Shown piece by piece: positions 1-64,000 of a stretch of 64,000 bases of DNA. The notes beneath the pieces were generated by a model. That model ran no database searches. It had not been told where the DNA came from and saw nothing but the letters and a program-made list of their open reading frames with translations. Numbering within the stretch: the first letter of the stretch is position 1; every line of letters begins with the position of its first letter. Source of the DNA: Halomicronema sp. CCY15110 (GTDB lineage Bacteria; Cyanobacteriota; Cyanobacteriia; Phormidesmidales; Phormidesmidaceae); NCBI RefSeq assembly GCF_016888165.1, contig NZ_JACSWC010000370.1, positions 1 through 64,000 of the forward strand, written 5' to 3'. The translations under genes were made by a program, and so were the position numbers.

Positions 1-264
1 ACCAGGCATTCGACGTCAGCCTCTAAAACTCACTCCTTAAGGATATATGCATTTCCGCCATGCGGTACTAGACAACGCGGGTTAAATCTAGGTGTATTGT
101 TATTGACAACAATGCGCTCAGGCGTCAAAGCACAAGGCTCAGAACCCACTGGTGCCGCGCACAATCTGGCCGCTGCGCCTATGTGACCCGCAGGATCGTA
201 GGCGATCGCGGTGCTGGGCTAATAACGGTGCCCATAATGTTTATCCAGTCTTGATCCTGACCCT
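1..264. other. Left edge, non-coding as seen
   Basis: The first 264 bp have no supported gene. They precede the YbjN-like gene and should hold its promoter; no element could be fixed. Confidence 0.35.
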
Positions 265-765
265 ATGGCCCTGACCTTCTCCAACACCGTACAACAGCTG
301 ACTTATCAAAAAGTGGCTGACTATTTGAGGGGGTCGGAGCTGTTTCAGGCGGCGCTGCGCGAATATGGCGATCGCCCCAAATTTGACATTCTCTACGGGT
401 CAGCGTTGATCGAAATTGAGGTGCTGCCGTGGGAAGTGCATCCGTGGGAGGCGGGCGATTTGGCGACGGTGCGGGCGACCAGTTGCGTCACCGTGGGCAG
501 CACGTTGGAATGTGAATTGCTGCAGTTCTTGCTAACGGAAAATCGCCGGATGCGCTTTGGCGCGTTTCACTTGGACGATGCCGGGCAAGTCGTCTTTTCG
601 GAAAGTGTGCTGGGCGGCGAAGAGATGTCGCTCATCGAGCTGCAAACTTGCATCCTTTCAGTCGTCACCATCGCCGATACCTACGACGACATCATTGCCG
701 AGCGCTTTGGCGGCCAACGGGCCAGCGATCGCCACCCCCAAACCTTTGCCACCGAGGCAGGCTAA
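265..765 (+). CDS. YbjN-like domain protein (cyanobacterial hypothetical)
   Basis: A 166-residue soluble protein with no signal peptide or membrane segment. The middle part (about residues 40-155) looks like the YbjN / type III secretion chaperone-like fold: a compact alternating beta-alpha protein with a hydrophobic core and a C-terminal helix ending near TIADTYDDIIAERFGG. Cyanobacteria carry several such small proteins of unknown role. The ATG at 265 is the first good start. The gene converges on the minus-strand gene at 771-1433 with only a 5-bp gap. The family assignment is by general resemblance and is tentative; no catalytic residues can be named. Confidence 0.6.
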   Translation: MALTFSNTVQQLTYQKVADYLRGSELFQAALREYGDRPKFDILYGSALIEIEVLPWEVHPWEAGDLATVRATSCVTVGSTLECELLQFLLTENRRMRFGAFHLDDAGQVVFSESVLGGEEMSLIELQTCILSVVTIADTYDDIIAERFGGQRASDRHPQTFATEAG

Positions 766-770
766 AGCCT

Positions 771-1433
771 CTACGGCATCGCCGTCATCGCCGTCGTCAT
801 GAATGTCTCACCTCTCAAGCCTGGGGTAAATGTTAGCGCTTGGCCGGAGATGGTGATTTCGTCGGTATAGCCAACGCCCACCACAGACGCGTCCCGCCGC
901 CTCATCGTCAAGCGGGGCCGCAGGTCTCCGTCCCACGCAATTTCTGCATCTAACCCAAAGTTCGCCAACATCACGTAAGGAAACACCGCATTACCACCAG
1001 TGTTGACAAAGACTTTGAGCACCTGAGTCCCGTCCGACAGTTGGCCGATGTTCTGATAGCTGGCAAAGCGTTCTTCTCCGAACTGCTCCCAAACGGCGGT
1101 TGCCCGTCCCGCTTCATCCACGAACACATCGGCGTAAAACTGATTGGTATCGGCGGTGCTGCCCTCAATGTCGATCGCGATCGCCCCCGGCAACCGATCA
1201 GACAACCAGGGCAACATCGCTGTTACCGCTCGCGGGTTAGTCGGTTCACCCTGAAACGTGAAGGACGTTTGCAGCTCCGTCAACGCCGCCTCATAGTCCA
1301 GCTCGACATCTTGGCCCGCGATTGATCCGCCTTGATCAGCTCCGGCGACCAGATCAAGATTGACCCATCCCAATCCACCCACCCAGATAGTGACTACAAG
1401 ACCCAAATAACTTAAATATTTATTTAGCTTCAT
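771..1433 (-). CDS. Secreted protein of unknown function
   Basis: A 220-residue protein starting with a typical Sec signal: two lysines, a hydrophobic stretch at about residues 8-25, and a probable cleavage site near the VAGADQ region. There is no lipobox cysteine. The mature part is rich in beta-type sequence and aromatic residues, and I do not recognise a family. The C-terminus ends in a small run of Met, Thr and Ala, encoded by a GTC/GCC-rich stretch at 771-800. It is transcribed away from the EF-G-like gene and converges on the YbjN-like gene. Its location is probably periplasmic or thylakoid-lumenal. Confidence 0.6.
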   Translation of the reverse strand: MKLNKYLSYLGLVVTIWVGGLGWVNLDLVAGADQGGSIAGQDVELDYEAALTELQTSFTFQGEPTNPRAVTAMLPWLSDRLPGAIAIDIEGSTADTNQFYADVFVDEAGRATAVWEQFGEERFASYQNIGQLSDGTQVLKVFVNTGGNAVFPYVMLANFGLDAEIAWDGDLRPRLTMRRRDASVVGVGYTDEITISGQALTFTPGLRGETFMTTAMTAMP

Positions 1434-1712
1434 TATATTCTGGCCGCCAAAAGGCTGTTTTTATTAAGAATTTAATTTCACTTTGCCATGGGTATTCAAC
1501 AGTCAAATTCATCTCCCAAAACCGTTCATTTTTCGCAATATAGGCTTACGCTTCTTAGTTCGGTGAATTTTTTTGTGGAAGATAATCCTCCAGTTTATGA
1601 GAGCGTTATTGTGAAACTAAGCCAGTCAATGTGCTGGTCATTGATGCACTCAACTCTCCAGACGCTACGGGTGAGTGGGTGAAGTCGTTTCACCTCAATG
1701 GAAGGGGTACTT
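1434..1712. other. Divergent intergenic region
   Basis: About 280 bp between the secreted unknown (minus) and the EF-G-like gene (plus). It is AT-richer than its surroundings and must hold both promoters. A 64-codon open frame at 1488-1682 has no recognisable features and is not called. No clear -35/-10 pair could be fixed by eye. Confidence 0.4.
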
Positions 1713-3743
1713 ATGACCCAGAAAGTATTAGCGGGGCCTCGCAATGTTGCCATTGTTGGCCCCTACTCTAGTGGCAAAACCACCCTGTTAGAAAGTTTGC
1801 TGTATGTCGGTAAAGCCATTACCCGCAAAGGCAAAATTGAAGAGGGAACGACGCTGGGAGACGCCACACCGGAAGCCCGCGATCGCACCATGACCGTTGA
1901 GTTAAACGCCGCCAGCGCTGAGTATGGCGGCGTTCGCTTTAATTTTTTGGATTGTCCGGGATCAGTAGAGCTGCAACAAGAAACCGACAACGCTTTGATT
2001 GGGGCCGATGCTGCCATCATCGTGTGCGAAGCCGATCCGAGTCGGGTGTTGACCCTAGCTCCATTGTTCCAGTTTTTAGACAGTTTGGAAATTCCTCACC
2101 TGATCTGGATTAACAAAATGGATCGGGCCACAGCGCCGTTTCAAGAAGTTTTAGAAGCGCTGAAAACCGTCTCCAGTCGGCCCATTTTGCCTCAGCAATA
2201 CCCCATTCGCGATGATCAGCAGCTGGTCGGCTTTATCGACCTCATCACTGAGCAGGCTTACCACTACCATGCCAATGCTCCTGCCGACCCCGTGCCCCTA
2301 CCCGAAGCTTTGAAGGAGCGCGAACACGCCGCCCGCGAAGAAATGTTGGAAGCACTGGCCGACTTTGATGATCACTTGCTTGAAGAGTTGTTGGAAGAAG
2401 TCGAACCGCCGCAAGCAGAAATTGTCCGAGATCTGAAGCAAGATTTGGGCGCTGATCTCATCGTGCCCGTATTCTTTGGCATTGCATCCGCCGATTTTGG
2501 CACCCGTCCACTCTGGGATGCCTTAGTCAAAGAAGCGCCAGCAGCAGATGCTACGGCAGCGAATCGAGGGCTAGAAGCCGACGGTGACGAGACCTTGGCC
2601 CAGGTGCTGAAAACCTTTTACACCCCACAGGGCGGCAAGCTGTCGCTGGTCAGAGTTTGGCAGGGCAGCCTCACCGATGGCGATAGTCTGAATGGCGATC
2701 GCATGGGCGGCATTTATCAGCTCATGGGGCAGCAGCAAAATAGCGTGACCCAGGCCCAGGCGGGCGATATTGTGGCGATCGCCCGGCTCGACAGCGCCCT
2801 CACGGGTGCCACCCTGACCACGGACGGTGAACCCAGCATCGCACTGCCCACCGCCGCAGTCCTCGCCCCCGTGTACGCCCTCGCCATCACCCCCGAAAAG
2901 CGCAGCGACGAAGTGAAGCTGACCGATGCGCTCACCAAGCTGATAGAAGAAGATCCCTCCCTGCGATGGGAGCAGCACGGCGATACTCATGAAGTCATTC
3001 TGTGGGGCCAGGGCGAAGTTCACCTCAACATCACCCTGGATCGCCTGCGCCGTAAATACAACTTGCCAATGACGACCCACCTGCCGCGCGTCCCTTACAA
3101 AGAGACGATTCGCAAAGCGGGCAAAGAAATTCGCGGTCGCTATAAGCACCAAACCGGCGGTCACGGCCAGTTCGGCGATGTCTATCTCGACATTCAACCC
3201 CTCGACCGAGGCGCAGGCTTCAGCTTTGAGCAAAAGATTGTGGGCGGCGTGATCCCCCGACAGTACATCCCCAGTGTGGAAACCGGCGTGCGGGAATATC
3301 TGAGCCAGGGTCCCCTCGGGTTCCCGGTGGTGGATGTCGCGGTGACCCTGACCAATGGTTCCTATCACAATGTCGATAGCTCTGATCAAGCGTTCAAGCA
3401 GGCGGCGCGCATTGCCATGCAAGAGGGCTTGCCCCAGTGCGACCCCGTGCTGCTAGAGCCCGTGGACGCGGTGGAAATCTCGGTGCCGACGAGCTTTACC
3501 GCTAACGTGTTGAAACTCATCAGCACCCACCGAGGCCAGATTCTCGGCTACGAAGGCAAGGCTGGTTGGCAAGGTTGGGATGTGGTTGCGGCCTACATTC
3601 CCGAAGCGGAAATGCAAAAGCTGATTCTGGAACTGCGATCGCTCTCCATGGGGGTCGGCACATTCAACTGGCAGTACGACCATCTCAACCCGGTACCGGA
3701 TGAGTTGCGCGATCGCATCCTGGCCGACGCCAGCCACTCGTGA
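1713..3743 (+). CDS. Elongation factor G-like translational GTPase (paralogue)
   Basis: A 676-residue translational GTPase with EF-G domain order. The GTPase domain shows G1 GPYSSGKT (residues 16-23), G3 DCPG (about 80-83) and G4 NKMD (134-137). Domains II to V follow, including the domain IV block RYKHQTGGHGQFGDV. The sequence departs from housekeeping FusA in ways typical of the second, FusA2-type EF-G-like protein of cyanobacteria and other bacteria: the G1 loop is PYSSGKT and the G3 motif DCPGSVE replaces DTPGHVD. Its exact role in elongation or recycling is not established. The start at 1713 is chosen over 1698 because a GGAAGGGG ribosome site lies 6 nt upstream. A strong hairpin terminator follows. 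Confidence 0.9.
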   Translation: MTQKVLAGPRNVAIVGPYSSGKTTLLESLLYVGKAITRKGKIEEGTTLGDATPEARDRTMTVELNAASAEYGGVRFNFLDCPGSVELQQETDNALIGADAAIIVCEADPSRVLTLAPLFQFLDSLEIPHLIWINKMDRATAPFQEVLEALKTVSSRPILPQQYPIRDDQQLVGFIDLITEQAYHYHANAPADPVPLPEALKEREHAAREEMLEALADFDDHLLEELLEEVEPPQAEIVRDLKQDLGADLIVPVFFGIASADFGTRPLWDALVKEAPAADATAANRGLEADGDETLAQVLKTFYTPQGGKLSLVRVWQGSLTDGDSLNGDRMGGIYQLMGQQQNSVTQAQAGDIVAIARLDSALTGATLTTDGEPSIALPTAAVLAPVYALAITPEKRSDEVKLTDALTKLIEEDPSLRWEQHGDTHEVILWGQGEVHLNITLDRLRRKYNLPMTTHLPRVPYKETIRKAGKEIRGRYKHQTGGHGQFGDVYLDIQPLDRGAGFSFEQKIVGGVIPRQYIPSVETGVREYLSQGPLGFPVVDVAVTLTNGSYHNVDSSDQAFKQAARIAMQEGLPQCDPVLLEPVDAVEISVPTSFTANVLKLISTHRGQILGYEGKAGWQGWDVVAAYIPEAEMQKLILELRSLSMGVGTFNWQYDHLNPVPDELRDRILADASHS

Positions 3744-3793
3744 TGGTGTCTGTTTCCTGACCAGCGATTGCCAGTTCATCAACATCAAGCGCC

Positions 3794-3830
3794 TCTCCCT
3801 GGGGTGAGCAGTACCCCAGGGAGATTTTTT
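3794..3830 (+). terminator. Rho-independent terminator after the EF-G-like gene
   Basis: A perfect 12-bp stem (3794-3805 with 3813-3824) and 7-nt loop, followed directly by six T residues at 3825-3830. It lies 50 bp past the EF-G-like stop codon and isolates that gene from rpmB. Confidence 0.9.
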
Positions 3831-3983
3831 CGGGCTCCGGTGGGTCGTTCGCCTCTAGGCCAAGAGCGCCACCGCTGGAAACAAGCTGGAAAGTCCGCAA
3901 AAGCTGCGATCGGCCTTCCGTTGACGAAAGATTTCGCCTATGATAATTATTTGTGAATAAAACCGACCGTTTTGGAGAAGCTG

Positions 3984-4220
3984 ATGCCTCGTCATTGTGA
4001 TCTCACTGGCAAAAAGGCCAACAACGCCTTTGCAATTTCCCACTCCCACCGCCGTACCAAGCGCCTGCAAGAAGCCAATTTACAGTCCAAGCGGGTTTGG
4101 TGGCCCCAGGGTAAACGGTATGTAAAACTCCGCCTCTCGACTAAGGCGATCAAAACGCTGGAGAAAAAAGGTCTCAGTGCCATGGCTCGTGAAGCTGGCC
4201 TTGACCTATCGAAGTATTAA
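3984..4220 (+). CDS. rpmB: 50S ribosomal protein L28
   Basis: A 78-residue basic protein that begins [14 protein letters not shown], the standard bacterial L28 N-terminus, and carries the LQSKRVWW block typical of cyanobacterial and plastid L28. It belongs to the large ribosomal subunit near the exit site. The start is the ATG at 3984, preceded by GGAGAAG at 3974-3980; an in-frame TTG at 3972 would only add four residues and remove that spacing. It stands alone between two hairpin terminators, so it is probably a single-gene transcript. Confidence 0.97.
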
Positions 4221-4253
4221 TGGTTTCACCCTGACGGTCGGTGATAGTCATTC

Positions 4254-4292
4254 AAGTTCCCTAAGGGCATCGCTCCTTGAGGGAACTTTGTC
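4254..4292 (+). terminator. Probable terminator of rpmB
   Basis: An outer 9-bp stem (4254-4262 with 4280-4288) is continued by four more pairs after a one-base bulge, with an 8-nt loop. A short T-rich run (TTTGTCTTGT) follows. It sits 34 bp after rpmB. Confidence 0.7.
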
Positions 4293-4450
4293 TTGTCTAG
4301 CGATGTAACACTGTCCGCACCCATGATGTTGGCTCACCGGCAATGATGGCTCTGATCAGTCATGGCATCTTTCAGCGGGGGTGAGCGTCATCGAGTCCCC
4401 TGTTTTATCAGCCGTGACCAACTGTTTTGATCAGGGACTTCAATCTCAGC

Positions 4451-4867
4451 ATGTCTTCTTCACCAGTGGGCGAAACGCAGTTATCGGTCTTACTCAGCAC
4501 GCTGCGACCGCAGCTGCATCCAGCAACTTTCGTGTTTGCCACCCTACCAACGGCACAACTGCCCGAAGGATTGACGCCGATATGTCAGTTTCGTGAGGCG
4601 GAAGGTTGGACGCTCATTGTGCCCCAAGCGCAAGCAGAGCAGGCACAACTGCCCTATCAATACCCCTGCCGCATGATCACCCTGACGGTGCACTCTAGTC
4701 TGGCCGCCGTAGGTATGTTAGCCGCGATTACTCAGGCACTGGCGGCAGAGGGGATCAGTACTAACGTGGTGTCAGCCTACTTTCACGATCATCTTTTTGT
4801 GGCCGGCGATCGCGTTGAAGCGACCCTTCACTGCTTGGCCCAACTGTCAGCTTCATCAACTCGCTGA
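4451..4867 (+). CDS. ACT-domain protein (ACT_3-type)
   Basis: A 138-residue protein resembling the small tandem-ACT proteins grouped under ACT_3 (PF10000-like) with a C-terminal CASTOR-type ACT half. The central block has EGWTLIVP and then YPCRMITLTVHSSLAAVG, and the C-terminal half has ITQALAAEGISTNVVSAYFHDHLFV, a typical ACT ligand-sensing core. Such proteins are expected to bind amino acids or other small ligands; the ligand cannot be read from sequence. The ATG at 4451 is preferred over an in-frame TTG at 4427. It has no operon partner. Confidence 0.75.
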   Translation: MSSSPVGETQLSVLLSTLRPQLHPATFVFATLPTAQLPEGLTPICQFREAEGWTLIVPQAQAEQAQLPYQYPCRMITLTVHSSLAAVGMLAAITQALAAEGISTNVVSAYFHDHLFVAGDRVEATLHCLAQLSASSTR

Positions 4868-5059
4868 GCCCAGACCAAAGCGTCAGCCAGCAGTTCAATC
4901 ACTAGCTGAGACATTCTCGTCTGATCGCAAAAGCTCCCCGCGACCTAGTCAAACCCATTGAGGTTGAGCGCGATCGCAGAGAGCTAGTAAATGATTGAGC
5001 AGCGCTGAGCATTCAGTCGCACACCGACTGTGGCCTGATGCTTGCACCATTTCGACAAA

Positions 5060-5224
5060 TTAGTGCAGCGCCAAAAACAGGTTCCAGGCAAGCAAAGCGG
5101 CTGAAAACACCCAAAACAGATTGGCCAAAGATGACGAGGCGTCACTATCAGCCCGCATCTGATCAGCCAGCACAGCAACTTTCACCTCATCTCTGCCATT
5201 TTGGTAGCGGCTTGAATAACGCAT
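5060..5224 (-). CDS. Small single-pass membrane protein, 54 residues
   Basis: An ATG at 5224 opens 54 codons ending in TAA at 5060-5062. The first 30 residues are hydrophilic and charged. Residues about 33-54 (LANLFWVFSAALLAWNLFLA) form one clear hydrophobic helix reaching the C-terminus. An AAGG motif lies about 10 nt upstream of the ATG, and a perfect inverted repeat with promoter-like hexamers lies 35-52 bp upstream. The layout (polar N-terminus, single C-terminal helix) suits a small tail-anchored or photosynthetic-complex subunit, but I recognise no family. Support is structural only. Confidence 0.5.
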   Translation of the reverse strand: MRYSSRYQNGRDEVKVAVLADQMRADSDASSSLANLFWVFSAALLAWNLFLALH

Positions 5225-5258
5225 GTTTAATTAACCTTTTTGGTCGATATGTTAATAA

Positions 5259-5276
5259 TGTAACAAAAGCGTTACA
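5259..5276 (-). promoter_or_regulatory. Perfect inverted repeat TGTAAC-N6-GTTACA over a putative minus-strand promoter
   Basis: An 18-bp dyad with two perfect 6-bp arms. Read on the minus strand, TTGTAA is followed after 17 bp by TAACAT, a weak -35/-10 pair, so the dyad would cover the -35 and part of the spacer of the 54-residue gene. The half-site spacing does not fit NtcA (GTA-N8-TAC) or CRP (TGTGA-N6-TCACA), so the binding protein is unknown. Confidence 0.45.
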
Positions 5277-5432
5277 AGATTGCCACTATTTCTCAGGATG
5301 CCACGGCAACATCACAGACAATCAGCATCCATCGTAGTTCTCGGATCGTGTCATCCCTAGCGGCTATGGCATTGGCGGTGCATCTGGGCGGTCATCGCCC
5401 AGCAGGACTTTTGAACATAAAAGGGGATCGCT

Positions 5433-5476
5433 TTGCAAGTAATTCAAAGTTTTGTTAACTTGCAAGTAGTTCGAAA
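5433..5476 (+). promoter_or_regulatory. Two 17-bp near-direct repeats upstream of the rhodanese gene
   Basis: TTGCAAGTAATTCAAAG (5433-5449) recurs as TTGCAAGTAGTTCGAAA (5460-5476), offset by 27 bp. The second copy starts inside the perfect palindrome ACTTGCAAGT (5458-5467). They lie 29-72 bp before the ATG at 5505, where an operator or leader element would be expected. No known cyanobacterial regulator site is recognised. Confidence 0.5.
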
Positions 5477-5504
5477 AACTTAACTCAGTTATTAGGTATC
5501 TGAA

Positions 5505-5882
5505 ATGACTAACCGTGTACTTGGTATTTTTCCAAAACCTCCTGAAATGCAGGAAATGTCTCGCGTGTACGACCTGAAATCACGCCTGGATTGGGGTGAA
5601 CCGGCGCTGACGATTATTGATATTCGCGATCGCGCTTTGTTCAATGAGAGTCATATCATGGGCGCAATTTCTATGCCTATGGCTGAACTGCTGGAGCGCG
5701 TTCAAGCGGCTCTGGAATATGACCGCGATATTTATCTCTACAGCCACACTGACGAAGAAGCCACTACAGCGGCTCAGACGTTGCGCGATGCGGGTTACCA
5801 GAAGGTATCGGTTTTGCGGGGTGGGGTCGCCGCTTGGAAAGCCGCTAACTTTCAAGTCGAGACTGGCATGTCGGCGGTTTAA
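5505..5882 (+). CDS. Rhodanese-like protein lacking the catalytic cysteine
   Basis: A 125-residue single rhodanese domain. It has the CH2A-like TIIDIRDRALFNESHI block (about 36-51) and the conserved end VLRGGVAAWK. At the active-site loop, where active sulfurtransferases have Cys in the pattern YC-x4-[RG], this protein reads YSHTDEEA with Ser80 in the cysteine position. It is therefore unlikely to transfer sulfur and is more likely a binding or regulatory domain; cysteine-less rhodanese domains are known. The soluble protein has no signal peptide. Repeats upstream (5433-5476) suggest specific control. Confidence 0.85.
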   Translation: MTNRVLGIFPKPPEMQEMSRVYDLKSRLDWGEPALTIIDIRDRALFNESHIMGAISMPMAELLERVQAALEYDRDIYLYSHTDEEATTAAQTLRDAGYQKVSVLRGGVAAWKAANFQVETGMSAV

Positions 5883-5957
5883 GGGCTGATGTCTTGGGGC
5901 AGTCCGCATTCGTGACTGCCCATGTAATAATGAGCATGACGAAATCACCGCCACAGG

Positions 5958-6599
5958 TTAATGCTCAAAAACATTGCCATATTGCAGCAGGTCGAGGGTG
6001 ACTAAGGTGGGAATGCAAGCAAAGCATTCCGATGCCAGTTGCCCTCGACTTTCTCGTGTCAGCATATGAAGTAGCGATTGACGAATTTCGTGCAGAAACC
6101 GCACGTCATTAGCGGCATATCGTAGCTGGTCTTCCGAGAGGTTCATAACATTGCCCCAGTCGGAGCTTTGCTGAGTTTTGTCCAGTTCAACCCCAGTCAT
6201 TTCCCTGACCAGCTCTTTGAGGCCATGTCTAGGACTGTAAGTGCGGATCAGCTTGCTCGCGACCTTGGTACAAAAGATGGGATTCACATCAATTTCCAAG
6301 TGATATCGCATCGTTGCCAGGTCAAAACGGGCAAAGTGGAAAATTTTGGTGATACCTTTAGCTTCCATCAAGCGTTTCAAGTTAGGGGCGGCTTGCTGAC
6401 CCAGGTCGATCCGCACGACTGAGACATACCCGGCTTCATCACAAAGCTGCACTAAACAAAGCCGATCGCGCCAGGGCAGCAGACCCATGGTTTCAGTATC
6501 CACAGCGATCGCTGCTGCCGCCAGGTACCGCTCTAACAACTCATCCGAGAGGTCGCGATCGCACACCTCAAACATCTCTGGGGTTAACCCTTCACTCAC
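5958..6599 (-). CDS. RNase D-like DEDDy 3'-5' exonuclease
   Basis: A 213-residue 3'-5' exonuclease domain without the HRDC tail of full-length RNase D. The metal-binding set is present: D and E in VDTETMG (near 34-36), D in FHFARFD, and the ExoIII tyrosine and aspartate in [10 protein letters not shown]. Small stand-alone RNase D-type proteins are common in cyanobacteria and should trim RNA 3' ends. The GTG start at 6599 overlaps the trpB stop in a GTGA junction, implying translational coupling to trpB on the same mRNA. Confidence 0.9.
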
Positions 6600-7879
6600 G
6601 ACAGATTCCCCAAGGCTTTAGCAACCGTTTGCACATCTTTGTCACCCCGACCCGAACAGTTAATGACAATCCGAGGATTGCCTGACAGTTGCGGACATAG
6701 CGTTTCTAAGTAGGCAAAGGCATGGGCGGTTTCCAACGCGGGAATGATGCCTTCAAGTTGCGACACGAGCTGTAGGGCATCCAGCGCTTGCTGGTCTGTA
6801 ACGCTGTAGTATTCGGCTCGACCTATTTCTTTTAAATAGCTGTGCTCTGGCCCCACCCCGGGATAATCCAAACCGGCGCTGATGGAATGGGCTTCTTGCA
6901 CCTGACCATTGCTATCTTGCAGCAGATAACTCATGGCCCCGTGCAGCACCCCAACTCGTCCCTGGGTGAGGGTAGCCGCGTGCTTGCCCGAGAGGACGCC
7001 TTCGCCCTCAGCTTCGACCCCAATCATCCGGATCGACGTGTCGCCAATGAAGTCATGGAACAAACCCATGGCATTGGAGCCACCGCCCACACAAGCCATC
7101 AAGATGTCGGGCAAGCCGTTCCACTTTTCCACACACTGCGATCGCGTTTCTTGGCCAATAATGGCGTGAAAGTCGCGCACCATCATCGGGTAAGGATGCG
7201 GCCCGGCCACCGAGCCTAAGATGTAATGGGTCGTTTCGACGTTGGTAACCCAGTCGCGAATGGCTTCCGAAGTCGCATCCTTGAGGGTGCCAGTGCCCGC
7301 CGTGACGGGACTCACCTCGGCCCCCATCAAGCGCATCCGGAAAACATTCAGCGCTTGCCGCTCCATATCCTGCACGCCCATATAAATGACGCACTTAATG
7401 CCAAAGCGGGCGCAAACGGTCGCCGTCGCCACCCCGTGTTGACCCGCACCCGTTTCAGCAATGACTCGCGCTTTGCCCATGCGCTTGGCTAGCAGCACCT
7501 GACCCAGCGCATTGTTGATCTTGTGCGCTCCGGTATGGTTCAGGTCTTCGCGCTTTAAATAAATTTGTGGACCGCTGCCGTCGGGACGGGCGTAATGGGC
7601 CGTCAAGCGTTCGGCAAAGTAGAGCGGCGTGGCACGGCCCACATAGTCTCGCAGCAGGCCATCCAGCTCGGTCTTAAAGTCTTCGGTGTCGCGATATCGA
7701 TAATATGCCTCTTCCAGTTCGGCAAGGGCTGGCATCAGCGTTTCGGGCACATATTTGCCCCCAAACTGCCCAAACCGACCGAGCGGATCTGGGCGCATCG
7801 ACAGCGATAGCGCCTCAGCCGATAACTGGCTAAGGGAAGTGGGCTCAACGTTGGAAGGAGAAAGCGGCGTCTGAGTCAC
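6596..7879 (-). CDS. trpB: Tryptophan synthase beta chain
   Basis: A PLP enzyme that joins indole and L-serine to give tryptophan, normally as an alpha2beta2 complex with TrpA. It shows [15 protein letters not shown] near the N-terminus, the PLP lysine in [11 protein letters not shown] (about Lys120), and the phosphate-binding GGGSNAMG loop. The open frame extends upstream to 8110, but family length (about 410) supports the GTG at 7879, which gives 427 residues starting VTQTPLSPS. The alpha subunit gene is not in this window. The downstream partner is the RNase D-like gene, with a 4-nt overlap. Confidence 0.95.
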
Positions 7880-8376
7880 AGGTTTTAAGACGATAGAACA
7901 GCGACAGTGGCTCTCATTATAGAGAATTGCGTGAGTCTCTTTCAGGCGATATGAGTGTAAGCAAACAGAAAACGGGGCAGCGAGTGGTCGACAGACCGGG
8001 GGCAGAGGCCGCCCGTCGGGAATCCCTGTGATTGGCGCTGGGTCGATCGCTACCCGTGCATGTTGCCCTATGGGTTCTTTGGAGAATTGCCAATGATGCC
8101 AGTTGCTCAAGCACAGCCTTCATTCACCGCACTTACACCCGTTTAGCCGAGGCGGCGATCGCCGTCATCGCAGGGAAATATGTGTTGTTTGCCGCGATGC
8201 ACCTTGCCGTTTTTGACGACTCGTGGGGAGTCACTGGCCGGACATGGCAGGCAGTGCGAAGACATCGGGCCTTGAGAAACTATCACCAGCCACACACATC
8301 AAGTTGGTGGCAGTCGGCGCATCGGTTAATGGCCAGATATCCTTACCTTTTAAGGACTCCCAGGGTTGGCGATGGA
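7880..8376. other. 497-bp region upstream of trpB
   Basis: This lies between the glycosidase-like gene and trpB, both on the minus strand. It must contain the trpB promoter. Open frames here (for example 7917-8123 minus and 8032-8499 plus) have no recognisable protein features. No terminator hairpin, leader peptide or T-box was found by eye. Confidence 0.35.
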
Positions 8377-9900
8377 TCAACGCAACTGGCAAAACTTTCG
8401 CGAGTTGTCGAATTCTGGATCTTGCCAGGAGTAGGCAAAGTGGCTCACCGAGTTGATTTGGGGCGTCGCTTGGCGAATCGCCTGCATCTGCGCTTCTAAC
8501 GACGGACGATTGCGGAAAGATTGGCCCCAGGCTCCAGCCAGGGCCGGCTTCACGAATTGCGCTCCCTGTGGCCCCGCCGCTGCCAGCACCCGGCGAATTT
8601 CATCCACAATGCAGCCAGTATGCCCACACACCCCATAGGCCATGGGGTGCCAAGACATCCAGGTCGGAAAGCGATCCCAATATTGCAAGCGCGAGTCAAA
8701 GCCATTCCCCACGGTCTGATTGCCCAATGGAAAGAAGACTGCCCCGGTGCGCAAGCCCTGTTGCTGAGCTAGTTGTCCAGCTTCAGTGAGGTAGTCCACC
8801 ACGCCCTGCACCGCATGGGCCACGGTCAATTGCCACAGCTCCCGTTGCAAGGTGGATAACGGGGCGGGGGCGGTGTTGCCTTTTTGATCCGACGGGACCC
8901 GACTCTGCCACAGGGGCTCGGAGTCGTTGGGATAGGCCTGTCTGGCCGCTTCCAAATCATTGGGCGATAGCTGTCCACTGTCCAGGTAGCGCTGGATTAA
9001 CGACAAGCCTTGAGCATTGGTGGCTCGCCGCAGCAACGCGTTGCGGGACGCCTCTCCATGAATCCACAAGTCGGCGACTTCATCCGCCACTGAGTAGCCG
9101 CCGGTGCCTCGGGGATACCGGATGTAGTCAAACAAAATACCTTGGGGGCGGCGCTCGGCCACTTCCGACAGCACGACTTGAAAGTGTTGCCGTGCTTCCA
9201 AGCTGTAGGGATCAACAAAAACCTCATGGGCATTGCTGCTCAGCCCGCTTTGGGCAAAGGTGTGAGTGTCTTGGCCGCGCCCGTTCATGGCGAGGGTACG
9301 GCGCTGTTGCGGGTTGAGGGTGTAGGTGTAGCCGAAGTTCAGCGCAAACATCCAGGCATAGGTGTCCAACCCTCGGGGGGTGGCTTTGGCGATCGCTTCC
9401 GCCAGCAAGTCACGCTGCTCATAGCCGGGAGCCTGCACTACCGAAGGCCACACGGTGGGATTATCCGCCTTGGGCAGCAACACCATGCCGCTATAAAACG
9501 CTTCTGCATAGACCTGGTTGTAGCCCATGTTAGCGATGCGATCGAGCACCGCCTCTAGAATGCCGGGCTGCAAATCGCAGGGATAAAGTCGGAGCCAAAC
9601 GGCTTGTTCGCGGGGCCAATTGGCGGCCCGACATTGGGCCAACGCCCGGGCGTGTTCTGCCACTAAAGCGTCATATTGGCCCTTGGCCTGCGCGTCATTA
9701 TTTTCAAATGCCGCTCGGCGCAAGGCCTCTTTGCGGGAGGCGTCGGCCTGCGAAATTTGACAATAGCTGTTGAGCTGGATAGCACTGGCGCGCCTTGGCA
9801 AGGTGGCCTCTAGGGTCATGACGCTGCCTAACCCCGTCGCGATCGCCGCCAAGAGTGACGCCTTTACAGACCCTAGAAATGTTCGTCGCAAATTCTTCAT
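8377..9900 (-). CDS. Exported glycosidase-like (GHL10-type) protein with Tat-type signal
   Basis: A protein of about 507 residues with a twin-arginine-like leader (MKNLRRTFLGS plus a hydrophobic segment). The body resembles the family 10 glycosyl-hydrolase-like proteins (GHL10 / DUF4015 type), which form a TIM barrel. Supporting blocks include MGYNQVYAEAFYSGM, a LDTYAWMFALNFG strand, EVFVDPYSLEARQHF, GILFDYIRYPRG (an FDYxRxP signature) and SHFAYSWQDPEF at the end. The expected site is the periplasm or cell wall; the substrate is unknown. The frame continues upstream to 9990, with alternative ATGs at 9906 and 9900. I use 9900 because it gives the cleanest signal sequence. Confidence 0.8.
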   Translation of the reverse strand: MKNLRRTFLGSVKASLLAAIATGLGSVMTLEATLPRRASAIQLNSYCQISQADASRKEALRRAAFENNDAQAKGQYDALVAEHARALAQCRAANWPREQAVWLRLYPCDLQPGILEAVLDRIANMGYNQVYAEAFYSGMVLLPKADNPTVWPSVVQAPGYEQRDLLAEAIAKATPRGLDTYAWMFALNFGYTYTLNPQQRRTLAMNGRGQDTHTFAQSGLSSNAHEVFVDPYSLEARQHFQVVLSEVAERRPQGILFDYIRYPRGTGGYSVADEVADLWIHGEASRNALLRRATNAQGLSLIQRYLDSGQLSPNDLEAARQAYPNDSEPLWQSRVPSDQKGNTAPAPLSTLQRELWQLTVAHAVQGVVDYLTEAGQLAQQQGLRTGAVFFPLGNQTVGNGFDSRLQYWDRFPTWMSWHPMAYGVCGHTGCIVDEIRRVLAAAGPQGAQFVKPALAGAWGQSFRNRPSLEAQMQAIRQATPQINSVSHFAYSWQDPEFDNSRKFCQLR

Positions 9901-10114
9901 GCCCATCCCGTGGTCGTGTTCATCCTGTCCCGGTAGACGTGATCGATACCCACCGCGTTTCCCATCATTTGGCCGTGAGCAATTCAACAATATTGTGGGC
10001 CATCTTAATAGCTACACAGACTTCCCGAGGATGCTCATCCCCACGAACCAAAACGCCGCAGAACGGGCAGGTGGCCCTTGGCCTTGCCCAATCGGTCAAA
10101 ATCGATGCCCCATT

Positions 10115-10486
10115 CTAATCGGGCACGCTGAAATTGCCCTCAGCATCGCCAGCATCACTCGTTGACTCTGCATCGTTGCCTTGGCTAGCTTCAGCCAGTT
10201 CTAGTTGGGCTAATAAAGCCCGCAACCGCATGCGTTGAATGTGGGGCCAGCCGCCGCTGAGTTCGATATCGCGGAGCAGGGCATACAGTCGTTGGCGATT
10301 GGTCGGTAATGCATCTTGAAACCAGGCATCACGAATCTGACTATGCAGTTCCTCTAATAACCGCAACAGTCCTAACAGCGCAATTTCGTCGCCGGTGCGG
10401 GCGATCGCCGCTTGCTCCGACGCCTGCGCGAGCTGCTTGAGGTCATCCGACAACTGGTCAAAGTCAATATCAATGCGATCGCCCAT
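10115..10486 (-). CDS. Conserved-looking small helical protein, unknown
   Basis: A 123-residue, strongly alpha-helical soluble protein: acidic N-terminus (MGDRIDIDFDQLSDDL), a central leucine-rich helical block (LLGLLRLLEELHSQIRDAWF), and a low-complexity acidic tail of Ser, Asp, Glu and Ala. It is coded upstream of the glycosidase-like gene on the same strand, with a gap of about 210 bp. The sequence looks like a short cyanobacterial hypothetical; I cannot assign a domain. Confidence 0.6.
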   Translation of the reverse strand: MGDRIDIDFDQLSDDLKQLAQASEQAAIARTGDEIALLGLLRLLEELHSQIRDAWFQDALPTNRQRLYALLRDIELSGGWPHIQRMRLRALLAQLELAEASQGNDAESTSDAGDAEGNFSVPD

Positions 10487-10879
10487 TGTGCTTACTTCCC
10501 ACTCAGCCTAGTTAGTCAAATCTCACCTACTGTATCGGTTCCTCTCCCAACATCCAGAAATTAATCTCGTTTACACTTCTTAACCTTAAGGTCTGAATCT
10601 TGCGACTCTACCGTGCTCCGTCGCTGAGCCATGTAGAATGCTAACTTGAGGCTTTGGATCGCACCCTTACACGGCTCCAGATCGTTCCCAGGTATCCCAT
10701 CTTTGGGACTCTTTATGAGGGCACTATCCCCATGTATTCCTGGCAGGGTTCCCAGCTGAGCTCATTGGGCTTGCGATCAATCCATAAGACTGCTCCGGCA
10801 GTTTGCCAAAGCCGGATTAATATTCTGCTCCGACAGAACTCCATTTCATACAGAGACTCTATTGCTTTTGAGGTTGACC
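10487..10879 (+). promoter_or_regulatory. 393-bp upstream region of psbO
   Basis: A divergent region between the small helical protein gene (minus) and psbO (plus). It must carry the psbO promoter. A TAATAT hexamer lies near 10817-10822, but no well-spaced -35 was found. An open frame at 10654-10944 overlaps the psbO start in another frame and looks spurious. A ribosome site (TTGAGG) precedes the psbO ATG. Confidence 0.4.
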
Positions 10880-11716
10880 ATGAGGTATCGCGCGCTCATT
10901 GTGGCTTTCCTGGCTGTGTGCTTGGGATTTGTAACCGCTTGTAGTAGTGGCCCCGTCGCCACCGCTGACGTTCCCCTAACCTATGACGAGATCCGTAATA
11001 CGGGGCTGGCAAATAAGTGCCCTCAGCTCTCAGAGACCGCTCGGGGGACGATTCCAGTCAATGCTGGTCAGTCTTATCAACTGTCTGGTCTATGCCTAGA
11101 GCCGACTAGCTTTTTCATCAAAGAAGAGCCGACTAATAGCCGCCGCGAAGCGGAATTCATTCCGGGCAAGTCATTAACTCGCTACACCTCTTCCCTGGAT
11201 CAAGTACGCGGTGATCTCGTACTCGAAGATGATGGCAGTCTGACCTTTCTTGAAAAGGGCGGCATCGATTTCCAAGCCATCACCGTTCAACTTCCCGGTG
11301 GCGAACAAGAACCGTTCCTCTTCACCATCAAAGGATTGGCAGCCCGTTCGCAAAGCGACCTAAATGCGCTCACGACTTACACTGACTTCGAAGGTGATTA
11401 CCGCGTTCCGTCCTATCGGACTTCTAACTTCCTTGATCCGAAAGGGCGTGGTTTGGCAACAGGCTATGACACTGCGGTTGCACTGCCAGCACGTGGTGAT
11501 GAGGATCTGCTGCGGGAAAACACCAAAGCCTTCGATGTTTTAGAAGGTCATATTTCTTTGATGGTCTCTAAAGTTAATCCTGAAACTGGTGAAATTGGTG
11601 GCACCTTCGAAGCAATCCAGCCTTCTGACACTGATATGGGCACTGCGGAGCCTGTAGACGTCAAGATTCAAGGAATTTTCTACGGCTATCTAGAAGAAGG
11701 GTTGGACGAAGCCTAA
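10880..11716 (+). CDS. psbO: Photosystem II manganese-stabilising protein PsbO
   Basis: The 33-kDa extrinsic lumenal subunit that stabilises the Mn4CaO5 cluster of photosystem II. This product is 278 residues. After the signal segment (MRYRALIVAFLAVCLGFVTAC) come the family hallmarks: LTYDEIRNTGLANKCPQL, the second disulfide cysteine in LSGLCLEPTSF, and a C-terminal DVKIQGIFYGYLE. The VTAC motif at the end of the signal resembles a lipobox, as in other cyanobacterial PsbO, so lipid attachment is possible. The start at 10880 is preferred over 10862 because it opens the conserved MRYRALI leader. A strong terminator follows. Confidence 0.98.
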   Translation: MRYRALIVAFLAVCLGFVTACSSGPVATADVPLTYDEIRNTGLANKCPQLSETARGTIPVNAGQSYQLSGLCLEPTSFFIKEEPTNSRREAEFIPGKSLTRYTSSLDQVRGDLVLEDDGSLTFLEKGGIDFQAITVQLPGGEQEPFLFTIKGLAARSQSDLNALTTYTDFEGDYRVPSYRTSNFLDPKGRGLATGYDTAVALPARGDEDLLRENTKAFDVLEGHISLMVSKVNPETGEIGGTFEAIQPSDTDMGTAEPVDVKIQGIFYGYLEEGLDEA

Positions 11717-11730
11717 CCTAAGTTACAGTC

Positions 11731-11756
11731 ATTCCAGCTTGCAATTCCAGCTTGCA
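11731..11756 (+). repeat. Perfect tandem 13-bp duplication after psbO
   Basis: ATTCCAGCTTGCA occurs twice head to tail (11731-11743 and 11744-11756) in the psbO 3' untranslated region, between the stop codon and the terminator. It is probably a replication-slippage duplication. Confidence 0.8.
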
Positions 11757-11771
11757 TAAGCTTGTTCAATG

Positions 11772-11805
11772 AAAAAGGAGGGGCTGAATCAGCCCCTCCT
11801 TTTTC
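11772..11805 (+). terminator. Strong rho-independent terminator of psbO
   Basis: A perfect 15-bp stem (11772-11786 with 11790-11804) with an AAT loop. The A-run and T-run are built into the stem ends, so it can act on both strands. It lies 55 bp after the psbO stop and fits a highly expressed monocistronic gene. Confidence 0.95.
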
Positions 11806-11839
11806 GTGTTGTGATTTTGCTTGCTGATATAGCAATCCC

Positions 11840-11998
11840 ATGATCAAAGCGTTTTACGATCGCCTCCGTGAGGCGGGTAAACCGATGAAAGTAGCCCGAT
11901 GCGCAGCGGCTCGAAAGCTTTTACACCTGGACTGGGTCGTGGTGAAGAAAGGACAGCCGTTTGATCCTGATTACAGGAAAGAGCCTTACCCAGCTTGA
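11840..11998 (+). pseudogene. C-terminal relic of an IS110-family transposase
   Basis: An open 52-codon frame beginning with ATG at 11840 translates to a sequence matching the end of the IS110 family transposase C-terminal domain (Transposase_20): AFYDRLREAGKPMKVARCAA, then ARKLLHLDWVVVKKGQPFDP. The N-terminal RuvC-like catalytic part and all earlier C-terminal sequence are absent; a stop lies in frame just upstream (11825-11827). No insertion-sequence ends are visible. This is a decayed remnant, not an active element. It lies immediately after the psbO terminator. Confidence 0.75.
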
Positions 11999-12216
11999 CA
12001 TCTGACTACCGTATCTTCGCTAGCTTAGGGCCAAAAAGAGCCGTTAAACGTCTCCTCACAGCTGCTAATTAAAACGATGAAGGCTACAACCATATTCAAA
12101 TAGCGGCAACCTTCAAATCAAGGAACCTGCCCCAACCGCCCACCAGCTGCCGCAAGTTGACTCTGTCAACACTCTGTCAACGATCAACTGAGTCATTAAG
12201 GATTCTGGGAAGGCAA
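11999..12216. other. Intergenic tail between the IS110 relic and ftsH
   Basis: About 220 bp with no coding signal. CAACACTCTGTCAACGATCAAC near 12168-12188 contains the small direct repeat TCTGTCAAC (12161-12169 and 12173-12181). No convincing ftsH terminator hairpin is seen. Confidence 0.3.
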
Positions 12217-14133
12217 TTAAACGGCTGCGGGTGATTGCTGAGTTTGCTTCTCAGGAATGTCCGTATATTTTTCGACGATTTGACGAAATTCATCGCCATC
12301 CATCGTTTCAATTTCCAGCAGCCGATCCACCAGATAGTCAATCAGTTCCCGATTGTCGCTTAATATGCTCCGAGCGCGATTGTAAGCATGTTGAGCGATC
12401 GCCCGCACCTGCTTATCAATCTTGGCCGCCAATGCCTCCGAATATTCGGAGCGGGGCATCATGTTGCGCCCCAAAAAGACCTCGCCACCCATACTTTCTA
12501 AGGCAACTGGTCCCAAGTCAGACATCCCGTATAGGGTCACCATTTGCCGGGCCAGGTTGGTCACCTGCTTAATGTCACCGCCAGCCCCGGTGCTGACTTC
12601 TAGGTCGCCAAAGACTTCCGCCTCAGCGGCCATTCCCCCCAGGGCAACGGTAATGCGATCAAGCAGCCAGTTGCGCGTGTACAGACCACTGTCAATGACA
12701 TCTTCGTCCGGTAAGGACTGGGTAAAGCCTTCCACCCCGCCGGAACGGGGAATAATGGTGACTTTATTCAGGGAATCAGCGTGCTCTAGCAGCGTCGTCA
12801 GCAACGCATGTCCGACTTCGTGGTAGGCGGTCATTTTCTTGCGATTGCTGTCGAGCAGCGGCGTCAGGCTCAGGCCAATGGTCAACCGATCAATGGCATC
12901 TTCCACGTCTTGCATGGTGATAGCATCCTTGCGGCGACGAGCCGTGAGAATGGCCGATTCGTTCAACAAGTTGGCCAACTCAGCCCCGGAGAAGCCAGGG
13001 GTGCGGCGGGCGATCGCTTCCATCGACACGCCATCGGCAATCTTTTTGTTGCGGGCATGTACCTTCAAAATTTCTAGGCGACCCCCATAGGTGGGTAGAT
13101 CGACCATCACCTGGCGATCAAACCGTCCCGGTCGCATCAGGGCCAGATCCAGCACATCTACCCGATTGGTCGCGGCAATGACAATGACGCCACTGTTGCC
13201 CTCAAAACCGTCCATCTCGGTCAGCAACTGGTTGAGGGTTTGCTCACGTTCGTCGTTGCCACCGCCGATGCCCGTGCCCCGCTGCCGTCCCACGGCGTCA
13301 ATCTCGTCGATGAAGACGATACAGGGAGCATTTTCTTTAGCTTTTTTGAAGAGATCGCGAACTCGGGAAGCGCCCACCCCGACAAACATTTCCACAAATT
13401 CGGAACCGGAAATGCTGAAGAAAGGTACTGCCGCCTCGCCCGCGATCGCTTTGGCCAGCAGCGTTTTCCCCGTACCAGGAGGACCGACTAGCAATACCCC
13501 CCGGGGAATTTTGGCTCCGATGGCCGTAAACTTTTCCGGATTCTTGAGAAACGAGACAACCTCTTGCAGTTCTTCCTTGGCTTCTTCGATGCCTGCAACG
13601 TCGTCAAACTGCACACCCGTTTTGGCCTCCATCTGAAACCGCGCCCGCGATCGACCAAAACTCATGGCCCCGCCCGCATTATTCGCCGTCCGCCGCAGAA
13701 TGAGCAATAAGCCAAACAGCAGCAACATGATCAACAACGTGTTGGTGGCAATCCAAGCGAACGCATTGCCGCCCCCCTCGGGTTCGATCTCAACATCCAC
13801 GTCTTGGGCGCGCAGTCGCTGAATCAGCTCTGGATTGTTGGCATCCCCCTCAAACAGCACCACTTCCTGAGGCGGGTCTTCTTCACCATCGCTTCTCAGC
13901 ACAACATCAGCAGTATTGGTATTGGGGTCGATATCAACCTGCTCAACCTGTCCAGAGTCAACCAATTCTAAAAATTCGCCATAGGTCAGCTGGTCGTCTT
14001 CTTCGGTCTGTGCCAACACTGGCGGCAAAGCCGCCAAGCTCTGCATCAAAAACCAGGTCGTCGTCAACAAGCCAGAAGCTGTTACCTGAGCAGTCCGCCG
14101 GAAAAAAGAGGGTTGACGCAAACGGTTTGCCAT
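12217..14133 (-). CDS. ftsH: ATP-dependent zinc metalloprotease FtsH
   Basis: A 638-residue membrane AAA+ protease. In order: a first hydrophobic segment (about 22-42), a lumen/periplasm-side domain with the FtsH extracellular fold, a second transmembrane helix ([20 protein letters not shown]), the AAA module with GPPGTGKT (about 216-223), Walker B FIDEID, the second region of homology RPGRFDRQV, and the zinc site HEVGH (about 438-442). HEVGH is usual in the thylakoid FtsH2/FtsH8-like group that removes damaged D1 protein, which fits the nearby psbO in theme. The ATG at 14133 is chosen over 14175 because of an upstream AAAGG and better family length. The peptidase is membrane-anchored. Confidence 0.95.
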
Positions 14134-14497
14134 AAAACGTGCCTTTAATCTTCGTATCTGCGAGAATTCGTCCATCCCTTGAATCAGGGGGAAATGAGTT
14201 GTCAGCGCTGAGAAAGCCTGATCATCCCCTAGTGTAATCGGTCTGCCCTAGACTGTGTCGCAGTCTAAGCAGTTGCAGCTGAGCGCACTGACCGCCGCCG
14301 AAAACTGATGGTGACCTCCCGCCTGAAATCTGACGTGGCCCCCGGGCTCAACAGCCCAGCTTTACCGAAACTTCATGGCCTTTCACACCCTCTTCATCCA
14401 CCCTTGATTCATCAACGTCTCCGGATGTTTACCATCAACTGATAATGGGAATAGACCGCGTAGCCGTCGTGACGACGGAGCAAGGAGATGCCCAGGC
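14134..14497. other. Divergent region upstream of ftsH
   Basis: About 364 bp that should contain the ftsH promoter (minus) and the promoter of the small cysteine protein (plus). A strong ribosome site AAGGAG lies at 14480-14485. No other element is supported. Confidence 0.35.
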
Positions 14498-14692
14498 ATG
14501 AACCGACAACTGAAGCATTTTTGGCAAAAGATAGCGGGCCTCGTAGCGGTAGAAGTACCGACAGCAGTGGCAGCGTGCGAATTTGACTGCCGAGAGCTGA
14601 ATTGTGACGCCGAGCGGTGGACCCATTGTCCCCGCCGCCAGCAAACAGAACTCGCGATCGCTGACTCGCTTCCAGATCAGCAATCGCGCTAA
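14498..14692 (+). CDS. Small cysteine-motif protein, 64 residues
   Basis: A short protein with an amphipathic N-terminus (MNRQLKHFWQKIAGLVAVEV) and a cysteine cluster C27-x3-C31-x4-C36-x7-C44 (in CEFDCRELNCDAERWTHC). This spacing could bind a metal or an iron-sulfur centre. AAGGAG lies about 12 nt before the ATG, a good ribosome site. It converges on glmM with a 22-bp gap. I believe similar short cysteine proteins occur in other cyanobacteria but cannot name a family. The conserved-looking cysteine spacing and the ribosome site are the reasons to call it. Confidence 0.6.
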   Translation: MNRQLKHFWQKIAGLVAVEVPTAVAACEFDCRELNCDAERWTHCPRRQQTELAIADSLPDQQSR

Positions 14693-14714
14693 TCCGCCAG
14701 CGCTCCGGTCGTGC

Positions 14715-16157
14715 CTAGACTGCCAAGTGTTGTCGCACCGCGGCCGCAATGTGATCAGTCCAGTGATCGACTAAGGGCTGCTGTTCCGCTTCGACCATGA
14801 CGCGAATCAAGGGCTCAGTGCCCGATGGCCGCACCAACACACGCCCCAAGGCTCCCATGTCGGCTTCGGCTTGGGCGATCGCTTGCACCACCGGGTCACA
14901 GGTTTGCCAGTTTTTACGGCGATCGCGATCCTCAACGCGAATATTGTCCAACCGTTGAGGATAGGTGGTGAAACTTTGATCCACCAGGGCCGCCAGGGAA
15001 CCCCCGACTTGTTGTACCAAATCGGCTAGGTGTAGTGCCGTCAAAATGCCATCGCCCGTCAGGCTGTAATGGTGGCAGAGAATATGGCCAGATTGTTCAC
15101 CGCCCAGCTTAGCGCCCCGGTCAATCATTTCTGCATGGACGTGCTGGTCGCCGACTTGGGTGCGCAACAGCTCGCCGCCGAGAGCGTTCCAAGCCCGCTC
15201 AAAGCCGAGATTCGCCATCACGGTGGAAATAATCAGGTTATTGGGCAAGCGCTGGGCATCTTTCAGCAGCTTGCCCCAGAAATAGAGGATGTAATCGCCA
15301 TCCACAATCCGCCCTTGACCATCGACCGCAATCACCCGATCGGCATCGCCGTCAAAGGCAAAACCAATATCGGCTTGATGCTCGCGGACAGCAGCTTTGA
15401 GTGGCTCTAAATGGGTCGAACCACAGTTGACGTTGATGCGATCGCCATCGGGTAGACCATGAATGCCAATGACTTCTGCCTGAGTGCTGTCAAAAGCCTG
15501 TATGGCAATGCCAGCCGCCGCGCCCCAGGCCATATCCAACACAATCTTCAAGCCGCTCAAATTGAGATCGGGCAAGGGCTGACGCAAAAAGTCGAGGTAC
15601 TGACCCACCAGCTCTGGGCGATGGTGCCATTGTCCCCAGGCCCTGACGGGGGTGGAGTTAGGCACTTCTAAACCCCGGAGTGATCGCTCAATGTGCTGCT
15701 GCACAGCGGTCGGCAACTTTGTGCCCTCAGGGCCAAAAAACTTGATGCCATTATCTTGGGGCGGGTTGTGGCTGGCGGAAATCATCACGCCCCCAATGGC
15801 CCCTACCGCTGGCGTTAGATTCGCCACGGCGGCCGTCGGACACAAGCCTAAATTCCATACGTCTAAGCCCGCTGAGGTGAGGCCCGCCGCCAGGGCTGAT
15901 GACAGCATATGTCCGGAGTTGCGGGAATCTTGACCTAACAAAATCGGTCCCTGAGTGCCAGAGTGCTGTTGCAACACCCGGCCTGCCCAGTAACCAATTT
16001 GGGTCGCCAGGGGCGCATTCAAGAGCTCACCGGCCTGCCCGCGAATGCCATCGGTGCCAAATAATTGGGTCTGGGGCAAGTCCAAAGTCTGCCAGCCCAA
16101 GCCTGGGGGCCGCAACAGATGCTGGCGACTCGCCGGTCGCGCTGGAATGCTTACCAT
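14715..16157 (-). CDS. glmM: Phosphoglucosamine mutase
   Basis: Converts glucosamine-6-phosphate to glucosamine-1-phosphate for peptidoglycan and lipopolysaccharide precursors. The alpha-D-phosphohexomutase marks are all present: TDGIRG near residue 35, the phosphoserine loop [11 protein letters not shown] (catalytic Ser about 129), metal loop FDGDADR, sugar loop GGEQSGH, and phosphate-binding [11 protein letters not shown] at the C-terminus. The product is 480 residues, with about 25 extra N-terminal residues as in other cyanobacterial GlmM. The ATG at 16157 is supported by GAGGAG spaced 8 nt upstream; that ribosome site also contains a Yfr1-complementary sequence. Confidence 0.96.
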
Positions 16158-16164
16158 AAAATTG

Positions 16165-16175
16165 ACTCCTCACAC
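16165..16175 (-). promoter_or_regulatory. glmM ribosome-binding site with exact complement of the Yfr1 core motif
   Basis: On the minus strand the glmM leader reads GTGTGAGGAGT, ending 7 nt before the ATG. It contains the Shine-Dalgarno core GAGGAG. It is the exact 11-nt reverse complement of ACUCCUCACAC, the ultraconserved unpaired motif of the cyanobacterial small RNA Yfr1, which is known to repress targets by pairing near the ribosome site. The match is seen directly; regulation is inferred. Confidence 0.5.
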
Positions 16176-16277
16176 ACTCATCAGTGGAGAATACCACCTC
16201 TGCTTAACAATCTGTAGTTTGCTGGCAGAATGCTCGATCTGATCAGAGGATGAAAGGGTTCACCTATTGATGGATCG

Positions 16278-16736
16278 ATGCCTTTAGAACCATCGCCGAC
16301 TGACGATGCTCAACTCCATACCGGTATCCAGCAATTTAATCAGGGCGATTATTACGCTTGCCACGACACGCTGGAAGCGATTTGGATGGCAGCCGAGATC
16401 CCTGAAAAGCCATTTTTTCAAGGCATTTTGCAGCTAGCGGTCGCGCTCTACCACCTTGGCAACCATAATTGGCATGGCACTGCCATCTTGTTAGGCGAGG
16501 GCCTCAGACGGCTGGAACCCTTTGAACCTAAGTATCGCGGCGTCGATGTAACGCCGTTGCTGGATTGCGCCAGCGCTTGGTTAGAGGCGGTGCAACAACT
16601 TGGAGTTGAGCAAGTGGCGAAGCTGGCCGAGGCTTTGCAACAAAGTCAACTCGGTCACCCTACGACGCTGGCTACCATCTCTTTACCACAGTGGCGAATT
16701 CACTATGATGCCCCTGCCGATCAACCAACAGATTGA
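16278..16736 (+). CDS. DUF309 domain protein
   Basis: A 152-residue protein with the DUF309 signature: FNQGDYYACHDTLEAIW followed by FFQGILQLAVALYHLGNHNW and a helical LLGEGLRRLEPF segment. The conserved His in the ACHDTLE block and the QG...H pattern are shared with this family of small helical proteins, found widely in cyanobacteria, plastids and Bacillus. Its function is unknown; a metal site is possible. It is read divergently from glmM. Confidence 0.9.
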   Translation: MPLEPSPTDDAQLHTGIQQFNQGDYYACHDTLEAIWMAAEIPEKPFFQGILQLAVALYHLGNHNWHGTAILLGEGLRRLEPFEPKYRGVDVTPLLDCASAWLEAVQQLGVEQVAKLAEALQQSQLGHPTTLATISLPQWRIHYDAPADQPTD

Positions 16737-16895
16737 ATGTCATCAAGTGTCTACATAAACGGCAGAATGGATCAGCGATCGCATAAAAATTAATACGGAT
16801 GCGATGCCGCTCGTGGGAACTGAGAATAATGAGATTGCGTCTTAAACAACTACTATGAGAGACGGAGAATGGTGGGTCAGGCGGGAATATCAACC

Positions 16896-17450
16896 ATGAG
16901 GCATACGCAATATTTCAGGCGGAGATGGCGATCGCTGGCGGCGGTCGTTACCCTCGGCGGTTTGGGATTTTGGTTGGCGATCGCGCCAGTTCCCCATCCG
17001 CAGGCACTGGCACAAACAGCGAGTCCCGGCGTCATCACCCTGCGAGCCGACATCCAAGAGGCCAATGCCAATACCGGGGTGATTGTGGCCCGAGGCAATG
17101 TCCGCATTGATTATCCGGCCCGTGATATTGTCGCCACCTCGGCCCAGGCGCAATACTTCAGTAACGAAAATCGGATGATCCTCAGTGGCAATGTCGTGGT
17201 GCTGCAAGAGGGCAATCGCCTCCAGGCAGAAGTCGTGACTTACTTGGTAGATGAGGGGCGCTTTATCGCGATGCCCCAACCCAATGAACAAGTCGAAACG
17301 ACCTACATTATTCAAGACAATCCCACTGCCCAACCGGGTGACGGCACGGCAACCGATGAGGCTCCGACGGGAGCGGCTGATGCCATCACACCCGACGAGA
17401 CCCTGCTAATCGCGCCTTTAGAGCCGCCAACGTTACCCGATACGGAGTGA
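16896..17450 (+). CDS. lptA: LptA/OstA-type LPS transport periplasmic protein
   Basis: A 184-residue exported protein with an N-terminal arginine-rich leader and hydrophobic segment ending in ALAQTASPG, consistent with signal peptidase cleavage at ALAQ-T. The mature part has the OstA-N beta-jellyroll repeat pattern: ITLRADIQEANANTGVIVARGNVRIDY, then ATSAQAQYFSNENRMILSGNVVVLQ, then LQAEVVTYL. It should bridge lipopolysaccharide from the inner-membrane LptBFG complex to the outer membrane. The C-terminal 40 residues are low-complexity Pro/Thr/Asp. An alternative start is 16869, with GGAGA directly upstream. lptB and an lptF-like gene follow. Confidence 0.8.
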   Translation: MRHTQYFRRRWRSLAAVVTLGGLGFWLAIAPVPHPQALAQTASPGVITLRADIQEANANTGVIVARGNVRIDYPARDIVATSAQAQYFSNENRMILSGNVVVLQEGNRLQAEVVTYLVDEGRFIAMPQPNEQVETTYIIQDNPTAQPGDGTATDEAPTGAADAITPDETLLIAPLEPPTLPDTE

Positions 17451-17762
17451 TGTGGGGCGATCGCTTTGCGCCATTTTCTGAGCATCGTTGCTGAGTGGTG
17501 ATGGATGGTAATGCCTCAACGCTGGCAGACATCGCCTGGTTAACTGGGCATAGTCAATGAGGGTGGGGGCGATCGCGACCAGTCGCCTACCAATAAAACA
17601 CAGGGGCTCGTCACCACCACCACCTACTGTCTCGCCCAGTTATCTCGCCCAAGTCCAGCCGCGAGCAGCGCCTGACTAACAGCGACATTTCCTGTCATCA
17701 AGGGAAAGCGCTTTGATAAAATTTGAGCCAAGCCTTGACCATTCCTCTGGATACCCAGTCCC
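17451..17762. other. 312-bp gap between lptA and lptB
   Basis: No coding sequence can be supported. It holds HIP1 octamers and short GC-rich segments but no clear terminator. The spacing leaves open whether lptA and lptB share a transcript. Confidence 0.3.
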
Positions 17763-18491
17763 TTGAAAATCATTCTGGAAAATGTAGAAAAGACCTACGG
17801 CAAGCGGCAAGTCGTGCATCAAGTGAGCTTGTCAGTGGGCCAAGGCGAAGTTGTGGGACTATTGGGGCCAAACGGCGCGGGCAAAACCACCACTTTTTAC
17901 ATGGCCACTGGACTAGAGCGTCCTGACATGGGTCGGGTCTGTCTAGATCAAATTGACATCACCGACCTGCCCATGCACCAAAGAGCTCGCCTGGGAATTG
18001 GTTATTTGGCCCAAGAGCCGAGTATTTTTCGTCACCTGTCGGTGCAAGATAACCTGCTATTGGTAATGGAGCAAACGAGTGTACCCACTCACCTGTATCA
18101 CGCCAAACTCACCAAATTGCTCAAGGAGTTTCGCTTGGAAACCGTCGCTAAAACCCAGGGAAACCTAGTGTCTGGGGGGGAACGCCGCCGCACTGAACTG
18201 GCCCGAGCTCTGGCCGCCGGGGAAGAAGGTCCCAGGTTCCTGTTTCTGGACGAACCCTTTGCCGGGGTTGACCCCATCGCAGTGACCGAGATTCAAGGGA
18301 TGGTGGCGCAGTTGCGCGATCGCGACATTGGCATGCTGATCACTGACCACAACGTGCGGGAAACGCTCCAGATTATCGATCGCGCTTACATCATGAGCGA
18401 AGGACGGATTCTCGCCTCGGGCACGGCTCAGGATCTATACAACAATCCTTTAGTTCGGCAACATTACTTAGGGGAGGATTTCAAGCTCTAG
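17763..18491 (+). CDS. lptB: LPS export ABC transporter ATP-binding protein
   Basis: A 242-residue ABC ATPase. It has Walker A GPNGAGKT, Q-loop YLAQEPSIF, signature VSGGERRR, Walker B FLFLDEPFAGVD, and the H-loop His in LITDHNVRETL. The short length, the IFRHLSV block and the ITDHNVRET motif are typical of LptB. It powers extraction of lipopolysaccharide by the LptFG permease. The frame opens with TTG at 17763 (MKIILENVEKTYG when initiated), matching where other cyanobacterial LptB proteins begin. The permease gene follows after 51 bp. Confidence 0.93.
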   Translation: MKIILENVEKTYGKRQVVHQVSLSVGQGEVVGLLGPNGAGKTTTFYMATGLERPDMGRVCLDQIDITDLPMHQRARLGIGYLAQEPSIFRHLSVQDNLLLVMEQTSVPTHLYHAKLTKLLKEFRLETVAKTQGNLVSGGERRRTELARALAAGEEGPRFLFLDEPFAGVDPIAVTEIQGMVAQLRDRDIGMLITDHNVRETLQIIDRAYIMSEGRILASGTAQDLYNNPLVRQHYLGEDFKL

Positions 18492-18542
18492 ATTTGCCTG
18501 GTTTGCTCCATCCTTTCAACTTGCATCCCTCCTAATTTCCCT

Positions 18543-19724
18543 ATGGACACGCCTTTTTCTAAATCCACCGTGCCGCAGCCCTTGCGCAATCCTCTTGATT
18601 GGTTGCAAGTTTCCGTCATGGATGGGTACATCATGCGCGAAATTCTCATGCCATTCTTGTTTGGCGTGGGAGCTTTTTCGTCCATTGGCATCTCAGTCGG
18701 CGCGCTGTTCGAACTCATTCGTCGCGTCACTGAGTCGGGGCTCTCCATTGGGTTAGCCATGCAAATCTTTGTGCTGAAGCTGCCAGAATTCATCGTCCTG
18801 GCGTTTCCGATGTCTACCTTGCTGGCGACGATGATGGCTTACAGCCGCCTCTCAGCAGACAGTGAACTCATTGCGTTGCGCGGCTGTGGCGTGAGCATTC
18901 GACGCATTATTGCGCCGGCAATTGTTTTTAGTATTGCCGTGACTGGGGTGACCTTTGCCTTTAACGAAATGATTACACCAGCCGCCAACTATCAGGCGGA
19001 TATCACCCTCGATCGCGCGCTCAATTCTGATCGCCCCCCCTTTCGCGAACGCAATATTCTCTACCGCGAGTTTGAAGATATTGCTGGCGATGATGAGCAG
19101 CGCATGAAACGCTTATTCTATGCCGAACGTTTTGACGGCGAACGAATGTATGAGGTTACGGTGCTGGACTATTCCCAAGCTGGATTAAGCCAAATTGTCA
19201 GTGCTGATTCCGCCATCTTTGATATCGACGAAAAAACCTGGGACTTTTATGAAGGCACCCTTTACGCAGTGTCGCCGGACGGTTCATTTGGTCAAACCAT
19301 CACCTTTGATACCCAAGAAATTCAGCTGCCCAGTACGCCATTCGATATCGCCAATCGCACCAAAGGTGACGAAGAGATGAATATCGCTGAAGCTTCGCGA
19401 TATCTCGACGAAGTCATCATGAAAACGGGCGATGAAAAGGAAATTCGCACGTTCAAGATCCGGATTCAGCAAAAGTATTCGTTACCGTTTGTCTGCGTCG
19501 TGTTTGGCCTCGTGGGGGCTGCGCTCGGTGTGCGGCCTCAGCGGACGGGTAAAGCCACCAGCTTTGGTATTAGTGTCGTCATTATTTTCAGTTACTACCT
19601 GATTGCTTTTATCTCGAATGCCATGGGCGAAGTGGGCATCTTCTCGCCAGTCATTTCTGCTTGGCTACCGATTTTTCTGTTTCTCGGCGTCGGGGTGCTC
19701 CTCCTCCAGCAGACCTCAAATTAA
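18543..19724 (+). CDS. LptF/LptG family LPS export permease
   Basis: A 393-residue YjgP/YjgQ-family inner-membrane protein. Three N-terminal hydrophobic helices (about residues 35-60, 70-95 and 115-140) precede a large beta-jellyroll periplasmic domain (about 150-290), and three C-terminal helices follow (from about 310). A conserved MAYSRLSADSELIALRGCG loop, the LptB coupling region, lies after the second helix. Cyanobacteria usually encode one permease of this type, suggesting a homodimer; whether to name it LptF or LptG is not resolved. It lies 51 bp after lptB, probably in the same operon. Confidence 0.9.
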   Translation: MDTPFSKSTVPQPLRNPLDWLQVSVMDGYIMREILMPFLFGVGAFSSIGISVGALFELIRRVTESGLSIGLAMQIFVLKLPEFIVLAFPMSTLLATMMAYSRLSADSELIALRGCGVSIRRIIAPAIVFSIAVTGVTFAFNEMITPAANYQADITLDRALNSDRPPFRERNILYREFEDIAGDDEQRMKRLFYAERFDGERMYEVTVLDYSQAGLSQIVSADSAIFDIDEKTWDFYEGTLYAVSPDGSFGQTITFDTQEIQLPSTPFDIANRTKGDEEMNIAEASRYLDEVIMKTGDEKEIRTFKIRIQQKYSLPFVCVVFGLVGAALGVRPQRTGKATSFGISVVIIFSYYLIAFISNAMGEVGIFSPVISAWLPIFLFLGVGVLLLQQTSN

Positions 19725-19841
19725 ACCTTACGGCGTTTTCAAGCTGCTGGAGGGGAAGTTCTGACCACCGAGGGTGACGCCAAAGCCACCAACTTAGATC
19801 ATTGAGAATCAAACTAAGTTGGGAGAGCCGTCTGGGCTGCC

Positions 19842-20378
19842 CTAGTCCATGGGGATGTAGGTAGGGGCGACGTTTTCTGGCCGATAGCCCGCGGCAATGC
19901 AGGTCGCCAGCGAGTCTTCTGTGGCAGATCCGACTGCATCAGCGATGCCAGTCACGCAGGCGGCGTAGCGCTCTGGCAAAATGGTGCGATGGCAATGATC
20001 CAGCACGGACTGGGAATCGGCCACGACCAAATCGCCATGGATGGTAGCCACACAAGAGGCGACTTCGTCCGGGCGACGATCGCGACTACAGGCCGATAGG
20101 GCAGCAGTTGGCGTCACATCGGCAGCATTCAGGACACCCGAAACACAGCCCGACACTTCCGTGGGGCGATAAGCATTGGCGCAGGCGATCGCTGCGGCCT
20201 CAGCGCTCACCCCGGCATCCAGCAACTCACTGGCGCACGCTCCATAATTTTGATCCGTGGCTTGGGCTTGGGCGGCGGTGGCCAGAAACGGCAGCGTACT
20301 GGCGGATAATAAGGCTCCCGCGACAAACGGTATCACGGGCCACTGGAAAAGTTGCACAGTCCGAGAAGAATAAATCAT
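19842..20378 (-). CDS. Secreted cysteine-repeat protein
   Basis: A 178-residue exported protein with a signal peptide ending near ATAAQA-QATDQ. The mature part is four degenerate repeats of about 32 residues, each with a Cys at the start and a second Cys 16-17 residues later, followed by R/Y-RP-x-E (for example CVSGVLNAADVTP, then ALSACSRDRRPDEVAS). Eight cysteines in regular pairs suggest intramolecular disulfides in the periplasm. Repeats of this sort occur in cyanobacterial hypothetical proteins; no function is known to me. It is divergent from dxs. Confidence 0.65.
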   Translation of the reverse strand: MIYSSRTVQLFQWPVIPFVAGALLSASTLPFLATAAQAQATDQNYGACASELLDAGVSAEAAAIACANAYRPTEVSGCVSGVLNAADVTPTAALSACSRDRRPDEVASCVATIHGDLVVADSQSVLDHCHRTILPERYAACVTGIADAVGSATEDSLATCIAAGYRPENVAPTYIPMD

Positions 20379-20536
20379 GACAGAAGATTAACGGTTTTAT
20401 CAGTTGATTAACAGTTGAATTAGGCCCTGTCAGCAAAAATTAAGGCTAATTTACGATATTTGAGGTCTGCCGTTGCAAAAACCTCCTCCCTATTCCACCA
20501 CAAACCGACCAGTTTGAAATGAGGACGACGGCGCTA

Positions 20537-20555
20537 ATCTTCTACAGTAGAAGAT
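20537..20555 (+). promoter_or_regulatory. Perfect 19-bp dyad upstream of dxs
   Basis: ATCTTCTAC-A-GTAGAAGAT is a perfect palindrome with 9-bp arms about one central base. It lies 41 bp before the dxs ATG, in the region between dxs and the cysteine-repeat gene. It is too short of loop for a hairpin terminator and looks like a dimeric-regulator operator. It does not match LexA, NtcA, Fur or CRP consensus sequences known to me. Confidence 0.55.
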
Positions 20556-20595
20556 AACTAACACGTTACCTACGTAAACCTGAGGGTATCTCGCT

Positions 20596-22515
20596 ATGCA
20601 TTTGAGTGACGTAACTCACCCGAACCAGCTTCACGGTTTGTCCCTTCATCAACTAGAGCAGATGGCGCGACAAATCCGCGAGAAGCACCTGGAAACGGTC
20701 GCCACTAGCGGCGGCCATTTGGGGCCAGGTTTGGGAGTCGTCGAACTGACATTGGCACTGTATCAAACGCTCGATCTGGATCATGACAAGGTCGTTTGGG
20801 ATGTGGGCCATCAAGCTTATCCCCATAAGCTCATCACAGGACGCTACAACGATTTTCATACCCTGCGGCAAAAAGACGGGGTAGCGGGCTATCTCAAACT
20901 TTCCGAGAGTCCGTTTGACCACTTTGGTGCGGGTCACGCCTCAACGAGTATCTCAGCCGCTCTGGGGATGGCCTTGGCGCGCGATTTACAGGGCGAGGAT
21001 TTCAAAGTTGCCGCCATTATTGGCGATGGGGCACTGACCGGGGGCATGGCCTTAGAAGCCATCAACCATGCGGGGCACCTGCCCAATACGCGCTTGCTGG
21101 TGGTGCTGAACGACAATGAAATGTCGATTTCGCCGAACGTCGGTGCCATCCCCCGTTATTTGAACAAGATGCGCCTCAGCCCGCCGATGCAGTTCCTCAC
21201 TGATAATTTGGAAGAGCAGTTCAAGCATCTGCCGTTTGTGGGGGATTCTCTCACTCCCGAACTGAGCCGCGTGAAAGAAGGGATGAAGCGGTTGGCGGTG
21301 CCCAAAGTCGGGGCAGTCTTTGAAGAGTTGGGCTTCACCTATATGGGACCAGTGGATGGTCACAATCTGGGTGAACTGATCAATACCTTTAACGAAGCGC
21401 ACAAGATTGAAGGGCCAGTGCTGGTGCATGTGGCCACCGTGAAAGGGAAAGGCTATGCGATCGCGGAAGAAGATCAAGTCGGCTACCATGCGCAGAATCC
21501 GTTTGACCTAGCCACGGGCAAAGCCAAGCCTTCGAACAAGCCGAAGCCGCCCAAATATGCCAAAGTCTTTGGCAACACTCTGACCAAAATTGCGACCGAC
21601 AATCCTAAGGTCGTGGGCATCACGGCGGCGATGGCGACAGGCACCGGGCTCGAGATTCTGGCGGACAAGCTGCCCAAGCAGTACATTGATGTGGGCATTG
21701 CCGAACAGCACGCTGTCACCCTCGCGGCTGGCCTTGCAGCGGAAGGGATGCGGCCCGTCGCAGCAATTTACTCCACCTTTTTGCAGCGGGCATTTGACCA
21801 GATTATTCACGATGTCTGTATTCAGAAGCTGCCTGTCTTTTTCTGTCTTGACCGCGCGGGCATTGTCGGCGCTGATGGCCCCACCCACCAGGGCATGTAT
21901 GATATTGCCTATCTGCGATCGATCCCCAATATGGTGCTGATGGCTCCGAAGGATGAAGCCGAACTCCAGCGCATGATCGTGACGGGCATCGACTACACCA
22001 ATGGTCCGATCGCAATGCGGTATCCACGCGGCAATGGCGTCGGTGCCCCGCTGATGGAAGAGGGCTGGGAGGCACTGCCCATCGGCAAAGCCGAACTGCT
22101 GCGAAGTGGTGACGATGTGTTGATTTTGGGCTACGGCTCGATGGTATATCCCGCCATGCAGACTGCTGAAATTCTTAGCGAACACGGCGTCCAAGCGACC
22201 GTGGTGAATGCCCGCTTTGCTAAACCGATTGATGAAGAGCTGATTTTGCCGTTGGCGAAGCAGATTGGCCGAGTCGTCACCATGGAAGAAGGCTGCACAA
22301 TGGGGGGCTTTGGAACTGGCGTCGCGGAGGCTCTGTTGGATGCGCAGGTGCCCGCTCAAGTTGTCCGGCTGGGTATTCCCGATGTGTTGGTGGATCATGC
22401 CACTCCAGATCAGTCTAAGGCCGCGTTGGGCCTGACCCCGTCCCAAATGGCTAGTACCATTCTCGAAAAGTTCCAGATGTCAGAGCTGTCGGCCACTACT
22501 TTGCAGAAGACCTAG
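20596..22515 (+). CDS. dxs: 1-deoxy-D-xylulose-5-phosphate synthase
   Basis: The first enzyme of the MEP isoprenoid pathway: it condenses pyruvate and glyceraldehyde-3-phosphate using thiamine diphosphate. The 639-residue product shows the N-terminal [15 protein letters not shown] block, [15 protein letters not shown], the ThDP motif [18 protein letters not shown] to LNDNEMSIS, the transketolase-type pyrimidine domain with [11 protein letters not shown], and [15 protein letters not shown]. Its product feeds carotenoids, chlorophyll phytol and, through GGPP synthase at 62.5 kb, phylloquinone side chains. A terminator lies about 50 bp downstream and a perfect dyad 41 bp upstream. Confidence 0.98.
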
Positions 22516-22562
22516 TGGTCGGCGATCGCTGAGCATCAGACTCACAACGATATCAGGCAAGT

Positions 22563-22591
22563 GGGGGCGAGATGATCGCCCCCTTATTTTT
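22563..22591 (+). terminator. Terminator of dxs
   Basis: An 8-bp GC-rich stem (22563-22570 with 22576-22583) and GATGA loop, followed by TTATTTTT. It lies 48 bp after the dxs stop codon. Confidence 0.85.
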
Positions 22592-22628
22592 GAGAATTTG
22601 AGCAACGTCAATTCGACTGACGCTTTTT

Positions 22629-22675
22629 GCCCTCTCTCCAAACCTCTCTCCCGAAGGGAGAAAGGCTTCAAACCC
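22629..22675. repeat. Palindromic intergenic repeat of the CTCTCCC-GAA-GGGAGA type
   Basis: A CCTCTCTCC-rich segment holds the hairpin TCTCCC-GAA-GGGAGA (22647-22661) flanked by AAACC and AAAGGCTTCAAA. Short intergenic elements of this appearance are widespread in cyanobacterial genomes. It lies between dxs and the signalling operon. Only one copy is seen in this window. Confidence 0.5.
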
Positions 22676-22823
22676 TGATGCCCTGGTGAGAATCTTGCAA
22701 ATTCAGAGGACTCTGCGAAAATTTTCAACGTTTCGTCGAACTCACGTTGAGCCATGTGAGCGATCGCCCCTGACGTGCCCTTCCTATTGCCGCAGCAGGA
22801 TACCAGCCATCGCCGAAAACACA

Positions 22824-24104
22824 TCAAGCGAAACCAGCTTGGGTGACCGGCAGGGTCACCACAAACTCGGTACCTGCAGACACAGCGCTGCTAAAAGTCA
22901 GGGTGCCATGGTGAATGTCAGTCACAATGCGGTAGCTCGTTGCCAGCCCCAACCCTTTGGCTCCGACTGGCTTGGTGCTAAAAAACGGCTCATACACCCG
23001 ATGTTGAATCTCGTCGGGAATGCCACAGCCGGTGTCAGCGATCGTAATCTGTACTTGATCGGGGTTGAGCTGTTGCGTCTGGAGCGTGATACACGGAATC
23101 ACACGCGCATCGTCATCCGGTATGGGTGACTCCCACAGGGCATCAATACTGTCGATCGCATTCTCCAGCAAATCTAAAAACACTTGCCCAATGAGTTTCG
23201 CCTCACAAGCGACCGGCGACAACGATCCGTAGTGACAATCAACCCTAATTTCTGGGCGCTGATGGCTTGGCCGCAAACGCGGTTTGAGCAAGATCAAGAG
23301 ACTATCTAAAGTTTGATGCAAATCAATTGCTTTCACCCCCGCTTCGCCATGATGCGAGAAGGTTTTGAGCGCCTGCACAATCGTGCCGATACGCTCAGCT
23401 CCCACTTGCATGGAACTCATCAAACTAGGCAAATCATCAAGCGCAAAGTCAATTTCTTCTGCCTCTGGGTCAGGAATTGCCGTCGGTGTGGCAGCGCGAT
23501 ATTGCTGGATAGCCTGCTTCAAAGTCTGAAAATAATCCTGTGCGTGGGACAGGTTGACAGAAATAAAGCTGACTGGATTATTGATTTCATGGGCGACCCC
23601 GGCAATGAGATTTTCTAACGCCGCCATTTTTTCTTGCTGGATAATCTCGGCCTGATTTTCCTTCAAATATTGCAGAGCAGTCTCCAAAACTTGGTTCTGA
23701 CTGACGAGCTGCTGATTGAGTTGAGCAATGGCTAGCTGAGTACGAATGCGACTAACAATTTCGGCTTGCGAAAAGGGCTTAGACACATAATCTACCGCCC
23801 CCAAGTCAAACGACTTGACTTTAGCAGCAACAGCATCGAGCGCACTTAAAAAGATGATCGGAATATCACGGGTTGCCTCGCAGTCTTTTAAGCGACGACA
23901 GACCTCATAGCCGTCCATTTCTGGCATGTTGATGTCAAGTAAAATCAAATCCGGGAGATTGGCCTGCACTGCCATCAGGGCCATACTGCCGCTCACCGCT
24001 TGCCGCACGGCAAAGCCTTCCTCCTTCAACATTTCAGACAATAACTGAATGTTTTCGGGCACGTCATCCACGATCAAAATGCTGTCTGCTACGTCCCCTG
24101 CCAT
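22824..24104 (-). CDS. Response regulator/histidine kinase hybrid (REC-HisKA-HATPase)
   Basis: A 426-residue soluble protein. The N-terminal receiver domain (about 8-125) has the acidic pair in ILIVDDVPEN, the phosphoacceptor Asp in LILLDINMPEMDG and the conserved Lys in YVSKPF. A short coiled coil follows, then a HisKA box with GVAHEINNPVSF and a HATPase_c domain with N-box LLENAIDSID, DTGCGIP and GLGLA. It is the third gene of a minus-strand operon, 23 bp after the REC-GGDEF-EAL gene, and probably receives phosphate from, or modulates, the sensor kinase encoded first. Confidence 0.93.
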   Translation of the reverse strand: MAGDVADSILIVDDVPENIQLLSEMLKEEGFAVRQAVSGSMALMAVQANLPDLILLDINMPEMDGYEVCRRLKDCEATRDIPIIFLSALDAVAAKVKSFDLGAVDYVSKPFSQAEIVSRIRTQLAIAQLNQQLVSQNQVLETALQYLKENQAEIIQQEKMAALENLIAGVAHEINNPVSFISVNLSHAQDYFQTLKQAIQQYRAATPTAIPDPEAEEIDFALDDLPSLMSSMQVGAERIGTIVQALKTFSHHGEAGVKAIDLHQTLDSLLILLKPRLRPSHQRPEIRVDCHYGSLSPVACEAKLIGQVFLDLLENAIDSIDALWESPIPDDDARVIPCITLQTQQLNPDQVQITIADTGCGIPDEIQHRVYEPFFSTKPVGAKGLGLATSYRIVTDIHHGTLTFSSAVSAGTEFVVTLPVTQAGFA

Positions 24105-24127
24105 CGCCCTTAATTAAACCTCGAAGT

Positions 24128-25897
24128 TCAAGAAATCTGCTGGATCATTTGCTCGGCTGATGCAGGTTTACCAAACCAATACCCTTGCCCTGAATTACAG
24201 TTCAAACCTTTGAGTAACTGTAGCTGTTCGGGGGTCTCAATGCCTTCTGAAACCGTGATCATATTTAAACTGCTGGCCATGCTGAGGATGGCTGAGATGA
24301 TCTGAAAGTCGCGATCTTTTTGCGATAATCGATTGATAAAAGAGCGATCGATTTTCAAGGTTTTAACTGGCAACTTGTGCAGATAACTAAAGGATGAATA
24401 GCCGGTGCCGAAGTCATCAATACAGAGGTGAAAGCCTCGCTCGGCCAAGGCTCTAATCACTTCGGTAGCCAAAGCATTATCTAAGAGAGCAGTTTCAGTG
24501 ATTTCGAGCCTTAAATGCTGGGGCGACAAGCCGTAGCGGTTGAGGAGTTGTTCTAATTCTTCGGGCAAGGTAGATTGCGTAATTTGCGACACCGACAGAT
24601 TGAAGCCGAGGTAAAAATCTTCTCTCACTTTGCCCTGCTGACGCCACTCACGCAGTTGCTGACAGGCGGCTTCGAGCAGTTGTTTGCCAATGGGTAAAAG
24701 CAGGCTGGTTTCTTCGGCCACTGACAGAAATGAGTGGGGCAAGAGTAGGCCACGCTCTGGGTGCTGCCACCGTATGAGGACTTCGCAACCGATGGGTTGA
24801 TCCGTCGTGAGATCGACAATGGGTTGATAGTAGGGCTGAAACTCTTGGGCGATAATGGCGCGATTGAGGTCGGCTTCGACTTGCAAAAGTTCGATGCTGG
24901 CCTGCTGCATGATGGGATTAAAGATGCTGTAGCAGCCTTTGCCGTTGGCTTTGGCGTTGTACATGGCGATATCAGCATCGCGCAAAATGTGTTCGGGCTG
25001 CTGATGTTGCACAGGATTACTCAAGACAATGCCCACACTGAGGCTAATAAAGGCTTCGCCATGGGGCAGGTGAAAACCAGGGCGAATGGCCTTGATGAGC
25101 TTTTCGGCACAGGCGATCGCGGCTGCTTGCGACTCCACTTGGGGCAGTAAGACGACGAACTCATCGCCACTAAACCGGGCCAAAACATCTTCTGTGCCCA
25201 ACTCCTGGCTTAAGCGCCCGGCCACCTGAATGAGTACCTGGTCGCCGACAAAATGACCGTACGAATCGTTGATCAGCTTGAAGCGATCGCAGTCGCAAAA
25301 CAGCACCGCAAACCGGTAGTCGGGATCCGTCTGTACGGCTTCCAGCAGACGTGCGATCGATTCCATCAGCAGCGATCGGTTGGCTAAGTCTGTGAGCTGG
25401 TCATGATAGGCCGCCTGGGTGAGTTGAGCGTTCGCGATTTGCAAGGCTTTGGTCCGCTCTTTAATGATTTGCTCCAGCGTCAACAGGGTCTGCCGGGCCA
25501 GCACCTGATTGCGCACCCTCACCAATACCTCAGCCATTTGAAAGGGTTTAGTAATGTAGTCAACGCCACCGACATCAAAGGCTTTGACCTTATCAAAGGC
25601 ATCGCTTAAGGCGCTGAGAAAAATAATGGGAACGTCAGCCGTCACCTCATCGGCTTTGAGTTCTTGGCAGAGAGTGTAGCCGTCCACTTCGGGCATACAA
25701 ATATCGAGGAGGACGACATCGGGTAACATCGCCGCGATCGCAGTTTTGGCCATGGCGGCGTTGACAGCTTTGCGGACACTGTAACCGTTCGTCTCCAAGA
25801 TTTCGGATAGGAGGGCGATATTTTCGATGGTGTCATCGACAATCAATATATCGGCCTGTAACGGGGCAGCCAAAGTCTTCTGCAGGGTCGTACTCAT
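24128..25897 (-). CDS. Response regulator with GGDEF and EAL domains
   Basis: A 589-residue protein. A receiver domain (about 17-135, phosphoacceptor in VVLLDICMPEVDG, Lys in YITKPF) is followed by a GGDEF domain whose active loop reads FSGDEF, an allowed SGDEF variant. The C-terminal EAL domain has the motif as EVL in GCEVLIRW, with LEITE, DDFGTGYSS and KIDRSFI all present. Both cyclic-di-GMP synthesis and hydrolysis are therefore possible; the intact EAL set suggests phosphodiesterase activity at least. It is the middle gene of the operon, 41 bp downstream of the sensor kinase, so phosphorylation by that kinase likely tunes c-di-GMP. Confidence 0.93.
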   Translation of the reverse strand: MSTTLQKTLAAPLQADILIVDDTIENIALLSEILETNGYSVRKAVNAAMAKTAIAAMLPDVVLLDICMPEVDGYTLCQELKADEVTADVPIIFLSALSDAFDKVKAFDVGGVDYITKPFQMAEVLVRVRNQVLARQTLLTLEQIIKERTKALQIANAQLTQAAYHDQLTDLANRSLLMESIARLLEAVQTDPDYRFAVLFCDCDRFKLINDSYGHFVGDQVLIQVAGRLSQELGTEDVLARFSGDEFVVLLPQVESQAAAIACAEKLIKAIRPGFHLPHGEAFISLSVGIVLSNPVQHQQPEHILRDADIAMYNAKANGKGCYSIFNPIMQQASIELLQVEADLNRAIIAQEFQPYYQPIVDLTTDQPIGCEVLIRWQHPERGLLLPHSFLSVAEETSLLLPIGKQLLEAACQQLREWRQQGKVREDFYLGFNLSVSQITQSTLPEELEQLLNRYGLSPQHLRLEITETALLDNALATEVIRALAERGFHLCIDDFGTGYSSFSYLHKLPVKTLKIDRSFINRLSQKDRDFQIISAILSMASSLNMITVSEGIETPEQLQLLKGLNCNSGQGYWFGKPASAEQMIQQIS

Positions 25898-25938
25898 TAA
25901 TTTTTCTCAGGGCGACAATTCAAGTCAGCAATGCATCG

Positions 25939-28900
25939 CTATTTCACTTTCTCTTCAGATCTTCCCAACAACTCTAGAACTTGGTCGAATCTGAACACAT
26001 CTGCAAGTTGGTAGAGTTTCTCCGCCAATATCGCATGGTCTGAATTAATTTGTTCTATTAAGGTGCGGAGTTCTGTATCACTACAGCGGGTAGCGGCTGT
26101 TCGTAACTGATCACGCCACTCTAGCGGCATCTTGAACAGGCTAGCGACAACGGCAGCGGCGTTGGTCGCCTCAGCCTCAGCCGGGATGAGGGTGGGTTCG
26201 TCGGTGGCGTAGCAATACTGCAAATTCAGATGGGTTTTCATCAAATTAAAGAGATCCTTCGATTGGAAGGGTTTGCGCAGAATTGCATCACAACCAGCGG
26301 CCACAATATCAGTGTGGCTTTCTTCAAAGGCGGTGGCGGTGAGGGCCAAGATGACGGTGGGCGAGAGTTGGCGATCGCGTTCCAACTGGCGAATGCGGCG
26401 GGTGGCCTCGTAGCCATCCATCACGGGCATCCGCATGTCCATCCAAATCAGGTGGGGCTGCCAATCTTGCCACAGGGCGATCGCTGCTTCACCGTTGGGG
26501 GCCTCGCGGATGTCAAAGTTGAGGGGGGTGAGCACATCGAGTAGCAGCACACGGTTAATGGCATTATCTTCGACCACCAGGCAACGCAGCCGGGGTTGTC
26601 CAGGGGCAAGACCGATGACGTCGTGCTCAGTTTGCGGTTCCTCCGCGAGGGCTGGCGTCATCGTGGGCGTCGCCTGGAGCGTGAACGAGAAGCAGCTGCC
26701 CTGGCCCAACTCACTGGTCACGTTGAGATTCCCCCCCATCTCCTGCACATATTGTTGACAGAGAGCGACGCCAAGCCCGGTACCCTGGCCCGATTGCCGA
26801 CCCGATTGGGTTTGCTGAAAGGGGACAAACAAAGCGTCGATTTCTTCGGCTGAGATGCCCATGCCCGTATCTTCCACGGTGAATTGGAGGACGATCGCTT
26901 CGGGATGCTCACGGTCGATAGCCTGGGTTGCGACTGCTGCCGTGAGCTGCACATACCCCGACTGAGTAAACTTGATGCCATTGCTGAGGAGATTGAGCAG
27001 AATCTGCCGCAATTTGCCTTGGTCCGCCAGCACATATTGCGGTAACTCCGTCGCGATGACGAGTTTTAGCTGTAAGCCTTTTTTGTCGGCTTTTACCCGC
27101 AGCATATCTTGCAGCGTATGGAGCAACCGCCATAGGTTAAACTCCTCTGGATTGAGCTGGAACTTACCCGCTTCAATTTTGGACATTTCCAGCACATTAT
27201 TAATCAGCCCCAGCAGATGTTCGCCGCTGTTGTTAATGATCTCGACGTAGTTTTGTTGACGACTAGGCAAATGATCATTGCGCTGGAGCAATTGAGAAAA
27301 GCCGAGGATCGCATTCAGCGGGGTGCGCAATTCGTGGCTCATATTAGCCAAAAACTCACTCTTAGCCTGGTTGGCCCGCTCGGATTCTTCTTTGGCGGCC
27401 TTGAGTGCTTGGGCTTGTTGGTGAGTGCGGGCAAATAAATCGGCCTGTTTGATCGCGATGCCGAGTTGGATGCCAATGCGCCCCAGCATCTGACATTCGC
27501 CCGGTTGCCACTGGCGCGGGCCATCGTTTTGATAACAAGAGAGCAATCCCCATAGTCGATCGTTTAAGAAGATCGGGACGATGACATAGGCCCGCGCTTG
27601 CAGGGCTTTGAGCAGGTCAAGATAGCAGTCATTAAATCCTTTGGCATAAACATCTTCCACCGCGATGTAGTCAATGCCCTGGGCGTAAATGCCCCCCTGG
27701 CTTTCTTGCAAGTAGGTATCGCGGATCGCAGTCGCATCGACGGCTAAACGACCCGGAATACATTGATCTTGTTGCAGCAATTGCTCTTGCCAAGGGCCGA
27801 CAGCGGTTTTTTGCAACAGGGCTTGCCACGGGGCATCGACAGCCTCGGCGATGACCTCACCACTCCAGTCCGGTTGGAATCGGTAAACGATGACGCGATC
27901 GCACTGAATCGCCTGGCGCACCTCTTTGACCGTGCTGCGAAAAATTACGTCGAGCTTCATGCTGCGACGCATCCGTTGCAGCACTAGCGACGTGGCTCGT
28001 TCTTGTTGGGCGATTTGGGCCAGTTGCACGTTACGCTGGCTCAGTTCCTCCGTGCGCTGAATGACCTGCTGTTCCATGCCCGCATAGGTGGCGCGCAATT
28101 CGGCTTCGGCCTGCTGGCGTTGCAACTCAGCCGTCGCCCGCGCGGCAAAAATGTTCATAATCGCTTCGGCTTCGTCAGGACGCGGTAAGGGGCGATCGTG
28201 CAATACGCAGAGCGTCCCCATGACCTCACCCGTATCAGTCAGTAACGGCACGCCGAGATAAGACTCCGCGTTGGCCTCAGTCAACAGGCGAGCAGTGGGA
28301 AACTCGGTCTGAATCGCCTCCGGCCAATAATGGGGCTGCCCCGTGGCGATCACCTGGCTACAAGCGGTGCCTTGCCGCGCCACTCGAAAGTTGCCACAGA
28401 CTTGGCCATTGCCCCACACGGCCAGCGCCTGCAGGGTGTCCGTTGCCGACTGATATTCCGAAATAAATGCACAGTTCACTTTGAGGGCTTGGGCCATATT
28501 TTTGGCTAGCGCGGCGAAGAAGGCTGCTCCGGTGGCCGACGCCGTCCCTTCTACAAGGCGGTGCAGCGTCTCCTGAGAGTCTTGGCGGGCAGTCATTTCT
28601 GCTTTTAACTGTTGATTGAGATTTTCCAGCTCTTGGGGCGATCGCAGCGCCAAAAACTGCGGCATCCACTCCACCAGCTTGAGCGCCGTCACCACAGAGA
28701 TGAACGCAGTCAACGCCCGCGCTGTACCCGCCACCCAATAGTTGGGAAACCACAATACCCAAATATCGAGTAAATGCCCTATGCCACATAACGCAATAAA
28801 CGCCCCAAAGAGCAAGAACACTGGCGTAAAGGGCGTATCGCGGCGGCGGCGCACGAAATAGACCAGCATGATGGGAATTGAGAAATAGGCCAGAACAATT

Positions 28901-29034
28901 AACAGGTTGCTGACCACATGCAGCGTGACTAAGGGGGTTTGCCATAAATAGCAATGCCCATGGGGAATATAAGCATTCTGGGCTTGCGCTAACCAAGCAG
29001 TGCTACCAACTGTATTCCAAGCCGCCCCGGCCAT
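25939..29034 (-). CDS. Ethylene-receptor-like hybrid histidine kinase with a cyanobacteriochrome-type GAF
   Basis: A 1031-residue hybrid kinase. Residues about 35-125 form three membrane helices matching the plant ETR1 ethylene-binding domain: [16 protein letters not shown] and [15 protein letters not shown], with the copper-ligand pair C83 and H87 plus Y50, I53, P54 and I80; the ETR1 Asp25 position is Asn43. A GAF domain follows (about 160-310). A second GAF (about 350-520) has [16 protein letters not shown] with Cys470 where cyanobacteriochromes bind bilin. HisKA ([16 protein letters not shown]), HATPase and REC ([12 protein letters not shown]) domains complete it, with a tail of about 90 residues. 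The architecture recalls Synechocystis UirS (Slr1212). AGAGGG precedes the ATG. It is the first gene of the operon. Confidence 0.88.
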
Positions 29035-29232
29035 ATGTTTTACCCTCTATGCAAAAGCCTGGTCATAGTTTGCCCATTTGCCATACCAGAGCTTGATTGT
29101 TGCCAGTTATACCATCAGCTTACTGAGAGTTCAGGAATACCACACAAACTATCTAGACCTTTAATCAGGTTGGGGACACTGCCCCTACCTCTGCTGAGGG
29201 TTTCCACCTCAAGGGACGGCAATTTCGTCAAA

Positions 29233-29267
29233 CACCAAAAAAGCGGGCTAGACCAATCTAGCCCGCT
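29233..29267 (-). terminator. Terminator of glgP
   Basis: An 11-bp perfect stem (29242-29252 with 29257-29267) with a CCAA loop. The run of A on the plus strand at 29237-29242 reads as a U-tract on the minus strand, directly after the hairpin. It lies just past the glgP stop. Confidence 0.88.
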
Positions 29268-29291
29268 CATCGTGCAACAGAATTATCTGCT

Positions 29292-31820
29292 TTACACCTT
29301 CAGCGCGGCTTGGGATTGGTCGTATTCCGGCACAGTGACAGGTAAAGGTTTGACCTTCCAAATGTCTTCACAGTACTCACTGATGGAGCGATCGCTGGAA
29401 AACTTGCCCGTCCGGGCCGCATTCAAAATCGACATGCGGGTCCAGTTGTCCTGGTCGCGGTAGGCCGCACTGACCTGATCTTGACAATCAATGTACGCCT
29501 GATAATCAGCCAATACCAAGAACGGATCATGGTGCAGAAGATTATCTAACAGGGGTCGGAAGAGTTGTGGATCGCCATGGGAAAAATGCCCGTGGGCAAC
29601 CAAATCGAGCACGGCTTTCAGCGTGTCATTGCTGTCGTAATAGTCCCAAGGGTTGTAGCCGTTAGCTTTGAGTTCTTGCACTTCCGGCGTCTTGAGGCCA
29701 AACAGGAAGAAGTTTTCCGCCCCAACTTCTTCGCGAATTTCGATATTCGCACCATCCAACGTGCCAATGGTGAGCGCCCCGTTCATCGAGAACTTCATGT
29801 TGCCGGTGCCGGAGGCTTCTTTACCAGCGGTGGAGATCTGTTCGGACAGTTCCGCCGCAGGATACACTCGCTGACCAAAAGTGACATTGTAATCGGGCAG
29901 GAAAACGACCTTCAGGCGATCGCGCACGTCCGGGTCATTATTCACCACGTCTCCTACGGAGGTGATGAATTTAATGATCAACTTCGCCATCGTATAGCCC
30001 GGAGCCGCTTTACCCCCAAAGATAAAGGTGCGCGGGGTAATATCCGCATTCGGATTGGCCTTGATCCGGTTGTACAGCGTGATGATGTGTAGCACCTTCA
30101 AGTGCTGGCGCTTGTACTCATGGATGCGCTTGACCAAGACATCAAACATCGACTCAGGATTCACCGTGATCCCCGTGCGACGCTGAATGTGCTCGGCCAG
30201 GTCGCGCTTGATGGACAGCTTGATTTGCCGCCACTCATGACGGAACGCCGAATCATCCGCATACTGTTCCAGACCCTGCAGCTCATGGAGATGCTTGATC
30301 CAGCTGTCACCAATCTTGCTGCTAATCAGGTTAGATAACCGAGGGTTCGCCTGCACTAGCCAGCGCCGGGGAGTGACGCCGTTCGTTTTATTGTTGAACT
30401 TTTCAGGAGACAGTTCGTAGAAGTCCTTGAGAATGGTGGACTTCACCAGTTCGGTGTGCAGCGCCGCCACGCCGTTGATGGAGTAGCTGCCCACACAGGC
30501 GAGATTCGCCATGCGCACCGAGCGACTGCCGCTTTCATCAATCAGCGATAGCCGTTCGAGGTGACCTTCATCCCCCATGAATTTCACCCGCACTTGATCC
30601 AAAAAGCGACGGTTGATTTCATAGATGATTTCGAGGTGACGGGGCAAGATACGCCCAAATAGATCCACCGACCACTTCTCTAAGGCCTCGGGCAGCAAGG
30701 TGTGGTTAGTAAAGGCAAAGGAGCGACTAGTGACGTTCCAAGCGTTGTCCCACGCCATGTCGTGCTCATCGATCAGCAGTCGCATGAGTTCGGCCACGCC
30801 GATCGCAGGGTGAGTGTCGTTGAGCTGCACCGCAAACTTTTCGTGGAAGGTGTTGAGCCGCCGACCGCTGGTCAGATGAACGCGGATCATGTCTTGCAGC
30901 GCGCAGGAGACGAAGAAGAACTGCTGCATTAAGCGCAACTCTTTGCCCTGCACTTGCTCATCATTGGGATAGAGCACTTTGCTGATATTCTCAGACACGA
31001 TCTTTTGATCAACCGCACCGTAGTAGTCACCCACGTTAAAGACTTGGAAATCGAAGGACTCGGGCGCTTCCGATTTCCACAATCGCAGCGTGTTGACCGT
31101 ATTGACCTTGTAACCCGTGATGGGGGTGTCGTAGGGGATGCCTTTAACGATTTGGGCTGGCACCCACCGAACTTTGTATTGCCCTTGGTTATCCACATAG
31201 GGCTCAGTGTGACCGCCGAGCTTGACGGTGACGGCAAAGCTGGGGCGAGCGATTTCCCACGGGTTGCCAAACTGAAGCCATTTGTCGGTCATCTCGACCT
31301 GCCAGCCGTCGCGAATATCTTGGTCAAAGATGCCAAATTCGTAACGGATGCCGTAGCCGATCGCGGGAATTTCCAAACTGGACAGGGAGTCCATGTAGCA
31401 GGCGGCCAAGCGACCCAAGCCACCATTGCCTAAACCGGGCTCTTCTTCTTGATCAACCAGGGCTGAGTAGTCCAGGTTCGATTCTTGAACCGCTTGCCGC
31501 ACTTCGTCCTGAATCCCCAGATTGATCAGGTTATTTTCCAGGTGTGGGCCGAGCAAAAATTCCGCTGAAAGGTAGGAAACAATACGGGTCTCGGGCACCA
31601 GGTAGTTCTTTTTGGAGTAGAGCCAGCGGGGCATCAGGCGATCGCGCACCACAAAGGCCAGGGCCAAATAAAAGTCATTGCGAGAAGCATGTTCGGGCAG
31701 TTTGCCCTGAATGTAATAAAGGTGGTCCGTTAAGGCGCGGCGCAGGGTTTCTACGCTCAGGCCAGTGCGATCGTCTTCAATCGTAATGGGACAATTCACT
31801 AAAGAGTCAGCAGTCACCAT
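29292..31820 (-). CDS. glgP: Glycogen phosphorylase
   Basis: Releases glucose-1-phosphate from glycogen. The product is 842 residues, full family length. Visible blocks are GNGGLGRLAACYMDS near the active site, QLNDTHPAIGVAELMR, TNGVTPRRWL, the VKRIHEYKRQHL segment, and the PLP-lysine block EASGTGNMKFSMNGAL. GGAGG lies about 9 nt before the ATG at 31820. A hairpin terminator follows. pgi is read in the same direction about 390 bp upstream and acts next to it in glucose-phosphate metabolism, though the gap suggests separate promoters. Confidence 0.97.
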   Translation of the reverse strand: MVTADSLVNCPITIEDDRTGLSVETLRRALTDHLYYIQGKLPEHASRNDFYLALAFVVRDRLMPRWLYSKKNYLVPETRIVSYLSAEFLLGPHLENNLINLGIQDEVRQAVQESNLDYSALVDQEEEPGLGNGGLGRLAACYMDSLSSLEIPAIGYGIRYEFGIFDQDIRDGWQVEMTDKWLQFGNPWEIARPSFAVTVKLGGHTEPYVDNQGQYKVRWVPAQIVKGIPYDTPITGYKVNTVNTLRLWKSEAPESFDFQVFNVGDYYGAVDQKIVSENISKVLYPNDEQVQGKELRLMQQFFFVSCALQDMIRVHLTSGRRLNTFHEKFAVQLNDTHPAIGVAELMRLLIDEHDMAWDNAWNVTSRSFAFTNHTLLPEALEKWSVDLFGRILPRHLEIIYEINRRFLDQVRVKFMGDEGHLERLSLIDESGSRSVRMANLACVGSYSINGVAALHTELVKSTILKDFYELSPEKFNNKTNGVTPRRWLVQANPRLSNLISSKIGDSWIKHLHELQGLEQYADDSAFRHEWRQIKLSIKRDLAEHIQRRTGITVNPESMFDVLVKRIHEYKRQHLKVLHIITLYNRIKANPNADITPRTFIFGGKAAPGYTMAKLIIKFITSVGDVVNNDPDVRDRLKVVFLPDYNVTFGQRVYPAAELSEQISTAGKEASGTGNMKFSMNGALTIGTLDGANIEIREEVGAENFFLFGLKTPEVQELKANGYNPWDYYDSNDTLKAVLDLVAHGHFSHGDPQLFRPLLDNLLHHDPFLVLADYQAYIDCQDQVSAAYRDQDNWTRMSILNAARTGKFSSDRSISEYCEDIWKVKPLPVTVPEYDQSQAALKV

Positions 31821-32208
31821 ATTTCAGGTTCCTCCAAGGGTTGGGACAAGATTTAGGAAAACAAAGCTAATTAAGGCATTGGGTCTGATCGTTGTGCCAG
31901 ACGGCACATCAACTTTTCAGTTTTAAAGGGGGATGAGAGTCATGCAGTTATAAAAAGTTTGGGGCCACGGACGGCGATCGCTGACGGGGGCAGGGGGCGA
32001 GGATTACCCACAAGCGGCCACCGAGCTTGAGGACATCAAAGACTGTCAAGAATTAGCCACGCTATTTTTTTGCCACGGTAGCAATTGATCGTGGCACCTC
32101 AGCTGATTTCATAACAATTTATAAAGACTGGATAGCACTGACTTTTTCCCTATCGACTGTTCATGCTCTCAGCCCTTCCCGGGAAAGCGGCAAATTCACC
32201 CGCAAAAT
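31821..32208. other. 388-bp region between pgi and glgP
   Basis: Contains the glgP promoter and leader. An inverted repeat TGCCACG/CGTGGCA (32071-32077 and 32090-32096, 12-nt loop) is visible, but the adjacent T-run is on the wrong side for either strand to make a terminator. Nothing else can be supported. Confidence 0.35.
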
Positions 32209-33807
32209 TTAAGACTCTGACGCTGCCTGGGCCGTCACGATGAGTTTCGAGGGGAAGCGGCGATCGCCCTCCAGGGTGATGCCGCGATCGTTGGCCGCCA
32301 AATGTCGCAGGATTTTGTACACCGATTCCACCTGATCGGCGACTCCAGCTGTTTCTGCCACGGTGGCCAATGGTAGGGGCTGATCCAGCGATCGCACCAC
32401 GTCCAAGATGCGGCGCTGCAAGTCGAGAATGGTCGCCGCTGCTTTTTTGCCCGCTTCGACCCCAGGTTGGTGATAGGCGTTGATATTCACGAGCGAAGCA
32501 TAGAGCCCCACGGCCCGCTCGTACAGCGCGATCAGCGCTCCCACGGTGCGGGGTGTCACCTCGTTGATGGTGATAGTGATAGATTCCCGCTGATTGTCAT
32601 AGAGCGCGGCCCGCGTGCCCTGCAAAAACCCGTTCAAGAAGTCCCCCGAGGTGGCATCGGGTTCGACCTCAATGGATGGCCCTTCGCGATCCTTCAAAAC
32701 TTCAATGAACGTGGCAAAAAAGTTAGGAACACCTTCTCGGAGCTGCTGCACATAGGCGTGCTGGTCGGTGGAACCTTTGTTGCCGTAAACGGCGATGCCC
32801 TGATGCACGACGTTGCCATCCAGGTCTTTTTCTTTGCCCAAAGACTCCATCACCAACTGCTGCAAATAGCGGGAAAACAGCAAGAGACTGTCTTTATAGG
32901 GCAACATCACCATGTCCTTTTCACCCTGGCCGTTGCCGGCGTGATACCAGGCCAAGGCCAGCAGCGCCGCCGGATTAGTGCGCAAATCAGCGACCCGGGT
33001 GGCGGCATCCATTTCCTTAGCGCCGACAAGCATGGAGCGGATGTCGATGCCCAACAGCGAGGCCGATAGCAGACCGACTGCGGACATTTCAGAGGTGCGG
33101 CCCCCCACCCAGTCGAACATGGGAAATTCGGCGAGCCAGCCCTCCATCCGTTCCAGCTCGTCCATCTTGCTGCCGATCATGGTGATGGCCACCGCGTGGG
33201 AGGGAAAATCCAGTCCCAGATCTTCAAAGCGGTGCTTGACCTCCAACATCGCGTTGCGGGTTTCGGGGGTGCCGCCCGACTTGCTGGTAATCAGCACGAG
33301 GGTACTTTTCAAGTCATCGCCCAAGCGATCGAGCACCAGATCCAACCCAGCGGGATCGGTGTTGTCCATAAAGTAAATATCCATCATGGGGTTGATGGGA
33401 GCGAGCGCTTCGGACACAAATTCGGGGCCGAGGGCGGAGCCGCCAATGCCCACGGAGAGAATGCTGGTGAATTTGTCTGCTTCCGCTGGCTTAATGGTGC
33501 CCGCATGAATTTGCTGGGCAAAGTCGTCGATTTCGTCGAGGACGGTGGTCACTTCTTGGCCCAAATCGTCGGGTGCCAGGTCAGGGTCGCGCAGCCAGTA
33601 GTGGCCGACCATCCGCTCTTCGTCGGGGTTAGCGATCGCGCCCCCCTCTAACGCCGTCATGTCGGCAAAGGCTTTTGCAAACTTGGGGGTCAGGCTGTCG
33701 ACAAAGGCAGCATCAAAACCCATGCGGCTGATATCGACATAGAGATCAAGCTCGGCATGGTAATACAGCCAGTCTTCGTAACGCTGCCAGAGTTCGGTGG
33801 CATTCAT
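32209..33807 (-). CDS. pgi: Glucose-6-phosphate isomerase
   Basis: Interconverts glucose-6-phosphate and fructose-6-phosphate. The 532-residue product has the two phosphosugar-binding SIS folds: [13 protein letters not shown] in the first, and [13 protein letters not shown], then [15 protein letters not shown] in the second. The later conserved block has [20 protein letters not shown] lies just upstream of the ATG at 33807. The enzyme links glycogen breakdown (glgP, next gene downstream) with the Calvin-cycle and pentose-phosphate pools. Confidence 0.97.
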
Positions 33808-34140
33808 GGAGAATCCTCAAGTTGCACTGCTTTCGTTGGGGTGTAGCTGATCGGAGGTGATGGGCGATCGCTTTTACCATAACCAATGATTTTTCCGCAG
33901 ACAGAAGATTTAAGACTCCTTTTTCAATTCTGTTGGGGGTGAGGCGGGAGCTGTCAGGCCGTCAGCCACCGCGATGACTCCCCAAAGCTCGGGGCGATCG
34001 CGGCGCGTTATCCGGCAGCGGCAGCAAAGGCTCGTCGCCCCGAAAATTTCCCCAATTGAATTTGCAGAAAAGTGCGCCACATCAGGGTTCTATTGTTACA
34101 CTCTGAAGCACTTAGACTGACTGTACTACTCCCATTCACA
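33808..34140. other. 333-bp divergent region between pgi and the FAD oxidoreductase gene
   Basis: It must hold both promoters. Several HIP1-like octamers are present. TGTTACACT near 34093-34101 is AT-rich and could be part of the plus-strand promoter, but no clear element is called. Confidence 0.3.
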
Positions 34141-36126
34141 ATGGCAACGCGCCGCTTTTATCGCAATCTGGCTGCTAAACGCCGACAACGCAAGCGTCGG
34201 GCCACCTTTCTCTCGATTTTGGCGATCGCGGGTGGGGCTTTGCTGCTGCAAGCTTTTAACATTGCGGCGAGTTATCTCGAAGTACCCGCCCCCCTGGGCA
34301 CGATTCAAGTCGGCAAGACCCTGACCGAGGGCACCACCCTCATCGGTCTCCAGGATGTCAAAGCGGCCAATGGTCGTCCGCAGATTTCGCCCTTGCCCCA
34401 AGCCCAAGAAGTCTGGGAATGTGAGGTCGTCGTGGTCGGCGGTACCTTAGGAGGCGTCGCCGCGGCGACCCACGCCATGCGGACGGGAGCCCAAACTTGC
34501 CTGATTGAGGTGACGCCCTGGCTGGGAGGACAAGTGAGTTCCCAGGGGGTCTCGGCCATTGATGAGTCGCGATCGATGCGGCAAATACAGAATTTTTCGG
34601 AAAGCTGGCGCGAGTTCAAGCGGTCAATTCGCAGTCAGCCGGTGCGGCTGCCGGGGTGGACGGGGATGAGCGATCGCCAATTCACCTACGAAACCAATAG
34701 CTGCTGGGTCGGCTCCCTCTGCTTTTTGCCCCGGGCAGGAGCCAATGCCTCCGAGCAACTGTTGCAGTCGGCCTTAGCCGCATCGCCCCAGAGCCGCTGG
34801 GCCACCTCGACCGCCTTCAAAGGTGCAGCCTTCGACACATCGGGGCGCAACATCACCGCTGTTTACGCTGTGGGCCGGACGCCCAAGAACGACAATTACC
34901 TGCCCAAAGGGCGGCTATCGCAAGAGCTGTACGACTGGTATGCCTGGTCGAGCAGCGACCTCTATGACAAAAAGCCCATTCGCCTGCAACCGCCCGCCGG
35001 TCAGCGGATGATCGTGATCGACGCCACCGACACCGGGGAATTTATTGCTTGGGCCCAGATCCCCTTTCGGGTGGGCTCCGACGGCAAAGACGTGCTGGAC
35101 GAGCCGAATGCCCCCGTGCAGTCGAATCCCGCTTGCACCCAGGCGTTTACCTATCCCTTTGTGATGGGCATCGTCGACGACGAGGGCGGCAGCAAACAGG
35201 CCCTCGCCCGCTTAGAAACCAGCCTGCCCAAAGATGAACATCGCAAAATGTTTGGCATGGAAGGGTTTCCCATGTTTAACAATCGCAGCTTGTTCAATTA
35301 CCGCCGCATCATCAGCCGCCAGACCGGGGAAGGATCGGTCGCCCGCACCACCACCGGCGAGTTGACGATGATCAACTGGACGGAAGGCAATGACTGGAAC
35401 ATCATGGACGATGCCCTGGTGATGACCCAGGATGTATTGCAAGACACGGGGCAATATCAAAACTGGATGGGGGGGCTCTCGATTCAAGCGCTAAAAAATG
35501 GCGAGAACCATGCCCTGCTGTTTGCGGAATGGCTGATCGATCAGCAAGCGACGGATGAGTTTCCCCTGACGTTTTTATACGGGCCGGATGCCCCCATGTG
35601 GACCCAGTCGGGTCTCAGCATGGTGCCTTATATTCGCGAAGGGCGACGAATTATCGGTCGGCCCGCCTATGGCCAAGAACAGTTCATGATGACGGAGCGC
35701 GATTTGCGGGTGGATATTGACGGAGGACGCGAGTTTGCCCCCACCGCGATCGCCCTCACCCACTACGACATTGACATCCACGGCTGTCGTTGGCGTAACT
35801 GGGCACCCTCGTACGAAGCCACCCGCGCCAGCGTCAACGAACGGCTAGCTCGACCGTTACCCATTCCCATTGAGGCGTTGATCCCCGTCGGGGTGGATAA
35901 CCTGATCATCGGCGGCAAAAGCATTGCCGGGTCGCACATTGTGAATGCCATGACGCGGGTGCATTATGGCGAATGGAGTGTCGGGGCAGCGGCCGGGGCC
36001 ACCGCTGGCTGGTTGACTGAAAAAGCTCAACCCGTTGATCTCACGCCCTCCCAAATCGTCGTGACGGATCAGATCGGTGACCTGCAAAACTTCTTGGTCG
36101 ATCAAAAACTGCGCTACTACTGGTAA
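34141..36126 (+). CDS. FAD-dependent oxidoreductase, membrane-anchored
   Basis: A 661-residue protein. A very basic N-terminus (RRFYRNLAAKRRQRKRR) is followed by one hydrophobic segment (about 22-42), then a FAD-binding Rossmann motif VVVVGGTLGGVAAATHAMRTGA and WLGGQVSSQGVSAID, typical of the FAD_oxidored (PF12831-like) family. The C-terminal FAD block reads VDNLIIGGKSIAGSHIV. The substrate is unknown; the basic head and helix suggest anchoring to a membrane with the enzyme on the far side. The ATG at 34141 is preferred over 34072. The phytase-like lipoprotein gene follows after 26 bp. Confidence 0.85.
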   Translation: MATRRFYRNLAAKRRQRKRRATFLSILAIAGGALLLQAFNIAASYLEVPAPLGTIQVGKTLTEGTTLIGLQDVKAANGRPQISPLPQAQEVWECEVVVVGGTLGGVAAATHAMRTGAQTCLIEVTPWLGGQVSSQGVSAIDESRSMRQIQNFSESWREFKRSIRSQPVRLPGWTGMSDRQFTYETNSCWVGSLCFLPRAGANASEQLLQSALAASPQSRWATSTAFKGAAFDTSGRNITAVYAVGRTPKNDNYLPKGRLSQELYDWYAWSSSDLYDKKPIRLQPPAGQRMIVIDATDTGEFIAWAQIPFRVGSDGKDVLDEPNAPVQSNPACTQAFTYPFVMGIVDDEGGSKQALARLETSLPKDEHRKMFGMEGFPMFNNRSLFNYRRIISRQTGEGSVARTTTGELTMINWTEGNDWNIMDDALVMTQDVLQDTGQYQNWMGGLSIQALKNGENHALLFAEWLIDQQATDEFPLTFLYGPDAPMWTQSGLSMVPYIREGRRIIGRPAYGQEQFMMTERDLRVDIDGGREFAPTAIALTHYDIDIHGCRWRNWAPSYEATRASVNERLARPLPIPIEALIPVGVDNLIIGGKSIAGSHIVNAMTRVHYGEWSVGAAAGATAGWLTEKAQPVDLTPSQIVVTDQIGDLQNFLVDQKLRYYW

Positions 36127-36152
36127 AAGAAAAACTGGTAGAGGACGAATTT

Positions 36153-37385
36153 GTGGTCAAGGGTCTGTGGCAAGCGAGGTTAACGAGACTGCGCTACGGT
36201 TGGCAGCGATCGCGGCGGGGCCGCTCCCTGCTGTTGGGACTCGTGGCTGGCTGCATTCTGCTGACCCTAACCGGCTGTGACTTGCCCCAGGTCAGTGCCG
36301 AAGAGCGGCTATTTTTGCCCCTGCAAATTGAGCTCCTGGACGTAGCGACGCTGCCCCCACAAACCTTTGCCGATACCCCCGTCGGCGGTCTGTCGGCCCT
36401 CACCTACGATCGCCAGCAAGATGTGTTTTACGCCCTGTCAGACGATCGCGGTCGCCTCGCGCCGCCCCGGTTTTACACCCTGAAGATCGCCACCGACGTC
36501 AGTGCGCCGGAAGCGCCCACCATTGGGAGTATTGAGGTGCAAGCAGTCACCACGCTGAAAGATCAGGCGGGGAATGACTATCCCAGCGATCGCCTCGATC
36601 CCGAAGGCATGGTCCTCTCACCGCGCCAAACGGTGTTCATCTCTAGTGAAGGCGTGCCCGCCACTCAGGCTCCCCCAGCACTAAACGAGTACGATCTCGC
36701 CACGGGTCGCCTGCAAACCGAGTTCCGGCTCCCCGCTCGCTTCCTACCCGCGGTCGCCACCGAGGCTGATCCCGAACCGGAAGCGCGGGGCATTCGCGAG
36801 AATCTCGGCTTTGAGGCCCTGACCCTGGGGCCAACGTCCAGTGCCGGAGCCTTTGAACCCTTTCGCCTCTTCATGGCAACGGAATCAGCCCTCGCCCAAG
36901 ACTTTGATCCTGACCCTGCGAATCCCCTCGCCAACCGTTTTGTGCATTACCTCATCGGGCCAGATCAATCCACCTTCATCTCTGAATACGCCTATCCCCT
37001 GAGTCTTGAACCCCTGGGCACTGTGGTGAACGGCTTGACGGAGCTGGTGGCGATCGACCAGGGCGGGCATTTTCTCGCCCTCGAACGGGTGTTGGGCATT
37101 CGGGGCTTTATCGTCAAACTTTTTCAACTCGCTACGGGCGGCGCAACTGACATTTCCACGGTGCCCGCGCTGCCCACCCTCGACAACCTCAACCCGATTC
37201 AAAAACAGTTGTTGCTGGATTTCACAACGCTCGATCTGCCGGTGGATGCGATCGATAACTTGGAAGGCATGACTTTGGGGCCACCCCTGCCCGACGGCAG
37301 CGCCAGTCTGTGGCTGATTAGTGATAACAATTTTTCTCAGGATCAAACGACTCAGGTGTGGTTATTTCGCCTTGCGATCGGGTAA
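36153..37385 (+). CDS. Phytase-like / esterase-like lipoprotein
   Basis: A 410-residue exported lipoprotein starting with GTG. An arginine-rich N-region and hydrophobic core end in the lipobox LTLTGC (Cys at about 42). The mature part resembles the phytase-like beta-propeller family (PF13449, 'esterase-like activity of phytase'): VGGLSALTYDRQQDVFYALSDDRG, RLDPEGMVLSP, NLGFEALTLGP and NLEGMTLGPPLPDGSASLWLISDNNF. The repeated E-G/E-A-hydrophobic pattern is the family mark. It lies 26 bp after the FAD oxidoreductase, probably in one operon. The substrate is unproven. Confidence 0.85.
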   Translation: MVKGLWQARLTRLRYGWQRSRRGRSLLLGLVAGCILLTLTGCDLPQVSAEERLFLPLQIELLDVATLPPQTFADTPVGGLSALTYDRQQDVFYALSDDRGRLAPPRFYTLKIATDVSAPEAPTIGSIEVQAVTTLKDQAGNDYPSDRLDPEGMVLSPRQTVFISSEGVPATQAPPALNEYDLATGRLQTEFRLPARFLPAVATEADPEPEARGIRENLGFEALTLGPTSSAGAFEPFRLFMATESALAQDFDPDPANPLANRFVHYLIGPDQSTFISEYAYPLSLEPLGTVVNGLTELVAIDQGGHFLALERVLGIRGFIVKLFQLATGGATDISTVPALPTLDNLNPIQKQLLLDFTTLDLPVDAIDNLEGMTLGPPLPDGSASLWLISDNNFSQDQTTQVWLFRLAIG

Positions 37386-37618
37386 TTAATCACCACTGAA
37401 CTCTGGGCTTTCTCTACCCCCAAAAAGTTGCCGAATTATCCTCTGCCCCGAGGGTGTGCTTCATAATCGCGGGACGTCTTAAAGCCCAATGATTTGACCA
37501 CAATGCCTCTGGGCAAAGAAAACCCCAAGTTACCAACCCCGACCCGAGACTTTTTCAGGACACTATGTTTAGGGGACACAAAACTGATACATTAAGCGGG
37601 TATTGGCGATGTGTTTGA

Positions 37619-38779
<1,161 letters not shown>

Positions 38780-38853
38780 ACTGCGAATTCATCTGGTTTC
38801 GTTAACTGGAAAGGAGATTAGGTTTGCCGATATTTTAGGGCCTTTACAGGTGT

Positions 38854-38885
38854 CTAGAAAGTTGGGAATCTAGTCTCTTTTTTTG
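38854..38885 (+). terminator. Weak hairpin plus T-run between sqdB and sqdX
   Basis: CTAGA (38854-38858) can pair with TCTAG (38869-38873), and a run of seven T residues follows shortly after (38878-38884). The 5-bp AT-rich stem is weak. It could be a partial terminator that lowers sqdX relative to sqdB, or chance. Confidence 0.3.
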
Positions 38886-38933
38886 TCTGTCGCTATTTTT
38901 TTGTTGGATGTCCTAGCTTCGAGTACCGAGCCC

Positions 38934-40067
38934 ATGCGTATTGCCCTATTCACTGAAACCTTTTTGCCCAAAGTTGACGGGATTGTGACCCGCCTCAAGC
39001 ATACGGTGGAGCATCTCCAGCGGTTGGGGCACGACGTGATGGTATTTTGTCCCGAAGGGGGAATGACGTCGTACAAAGGAGCGCAAATCCATGGGGTGTC
39101 GGGCATGGCGTTTCCGCTCTATCCTGAGCTGAAGCTGGCGTTGCCGCGCCCCTCGATTTGGGAAGCGGTCGAAGCGTTTGCCCCCGACTTAATTCACATT
39201 GTGAATCCAGCGGTGTTGGGGATGGCGGGGCTGTTTTATGCCAAGACGTTGAACCTGCCGCTGATGGCCTCGTACCACACCCATTTGCCGAAGTATTTAG
39301 AGCATTACGGCTTGGGCGTCTTGGAAGGGGTGATGTGGGAACTGATTAAAGCGGTTCACAATCAGGCGCGGATTAATTTGGTCACTTCGACGGCGATGCA
39401 GGAAGAACTGACGGAGCACGGGGTGGAGCGGGTGCAGGTGTGGCAGCGGGGGGTTGATACGGAGCTGTTCCGCCCGGAACTCGCGAGCCGAGACATGCGC
39501 GATCGCCTCACTCAGGGCCATCCCGACGCGCCGCTGCTGTTGTATGTCGGTCGCCTCTCAGCCGAGAAAGAAGTCGATCGCATTAAACCTGTGCTGGAAT
39601 CCATCCCCGATGCGCGGTTAGCGCTGGTGGGCGATGGCCCCCACCGCGAAGATCTGGAACGGCACTTTGCCGGGACGAACACCAACTTTGTGGGGTATTT
39701 AGCCGGGGAAGCGTTGGGATCGGCGTATGCTTCTGCCGATGCGTTTGTGTTCCCCTCGCGGACGGAAACGTTGGGCTTGGTGCTGCTGGAAGCGATGGCG
39801 GCGGGGTGTCCGGTGGTGGCAGCCAACGCTGGCGGCATTCCCGATATTGTCACCAACGGCGAGAACGGCTATTTGTTTGATCCGAAAGATGACGGGGGGG
39901 CGATCGCCGCCACCCAGCGCCTGCTCGATCGGGGCGCTGAACGCGAGCTGATGCGCCGCAATGCCCGCATGGAAGCCGAAAAGTGGGGCTGGAACGCCGC
40001 CACGCGGCAACTGGTTGACTTCTATGCGGAAATTTTGAACGCTGGCGCGATGCCAACAGCCGCTTAG
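38934..40067 (+). CDS. sqdX: Sulfolipid synthase (UDP-sulfoquinovose:diacylglycerol glycosyltransferase)
   Basis: A 377-residue GT4-family glycosyltransferase that transfers sulfoquinovose to diacylglycerol. The N-terminal domain has ALFTETFLPKVDGIVTRL, a ligand block with SYHTHLPKYL, and the C-terminal domain shows LYVGRLSAEKEVDRI and the nucleotide-sugar EX7E motif in FPSRTETLGLVLLEAMAAG. The ATG at 38934 matches the conserved N-terminus. Location next to sqdB supports the specific name over a generic GT4. Confidence 0.95.
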   Translation: MRIALFTETFLPKVDGIVTRLKHTVEHLQRLGHDVMVFCPEGGMTSYKGAQIHGVSGMAFPLYPELKLALPRPSIWEAVEAFAPDLIHIVNPAVLGMAGLFYAKTLNLPLMASYHTHLPKYLEHYGLGVLEGVMWELIKAVHNQARINLVTSTAMQEELTEHGVERVQVWQRGVDTELFRPELASRDMRDRLTQGHPDAPLLLYVGRLSAEKEVDRIKPVLESIPDARLALVGDGPHREDLERHFAGTNTNFVGYLAGEALGSAYASADAFVFPSRTETLGLVLLEAMAAGCPVVAANAGGIPDIVTNGENGYLFDPKDDGGAIAATQRLLDRGAERELMRRNARMEAEKWGWNAATRQLVDFYAEILNAGAMPTAA

Positions 40068-40167
40068 GCTTCAGTCCGCCCAGAAGGCGGGCATCGTCAG
40101 CATGTGTTCAGTGATATAGCAGGTCACCCCCAATGTCGTTAGGCTGAAACCAGTCTGAAATTGAGGA

Positions 40168-40695
40168 TTGGTTGTGCAGCGACGTCGGATCTACACCATC
40201 GGTGCCTTGCTGGTCGCGATCGCCCTGCCGCTGGCTTGGTGGGGGCAACAGCAGCGCGCCCGCGCACCCGAATCGCCGCCGGGGATCGCCGTGTTTCCCG
40301 CTTCTAAGCCAGGGCCGGCCGCGAGTGCGCCCCTGGAACTGACCGCCGCTGATGAAACCGCGATCGCCGCAATCATTCGCCAACAGTTGGCCGCGTTTCA
40401 AGCCGATGACGCTGAGTTAGCCTTGAGCTTTGCCAGCCCCGATATTCAAGATCAGTTTGAGACGGCAGATGAGTTCATGGGCATGGTGCAGACGATGTAC
40501 GAACCCGTCTATCGACCGCAGTCCGTCGATTTTGGCCCGGTTGAATTCATTCAGGGGCGGCCCGTACAAGCGGTCATCGTCCTCGGCCCCAGCGGCACCT
40601 GGGTGACCGCCTATTACCAAATGGAAAAACAGCCGGACGAAACCTGGCGCATCGCGGGTTGTGTGTTGGCCCCCGTGGAGGGCGAAACCATTTAA
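40168..40695 (+). CDS. DUF4864-type exported protein
   Basis: A 175-residue protein with a short basic N-terminus and one hydrophobic helix (about 8-26), likely a signal anchor, then a Pro/Ala-rich linker. The domain from about 60 (ADETAIAAIIRQQLAAFQADD) to the end (ETWRIAGCVLAP) fits DUF4864: a small NTF2-like cone fold with the AFASPDIQ-type block (here SFASPDIQDQF) and a final W-R-I-x-G-C-x-L strand. The function is unknown. The frame opens with TTG 40168 or GTG 40174. Its stop overlaps the convergent NurA gene stop by 4 bp. Confidence 0.75.
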   Translation: MVVQRRRIYTIGALLVAIALPLAWWGQQQRARAPESPPGIAVFPASKPGPAASAPLELTAADETAIAAIIRQQLAAFQADDAELALSFASPDIQDQFETADEFMGMVQTMYEPVYRPQSVDFGPVEFIQGRPVQAVIVLGPSGTWVTAYYQMEKQPDETWRIAGCVLAPVEGETI

Positions 40696-41858
40696 CGCCG
40701 CCGCAGTTTGCTCACCAGCTTGCGCGAAAACTGGACATTGAGTTTTTCGCGATCGGCCCAGTCTTGCAAGATGCGGTAGAACAGTTGGCGATCGGGCGCT
40801 TGCAGCACCGCCGTTTGGTCGGCAGTTTCGATCGCATACGGGTACCCACTGCCCACAATGACTTCCGCTTTCACCCAGTTAATGACAGTTTCCGCTAGGC
40901 CCGCTTCCCAAAGCCACCGGGGCAGTTCCAGCCGCGCGGGGGGGCGATCGCGGGTCGTCTGCAAATACGTGAAAATGACCTGATCTTGCTGGTCGCCATA
41001 TTTATCGAGAATGCCCTCGCGATCGCAGTGCAGCAGCGGCGTGCGATCGCCCCAGGACATCAACTTTTTGAGCACCTGGGCATCGTGAATCGTCTCAACG
41101 GCTTTGACCTGTGGGTCATAGTGCTGCAATAGCGTGGTGAGGTCACGGGCATAGGAGGTATCGATAAAGCCCACCAGCGGCACCCGGCACTGCTGACTGG
41201 TGGCGAGCAGCTTCACCATCGCATTCACGTAGGCGGCCTGACTTTCGGGATCAAACGCATCGGCAAAGGTCACCACCAGCGAGCCGTCAAACAGCACCAG
41301 CGTCCGGTCTGGACACTGACAAGTTTGCATGTAGCCCACCAACCGCTCCACTTCCATTTCAAAGCGGCGGATGTTGACCCGGCGATCGACCGGCTCGCCC
41401 TGGTGGTTGACCCGCAGGTCATCCGGCGTCAGCACATCCAGCGCAATGTCTTTGGTGTATTGCCCGTCCGGCGTGTGGGGATTTTCGAACCAGCCAATCT
41501 GAATCAGCGCCACGGGCAGCGACACATCTTTGCTGGGAAAGATCTGAGAGCCATCGACCGCAAAGGTCGTCACCCCCGCCAGTTGCGCCTTCACCCATTC
41601 CAGACTGTCTTCCCGATTGGCCCAGTGATGCTGAGTGGCGATTACGCCTTTGCCCACCGCGTCAAAATTTTCCAGCAGATGCGCCCCGATGCCTGATTTC
41701 GACAGCCGCTTAGCCGTTTTTGCAAAGGGTTCCTGAGTCAAGCTTTGCCAGGCTTTGCGATAGCGATCAAGATCGTCCTTAAATGTCTGGTTAAAAGTCG
41801 AGAGCGCCTCGCGTTTCTCTTCCAACACGGCGCGGATTTGAGCAGGGCTAACGGGCAT
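40692..41858 (-). CDS. NurA-domain nuclease
   Basis: A 388-residue protein of the NurA family, RNase-H-like 5'-3' nucleases that in archaea work with the HerA helicase in DNA end resection. The two metal-binding aspartates appear in FAVDGSQIFP (about 97-106) and VLFDGSLVVTF. The C-terminus reads GLAETVINWVKAEVIVGSGYPYAIETAD, also characteristic. HerA is not in this window. The start at 41858 (MPVSPAQIRAVLEEKR) is acceptable. It converges with the DUF4864 gene. Confidence 0.85.
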   Translation of the reverse strand: MPVSPAQIRAVLEEKREALSTFNQTFKDDLDRYRKAWQSLTQEPFAKTAKRLSKSGIGAHLLENFDAVGKGVIATQHHWANREDSLEWVKAQLAGVTTFAVDGSQIFPSKDVSLPVALIQIGWFENPHTPDGQYTKDIALDVLTPDDLRVNHQGEPVDRRVNIRRFEMEVERLVGYMQTCQCPDRTLVLFDGSLVVTFADAFDPESQAAYVNAMVKLLATSQQCRVPLVGFIDTSYARDLTTLLQHYDPQVKAVETIHDAQVLKKLMSWGDRTPLLHCDREGILDKYGDQQDQVIFTYLQTTRDRPPARLELPRWLWEAGLAETVINWVKAEVIVGSGYPYAIETADQTAVLQAPDRQLFYRILQDWADREKLNVQFSRKLVSKLRRR

Positions 41859-42058
41859 ATATCCTGACTCTTTGCTTTAGGACTAATGTATTATAGTGCC
41901 GTTTTTTCGGATCGCACCGGCCAATTTCGGGGGGCGGGGCGGCGGGCAGGGATGGCGCGGGACACCTGTCGTGACGAGCGGCCCGACCCAGGGGAGAACA
42001 ATCGCGGCGCGATAGATTTGTTACCCTATGCAGACTGAATGGATGGAGCCTACTGCCG

Positions 42059-43066
42059 TTGGAAGGGGAATCTGAGATCGCGCCACCACCGCATCCCAAC
42101 ACCGATTTAGGGCGATCGCCGCTGGTGATTGGCAAAGTCGAAATTCCGCCCGGCAAGCGGGTCAAAGTCGAGATTCCGGTCACGCGGTTACCGACGGGCA
42201 CGACACTTTCGCTACCCGTCGCCGTGGTGCGAGGGCGCTATCCCGGCCCCTGTCTTTGGCTGAGCGCCGCCATTCATGGGGATGAATTGAACGGCGTCGA
42301 AATTATTCGCCGCGTGGTGCGATCGCTCAAATCGTCTTACCTGCACGGCACGGTGCTCGCCGTTCCCGTGGTGAATATCTTTGGTCTGATCGAACAGTCG
42401 CGCTACCTGCCCGATCGCCGCGATCTCAACCGTTCCTTTCCCGGCTCTGCGCGGGGATCGCTGGCGGCTCGCCTCGCCGCCATTTTCATGCAAGAGGTGG
42501 TGAGTCACTGCACCCACGGCATCGACCTCCACACCGCCGCGATTCACCGCAACAACTTCCCCCAAATTCGCGCCAATTTGCAAGACCCGACGACCCACGC
42601 TTTTGCCAAAGCCTTTGGCGCGCCGATCATGATCCATGCCAGTACGCGGGACGGCTCCCTGCGAGAAGCCGCCGCCAAGCGGAATATCCCCACGCTGCTG
42701 TATGAGGGGGGTGAGGCGCTGCGGTTTGGGGAAGACGCGATTCAAGTGGGGGTGGATGGGGTGCGGCGGGTGCTGGCGTATTTGGATATGTACACCCTGG
42801 ATGCGCCGACGCAGGTGCCGATCGCGATCGAATCCTCTGAAACAAGATGGATTCGGGCTTCGCGGGGGGGCTTTTGGCATCGCAAAGTGGAACTGGGTCA
42901 GCGGGTCAGCGCCAAAGAAACCCTGGGCTTTGTCACCGATGCCTTTGGCGACAAACCCACCCCCGCCCGCAGCCCGCTGGATGGCTACGTCATCGGCTAC
43001 AGCCAAAATCCCCTCATTCACCAGGGCGACGCCCTCGTCCACATTGCGAAGGTTCAATCCAGTTGA
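42059..43066 (+). CDS. Succinylglutamate desuccinylase/aspartoacylase-family zinc hydrolase
   Basis: A 335-residue M14-type metallo-hydrolase. The zinc ligands are visible as HGDE in SAAIHGDELNGVE, with a later His in GIDLHTAA. The conserved Arg-Asp-Leu-Asn-Arg motif (DRRDLNRSFPGS) and the glutamate in LLYEGGEAL complete the catalytic set. A C-terminal biotinyl-like beta domain (from about 260, SRGGFWHRKVELGQRV to GYVIGYSQNPLIH) is typical of this subgroup. The substrate could be an N-acyl amino acid. The frame opens at TTG 42059, with GGAG about 10 nt upstream. It converges with the pentapeptide gene. Confidence 0.85.
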   Translation: MEGESEIAPPPHPNTDLGRSPLVIGKVEIPPGKRVKVEIPVTRLPTGTTLSLPVAVVRGRYPGPCLWLSAAIHGDELNGVEIIRRVVRSLKSSYLHGTVLAVPVVNIFGLIEQSRYLPDRRDLNRSFPGSARGSLAARLAAIFMQEVVSHCTHGIDLHTAAIHRNNFPQIRANLQDPTTHAFAKAFGAPIMIHASTRDGSLREAAAKRNIPTLLYEGGEALRFGEDAIQVGVDGVRRVLAYLDMYTLDAPTQVPIAIESSETRWIRASRGGFWHRKVELGQRVSAKETLGFVTDAFGDKPTPARSPLDGYVIGYSQNPLIHQGDALVHIAKVQSS

Positions 43067-43106
43067 GCACCCGGTACGCGGCAGCGGAGACGACGATGCC
43101 GTAGCG

Positions 43107-45281
43107 TCAAAACACCGCCAAAATCAAAGGCAGCAAGGACTTACACACCGTCACCAAATTCGACGCCTCCGTCAGCGGCTCAGCGATCGCCTTCAAGTTC
43201 GCCGTCGCCCGCTTTGCCACTCGCTGCATCGCGTTTTCTTGGGGCTTGCTTCCAGCCTCCGCCAGCTTGCCCACTTCCCCCAGGGCTTCTTTTTTCTCGA
43301 TGTCGCTGAGTTCTGTCTCCGCTACAATGGCGGCTTGCAACTCCGTGAGCAACTCTTTCAGGCTGCGCTGATCGGCACTCGGGGCCGCGTCCGGCAGTTG
43401 GCTGATCTGCACCGTTACCTGACCGCTGAGTTCGCCCAGGTTGACGACATTGCCCTCCATGCTGCCCGTGTTGATAAAGCCACCGTCACCCGCATTAATG
43501 GGATTATTCATGTTGTTAATTTGAATAGACGACAGAAACTTGCTGAAGCCCAAAGCGACTTCTTTCACGTCCTCGGCTCGCTGCGTTTGCCCTTGCAGCA
43601 GCCCCTTGGTGTAGCCTGCTTCGAGTCCGATCTGATAGCCCTGATCCCAACTGCGCTCGACCTGAGCTTTATCGGTGCCGTCGGACACTTGCAGGGTCAG
43701 CAACACATCCTCGCCCTGCTTTTCCATGCCTTGAATGGACTCGCGGGTGATCTCAGGATTGTCAGCCATGACCTGCTCAAACGCGGCTTGAAATGCTTGC
43801 GGGTCAACCCCATTACGGATCAGGATTTGCACCGTGTCGAGCATTTCTTTGAAGAACTTCTCGAAGTCACCGGGTTGGAAGATCTTGTCGGGATTGTGGG
43901 GTCGCCGCTCCCGGTTGCCCTTGTCATCCGGCTCGGCTTTGAGGAAAACATACTCGCAGTCAATGTCTTTGAGGATGGTCGTCTCGTCAATGTTCCACGC
44001 TTCCAGGCAAGCTCCGGTCAGGTGCGCCCCCGTGAAGTCAGTGCCGACACATTGCGCATTGGTCAAATTCGCCCCGTGCAGTTCCGCTCCCTCCAGAGTT
44101 GCGCCGTTGAGGTTGGTTCCCTTGAGACGAATGCGGTGGAGTGTCGCCCCCGCTAAATTGACTCCCCGCAGGTCAGCATTGGTCAGGTCTTGGTCAACGC
44201 CATTGAGGGAAACCAGCAAATTGCGAACGCGGGGATCTTGCAGGTTACTGGTGCCGAGGCGGGCGTAATCTAATCCCTTTGTTTGATGCCAACGAACACG
44301 GTTTATGCAAGCTGGCGAGCCATCATGAGCAGCAAACCTTACATTTCTAAGGCTTGCCGATATAAAAGTTGCATTTGTCAAATCTGAACCATGGAAGGAA
44401 GATGCTCCAAATGCTGCTAAAGCTAAGGCCATCCTCCGAAGATAAGAATGTTCAAAATCGGGTTGAGTGATTTGGTGAGCGTTGTAGAAAGTGCCGCTCA
44501 TATGAAGTGCAAAAATCAACCAGAAAATCCATGAAAATACATGGCTATCTAGCTGAATAATTAAAGGTCTTAGACTACTTGCCGCTAACACAGCCCCACC
44601 ACAATAACCAAAGCCTGATAATATCCAACCTGATCTTCTTAAAGAAAAAACGTTGACCGAGATAGAGATTGAGCATGTCAATGCAAACAAGATAGAGGCT
44701 GATTGCGTCACAAGTAGGAAGGGCAAAACGGAAAAAGAATCGACGCTAAAGCCTTGACGTGTAACAAATACTGAGAACGCAACTATCCCATTTAAAGACA
44801 AGAGAAATAGAGCTCCACTAATTTGATAGGAACTAGGTAATGTCAGCATTGGAATACTTAGCATGAAAATTATCGAATGCATGAGTATGAGGAAAGCGTA
44901 TTCTGCTGCTGAAAATAGTTCTGTACCAAGAACTGGAGAAAAGATGAGGATAATTGGCAATAGGTAACTTGAAAGACTGGCAAGAGAATTAGTGAATACT
45001 AAAAGCCAGTAAAAAAGATGGTTTTGAACAAAGGTCACATCCTCACCTAAAAATGCCTTTCCCCCTTGAGACCGATTGAAATTTGCGGCGGTTAAATTAG
45101 TATTTATGAAAGTGGTACTTCGAATATCGGCTCCGGTGAAGTCGGCCCCTGATAGGTCGGCCCCACGAAAGTCGCAGCTGCGCAAGATAGTGCCGCGAAA
45201 GTCACGCTCACCAGCGGCGTAGAGGCGCAACACATCTTTGGCTTGGAGGCGCTGCCCGTGGTACTTGCCGCGTTCTGACAT
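43107..45281 (-). CDS. Membrane pentapeptide-repeat protein with conserved C-terminal tail domain
   Basis: A 724-residue mosaic. Residues about 28-72 are pentapeptide repeats (CDFRGADLSGADFTGADIRS). About 85-285 form roughly six hydrophobic helices. A second pentapeptide run follows (about 298-430, for example LRGVNLAGATLHRIRLKGTN). Then comes a coiled, charged region, and the tail has GGFINTGSMEGNVVNLGELSG followed by a helical domain (about 645-724) ending LLPLILAVF. This tail is seen at the end of other cyanobacterial pentapeptide proteins. DNA for the membrane part (about 44300-45110) is AT-rich: two sampled lines are 32% and 38% G+C, against 67% in a sampled 3' line. Function unknown. 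Its 5' end is partly duplicated at 45843-45990. Confidence 0.85.
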   Translation of the reverse strand: MSERGKYHGQRLQAKDVLRLYAAGERDFRGTILRSCDFRGADLSGADFTGADIRSTTFINTNLTAANFNRSQGGKAFLGEDVTFVQNHLFYWLLVFTNSLASLSSYLLPIILIFSPVLGTELFSAAEYAFLILMHSIIFMLSIPMLTLPSSYQISGALFLLSLNGIVAFSVFVTRQGFSVDSFSVLPFLLVTQSASILFALTCSISISVNVFSLRRSGWILSGFGYCGGAVLAASSLRPLIIQLDSHVFSWIFWLIFALHMSGTFYNAHQITQPDFEHSYLRRMALALAAFGASSFHGSDLTNATFISASLRNVRFAAHDGSPACINRVRWHQTKGLDYARLGTSNLQDPRVRNLLVSLNGVDQDLTNADLRGVNLAGATLHRIRLKGTNLNGATLEGAELHGANLTNAQCVGTDFTGAHLTGACLEAWNIDETTILKDIDCEYVFLKAEPDDKGNRERRPHNPDKIFQPGDFEKFFKEMLDTVQILIRNGVDPQAFQAAFEQVMADNPEITRESIQGMEKQGEDVLLTLQVSDGTDKAQVERSWDQGYQIGLEAGYTKGLLQGQTQRAEDVKEVALGFSKFLSSIQINNMNNPINAGDGGFINTGSMEGNVVNLGELSGQVTVQISQLPDAAPSADQRSLKELLTELQAAIVAETELSDIEKKEALGEVGKLAEAGSKPQENAMQRVAKRATANLKAIAEPLTEASNLVTVCKSLLPLILAVF

Positions 45282-45320
45282 GGGGGAGAGGGTAGTGGGA
45301 CGGTAAGAGAGTGGGATGGT

Positions 45321-45371
45321 GGGTGCCCAGCAAATTTTCTCTATTTAAGCCCAATTCTCAGAGCAAGGCTA
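45321..45371. repeat. Direct repeat copy A, leader of the pentapeptide gene
   Basis: 51 bp matching 45940-45990 with only two mismatches. On the minus strand it begins 40 bp before the pentapeptide ATG (45281), and similarity to the other copy continues, more loosely, into that gene's first 15 codons. The right end coincides with the stop codon of the DUF2442 gene. Confidence 0.95.
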
Positions 45372-45641
45372 CGACTGTTTCCTGATGGCTTCCGGTGAAG
45401 GTGCGCCGCGTAACAAGCCCGCTGTGCTGAGATCTTCGTCCAGTGCTTCCCAGTGCATACCATAGCCGCCGCCACAGACTTCCCACTGCTTTCGCTGGGC
45501 TGGCGTGGCGTTCAATAATCGGGGATACCAGACCAAAGGCACTGTAATAGTTCGCCCATCCATGAGGTCTACGCTGATGGTGTCTTCGGTGAAATGGACA
45601 TCTTTGACCCGCTCATCGATTTGAATCGCCAAACCATCCAT
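45369..45641 (-). CDS. DUF2442 domain protein
   Basis: A 90-residue protein with the DUF2442 pattern: VKDVHFTEDTISVDLMDGRTITVPLVWYPRLLNATPAQR and a final W-E-x-L-DEDLS block (MHWEALDEDLSTAGLL). This NE0471-like N-terminal fold is commonly encoded next to DUF4160 genes, in pairs suspected of being toxin-antitoxin-like. The frame overlaps the end of the DUF4160 gene by 29 bp, so the two are surely co-translated. Its stop codon lies in direct repeat copy A. No biochemical role is established. Confidence 0.88.
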   Translation of the reverse strand: MDGLAIQIDERVKDVHFTEDTISVDLMDGRTITVPLVWYPRLLNATPAQRKQWEVCGGGYGMHWEALDEDLSTAGLLRGAPSPEAIRKQS

Positions 45642-45858
45642 ACCAGGCCTCCAAAAACAGTTGCTGATGGTCTAAAACAAGCTTGCGTAGTTTGCGTAAT
45701 TCCTTGGGACTAAAGCCAATATTGTTAGCCAACTCTCCTGAATGTAACCAAAATTTAGCGGATGCACAGTCTCGATCAACATGAATATGAGGGGGTTCAT
45801 TAGGTTCATGACTGTAGAAATAAAACCGGTAAGGCCCAAGCTTTAATCCTGCTGGCAT
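45613..45858 (-). CDS. DUF4160 domain protein
   Basis: An 81-residue protein with the DUF4160 core YRFYFYSHEPNEPPHIHVDRD, then AKFWLHSGELANNIGFS and LRKLRKLVLDHQQLFLEAW. It is the usual upstream partner of DUF2442. The ATG at 45858 starts the conserved domain (MPAGLKLGPYRF). A longer frame from 45963 would begin inside repeat copy B and read through the pentapeptide relic, so it is rejected. The two-gene unit is bracketed by direct repeats. A toxin-antitoxin-like role is only suspected for such pairs. Confidence 0.88.
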   Translation of the reverse strand: MPAGLKLGPYRFYFYSHEPNEPPHIHVDRDCASAKFWLHSGELANNIGFSPKELRKLRKLVLDHQQLFLEAWYGWFGDSNR

Positions 45859-45911
45859 CTTTCTGATTTGGCTGGAAAGAGTTGACCGGGGTATTGGCGG
45901 CGATCTGACAT
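45843..45911 (-). pseudogene. Duplicated 5' fragment of the pentapeptide-repeat gene
   Basis: An ATG at 45911 opens MSDRRQYPGQLFPAKSER and stops after 22 codons. The intact gene begins MSERGKYHGQRLQAKDVL. The two match at M, S, R, Y, G, Q and AK, and the DNA is similar over about 45 bp. The matching leader (45940-45990 versus 45321-45371) precedes it at nearly the same distance. The fragment overlaps the DUF4160 start in another frame. It is a relic of the same gene's 5' end. Confidence 0.75.
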
Positions 45912-45939
45912 GGCGGGCGAGAGGGTAAGAGTGGGGAGT

Positions 45940-45990
45940 GGGTGCCCAGCAAATTTTCTCCATTTAAGCCCAATTCTCAGAGCGAGGCTA
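45940..45990. repeat. Direct repeat copy B, upstream of the DUF4160/DUF2442 pair
   Basis: Second copy of the 51-bp repeat, 619 bp from copy A. A shorter third match, GGCCCAATTCTGAG, is seen at 46029-46042 (compare AGCCCAATTCTCAG in both full copies). Confidence 0.95.
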
Positions 45991-46266
45991 TTGTTGCCGA
46001 CTTGTCAGGCACTTTTGTAAAGACGTCAGGCCCAATTCTGAGTAGAGTCGGCACCATCATTAAGCCTGTAGATGCCCAAAACTGTCGCTGATCTAAACAT
46101 TAGCGGTCAAATGAAGATTGCGTAGACCGCCAATCTTTATAGTCCAGCGCGATCGCCCTCTGGTGGCCGGGCCAAGTGGCACTGGTGGCGCGATCGCCCG
46201 TGGCTACAATCCCGCCCGATCCAGTTCTTGTTGCAGGGCTGGGTGCCGCGTGTGGTGCGATCGCGC

Positions 46267-46950
46267 CTATTCCAAATCGTTTAACCGAATGTCATCGCCG
46301 CTCATGTCGGTGTGATAGACCAGGGTTGCACCCCCACCTTCCACCACTGCCCGCCAGCCAAATATCGCGATATCAGTACAGGCAGTATTGGGCGCAGCGA
46401 TGCCTAAACAGCCATCCCATACGCGCGGTTCTGAGCTGGTCACCTGGAGTTGTTCGGCAGGGACTCCGGCTTCTGCGGCGGCGAGGGCGATGACTTTTTC
46501 ACCAATCGAGGGGGGGAGATTGTTGTCGAGGGGCGATCGCCGAATGGCATTTCCCTCAGCATCCGTGCGGTAAAAATCGCTGGTGTCGTGATGCACCACT
46601 TCCACCTGCCAACCGGGCACTAGCGCTTGTAGGCACCCTTCATCGGGGCGACCCAACCCCAAGCAGCCATCAAGCCAGGTTTCTTGATTGACTCGCAAAA
46701 TGCTGAGTTCGCTGATGGGCAGTTGCAGGTCTTGGGCGGCTTGCTCTAGGACGCGATCGCTCACCGATGCGGGCACCATTTCGGGCGGCATGGTGTGCTC
46801 CGTTGCCGGCGGCGCAGACGACTCTGAGCCAGTTTCAGTCGGGACGACGCAGCCCGCCAAGGTACTCACTGCGAGTCCGCTGATGATACATCCGATCTGT
46901 ACCCAAGGCCGCCGCCGCGTGACTGGGAGCTGAGGGAGGGAGCCAACCAT
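46267..46950 (-). CDS. Lipoprotein with two copies of a Trp/Cys domain
   Basis: A 227-residue protein with a signal ending in the lipobox STLAGC (Cys about 34). Two related domains of about 75 residues follow. The first has SVSDRVLEQAAQDLQLPISELSI to WLDGCLGLGRPDEGCLQAL and PGWQVEVVHH. The second has SIGEKVIALAAAEAGVPAEQL to VWDGCLGIAAPNTACTDIA and FGWRAVVEGG. Each contains WxDGCLG and a second Cys 8 residues later, so one disulfide each is likely. This duplicated module is seen in other cyanobacterial exported proteins; the role is unknown. Confidence 0.75.
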   Translation of the reverse strand: MVGSLPQLPVTRRRPWVQIGCIISGLAVSTLAGCVVPTETGSESSAPPATEHTMPPEMVPASVSDRVLEQAAQDLQLPISELSILRVNQETWLDGCLGLGRPDEGCLQALVPGWQVEVVHHDTSDFYRTDAEGNAIRRSPLDNNLPPSIGEKVIALAAAEAGVPAEQLQVTSSEPRVWDGCLGIAAPNTACTDIAIFGWRAVVEGGGATLVYHTDMSGDDIRLNDLE

Positions 46951-47027
46951 ACTGTTATCCTTGCAAGCTCAATGATGTTGATGGTAGCTGGCTGAGCTGG
47001 CGATGTGATCTGTGATACGAATTGTTT

Positions 47028-47471
47028 ATGCCATTTGATTACTCCCGGACCATTCATTTTGCGGACACCGATGCGGCGGGCGTCGTCTACTTCGCGCGAG
47101 TGTTGAGCATTTGCCACGAAGCGTATGAGGCGTCGTTGCAGGCATCGGGGGTGGATGTAAGGGCGTTTTTTAGTCGGGGGGCGATCGCCGTTCCCATCAC
47201 CCATACTCAGGCAGACTTTCGGCGACCACTGCTGTGTGGCGATGCAATTACCGTGCAGCTCACCCCCACACCAACGGGAGACGACAGCTTCGAGGTTGCT
47301 TACCAAGTGTTGACCCCAGAGGCCAAACGAGCCGCGATCGCCACCACTCGCCACGTCTGCATCGACACCGCTACCCGTCAGCGTCATCCCCTAACGCCGG
47401 AGTTGATTCGCTGGTGGCAGCAGTGGGGGACAGCTGAGCCAACACCCATTGACGCAGCGCCGCCCGATTGA
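47028..47471 (+). CDS. Hotdog thioesterase, probable 1,4-dihydroxy-2-naphthoyl-CoA hydrolase
   Basis: A 147-residue 4HBT-type hotdog enzyme. The catalytic loop reads FADTDAAGVVYFARV, close to the D-x-D-x-x-G-x-V-[YF] signature of 4-hydroxybenzoyl-CoA and DHNA-CoA thioesterases, and ITHTQADFRRPLLCGD follows. The phylloquinone pathway needs a DHNA-CoA hydrolase between MenB and MenA, and the gene sits beside menE, menC and menA, so that role is likely. The ATG at 47028 is preferred over a TTG at 47022. It converges with menE and the last 101 bp overlap. Confidence 0.88.
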   Translation: MPFDYSRTIHFADTDAAGVVYFARVLSICHEAYEASLQASGVDVRAFFSRGAIAVPITHTQADFRRPLLCGDAITVQLTPTPTGDDSFEVAYQVLTPEAKRAAIATTRHVCIDTATRQRHPLTPELIRWWQQWGTAEPTPIDAAPPD

Positions 47472-48864
47472 GTTTGCCCTGGGCATGGCGCGGCAGGCTA
47501 GGGCAATACAGCCAGTGCTTGGGAATCTTGTAGGGGCTGAGCTGACCTCTGAGGATGTGGCCGAGGCGATCGCTCACGTTCGACTCAGTCTCAGGGTGGG
47601 CAATAATCGCCACCACCGCTTCCCCCCAGTCCGCATCAGGCACCCCCAGGATGGCCACATCGCGCACCCACCCCGTCGCCAAAATCGCCGCTTCCACCTC
47701 TTCGGGGAGCACTTTTTCGCCCCCGGTCATAATCAGGGTCTGTTGGCGGCCCACCACATGCAGATAGCCAGCGGCGTCGAGGTAGCCCAAATCCCCCGTG
47801 CGCCACGGTGGGGCGATCGCATCTAGCCCGCGCGCCAGGGCGAGCGATTTCGCCGCAATCATAATGTGTCCCGGCTGGTTGGGGGGTAAGGCGTTGCCAG
47901 CCTCGTCGTGAATGGTCAGGCGGGCATGGGGCAGCGCCCGACCGCTCCCCGTCTGCCCCGCGAGAAATTCCTGGGGCAGCAGCGTCGCCACCTGGGAGGC
48001 CGTTTCCGTCATGCCGTAGGTAGGGGCGAGGGGCAAGCGGAGGTCACGCGCCGTTTGCAACAGAGCGGGCCAGGGCGGTGCCCCCCCCAGCAAAATGGCT
48101 GAGCACGATCGCAGCCAGGGAAGGAAATCGAGATCGCTGCTCAACAATCGCTGTAACTGCGTCGGCACCAGTGAGAGAAATGAGGGCGCGGCGGTGGGAG
48201 CGATCGCTCCAGCCTGCAACAATTCGCGAAACGGTTGCAGCGTCAGCCGACCGCCGGAGACCCAACACCGCAGCGCCTGCATCAGCCCGCTGACGTGATA
48301 CAGCGGCAGCACGCAGTAGGCATTCACCGTGGCACAGTCAAAATGCTGGCAAAAGCCCTGTACAGAAGCGGTCAGGGTGTCCCAGGTGTGGGTGGCGAAT
48401 TGGATATTGCCGGATGAGCCGCCCGTGGGGATGAGGATGGCGGGAGAGGAGTGGTGGGGTGGCAGGGGGATTGGGTGGCAGGGTGGTGGGGTAGGTGATG
48501 TTGATGAGGTGAGTGAGGTGGGTGAGGTGGGTGAGGTGGGTGAAATCCCGTTGGGAGTTTGAAGTTTCTCGGCGATAGAGGCGGTGCCGAGAACCATGTC
48601 GGCGGGGCACTGGGCCATCACTTGTGACCATTCCTGCGTGCCCCATTGGGGATTGGCGAGCCAGAGGCGGCAGGGGGATTGGAGGGCGGCGAAAAAGGCG
48701 GCGAGGAACCGCACCGGATCCGGTTCTGCCAAGAGCACGTTACGCGGAGCCTCGGCCTGGAGCTGGGTCTGAAACTGTTCCAGTTGATCCCAGAAAGTTG
48801 CGGCTCCCATACCCACGAGCCAGGGTTCGCCCCACCGTCGCTGCAAGCTCTCCGCAGGGGTCAT
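47371..48864 (-). CDS. menE: o-Succinylbenzoate-CoA ligase
   Basis: Activates o-succinylbenzoate with CoA and ATP in phylloquinone synthesis. The 497-residue adenylate-forming enzyme has the P-loop-like IPTGGSSGNIQF, PTYGMTETAS, WRTGDLGYLD and GKLNRAAL with the C-terminal catalytic Lys. Before the P-loop lies a low-complexity insert TSPTSPTSPTSLTSSTSP then a Pro/His run, encoded by tandem 9-bp repeats. The ATG at 48864 shares ATGA with the menC stop, so translation is coupled. The 3' end overlaps the convergent thioesterase gene by 101 bp. Confidence 0.93.
   Translation of the reverse strand: MTPAESLQRRWGEPWLVGMGAATFWDQLEQFQTQLQAEAPRNVLLAEPDPVRFLAAFFAALQSPCRLWLANPQWGTQEWSQVMAQCPADMVLGTASIAEKLQTPNGISPTSPTSPTSLTSSTSPTPPPCHPIPLPPHHSSPAILIPTGGSSGNIQFATHTWDTLTASVQGFCQHFDCATVNAYCVLPLYHVSGLMQALRCWVSGGRLTLQPFRELLQAGAIAPTAAPSFLSLVPTQLQRLLSSDLDFLPWLRSCSAILLGGAPPWPALLQTARDLRLPLAPTYGMTETASQVATLLPQEFLAGQTGSGRALPHARLTIHDEAGNALPPNQPGHIMIAAKSLALARGLDAIAPPWRTGDLGYLDAAGYLHVVGRQQTLIMTGGEKVLPEEVEAAILATGWVRDVAILGVPDADWGEAVVAIIAHPETESNVSDRLGHILRGQLSPYKIPKHWLYCPSLPRHAQGKLNRAALRQWVLAQLSPTAATSESTPALGDDADG
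48506..48541. repeat. Tandem 9-bp repeat inside menE
   Basis: Four head-to-tail units of GAGGTG(G/A)GT (48506-48514, 48515-48523, 48524-48532, 48533-48541). On the coding strand each encodes Ser-Pro-Thr or Ser-Leu-Thr. Because the unit is a multiple of three, length changes keep the reading frame, so this is a candidate variable-number locus. Confidence 0.9.
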
Positions 48865-49853
48865 AGCTGCTCCCACAGGGCCGTCGCCGAGAGGGTTTGC
48901 CAGTCATCGGCAAACCAGTGGCCAATGCCAAAGCCGAGCGCTCGTTTGGCCATGCCCTGCGTCCATAATGTTTGCGCCAGCTGCATCGCTTGGTTGCGCC
49001 CAATCGGGGTTTCGAGGGCGGAGGAAAAGACGACATCGAGGCGATGCTGCAAACAAAAGTCCGCCAGTCGCTGAGAGCAGCCCGCGATCGCGGGTTTCAC
49101 CACATACACCACCCGATTCCCCACTCGCTCATAAACCTGCTGGAGTTGCCGAAACGTGGCCACCGATTCATCGAGGGCGATCGCGGTGCGAAACTGTCCT
49201 TGCACCTGGGGCAACCAGTCGAGAATGCGATCCGGTGGCAAGGGCTGCTCCAAAAACTCGATGGTCAGGGGAGCGCGATCGCACTCGGCCAACCAGGCTG
49301 CCGCGCCCTCCGCCGTGAGTCCACCATTCGCATCCAGCCGCAGCCGCAGGTCCGACGGGGCCGCCGCCACCAGTTGTTGAAAAATCGCCAACTCCGGCTC
49401 AACGGGAGCGACCCCAATTTTCCACTTAAACGTGCGATGCCCCGCTTGCCAAAGTCCCTGCCACCCCTCGATCACCGCGGCCCCCGTCGGCAACAGCGCA
49501 CACATGTTTAAGGGATCGGGTGGCTGGGGTGATGGCTGTTTAAGTTGACAGGCAGATGAAAAAGCCACCCGGTCCCTGACGGCCCCGAACCCGAATTGGC
49601 AAGCGGGCAGCGAGTCGGGGATTGCGTTGATTTGCTCAGGGGAAAAATGCCGGGGGACGCGATCGCAAAACGCCCGCGCCTGTTCCAGCGTCTCCGTGCC
49701 AAACCAGGGAAGCGGCGCGATCTCCCCAAAGCACACCTGACCCGACTCATCTTCAAACCGCAGGATCAGCCCCTCACGGACTTCCCAAGGGCCGTGAGCC
49801 GTCCGCAGCGGCTGACGAAAAGGGCGACGGTAGGGGCGCACATCCAGGCGCAT
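48861..49853 (-). CDS. menC: o-Succinylbenzoate synthase
   Basis: Dehydrates SHCHC to o-succinylbenzoate. The 330-residue enolase-superfamily protein shows the catalytic Lys in FKWKIGV, metal ligands in LRLDANGG, EFLEQPLP and ALDES, and the second Lys in YVVKPAIAG. The ATG at 49853 is 2 bp after the menA stop (49856). It overlaps menE by 4 bp (ATGA). The order menA-menC-menE suggests one transcript from upstream of menA. Confidence 0.93.
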   Translation of the reverse strand: MRLDVRPYRRPFRQPLRTAHGPWEVREGLILRFEDESGQVCFGEIAPLPWFGTETLEQARAFCDRVPRHFSPEQINAIPDSLPACQFGFGAVRDRVAFSSACQLKQPSPQPPDPLNMCALLPTGAAVIEGWQGLWQAGHRTFKWKIGVAPVEPELAIFQQLVAAAPSDLRLRLDANGGLTAEGAAAWLAECDRAPLTIEFLEQPLPPDRILDWLPQVQGQFRTAIALDESVATFRQLQQVYERVGNRVVYVVKPAIAGCSQRLADFCLQHRLDVVFSSALETPIGRNQAMQLAQTLWTQGMAKRALGFGIGHWFADDWQTLSATALWEQL

Positions 49854-49855
49854 CT

Positions 49856-50776
49856 TTACAGCACCGATGGCAACACCAGCCCCAAACTCAGCAACACCCC
49901 ACTCCAAAAGTGAAAGCCGATGGCGTAAAACTTCAAGTTAAAGATTTTCACCGGCTGATCGTGGTAAGTCAGAGCCTGCAGCGATAACCGCACAGCCGAA
50001 ATGCCACTCAATAACGCCAGCAATGACCACCGGGGCAAATAGCCCGCGATCGCCGCTCCTAAAATCAGCACCAGCACCAGCCCACACAGCCAGGGAATGA
50101 GCTGCGCCCCCCGTTGGGTGCCGAGCCGGACGATGGGCGATCGCTTGCCCGCCGCCACGTCATCCTCCACCTGATGAAAGTGTGAGCAAAACAGCACCAG
50201 CGACGTGGTGATCCCAATGATCACGCCCACCACCTGACTGCCCACCGACCAACTCTGGGTCTGACTGTAATACGCCGCCCCCACCCCCAGCGGCCCGAAG
50301 GCAAAAAAGCAGAGGATTTCACCAAATCCTTGATAGCCCAAGCGCAACGGTGGTCCCTGATAGGCGTAGCCCAGCAGACAGCTCAGCAAAATGAGCCCTA
50401 ACACGGTCGGATCTTGTTGGCGGAGGGCGATCGCGATGATCCCCGCAATGCCCAGCCCCAGCAATCCGTTGCCAATGGCAAAAACCAGCCGCTTATTCCG
50501 CGTCAGATTCACCAGCGAATGATGCTTGTTCACATCGATCCCCGTTTCCGAATCAAACACATCATTGCAAATATTTTCCCAAGCCAAAATCAAAATGGCC
50601 GACGCCAAAAACGTCAGAAAAATGCCGACCTGCAACACCTGAGTTTCGGCAAAAGCGACCAGACTGCCGACCAAAATGGGCATCATCGCCACGCTATACA
50701 TCGGCGGCTTGAGGGCCGCCAACCATAACTTCTTACGTTTTCCCGACGCCTCGATGGACTGGGTGGTAATCTCCAT
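49856..50776 (-). CDS. menA: 1,4-Dihydroxy-2-naphthoate phytyl/prenyltransferase
   Basis: Attaches the phytyl chain to DHNA to form the phylloquinone precursor. The 306-residue UbiA-family membrane protein has about eight hydrophobic helices, the first Asp motif in NICNDVFDSETGID and the second in QVEDDVAAGKRSP. The ATG at 50776 follows a TTG-initiated longer frame from 50791 and gives the usual N-terminus (then KLWLAALKPPMYSVAM). It is first in the men group on the minus strand; menC follows after 2 bp. Confidence 0.95.
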   Translation of the reverse strand: MEITTQSIEASGKRKKLWLAALKPPMYSVAMMPILVGSLVAFAETQVLQVGIFLTFLASAILILAWENICNDVFDSETGIDVNKHHSLVNLTRNKRLVFAIGNGLLGLGIAGIIAIALRQQDPTVLGLILLSCLLGYAYQGPPLRLGYQGFGEILCFFAFGPLGVGAAYYSQTQSWSVGSQVVGVIIGITTSLVLFCSHFHQVEDDVAAGKRSPIVRLGTQRGAQLIPWLCGLVLVLILGAAIAGYLPRWSLLALLSGISAVRLSLQALTYHDQPVKIFNLKFYAIGFHFWSGVLLSLGLVLPSVL

Positions 50777-51048
50777 AAGTTCAAAAATCAAGGGCTAAAT
50801 CAGCATAGATCGCTCTCGTAGAAATGCACCGAAACGATAGAGTCGGTAAAATTTCGCGCCCAGCGCCTCTCGATCGATCGCTGGCAAGGGCGCAAGGCAA
50901 GATTATCAAAGGCAACGGATTTGACCTGGCGTATTCTGTAGGGTGAAACAGCCTGGGCCATAGTGACCGGCAAGACTGTCCGTTCGGTCACGTCCGTTTA
51001 AGCTAGCTGCATTACCTCCCACCATTGCCATCTGAAAATTTGACCGAT

Positions 51049-53253
51049 ATGAAATTCTGGCGTCCTCAGGTCTTAATTCCTAATGTGACCGCAGGACTCA
51101 TTACCGGACTGCTGACGCTGACCTACAGCGTGTCCTATGCCGCGCTGATTTTTTCGGGCGATCTCTCGCCCTACCTGTCCATCGGCATTAGCAGTGCCCT
51201 GGTGGGGGCGGTCGTGTTGGCGTTGATTGTGGCCTGGGGCAGTTCGCTACCCTTCATCATCGCAGGGCCAGATGGCAACGCCGCCGCGATTTTGGCGCTC
51301 ATTGCTACCACCGTTTCCACGCAGTTAGTCGGCACGGTGGATAGTAGCGCGATCGCCCTCACCATTTGGTTTGCCATTTTGGGCAGCACCTTGCTGACCG
51401 GGGGCTTCTTATGGCTGCTGGGGCGACTGCGGCTGGGGCGGTTTATCCGCTTCATTCCCTACCCGGTGGTGGGGGGCTTTTTGGCCGGGGTCGGCTTGCT
51501 GCTGGCGCAAGGGGCGATCAAGGTGATGACCGGGACTAGCCCCACCCTGCGCAACCTGCCAGATTTTTTCACCCCAGCGCAGCTGATGCTGTGGCTCCCC
51601 GGCCTACTGCTCGCGATCGTGTTGCGATGGGCCTTGGGACGCTTTCGCCATTGCCTGACCTTGCCCGCCATCTTGCTGGGGGCGACCTTGTTGCTGCATG
51701 GCTGGTTGCAACTGCGGGGGCTGAGTCGAGCGCAAGCGATCGCTCAAGGCTGGCTGTTGGAACCCGTGAGCGCCACCAATCCGCTGCAAGCTTGGCAGTC
51801 GATGTCTCTGAGCACCGTGCAGTGGTCAGCCCTATGGAGTCAGACGGGGAGCTTGCTGACGCTATTTGCCGTCGTCGCCATCACCATTTTGCTCTGTGCC
51901 ACCAGCATTGAAATGGCCACCAACCAGGACATGGATTTTGACCAGGAGCTGCGCATCGCGGGTATTGCTAACCTCGTCACGGGCGGGCTGGGGGGCATGG
52001 TGGGGCACCTCTCCGTCAGCCGTAGCTTGCTCAACCGCGAAGCCGGGGCGACCAACCGCCTCTCCGGAATCGTCGCCGCCGGATTTTGTGGCAGTGTCGC
52101 CATTGGGGGCAGCGACGTCCTAGCCTTTTTGCCCAAAGCGATGTTGGGCGGTTTGCTGCTGTACCTGGGGTTGGCCTTGCTGATCGAGTGGGTCTACGAA
52201 GCCTACTTCCGGCTGTCCTGGGTGGATTATGGCTTAGTGCTCGCCATCTTGTTGATTGGGGCGCGGTTTGGTTTCCTGGCGGGGGTCGGCGTGGGGTTGC
52301 TCGTCGCCTGCCTGCTGTTTGTGATTACCTACAGCTCGCTCCAGGTCATTCGCAATCGGCTGTCCGGACTGACTTATCCCAGCCGCCACAACCGCACCTT
52401 CCACGAGCGCCGCATTTTGCAGCGGGAGGGCAACAACATCCAGATTTTTGTGGTGCAGGGTTATCTGTTCTTTGGCACGGCCTATTCCCTGCTGAGCGAG
52501 ATGCGCGCCTATCTCGAAGGGCTCGCGCCAGAACATGAGCAGTATCTGGTGCTGGACTTTCGCCTGGTGTCGGGGTTGGATTCGTCGGCCATCAACAGCT
52601 TTATCAAAATGAAGCACCTGGCCGAACAGGTCAACGCTTACCTGCTCTTTAGCGATTTGTCGCCCCAGATTGAGGCGGTTTTGCGGGGCAAGCAAGGGGC
52701 GATCGCTGCCGAAGATCCCATTTGCCACACCTTCCCTAATCTCGATGCCGCCATTGACTGGTGCGAAGCCAAAATCATTGACCAGGGGACGTTTCGCCGC
52801 AAGCGCTTTATCCCTTTTGCCATGCAGCTCGAAGAGTTTTTCACCGATCCCGATCAGGTGCGGCCCTTCATGCAGTATTTAGAAAAAGTTCGACTGCCCG
52901 CAGGCGCACCCCTCTTTCAGCAAGGAGACACGGCGAACGCTCTTTACTTTATTGAGACGGGGCAAATTTCCACCGTTTTGACCGTCGAGAATGGCAACAC
53001 CAAGCTGCTACAGACCAGCGGGCCGGGCACCATTGTGGGAGAAATTGGCTTGTACGGACAGACTGAATATGCGGGATCAGGCATCGCCGATAAACCCACC
53101 ACGGTGTACCAGTTATCGCAGCGATCGCTCCAGCAAATGCAACAAGAGCAGCCCGCCATTGCCGCTGAGTTCCACCAAACGGTGGCCCGTGTACTCGCCA
53201 GTCGCCTCACCCAAGCCGTCACCGGGGTCGAAAAGCTCATGCGCCTCCAGTAG
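51049..53253 (+). CDS. SulP anion transporter with STAS and cyclic-nucleotide-binding domains
   Basis: A 734-residue membrane transporter. The SulP core of about 10-12 helices starts with WRPQVLIPNVTAGLITGLL and includes IPYPVVGGFLAGVG and NLVTGGLGGMVGHLSVSRS. A STAS domain (about 475-575) has YLVLDFRLVSGLDSSAINSF, with the Ser that is phosphorylated in anti-sigma antagonists. The C-terminal 130 residues form a cNMP-binding fold (PLFQQGDTANALYFIETGQI to GPGTIVGEIGLYGQ). The substrate could be sulfate or bicarbonate; sequence cannot decide. The ATG at 51049 is preferred over a TTG at 51025. Confidence 0.9.
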   Translation: MKFWRPQVLIPNVTAGLITGLLTLTYSVSYAALIFSGDLSPYLSIGISSALVGAVVLALIVAWGSSLPFIIAGPDGNAAAILALIATTVSTQLVGTVDSSAIALTIWFAILGSTLLTGGFLWLLGRLRLGRFIRFIPYPVVGGFLAGVGLLLAQGAIKVMTGTSPTLRNLPDFFTPAQLMLWLPGLLLAIVLRWALGRFRHCLTLPAILLGATLLLHGWLQLRGLSRAQAIAQGWLLEPVSATNPLQAWQSMSLSTVQWSALWSQTGSLLTLFAVVAITILLCATSIEMATNQDMDFDQELRIAGIANLVTGGLGGMVGHLSVSRSLLNREAGATNRLSGIVAAGFCGSVAIGGSDVLAFLPKAMLGGLLLYLGLALLIEWVYEAYFRLSWVDYGLVLAILLIGARFGFLAGVGVGLLVACLLFVITYSSLQVIRNRLSGLTYPSRHNRTFHERRILQREGNNIQIFVVQGYLFFGTAYSLLSEMRAYLEGLAPEHEQYLVLDFRLVSGLDSSAINSFIKMKHLAEQVNAYLLFSDLSPQIEAVLRGKQGAIAAEDPICHTFPNLDAAIDWCEAKIIDQGTFRRKRFIPFAMQLEEFFTDPDQVRPFMQYLEKVRLPAGAPLFQQGDTANALYFIETGQISTVLTVENGNTKLLQTSGPGTIVGEIGLYGQTEYAGSGIADKPTTVYQLSQRSLQQMQQEQPAIAAEFHQTVARVLASRLTQAVTGVEKLMRLQ

Positions 53254-53326
53254 TCATCGTTTTGTCGTTCAGGGCGATGACTACAGAGCACGGCTGAGAG
53301 ACAGCAAGAGGAGGGGAGAAAATACC

Positions 53327-53980
53327 TTAACGATCGCTCGATTGCCAGATATCCATCAGCCAGCGCATGAGTGCACTATCATCCTCAGTTTGCGATCGCG
53401 TCAGAGCCGCTTCAATGAGCGACATCTCCAAGCCTGGCAAAACGGCTGACGTCACAATTTCACCGCTACGACGATTCGCCATCGCAAAGGCAATGACCGT
53501 GCGGTCAGCCACATTCACCACCCAATATTCCGTTACGCCTAACCGCTCATAAAGTAAACGCTTCGCCCCTAAATCATCTTTAAATGTGCTGCTCGCCACC
53601 TCCACCACTAGCGTGGGTGGGCCATAACGGTTGACATCAACCGGAGCATTATTCTGCGGCGGCAGTTCAAAATCGGCACCAATGTAGAAAGCCAAATCCG
53701 GCTGACAGCCTCGCTCTCCGGCCTGATGAAAGCTGCCATTCACAAACTCTGCTGTGCGTAGACAATGAATCATGGCAAAAAGACTGACGACCTTTGACAC
53801 CACTGAATTTTGCCGACTATGCCCAGCGCCTAACGGAGACATCTCAATCCTCATGTAGCCGTTGTCAAAATAGCTGCGACCCATCTCAAATGAGGGCGCA
53901 TCTATCAGATCAGCAAAAGTTGACCAAACGGCTTTGCACCAGGTGTCGGTCTGCACTTGGGGCGATGCTGACAAGCTCAT
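53327..53980 (-). CDS. Uma2-family (DUF820) putative endonuclease
   Basis: A 217-residue protein of the DUF820/Uma2 group, which has a PD-(D/E)xK restriction-endonuclease-like fold and is greatly expanded in cyanobacteria. Visible marks are PDLAFYIG, then PTLVVEVASSTFKDD, LYERLGVTEYWVVN and the Lys in GAKRLLYE. N-terminal blocks such as GRSYFDNGYMRIEM fit too. Nuclease activity has not been shown for most members. It converges with the SulP gene. Confidence 0.9.
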   Translation of the reverse strand: MSLSASPQVQTDTWCKAVWSTFADLIDAPSFEMGRSYFDNGYMRIEMSPLGAGHSRQNSVVSKVVSLFAMIHCLRTAEFVNGSFHQAGERGCQPDLAFYIGADFELPPQNNAPVDVNRYGPPTLVVEVASSTFKDDLGAKRLLYERLGVTEYWVVNVADRTVIAFAMANRRSGEIVTSAVLPGLEMSLIEAALTRSQTEDDSALMRWLMDIWQSSDR

Positions 53981-54157
53981 GTCACCTATCCCAGAACACT
54001 AAAATTCAACATCAGTGGCCTCTGGCTCTAGTGTACTCGCTACCATTTGGCGGTGATCTAGGGGCGGTCAGAGCCGGGGGGGGCGATCGCGACGTTTGGC
54101 TAAGCTCTGGCCAAAATCTGGGACAATGCCTCTGATCGGCAATCGTGATGCAACCTC

Positions 54158-55054
54158 GTGGCCAACGAATCTCAAGTTATCGGCGTTGATCTGGGCGGCA
54201 CCGCCATCAAACTCGGGCACTATTCTCAATCGGGCGACTGCTTAGCCCAGCTCGTGGTCGATACCCCCCAACCCGCTACTCCCGAAGCCGTCCTCACCGC
54301 GATCGTGCAGGCGATTGACCAACTTGATCCCGATCGCCAGGCACGAGCGATCGGCATTGGCACCCCCGGCCCCGCCTGCGCCCAGGGAAGAGTCGCTCGG
54401 GTCGCCATCAATCTGGCGGGCTGGCAAGATGTGCCCCTGGCCGACTGGGTCGAGGCCAAAACTGGTTTGCCGACCGTGCTTGCCAATGACGCTAACTGTG
54501 CGGGATTAGGCGAAGCTTGGCTCGGGGCGGGCAGCGATTTTCAAGATTTGATCGTGCTCACGCTGGGCACCGGAGTCGGGGGCGCGGTCATTCTCAATGG
54601 CGAGCTGTTTGTCGGACGCACGGGAGCTGCGGGTGAGCTGGGCCTCATCACGCTCGATCCCGAGGGGCCACCCTGCAACAGCGGCAATCGCGGATCGTTG
54701 GAGCAGCACTGTTCGGTGCAGGCGGTACGGCGCGACATGGGCTGTGAACCCGGCAAGTTAGCCGCCCAAGCGTTGCTCGGCGATGATGCCGCGATCGCCT
54801 ATTGGCAGCAATATGGCCGTTACCTCGGCGCGGGCTTGACTAGCCTGATCTATGTGCTCACGCCAGAAGCGATTATTCTGGGGGGCGGCATTAGCGCTGG
54901 GGCCGATCTCTTTTTGCCCACCGTTTGGCAAGAGATTGAGCAGCGGGTGTTACCCAGTTCCCGCGAGGATTTACAAATTCTCACCGCTCAACTGGGGAAC
55001 CAAGCAGGCGTGGTCGGCGCGGCGCGTTTAGCGCTCAACCGCTATGGTCAGTAG
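54158..55054 (+). CDS. ROK-family sugar kinase (glucokinase-like) with altered zinc motif
   Basis: A 298-residue ROK kinase starting with GTG. It has the phosphate loop VIGVDLGGTAIKLG, GIGTPGP, the catalytic Asp in LANDANCAG, and LGTGVGGAVILNG. In most ROK proteins zinc is held by a His and CxCGxxGCxE. Here the His position reads Leu (GELGLITL) and the motif is C173-N-S-G-N-R-G-S-L-E, keeping one cysteine of three, so the structural zinc site is lost. This altered form is, I believe, common in cyanobacterial members. It probably phosphorylates glucose released from glycogen or cell-wall sugars. Confidence 0.88.
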   Translation: MANESQVIGVDLGGTAIKLGHYSQSGDCLAQLVVDTPQPATPEAVLTAIVQAIDQLDPDRQARAIGIGTPGPACAQGRVARVAINLAGWQDVPLADWVEAKTGLPTVLANDANCAGLGEAWLGAGSDFQDLIVLTLGTGVGGAVILNGELFVGRTGAAGELGLITLDPEGPPCNSGNRGSLEQHCSVQAVRRDMGCEPGKLAAQALLGDDAAIAYWQQYGRYLGAGLTSLIYVLTPEAIILGGGISAGADLFLPTVWQEIEQRVLPSSREDLQILTAQLGNQAGVVGAARLALNRYGQ

Positions 55055-55176
55055 CGTGAAAACGCGACTCAATTAAGGCCATACATGTGAACTTTTCCGT
55101 AAGTAGCCGCACAATTTTTCGTGATCTTGGGTAAACAAGTGGTACGCATTCCCAGGGTTAAGGCAACCTCAATTCC

Positions 55177-56745
55177 ATGACTAAAACCAACTATCCCGCC
55201 CTGGTCGGTACGTTCGTAATTACCGCCGGGTTGCTGGGGGGCGGAGCCTGGTATCTCAGCAAAGCCGCTCCGACCTTATTGGGTAACAGCAATTCCAGTA
55301 ATAATCAAAGCGCGATCGCTCCCCAGGGCGAAACCCAACTCACCTTGCTGGGCGACACGTTCAGCGGCTATAGCACCTTTCGCAACGAAGCCTTTCAGAC
55401 CGTGCTCGCCGATACTGGCGTTACATTGACCTATGGCGACGAATTTGACCAAGCCGCCCGCGCCGCCGCGCTCGGTTCCGGCGAGGCCGACATCATCGTC
55501 ACCACCCTCGATCAGTATCTCCAGCAGCAGCCCGAGGGCACCATCGTCGGCATGATCGATCGCACCATTGGAGCCGATGCCGTCGTACTCAACACGCCCA
55601 AATACTCATCCCTGACTTCTTTGCTCGACCTCGCGCCCCTGGTACAGCAGGCCCAGAGCCAGGGCCAATCCCTCAAAATCGCCTTTGCCGGGGATACGCC
55701 GAGTGAATATCTCGCCCTCGTGTTGGATACCAAATTTGACGCCTTTAACCTGGCCGATTTTGAAGTGGTGCGGGTGGCCGATGCCTCCGAAGCCTGGGCA
55801 CTGATGCAAGACCCGAACGAAAATGTGGCGATCGCCGTGCTGTGGGAACCCTTCGTGGCCCAAGCCCGACAGCAGAACTACACCGTTGTCCTTTCCAGCA
55901 ATGATGCCCCCAACTCCATCGTGGATGTGATCGTCGCGTCCGATCGCCTCATCCAGTCCCGCCCCGAGGTCATTTCCGCTTTTCTGGAGAACTACTATCG
56001 CCGCATCGACTCCAACGTGCGCGATGCCTCACAACTGCAAACCCAAATTGCGGAAGATGGTGCCCTCTCCCCCAGCGATGCCGGAGCCGTCTTGCAGGGC
56101 ATCGACTTTTTCACCGCTGCCGAAGCGCAAGCCTGGATGACCGATGGCACCTTGCAACGGCGGATTGAAGCGATCGCCGCCGTCCTCGTCCTCTCTGGTC
56201 GCCTGAACGATTTGCCCAGCAACCCCGCCGACCGCTTCACCGATACCTACCTGAACGACGCCGCCCAAAATACCCAAACCCTCATCGACCTCGTGCGGGC
56301 CGACAATCCCGAACTGGCCGAACGCCTCGCCGGCAGCACCGAACAAACCCTCAGCATTCCCCAGGTTACTGCCGAAGAAGTGCAGGCCGCCCCCGACATC
56401 GGCAACCTCGACGTGCAAGGCAAAGTGGAATTTGGCACGGGTTCCGCGCAACTCACCGCGGCTGGTCAGCAAACCCTGCAAGGTCTAACTCAGGAAATTC
56501 AGGAATTCAATCCGGAAACCGTCGCGGTGCGGGTCATCGGCCACACCTCTCGCACGGGTACGCCAGACCTCAACCAGCAGCTCAGTCAGCAGCGCGCCCA
56601 AGTGGTAGTCGATTTCTTGAGAAATCAGGGCATTCAGCACAACATCGTCGCCGAGGGCAAAGGCTTCTATTTGCCGCTATCGGGGGTCGATCCCGCCGAC
56701 CCGGCGCAACAACGCACCGAGATTCGGCTCGTCCGCGTGAACTAA
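55177..56745 (+). CDS. Membrane-anchored substrate-binding protein fused to an OmpA-like domain
   Basis: A 522-residue two-part protein. An N-terminal anchor (about 8-28) is followed by a short Asn/Ser linker. Residues about 50-340 form a type 2 periplasmic binding-protein fold of the NitT/TauT/phosphate kind (GDTFSGYSTFRNEAFQ, DIIVTTLDQYL, VAIAVLWEPFVAQAR). The C-terminal domain (about 400-522) is OmpA-like, with VEFGTGSAQLTAAGQQTL, VRVIGHTSRTGTPDLNQQLSQQRA and the Asp/Arg pair expected to bind meso-diaminopimelate of peptidoglycan. The combination suggests a solute sensor or scavenger tied to the wall. No permease gene is adjacent. A GC-rich hairpin follows. Confidence 0.85.
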   Translation: MTKTNYPALVGTFVITAGLLGGGAWYLSKAAPTLLGNSNSSNNQSAIAPQGETQLTLLGDTFSGYSTFRNEAFQTVLADTGVTLTYGDEFDQAARAAALGSGEADIIVTTLDQYLQQQPEGTIVGMIDRTIGADAVVLNTPKYSSLTSLLDLAPLVQQAQSQGQSLKIAFAGDTPSEYLALVLDTKFDAFNLADFEVVRVADASEAWALMQDPNENVAIAVLWEPFVAQARQQNYTVVLSSNDAPNSIVDVIVASDRLIQSRPEVISAFLENYYRRIDSNVRDASQLQTQIAEDGALSPSDAGAVLQGIDFFTAAEAQAWMTDGTLQRRIEAIAAVLVLSGRLNDLPSNPADRFTDTYLNDAAQNTQTLIDLVRADNPELAERLAGSTEQTLSIPQVTAEEVQAAPDIGNLDVQGKVEFGTGSAQLTAAGQQTLQGLTQEIQEFNPETVAVRVIGHTSRTGTPDLNQQLSQQRAQVVVDFLRNQGIQHNIVAEGKGFYLPLSGVDPADPAQQRTEIRLVRVN

Positions 56746-56753
56746 AACTCAAA

Positions 56754-56787
56754 CGCCCCGGCCAAAGCGATTTCCCTGGCCGGGGCG
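56754..56787. terminator. Convergent GC-rich terminator
   Basis: An 11-bp perfect stem (56754-56764 with 56777-56787) with a 12-nt loop, between the OmpA-fusion gene (plus) and the NfeD-like gene (minus). The T-rich side lies on the minus strand, so it may serve both genes. Confidence 0.65.
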
Positions 56788-56827
56788 GATTAACTGACGA
56801 ATGACTAAACAGTAAACAGTGAACTAC

Positions 56828-57136
56828 CTAGCAGGTAACACAAGCCGCGATCGGCTCCACCACCAGGATATTGGCGCGGCGGCCCAGCACTTTGACTCGC
56901 GTTCCTTCTGCTAGGGTAACCGCGCGATCGCAGCAGGCGCGCCACCGCACCCCCTGAAACCGCACCCGTCCGAGCTGTCCTGGTTGAATCGCCGTTGTCA
57001 CTACAGCAATTGACTCTGAATGGGCATACCAAGCGGCTTGATCGCGATCGAGAAAGTCGTTTGTTAAGGGATAAGTCGTTTCGAAGAAATCTGTGTCCTC
57101 CAAATCTGAACTGAACAGTGTTTTCAACAGGTTCAT
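56828..57136 (-). CDS. NfeD C-terminal-like (OB-fold) small protein
   Basis: A 102-residue protein. The C-terminal half (from about 52) has GQLGRVRFQGVRWRACCDRAVTLAEGTRVKVLGRRANILVVEP, the pattern of the NfeD C-terminal OB domain, here as a stand-alone protein with no membrane helices. NfeD proteins normally pair with stomatin-type proteases in membrane microdomains. The ATG at 57136 is preferred over 57160. The last residues (ACVTC) add two cysteines. Small cytoplasmic forms are common in cyanobacteria; partner unknown. Confidence 0.75.
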   Translation of the reverse strand: MNLLKTLFSSDLEDTDFFETTYPLTNDFLDRDQAAWYAHSESIAVVTTAIQPGQLGRVRFQGVRWRACCDRAVTLAEGTRVKVLGRRANILVVEPIAACVTC

Positions 57137-57455
57137 GATGATCTCCCTTACGAGATTCATCTCAAGGGTAGTGATTTCTCGGAGATATCCTCAATGCGTT
57201 TTGACTGAAATCGACTAAAGAAAATAGCAATGCTTTCACCAAAAACCACACCAATTAGCAGCCTAGATTCAATAGAGAATTTAGCCATCAGTCAGGCAGA
57301 GTACTCAAACCGAGGTATCAGACAGACGTATGATAGTTACTGCCGTCGCGCGTCTTTGCACAACATTAACTAGCATGGATGTCGACCTGAGGTCGCTGCG
57401 CGCTCAGTCGCCAAAACCATAGTTTAGAAAAATATAGATGTTAAATATGGGTGGC
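57137..57455. other. AT-rich intergenic stretch
   Basis: About 320 bp between the small secreted gene and the NfeD-like gene, both on the minus strand. A small dyad GACCTGAGGTC (57385-57395) is seen. No coding sequence or terminator can be supported. Confidence 0.35.
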
Positions 57456-57620
57456 TCAAAAGCTCATACCAGAGGTCGAAGTTCGGCCGGTAGGAGGCTC
57501 GCCACCTGGCGGAACATAGTCAGCTTGGGCGCTCATACTGCCTCCCGCTAAGGCAGCAGCTGTGATCGCGACTAAAGCAGTAGCTCGCAAAAAAATAGGG
57601 GAGAGGTAATTCCAAGTCAT
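57456..57620 (-). CDS. Small secreted protein, 54 residues
   Basis: An ATG at 57620 opens 54 codons ending in TGA. The first 33 residues are a classic signal peptide (LRATALVAITAAALAGGSMSAQA then DYVPP), with cleavage likely after AQA. That leaves a short mature peptide of about 21 residues (DYVPPGGEPPTGRTSTSGMS). AGGAAA lies about 9-14 nt upstream as a ribosome site. The Y-x-PP-x-G-x-P start recalls the N-terminus of DUF928 proteins often found beside CHASE2 genes, so it may be a shortened relative. It is the last gene of the CHASE2 group. Confidence 0.65.
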   Translation of the reverse strand: MTWNYLSPIFLRATALVAITAAALAGGSMSAQADYVPPGGEPPTGRTSTSGMSF

Positions 57621-57672
57621 GGTCTAATTTTCCTGTAAGTGCAAGGTTACACGACACAACACATAGCAATAA

Positions 57673-57855
57673 TCAGGGCAGATTTTCCCTCCCGTCAATA
57701 GTGAGGGAAAGACCCTCAATCCCATACTGAAATGCAATCATACCCGGATATTTGGTGAAAATGGCTACCAATGGGATAAAGCATATAAAGAAGATGACCG
57801 TAAATATGATGGGATGAATTTTGATGTCCGGTTGTCGATGCTGGGGCTTCAACAT
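57673..57855 (-). CDS. Small single-pass membrane protein, 60 residues
   Basis: A 60-residue protein. A hydrophilic N-terminus (MLKPQHRQPDIKIHP) is followed by one hydrophobic helix (IIFTVIFFICFIPLVAIF, about 16-33) and a polar C-terminus. AAGGAC and AAGGAA lie just before the ATG. It lies 69 bp after the CHASE2 kinase and 52 bp before the 54-residue secreted protein gene, all on one strand, so probably co-transcribed. No family is recognised. Confidence 0.6.
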   Translation of the reverse strand: MLKPQHRQPDIKIHPIIFTVIFFICFIPLVAIFTKYPGMIAFQYGIEGLSLTIDGRENLP

Positions 57856-57924
57856 TTCCTTGTCCTTAGCTTGACCTTATCAAAATTATCAAGCTTTTAA
57901 TTTTTCTTCTAACTCTTATTACTT

Positions 57925-59931
57925 CTAACTCGTATTAAAAGATGATGGCCAGCTCAGCTCGCAGATAGTGCCGCCATTGGGCTTAGAAAACCGAGCAAAT
58001 TTGCCGCGTAATAAAGTCTCTAAACGATAAAAGGACTGTGTGCCCTCTCCCACATGGGCAGACTGAATGCCAGGGCCATTATCCTCGATCTTCAGGCTGT
58101 AAAATTCGTCGAGATGCTTCCCAGAAACTTGGATTCGGGTCGTTCCCACCGCATGTTTGCCAATATTCTGTAGCGATTCTTCCAGGAACCAGCAAAGCTG
58201 CCGCTTAATGTCTAAATTGAGCAGTTTACAGTTAAACGGTTCGATCGCAACCGCCCGGACTTTAATAGTCTCAAACCCAGGTAACTTACGCTGCACAGCC
58301 AGACTATAGACTTCATACAGCACCTCATGCATAGGATGCGTGAGATCTAACTTGATGTCACCCTCAGAGTAGAAAAAATAAACATCGCCGATCGCTTCTT
58401 GTCGAAGTCTTTCACCTACGCCGCGAATTTCCTTATTCAGCGATTCCAGTTCTTGAACGATGTGCTCTTGCTGTAAGTTGCCATCCTTAGAACTCCGCAA
58501 CAGACGAGACAGTCTTTGTAATGGCCCCGCATGAATCGCACTAAATGCTCGCTCAATTGCTTTTTGCCGCTCGGCTTCTAACACATTTGCTTGCCGCAAT
58601 TTGGCGCGTTGGGTCAGCAATGATCGGCGCTGACTACGATAGTTGAACCCTAAGTAAGTAATCCCCGCTAACGGCAAGCAAATAGCCATTGGGGTCACAG
58701 GTAACAACAGACCAAATTGCAGCAGACACCAGTAGCAAAAACCCAAGCCGATCATGGCACAGATCAGCAGGGCAACTGCACTTCTCGCAGATGAGCTAAA
58801 GGATAGGCTCACTAAAATCCCCGTCAAACCTGCACCAATAATTAACAGGGTTTCCACACTGCCGGGCAACGTAAACAGCAGAGGACGATCGGCCATGACC
58901 GCTTCAATCAGTTGACTTGCACTGTGGGCTTCGAGTTCTGCCCCCACAATACCCATACGGGGAATAATTACATCTTCATCACTTTCTCCCTGGATCAAGC
59001 TAGAGGAAGCGGCTACAGGCAAAAACCGTGGAAAGTCTGAATCGGTGTGTCCAACAATGACCACTTTATCTTCCAGAAAGTCTGGTTTCAAAGAGCGGTT
59101 AAATAAATCAAAAGCATTAATAATCTGAAAAGTACTAGGCCCCGACCGATAATTTAGAAAACTTTGCAGGTCGCTAATATTAGTCTCTCGATGATAGCCA
59201 CCGCTATGGGAATTTAAGATTGGCAGCTTGATAAAAGAACTAGTATTTTCTAATTTAAAAATAGGTACATTCGCTTGGCGAGGATGGTTTTCTAAGGCGT
59301 ATCCCTGTGTGCCAAGATAGGCTTCTGCAAGCTTAAAGGAAAATGAAAATTTAAATGGGTTGTTGTTCGGCAGACCACCGACGTCTTCTAAATAAGAGCC
59401 GAGAAATGTACGGCGAATCCGCCCATCTTGGTCAGGTGGAACGTCATTCATGCCAAATTGCTCGACAACAATTTCCTCTGGCAACCCTTGAGGAGGATCA
59501 ATTTTGCGAGGCGGTAAGACTTTCTGAACTCCGAACAAATTGGGATGAGTTTTGAAAAGTTCGATCAGTTGCTCTCGTCCCGGAGAAGTATTTTGACCAC
59601 CGAGGAAGATATTCAATCCGACAGCGGCAGGATCAGCGGCCAAGACAATTTTTAATAACTGAGCAATTTGTTGCTCAGTGAGATCTTCGCGTTCGCTTTG
59701 GTTCAGTAAAGTACTGCGCTCAAATAGGATAATTACAATTTCTTCATCCAGCTCCTCAGACAGTCGATTTTGGAGCAAAAAGTCAAGTGTTTGCAACTCT
59801 AAATTGGCCAGCAATCCAAAGGAGCGAGTAATCAGCACTCCAACAATGATGGCGTAACCAATCGGCCATTTAGAAGACTTGCGGGCCAGACGTTTTAAGC
59901 GACGAGTCGGGACTTTCAAGAATGGCAGCAT
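57925..59931 (-). CDS. CHASE2-domain sensor histidine kinase
   Basis: A 668-residue sensor kinase. An N-terminal helix (about 23-42) precedes a CHASE2 extracytoplasmic domain (about 50-345, including EDKVVIVGHTDSDFPRFLP and GIVGAELEAHSASQLIEA). Three helices follow (about 355-430). The kinase part has a NarX-type dimerisation region with ERAFSAIHAGPLQRLSRLL (His as likely phosphosite) and a HATPase domain with FLEESLQNIGKHA and IEDNGPGIQ. The DNA is AT-rich: one sampled line (59221-59280) is 35% G+C. The cognate NarL-type regulator lies 18 bp upstream. The signal is unknown. Confidence 0.92.
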   Translation of the reverse strand: MLPFLKVPTRRLKRLARKSSKWPIGYAIIVGVLITRSFGLLANLELQTLDFLLQNRLSEELDEEIVIILFERSTLLNQSEREDLTEQQIAQLLKIVLAADPAAVGLNIFLGGQNTSPGREQLIELFKTHPNLFGVQKVLPPRKIDPPQGLPEEIVVEQFGMNDVPPDQDGRIRRTFLGSYLEDVGGLPNNNPFKFSFSFKLAEAYLGTQGYALENHPRQANVPIFKLENTSSFIKLPILNSHSGGYHRETNISDLQSFLNYRSGPSTFQIINAFDLFNRSLKPDFLEDKVVIVGHTDSDFPRFLPVAASSSLIQGESDEDVIIPRMGIVGAELEAHSASQLIEAVMADRPLLFTLPGSVETLLIIGAGLTGILVSLSFSSSARSAVALLICAMIGLGFCYWCLLQFGLLLPVTPMAICLPLAGITYLGFNYRSQRRSLLTQRAKLRQANVLEAERQKAIERAFSAIHAGPLQRLSRLLRSSKDGNLQQEHIVQELESLNKEIRGVGERLRQEAIGDVYFFYSEGDIKLDLTHPMHEVLYEVYSLAVQRKLPGFETIKVRAVAIEPFNCKLLNLDIKRQLCWFLEESLQNIGKHAVGTTRIQVSGKHLDEFYSLKIEDNGPGIQSAHVGEGTQSFYRLETLLRGKFARFSKPNGGTICELSWPSSFNTS

Positions 59932-59949
59932 AGTTACTACTCACTAGTG

Positions 59950-60642
59950 CTATTCAATCAAACCTTCGTCGCGGGCTTTGAGGCAAGTGACGATGCGGAG
60001 GTTGCGCCCGGCATCTTTGGCGTCTTCGGGATAGATGCCCAAAACATCGTAGATCTTGCTCCAATAGTTGCGCACCATGCTTTCGGAGACGTGCAGATGC
60101 TTGGCGATCGCTCGATCTTGATACCCTTCTTTACAGGCCAAGTCCAGTGTCTCTAGCCATTCGGGCTTCAGCTCCAGACCTGCTTTCAGGCTGCGGATAT
60201 CGCGGGTATGGGTGTAGCCTTGCAGGGCAGCTTTAAAGCGCTCAAACGCTTTTTCCGTAGAACTGTCTTTGCTGGTAACGGTAAAGCCACCGCGATGGTT
60301 GTCGATGTCAGGAATGATGCGAACCAAGGCATCTGGGTATGAGGTGTGAACCGCAATATTCAGAAACGGATGCTGCTGCATCAACTCTTTCAGAAACTGA
60401 ATTCCCGCTTCGGTGGAGGCACTCTCCCCGGCACTCTGGGGCAACTGCAAGTCCAGCACCATTAAATTAGGCTCTAACCGCTGCACGGCTTCACGAGCCT
60501 CTTTCAACGTGGTCAACGTTTCGAGGACAATCTGGTCGCCAAAGCGGTCAAGAATACTGTGAATGCCCGCCAGGGTGGTGGGATGGTCTTCGACCACGAA
60601 GATGGTGTGGCGATCGCTGCCGGCAGCCGTGGAAGCAGTCAT
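59950..60642 (-). CDS. NarL/LuxR-type response regulator
   Basis: A 230-residue regulator. The receiver domain (about 12-135) has FVVEDHPTTLAG and the phosphoacceptor Asp in LMVLDLQLPQS. The C-terminal region has a LuxR-type helix-turn-helix reading YQDRAIAKHLHVSESMVRNYWSKIYDVLG, somewhat atypical but recognisable. It ends 18 bp before the CHASE2 kinase, forming a clear two-component pair. Alternative ATGs at 60696 and 60750 extend the N-terminus; 60642 places the receiver domain at the usual position. Confidence 0.9.
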   Translation of the reverse strand: MTASTAAGSDRHTIFVVEDHPTTLAGIHSILDRFGDQIVLETLTTLKEAREAVQRLEPNLMVLDLQLPQSAGESASTEAGIQFLKELMQQHPFLNIAVHTSYPDALVRIIPDIDNHRGGFTVTSKDSSTEKAFERFKAALQGYTHTRDIRSLKAGLELKPEWLETLDLACKEGYQDRAIAKHLHVSESMVRNYWSKIYDVLGIYPEDAKDAGRNLRIVTCLKARDEGLIE

Positions 60643-60900
60643 AGGCTCTCGGGAACACGGGATAAGTTGCGGGGGTGGAGATGCGACCGAAGTCATGGTA
60701 GAGCTTTGCACAGATACAGGGAAAAGCCGTTGGCCTAGGCCACAGCGCATATCTTTCCATGTTGGCGCGAAATGCCTGCGCCCTCAATGGTAAAAACTAT
60801 AGACTCGATCACAGTAAAGTGTGAAACGCATTCATCACTTCAACAGTTCATCGGCCTCTTGCCACGGCGACTGGAGAGTCAGTGGCCCGGCGGGGGCGGG

Positions 60901-61422
60901 TCATTCTTCCGCTCCCTGGTCACTTGCGGCCTCGGCGTCCTCTAGCGGTGTCGCGTCAGGATTGGATTCCACCCCATTAGGACTATCAGCGGCGGGGTCT
61001 GCCGCTGTGAGCGTTCGCGACGTTTCGCGCAAGTAAACGTCACTGATGTCGATGCCTTCCACCGCGATCGCCTCCACTTCGAGGGTGCCCACCACACTGA
61101 CGGTCGCCGCGACCGCTGGGGCAGCCTCAGCACTCAACACCCAAATCGTGCCACTGTCGTCTACCACCTGATACAGCCCGCCCGTTAGCAACGCGGCCTG
61201 CTGCGCGACAGTGCCTTTGATATGCACCGTCTCGCTATTTTGGTCAGCAGTGAGGGATTGAATCGTGACTGTAGGACGCACGATTTGGGCGATGCCAGAC
61301 GGCAGATGAACCCCAGCGGACTCTGGTTGCCCCGGCAGAGTAACCGCCGAACTACAGCCCACAGCGACCATTGCGGTCAGGCCGCCAATCCATATTTGCC
61401 AGTGCCTGGTCAGTTGTGCCAT
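60901..61422 (-). CDS. Exported lipoprotein with an OB-like domain
   Basis: A 173-residue protein. The N-terminus MAQLTRHWQIWIGGLTAMVAVGC is a lipoprotein signal with lipobox VAVGC. The middle (about 45-125) has a short beta-type domain: VTIQSLTADQNSETVHIKGTVAQQAALLTGGLYQVVDDSGTIWVLS, which resembles a small nucleic-acid-binding OB or BOF-type fold. The C-terminus is acidic low-complexity. Upstream in-frame ATGs (61470, 61563) would bury the signal, so 61422 is used. Function unknown. It is divergent from folD. Confidence 0.65.
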   Translation of the reverse strand: MAQLTRHWQIWIGGLTAMVAVGCSSAVTLPGQPESAGVHLPSGIAQIVRPTVTIQSLTADQNSETVHIKGTVAQQAALLTGGLYQVVDDSGTIWVLSAEAAPAVAATVSVVGTLEVEAIAVEGIDISDVYLRETSRTLTAADPAADSPNGVESNPDATPLEDAEAASDQGAEE

Positions 61423-61583
61423 TGAGAATCGTTTAGGATAAGAAGCTGCTAAATCTGAGAGACTAGACATCGTGGCAGAGCCATGCGATCGCCGCCGTTC
61501 GGGCTCCATCACATCACCAGTCACCAAGGGTAAAGTTATCCCTCGTAATATGCCATTGCTCAATAGGGTAGCTTAGGAGATTC

Positions 61584-62480
61584 ATGACGCAAATTTTGGA
61601 TGGCAAAGCCTTAGCAAAAACAATTCAGGCCCAGTTAACCACCAAGGTTCAAGCTTGGACTCCGCGAGTTGGGCGGCCCCCTGGGCTGGCGGTCATTATG
61701 GTCGGGGATAATCCGGCCAGTGCCGCTTACGTGCGCAACAAAGAACGCGCCTGCGATCGCGTCGGCATTGCCTCGTTCGGCCAAAAATTACCAGGCGACA
61801 CCGCTCAAGCGTATCTCGAAGGACTGATTGCTGAGTTGAACGCCGACGATCGCGTTGACGGCATTTTGCTACAGCTACCCGTGCCCCGCCACATCAACGA
61901 CGTTACCCTGCTCAACACCATCGACCCGGATAAAGATGCCGATGGGCTGCACCCGATGAATCTGGGCCGCTTAGTGCGCGGTGAACCCGGTTTACGTAGC
62001 TGCACCCCCTTAGGCGTAATGAAGCTGCTACAAGCGCATAACATTGCCGTCGCGGGCAAACGGGCCGTCGTCCTGGGGCGTAGCATCTTAGTGGGTAAGC
62101 CCATGGGGCTGATGCTGCTCGAAGCCGATGCCACCATCGACATCGCCCATTCTTTGACGGCAAATGTCACCGAGTTGACTCGCCAGGCTGATATTGTGGT
62201 GAGTGCCATTGGGCGGCCCAACTTTTTAACGCCTGACTATATTCAACCAGGAGCAGTCGTGATTGATGTCGGCATTAACCGCATCGAAACGGCGGCAGGC
62301 CAGTATCGCCTCATCGGCGATGTAGACTATGAAGCGGTTAGCCCCATCGCCTCGGCCATTACTCCAGTCCCTGGCGGCGTGGGGCCAATGACGGTGACCA
62401 TGCTGTTGCACAATACCGTGCTGAGCTACTGCCAACGGCTGCCAGAGCTCTCCCAGGAGCACCGTACGCTTTTGTCTTGA
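61584..62480 (+). CDS. folD: Bifunctional methylenetetrahydrofolate dehydrogenase/cyclohydrolase
   Basis: Interconverts 5,10-methylene- and 10-formyl-tetrahydrofolate with NADP. The 298-residue product contains the catalytic Tyr and Lys blocks ([20 protein letters not shown]), [25 protein letters not shown], the Rossmann [17 protein letters not shown], and [15 protein letters not shown] at the end. Full length. The GGPP synthase gene follows after about 21 bp, probably co-transcribed. Confidence 0.97.
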
Positions 62481-62501
62481 CCGATACAGGTGAGTAGGGG
62501 A

Positions 62502-63410
62502 ATGACTTCTTCGACTGAAATGACTTTTGACCTCAAAACTTATTTGCGCGATCGCCAACAGCGGGTCGAAGCTGCCCTCGATGCCTCGCTCCCAACCGGG
62601 TATCCCGAAACTGTCTATGCGGCGATGCGATATTCCTTACTCGCCGGGGGCAAACGGTTGCGCCCCATCCTCTGCTTAGCCACTGGCGACCTGCTGGGGG
62701 GTACCGAACCCATGGCCATGCCCACCGCCTGCGCCTTGGAAATGATTCACACCATGTCCCTCATCCATGACGATCTGCCCGCAATGGACAACGATGATTA
62801 TCGTCGTGGCCAGCTGACCAACCACAAAGTCTATGGCGAAGATGTCGCCATTCTCGCCGGTGACGCCCTGCTCACCTACGCCTTTGAATATGTCGCAACG
62901 CAAACCCGGGACGTGCCCGCTGAGCGCATTCTGCGGGTTGTCGCTGACCTGGGCAAAGCCGTTGGGGCCGAAGGACTCGTGGGCGGACAAATTGTCGATT
63001 TAGCCTCGGAAGGGGCAACCGACGTCAGTTTGGAAACCCTGAACTACATTCACACCCACAAAACCGGGGCGTTACTCCGGGTTTCTGTGACTTCCGGCGC
63101 TATTCTCGCCGGAGCTGATGAGGCCCAGGTCAACACCCTCGCGCAATACGCCAACAATATCGGCCTCGCGTTTCAAATCATTGATGACATTCTCGATATC
63201 ACCGCCACGTCCGAAGCACTCGGCAAGTCAGCGGGGAAAGATTTGGCCGCGCAAAAAGCGACCTACCCCAGCATTTGGGGCTTAGAAGCATCGAAGCAGC
63301 AGGCCCAAACCTTAGTGGCAACGGCCAAAGCTGGCGTGTTAGATAGTTTTGGGACGGCTGCCCAGCCTTTGGTGGCCCTCGCCGACTTCATTGTTGACCG
63401 GACTCATTGA
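62502..63410 (+). CDS. crtE: Geranylgeranyl diphosphate synthase
   Basis: Chain-elongates isoprenoid diphosphates to GGPP, needed for carotenoids, phytol and phylloquinone. The 302-residue trans-prenyltransferase has [10 protein letters not shown], the first Asp-rich motif in [31 protein letters not shown], and the second in [11 protein letters not shown]. Starts at 62502 or 62520 are both possible; AGGGGA lies directly before 62502. The DUF212 gene follows 18 bp downstream, and folD precedes closely, so folD, crtE and DUF212 look like one operon. Confidence 0.95.
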
Positions 63411-63427
63411 TAACTTCGTTGAAAACC

Positions 63428-63889
63428 ATGCACGATCTTGGTGAAATTTTGCAGAATCGCGTCCTCATTGTGGCGCTGCTCGCGTGCCTCATCGCACAAG
63501 CTCTTAAGCTGGTCTTTGAGCTTATTGTGCATCGCAAAATCAACGTCCGAGTATTGGTTGAAACGGGTGGCATGCCCAGTTCTCACTCGGCCTTGGTGAC
63601 CGCACTCGCCTGTGGCATTGGCGAAACGATGGGCTGGGCGAGTCCGGCATTTGCCGTCACGACCGTATTTGCCGTCATTGTGATGTACGACGCAGCGGGG
63701 GTGCGACAGGCCGCTGGCAAGCAAGCCAAAATCTTGAACCAAATGATTGACGAACTCTTTCAAGAAAAACCGGAATTTCATGAGGAGCGCCTGAAAGAAT
63801 TGCTTGGGCACACCCCGGTGCAAGTGATTGTCGGATCGATGCTTGGTTTTGTGGTGTCGTTTGTCGCAGCTGCCAGTTTTCAGTACTAA
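63428..63889 (+). CDS. DUF212 / divergent PAP2-family membrane protein
   Basis: A 153-residue membrane protein of the DUF212 group (acid phosphatase/vanadium haloperoxidase related). It has VETGGMPSSHSALVTALACGIG, matching the TGGMPSSHSA signature, and AVIVMYDAAGVRQAAGKQA. Four helices are predicted by eye. The TGGMPSSHSA block resembles the PAP2 phosphatase motif, so a lipid phosphate substrate is possible; this is inference. It closely follows the GGPP synthase, which suggests a link to prenyl diphosphates. The start at 63428 lies 18 bp after the crtE stop. Confidence 0.88.
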   Translation: MHDLGEILQNRVLIVALLACLIAQALKLVFELIVHRKINVRVLVETGGMPSSHSALVTALACGIGETMGWASPAFAVTTVFAVIVMYDAAGVRQAAGKQAKILNQMIDELFQEKPEFHEERLKELLGHTPVQVIVGSMLGFVVSFVAAASFQY

Positions 63890-64000
63890 ACGTCAGTCCT
63901 AGATATCCGGCCCTAAGTGGCTAGCGCTAGGTGTAAGTTGCCAGCAGATTAGTTGGGCATGTTTGACATTAGATGGCATCCCCTCACCGCTCAACTTCAC
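63890..64000. other. Right edge of the window, non-coding as seen
   Basis: The last 111 bp contain small direct repeats of CTAG (for example TGGCTAGCGCTAGG at 63918-63931, partly palindromic), but no gene can be supported before the edge. Confidence 0.35.

Follow-up and report, generated by a model that had tools for sequence, protein, structure and literature searches.

Restriction-modification (R-M) systems and toxin-antitoxin (TA) pairs are both addiction modules. Among the described type II TA pairs made up of DUF4160 and DUF2442, DhiTA of Dickeya dadantii is active in D. dadantii and in E. coli and shows canonical autoregulation (PMC8198452). For the persistence module PEM of a Thermus plasmid, no transformants were obtained with a plasmid lacking the second ORF and transformants were obtained with one lacking the first (PMC12724237). 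Experiments on toxicity, neutralization and autoregulation have been published for these two pairs only. Insertion with a long and variable target duplication has been described for R-M systems (Nobusato 2000; Furuta 2010, as cited in PMC3874152 and PMC3031569); in the cases outlined in these two reviews, the inserted unit consists of the R-M genes only, lies between direct target copies of about 100 bp, and has neither a transposase nor inverted repeats. Long target duplications are documented for R-M systems, and the reviews, in their treatment of such insertions, do not report cases for TA pairs.

The locus described here lies within a 64,000-nucleotide stretch of the Halomicronema sp. CCY15110 genome (G000), the whole of which is referred to as the window. 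Reading along the minus strand, the order is copy A of a direct repeat, a 22-codon ORF, a DUF4160 gene, a DUF2442 gene, copy B of the repeat and a pentapeptide-repeat gene. The DUF4160 gene (45613..45858, minus strand, 81 aa) encodes a putative DhiT-like toxin (PF13711, 6.6e-21), and the DUF2442 gene (45369..45641, minus strand, 90 aa), which overlaps its 3' end, encodes a putative antitoxin (PF10387, 1.5e-25). The intact pentapeptide-repeat gene (43107..45281, minus strand, 724 aa, PF00805 at 4.1e-27) begins MSERGKYHGQ..., and the 22-codon ORF (MSDRRQYPGQLFPAKSERCQQD; 45843..45911, minus strand) is a truncated start of such a gene, shares 16 nt with the start of DUF4160 and has the same length and overlap in a congener, G001. 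Both repeat copies lead to an ATG, as the initial annotation had it; that at 45281 opens the real 724-aa gene, and that at 45911 is followed by a stop after 22 codons. The DUF4160/DUF2442 pair (45858-45613 and 45641-45369) sits between the copies with tight junctions and with hardly any inserted sequence beyond the two ORFs. The ORF list and a Pfam search gave no transposase gene between the repeats, and the repeat analysis showed the cassette ends to be free of inverted repeats. A classical transposon or insertion sequence was rejected on these grounds and because the duplication is of about 130 bp rather than short. On the copy A side no pentapeptide coding sequence was found beyond codon ~16, the homology ending before DUF4160. 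Since the arrangement is also present in G001, on a 1.7-Mb contig, it is not an assembly artefact. The locus is built of ordinary parts in an uncommon arrangement, which two species share.

Both proteins score above the Pfam gathering scores, and their genes are adjacent and overlapping with DUF4160 first and DUF2442 second, the same Pfam pair and order as in DhiTA and the Thermus PEM (PMC8198452, PMC12724237). A DhiTA-like type II TA module is the most likely identity of the pair, and a TA function is predicted from this analogy. The locus differs from both described systems in being chromosomal, in that the stretch from the duplicated leader to the start codon contains no separate promoter region for the pair, and in its toxin, which scored 19.3 bits against the NCBIfam DhiT model, below the cut-off of 100; by sequence comparison, it is a distant relative of DhiT rather than a DhiT equivalog. 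Homologues of the cassette occur on plasmids. Across 38 DUF4160 homologues, H24, H26, K35, W37 and W72 are among the invariant residues. The AlphaFold model of the DUF4160 protein is good (pLDDT 84.7). A Foldseek search with it returned no match at E<=0.001 among solved structures, and its best VIA match (Z 5.6) was to ribosomal proteins at an unconvincing 4% identity, so that no toxin mechanism is assigned from structure. Sequence searches of the PDB gave no credible match for DUF4160 and uncharacterized matches (3k8r, 2x8n) for DUF2442, and PADLOC reported nothing for either protein.

The initial annotation described a 51-bp repeat with 2 mismatches. The repeat is real and its spacing of 619 bp stands, while its length was set too short: the core is 53 nt (45319-45371 and 45938-45990, 96% identity), and a gapped alignment extends copy B over 45237..45382 (146 bp) and copy A over 45867..45998 (132 bp), both on the minus strand. 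A gap of 8 bp separates the end of copy A from the start of DUF4160, and the core of copy B begins at the DUF2442 stop. Over the first codons the copies are 34/48 identical, i.e. 29% different. A genome-wide search found the repeat in G000 at this locus only, in its two copies, and in 143 genomes searched the leader core was present only in G000, in G001 and, at one weaker site each, in two more. An element resembling TTGGGCTTAAAT lies 5' of homologous pentapeptide genes in G003, G004, G011, G012, G032, G035 and G037, other genera included. The repeat, as judged from these comparisons, is the pentapeptide gene's own leader with its first ~16 codons, copy A being a duplicate of this segment and copy B a part of the intact gene. 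Since the TTGGGCTTAAAT element is conserved 5' of homologous genes in other genera, the repeat is no transposon end; since the leader element is kept at the homologues and the repeat occurs at a single locus, it is a property of the host gene and not of the module. A mobile-element end and a dispersed repeat were ruled out on the same evidence, and a known RNA element was dropped as a candidate after an Rfam scan of the repeat gave no match near the gathering score. Part of the leader is matched a third time 5' of copy A (46030-46042, in the region 45996-46052), inside what reads as a GCCGACT/AGTCGGC inverted repeat.

The arrangement of leader, cassette, leader and pentapeptide gene is present in one of five congeners (G001), and not in all relatives, which the initial annotation had named as the finding that would refute its reading. 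Protein identity between the two genomes is 94% for DUF2442 and 93% for DUF4160, and the aligned DNA of the cassette and leaders is 88.8% identical as against 83-87% for the syntenic block at 38.7-43.05 kb. The divergence of the cassette is similar to that of this adjoining block, and present-day mobility finds no support here. Synteny between the two genomes breaks upstream of copy A: the 46.3-55 kb block of G000 has its G001 counterpart at another place (around 1096600), and the gene upstream in G001 is found on contig C372 of G000. A comparison with relatives, proposed at the outset as a search for empty sites, yielded a partial answer. On contig C6 of G003 an orthologue of the pentapeptide gene, convergent with an AstE remnant, has a single leader and no cassette. 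We read this as an empty site, though its upstream neighbor is different. No relative examined has both flanks joined without the cassette, and in this the locus differs from the R-M insertions, the duplication event being here one that we infer.

The idea that the boundary repeats are ends of the module found no support, the repeat being the neighboring gene's conserved leader. The same repeats were not found around other DUF4160/DUF2442 pairs, and in the close pairs inspected in G028, G049, G017, G011, G034, G030 and G051 the DNA preceding DUF4160 is unrelated. A pentapeptide gene as a regular neighbor of the cassette was likewise rejected, as only two of 56 loci inspected in genome contigs had one. 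Contig C372 of G000 holds a second, distant DUF4160/DUF2442 pair (locus L183, 1494-1971; 49% and 44%) without a leader copy, directly upstream of a pentapeptide gene (2-1288). On the minus strand of G005 (locus L214, ~3880-4067), an apparent hydantoinase/oxoprolinase gene, a neighbor of the type also seen at the second G000 pair, is directly followed by a truncated DUF4160 gene (76% over 59 aa) that has no DUF2442 beside it; we take it for the decayed remains of a cassette from a different subfamily, which may occupy the same site as that pair.

Five informative sites in the 20 bp preceding the leader core unite the two copies within a genome, with none in favor of any other grouping, while in the first 16 codons eight sites unite the same copy across genomes and none unites the copies within a genome. 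Few as the informative sites are, this pattern of concerted evolution points to gene conversion between the leader copies within each lineage. Conversion is the simplest reading because selection on the core alone would not homogenize the non-conserved upstream bases separately in each genome. Both cassette genes are under purifying selection, with dN/dS values of 0.21 and 0.07. Between G000 and G001, dS was 0.154 for DUF4160 (45613-45858), 0.652 for DUF2442 and 0.522 for AstE; the low value for DUF4160 may reflect a mosaic history in which this stretch was exchanged more recently. The pentapeptide gene (43107-45281) is itself mosaic in comparison with that of G001 (locus L084, 4486-6729), with an N-terminus 74% identical and a middle much less so, and the C-terminus of the G001 protein resembles instead that of the pentapeptide gene on C372 of G000.

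The reading toward which we lean is that a TA pair inserted with a long target duplication, capturing a leader, and that the leader copies were later converted. A DhiTA-like pair would have entered at about codon 16 of the pentapeptide-repeat gene, before G000 and G001 split, and the leader with the first ~16 codons (about 130 bp) would have been duplicated at insertion, so that the neighbor kept a complete leader and reading frame; duplication and insertion would have been one event. The resulting order, upstream-T-cassette-T-downstream with a T of ~130 bp, is like that of the R-M insertions. It differs in that the module is a DUF4160/DUF2442 pair, with no R-M genes between the copies, and in that the target duplicated is a gene leader with start codons. 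Copy A lies almost directly against the start of DUF4160, and its captured leader therefore probably drives expression of the pair; translational coupling would be possible through the 22-codon ORF, which runs on past the start codon of DUF4160. The leader copies would then have been homogenized by gene conversion, each lineage separately. The 29% difference between the copies in the codons implies that the event is old, or that the fragment drifted. Insertion of a TA-like module by a duplication event, as the initial annotation had suggested, is on the evidence of the G003 site and of the presence in one of five congeners the best-supported reading; present-day mobility and a role of the repeats as module ends are not supported.

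Other histories could have left a similar structure. The starting point may have been a tandem pair of pentapeptide genes, or a partial tandem duplication affecting the 5' end, with the cassette later replacing the body of the upstream copy and sparing its leader and first codons. Paralogues with the same N-terminus and leader do occur several to a genome (for example in G012 and G003), and a difference of the size seen between copies A and B would fit an earlier duplication, but there is no remnant of a longer upstream gene, the homology stopping at the boundary 8 bp before DUF4160, and copy A resembles the gene at this locus more than any paralogue, with 34-35/45 matches to the start of its own gene as against 25-32 for the other pentapeptide homologues compared. 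We regard this order of events as possible, though on balance unlikely. Still less probable, in our estimate, is the integration by a single crossover, through the resident leader, of a circle bearing the cassette and a 5' piece of the pentapeptide gene. An identical structure would be expected from it, DUF4160/DUF2442 pairs are known on plasmids, and the concerted-evolution pattern suggests that recombination between leaders has taken place; on the other hand, no plasmid backbone lies between the repeats, and the search of 143 genomes with the leader core revealed no plasmid or other locus with both the cassette and a leader fragment. The rival histories differ in the empty-site alleles that they predict, and the genomes compared contain no allele that would tell them apart.

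Chance similarity, or a dispersed intergenic repeat that happens to flank an unrelated gene pair, would be suggested by the many TA cassettes in our survey (below) that are bracketed by apparently multi-copy intergenic repeats. Against this, the local alignment of copies A and B scored 160, with a maximum of 43 in 200 shuffles, only two copies exist in the genome, and the repeat covers the coding start of the neighbor and is common to G001. We give this explanation almost no weight, and single-locus occurrence in G000 and G001 excludes it.

A survey of 130 distinct DUF4160/DUF2442 pairs and 248 ordinary ORFs from the same loci was used to determine whether TA loci are bracketed by direct repeats, tight bracketing being defined as direct repeats of at least 50 bits at most 120 bp from both edges. 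Such bracketing was found for 11 of the 130 pairs and 2 of the 248 ORFs (Fisher 2.3e-4), and at a threshold of at least 60 bits for 8/130 and 0/248, the cut-offs having been chosen during exploration and the sampling of genera being uneven. The independent count is below 11, because the 11 include the window locus, its G001 counterpart and a tandem cassette duplication in G137 (L215, contig C28; DUF4160 at 113453-113680 and 114203-114430, 750 bp apart). Loci of another TA family, HicA, limited to the best-scoring ones, were tightly bracketed at the 50-bit threshold in 9 of 66 cases, equally often (Fisher p = 0.46), and bracketing as a DUF4160-specific feature was rejected. Only tight bracketing stands out; for loose spacing the excess over random intervals was weak (4 usable cases among 53 as against 17/629, a contig-end artefact left out).

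Most of the bracketing repeats recur in further copies or at other loci, several carry GCGATCGC, and most look like multi-copy intergenic repeat families, which weakens the generalization; the excess may mean no more than that cassettes lie in intergenic DNA rich in repeats. Gene ends that are clearly duplicated were found at the window locus, with G001, and at locus L141 from Acidobacteria, whose DUF4160/DUF2442 cassette lies between two copies (5520-5746 and 6292-6517) of a segment of ~225 bp comprising the 3' end of groEL and its trailer. In L138, from a sister MAG of L141, groEL lies upstream of DUF2442 in one copy, with no recognizable DUF4160. Loci L246, L267, L315 and L314 (DUF4160/DUF2442 and HicA) have bracketing direct repeats of 160-230 bp with no recognizable gene over them.

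It is tempting to speculate that small TA modules in general spread in a transposase-free manner through long target duplications, a host leader being captured as promoter and the gene spared, though we consider this rather doubtful. If it were true, such spread would have left its footprint in the excess of tight bracketing seen for DUF4160/DUF2442 pairs and HicA. A figure that can be tested is the ~8-14% of sampled TA loci that are tightly bracketed, as against <1% of ordinary ORFs. With a host leader duplicated, the neighboring gene left intact and the leader perhaps reused, the locus would illustrate how a TA pair may settle in a chromosome without a transposase.
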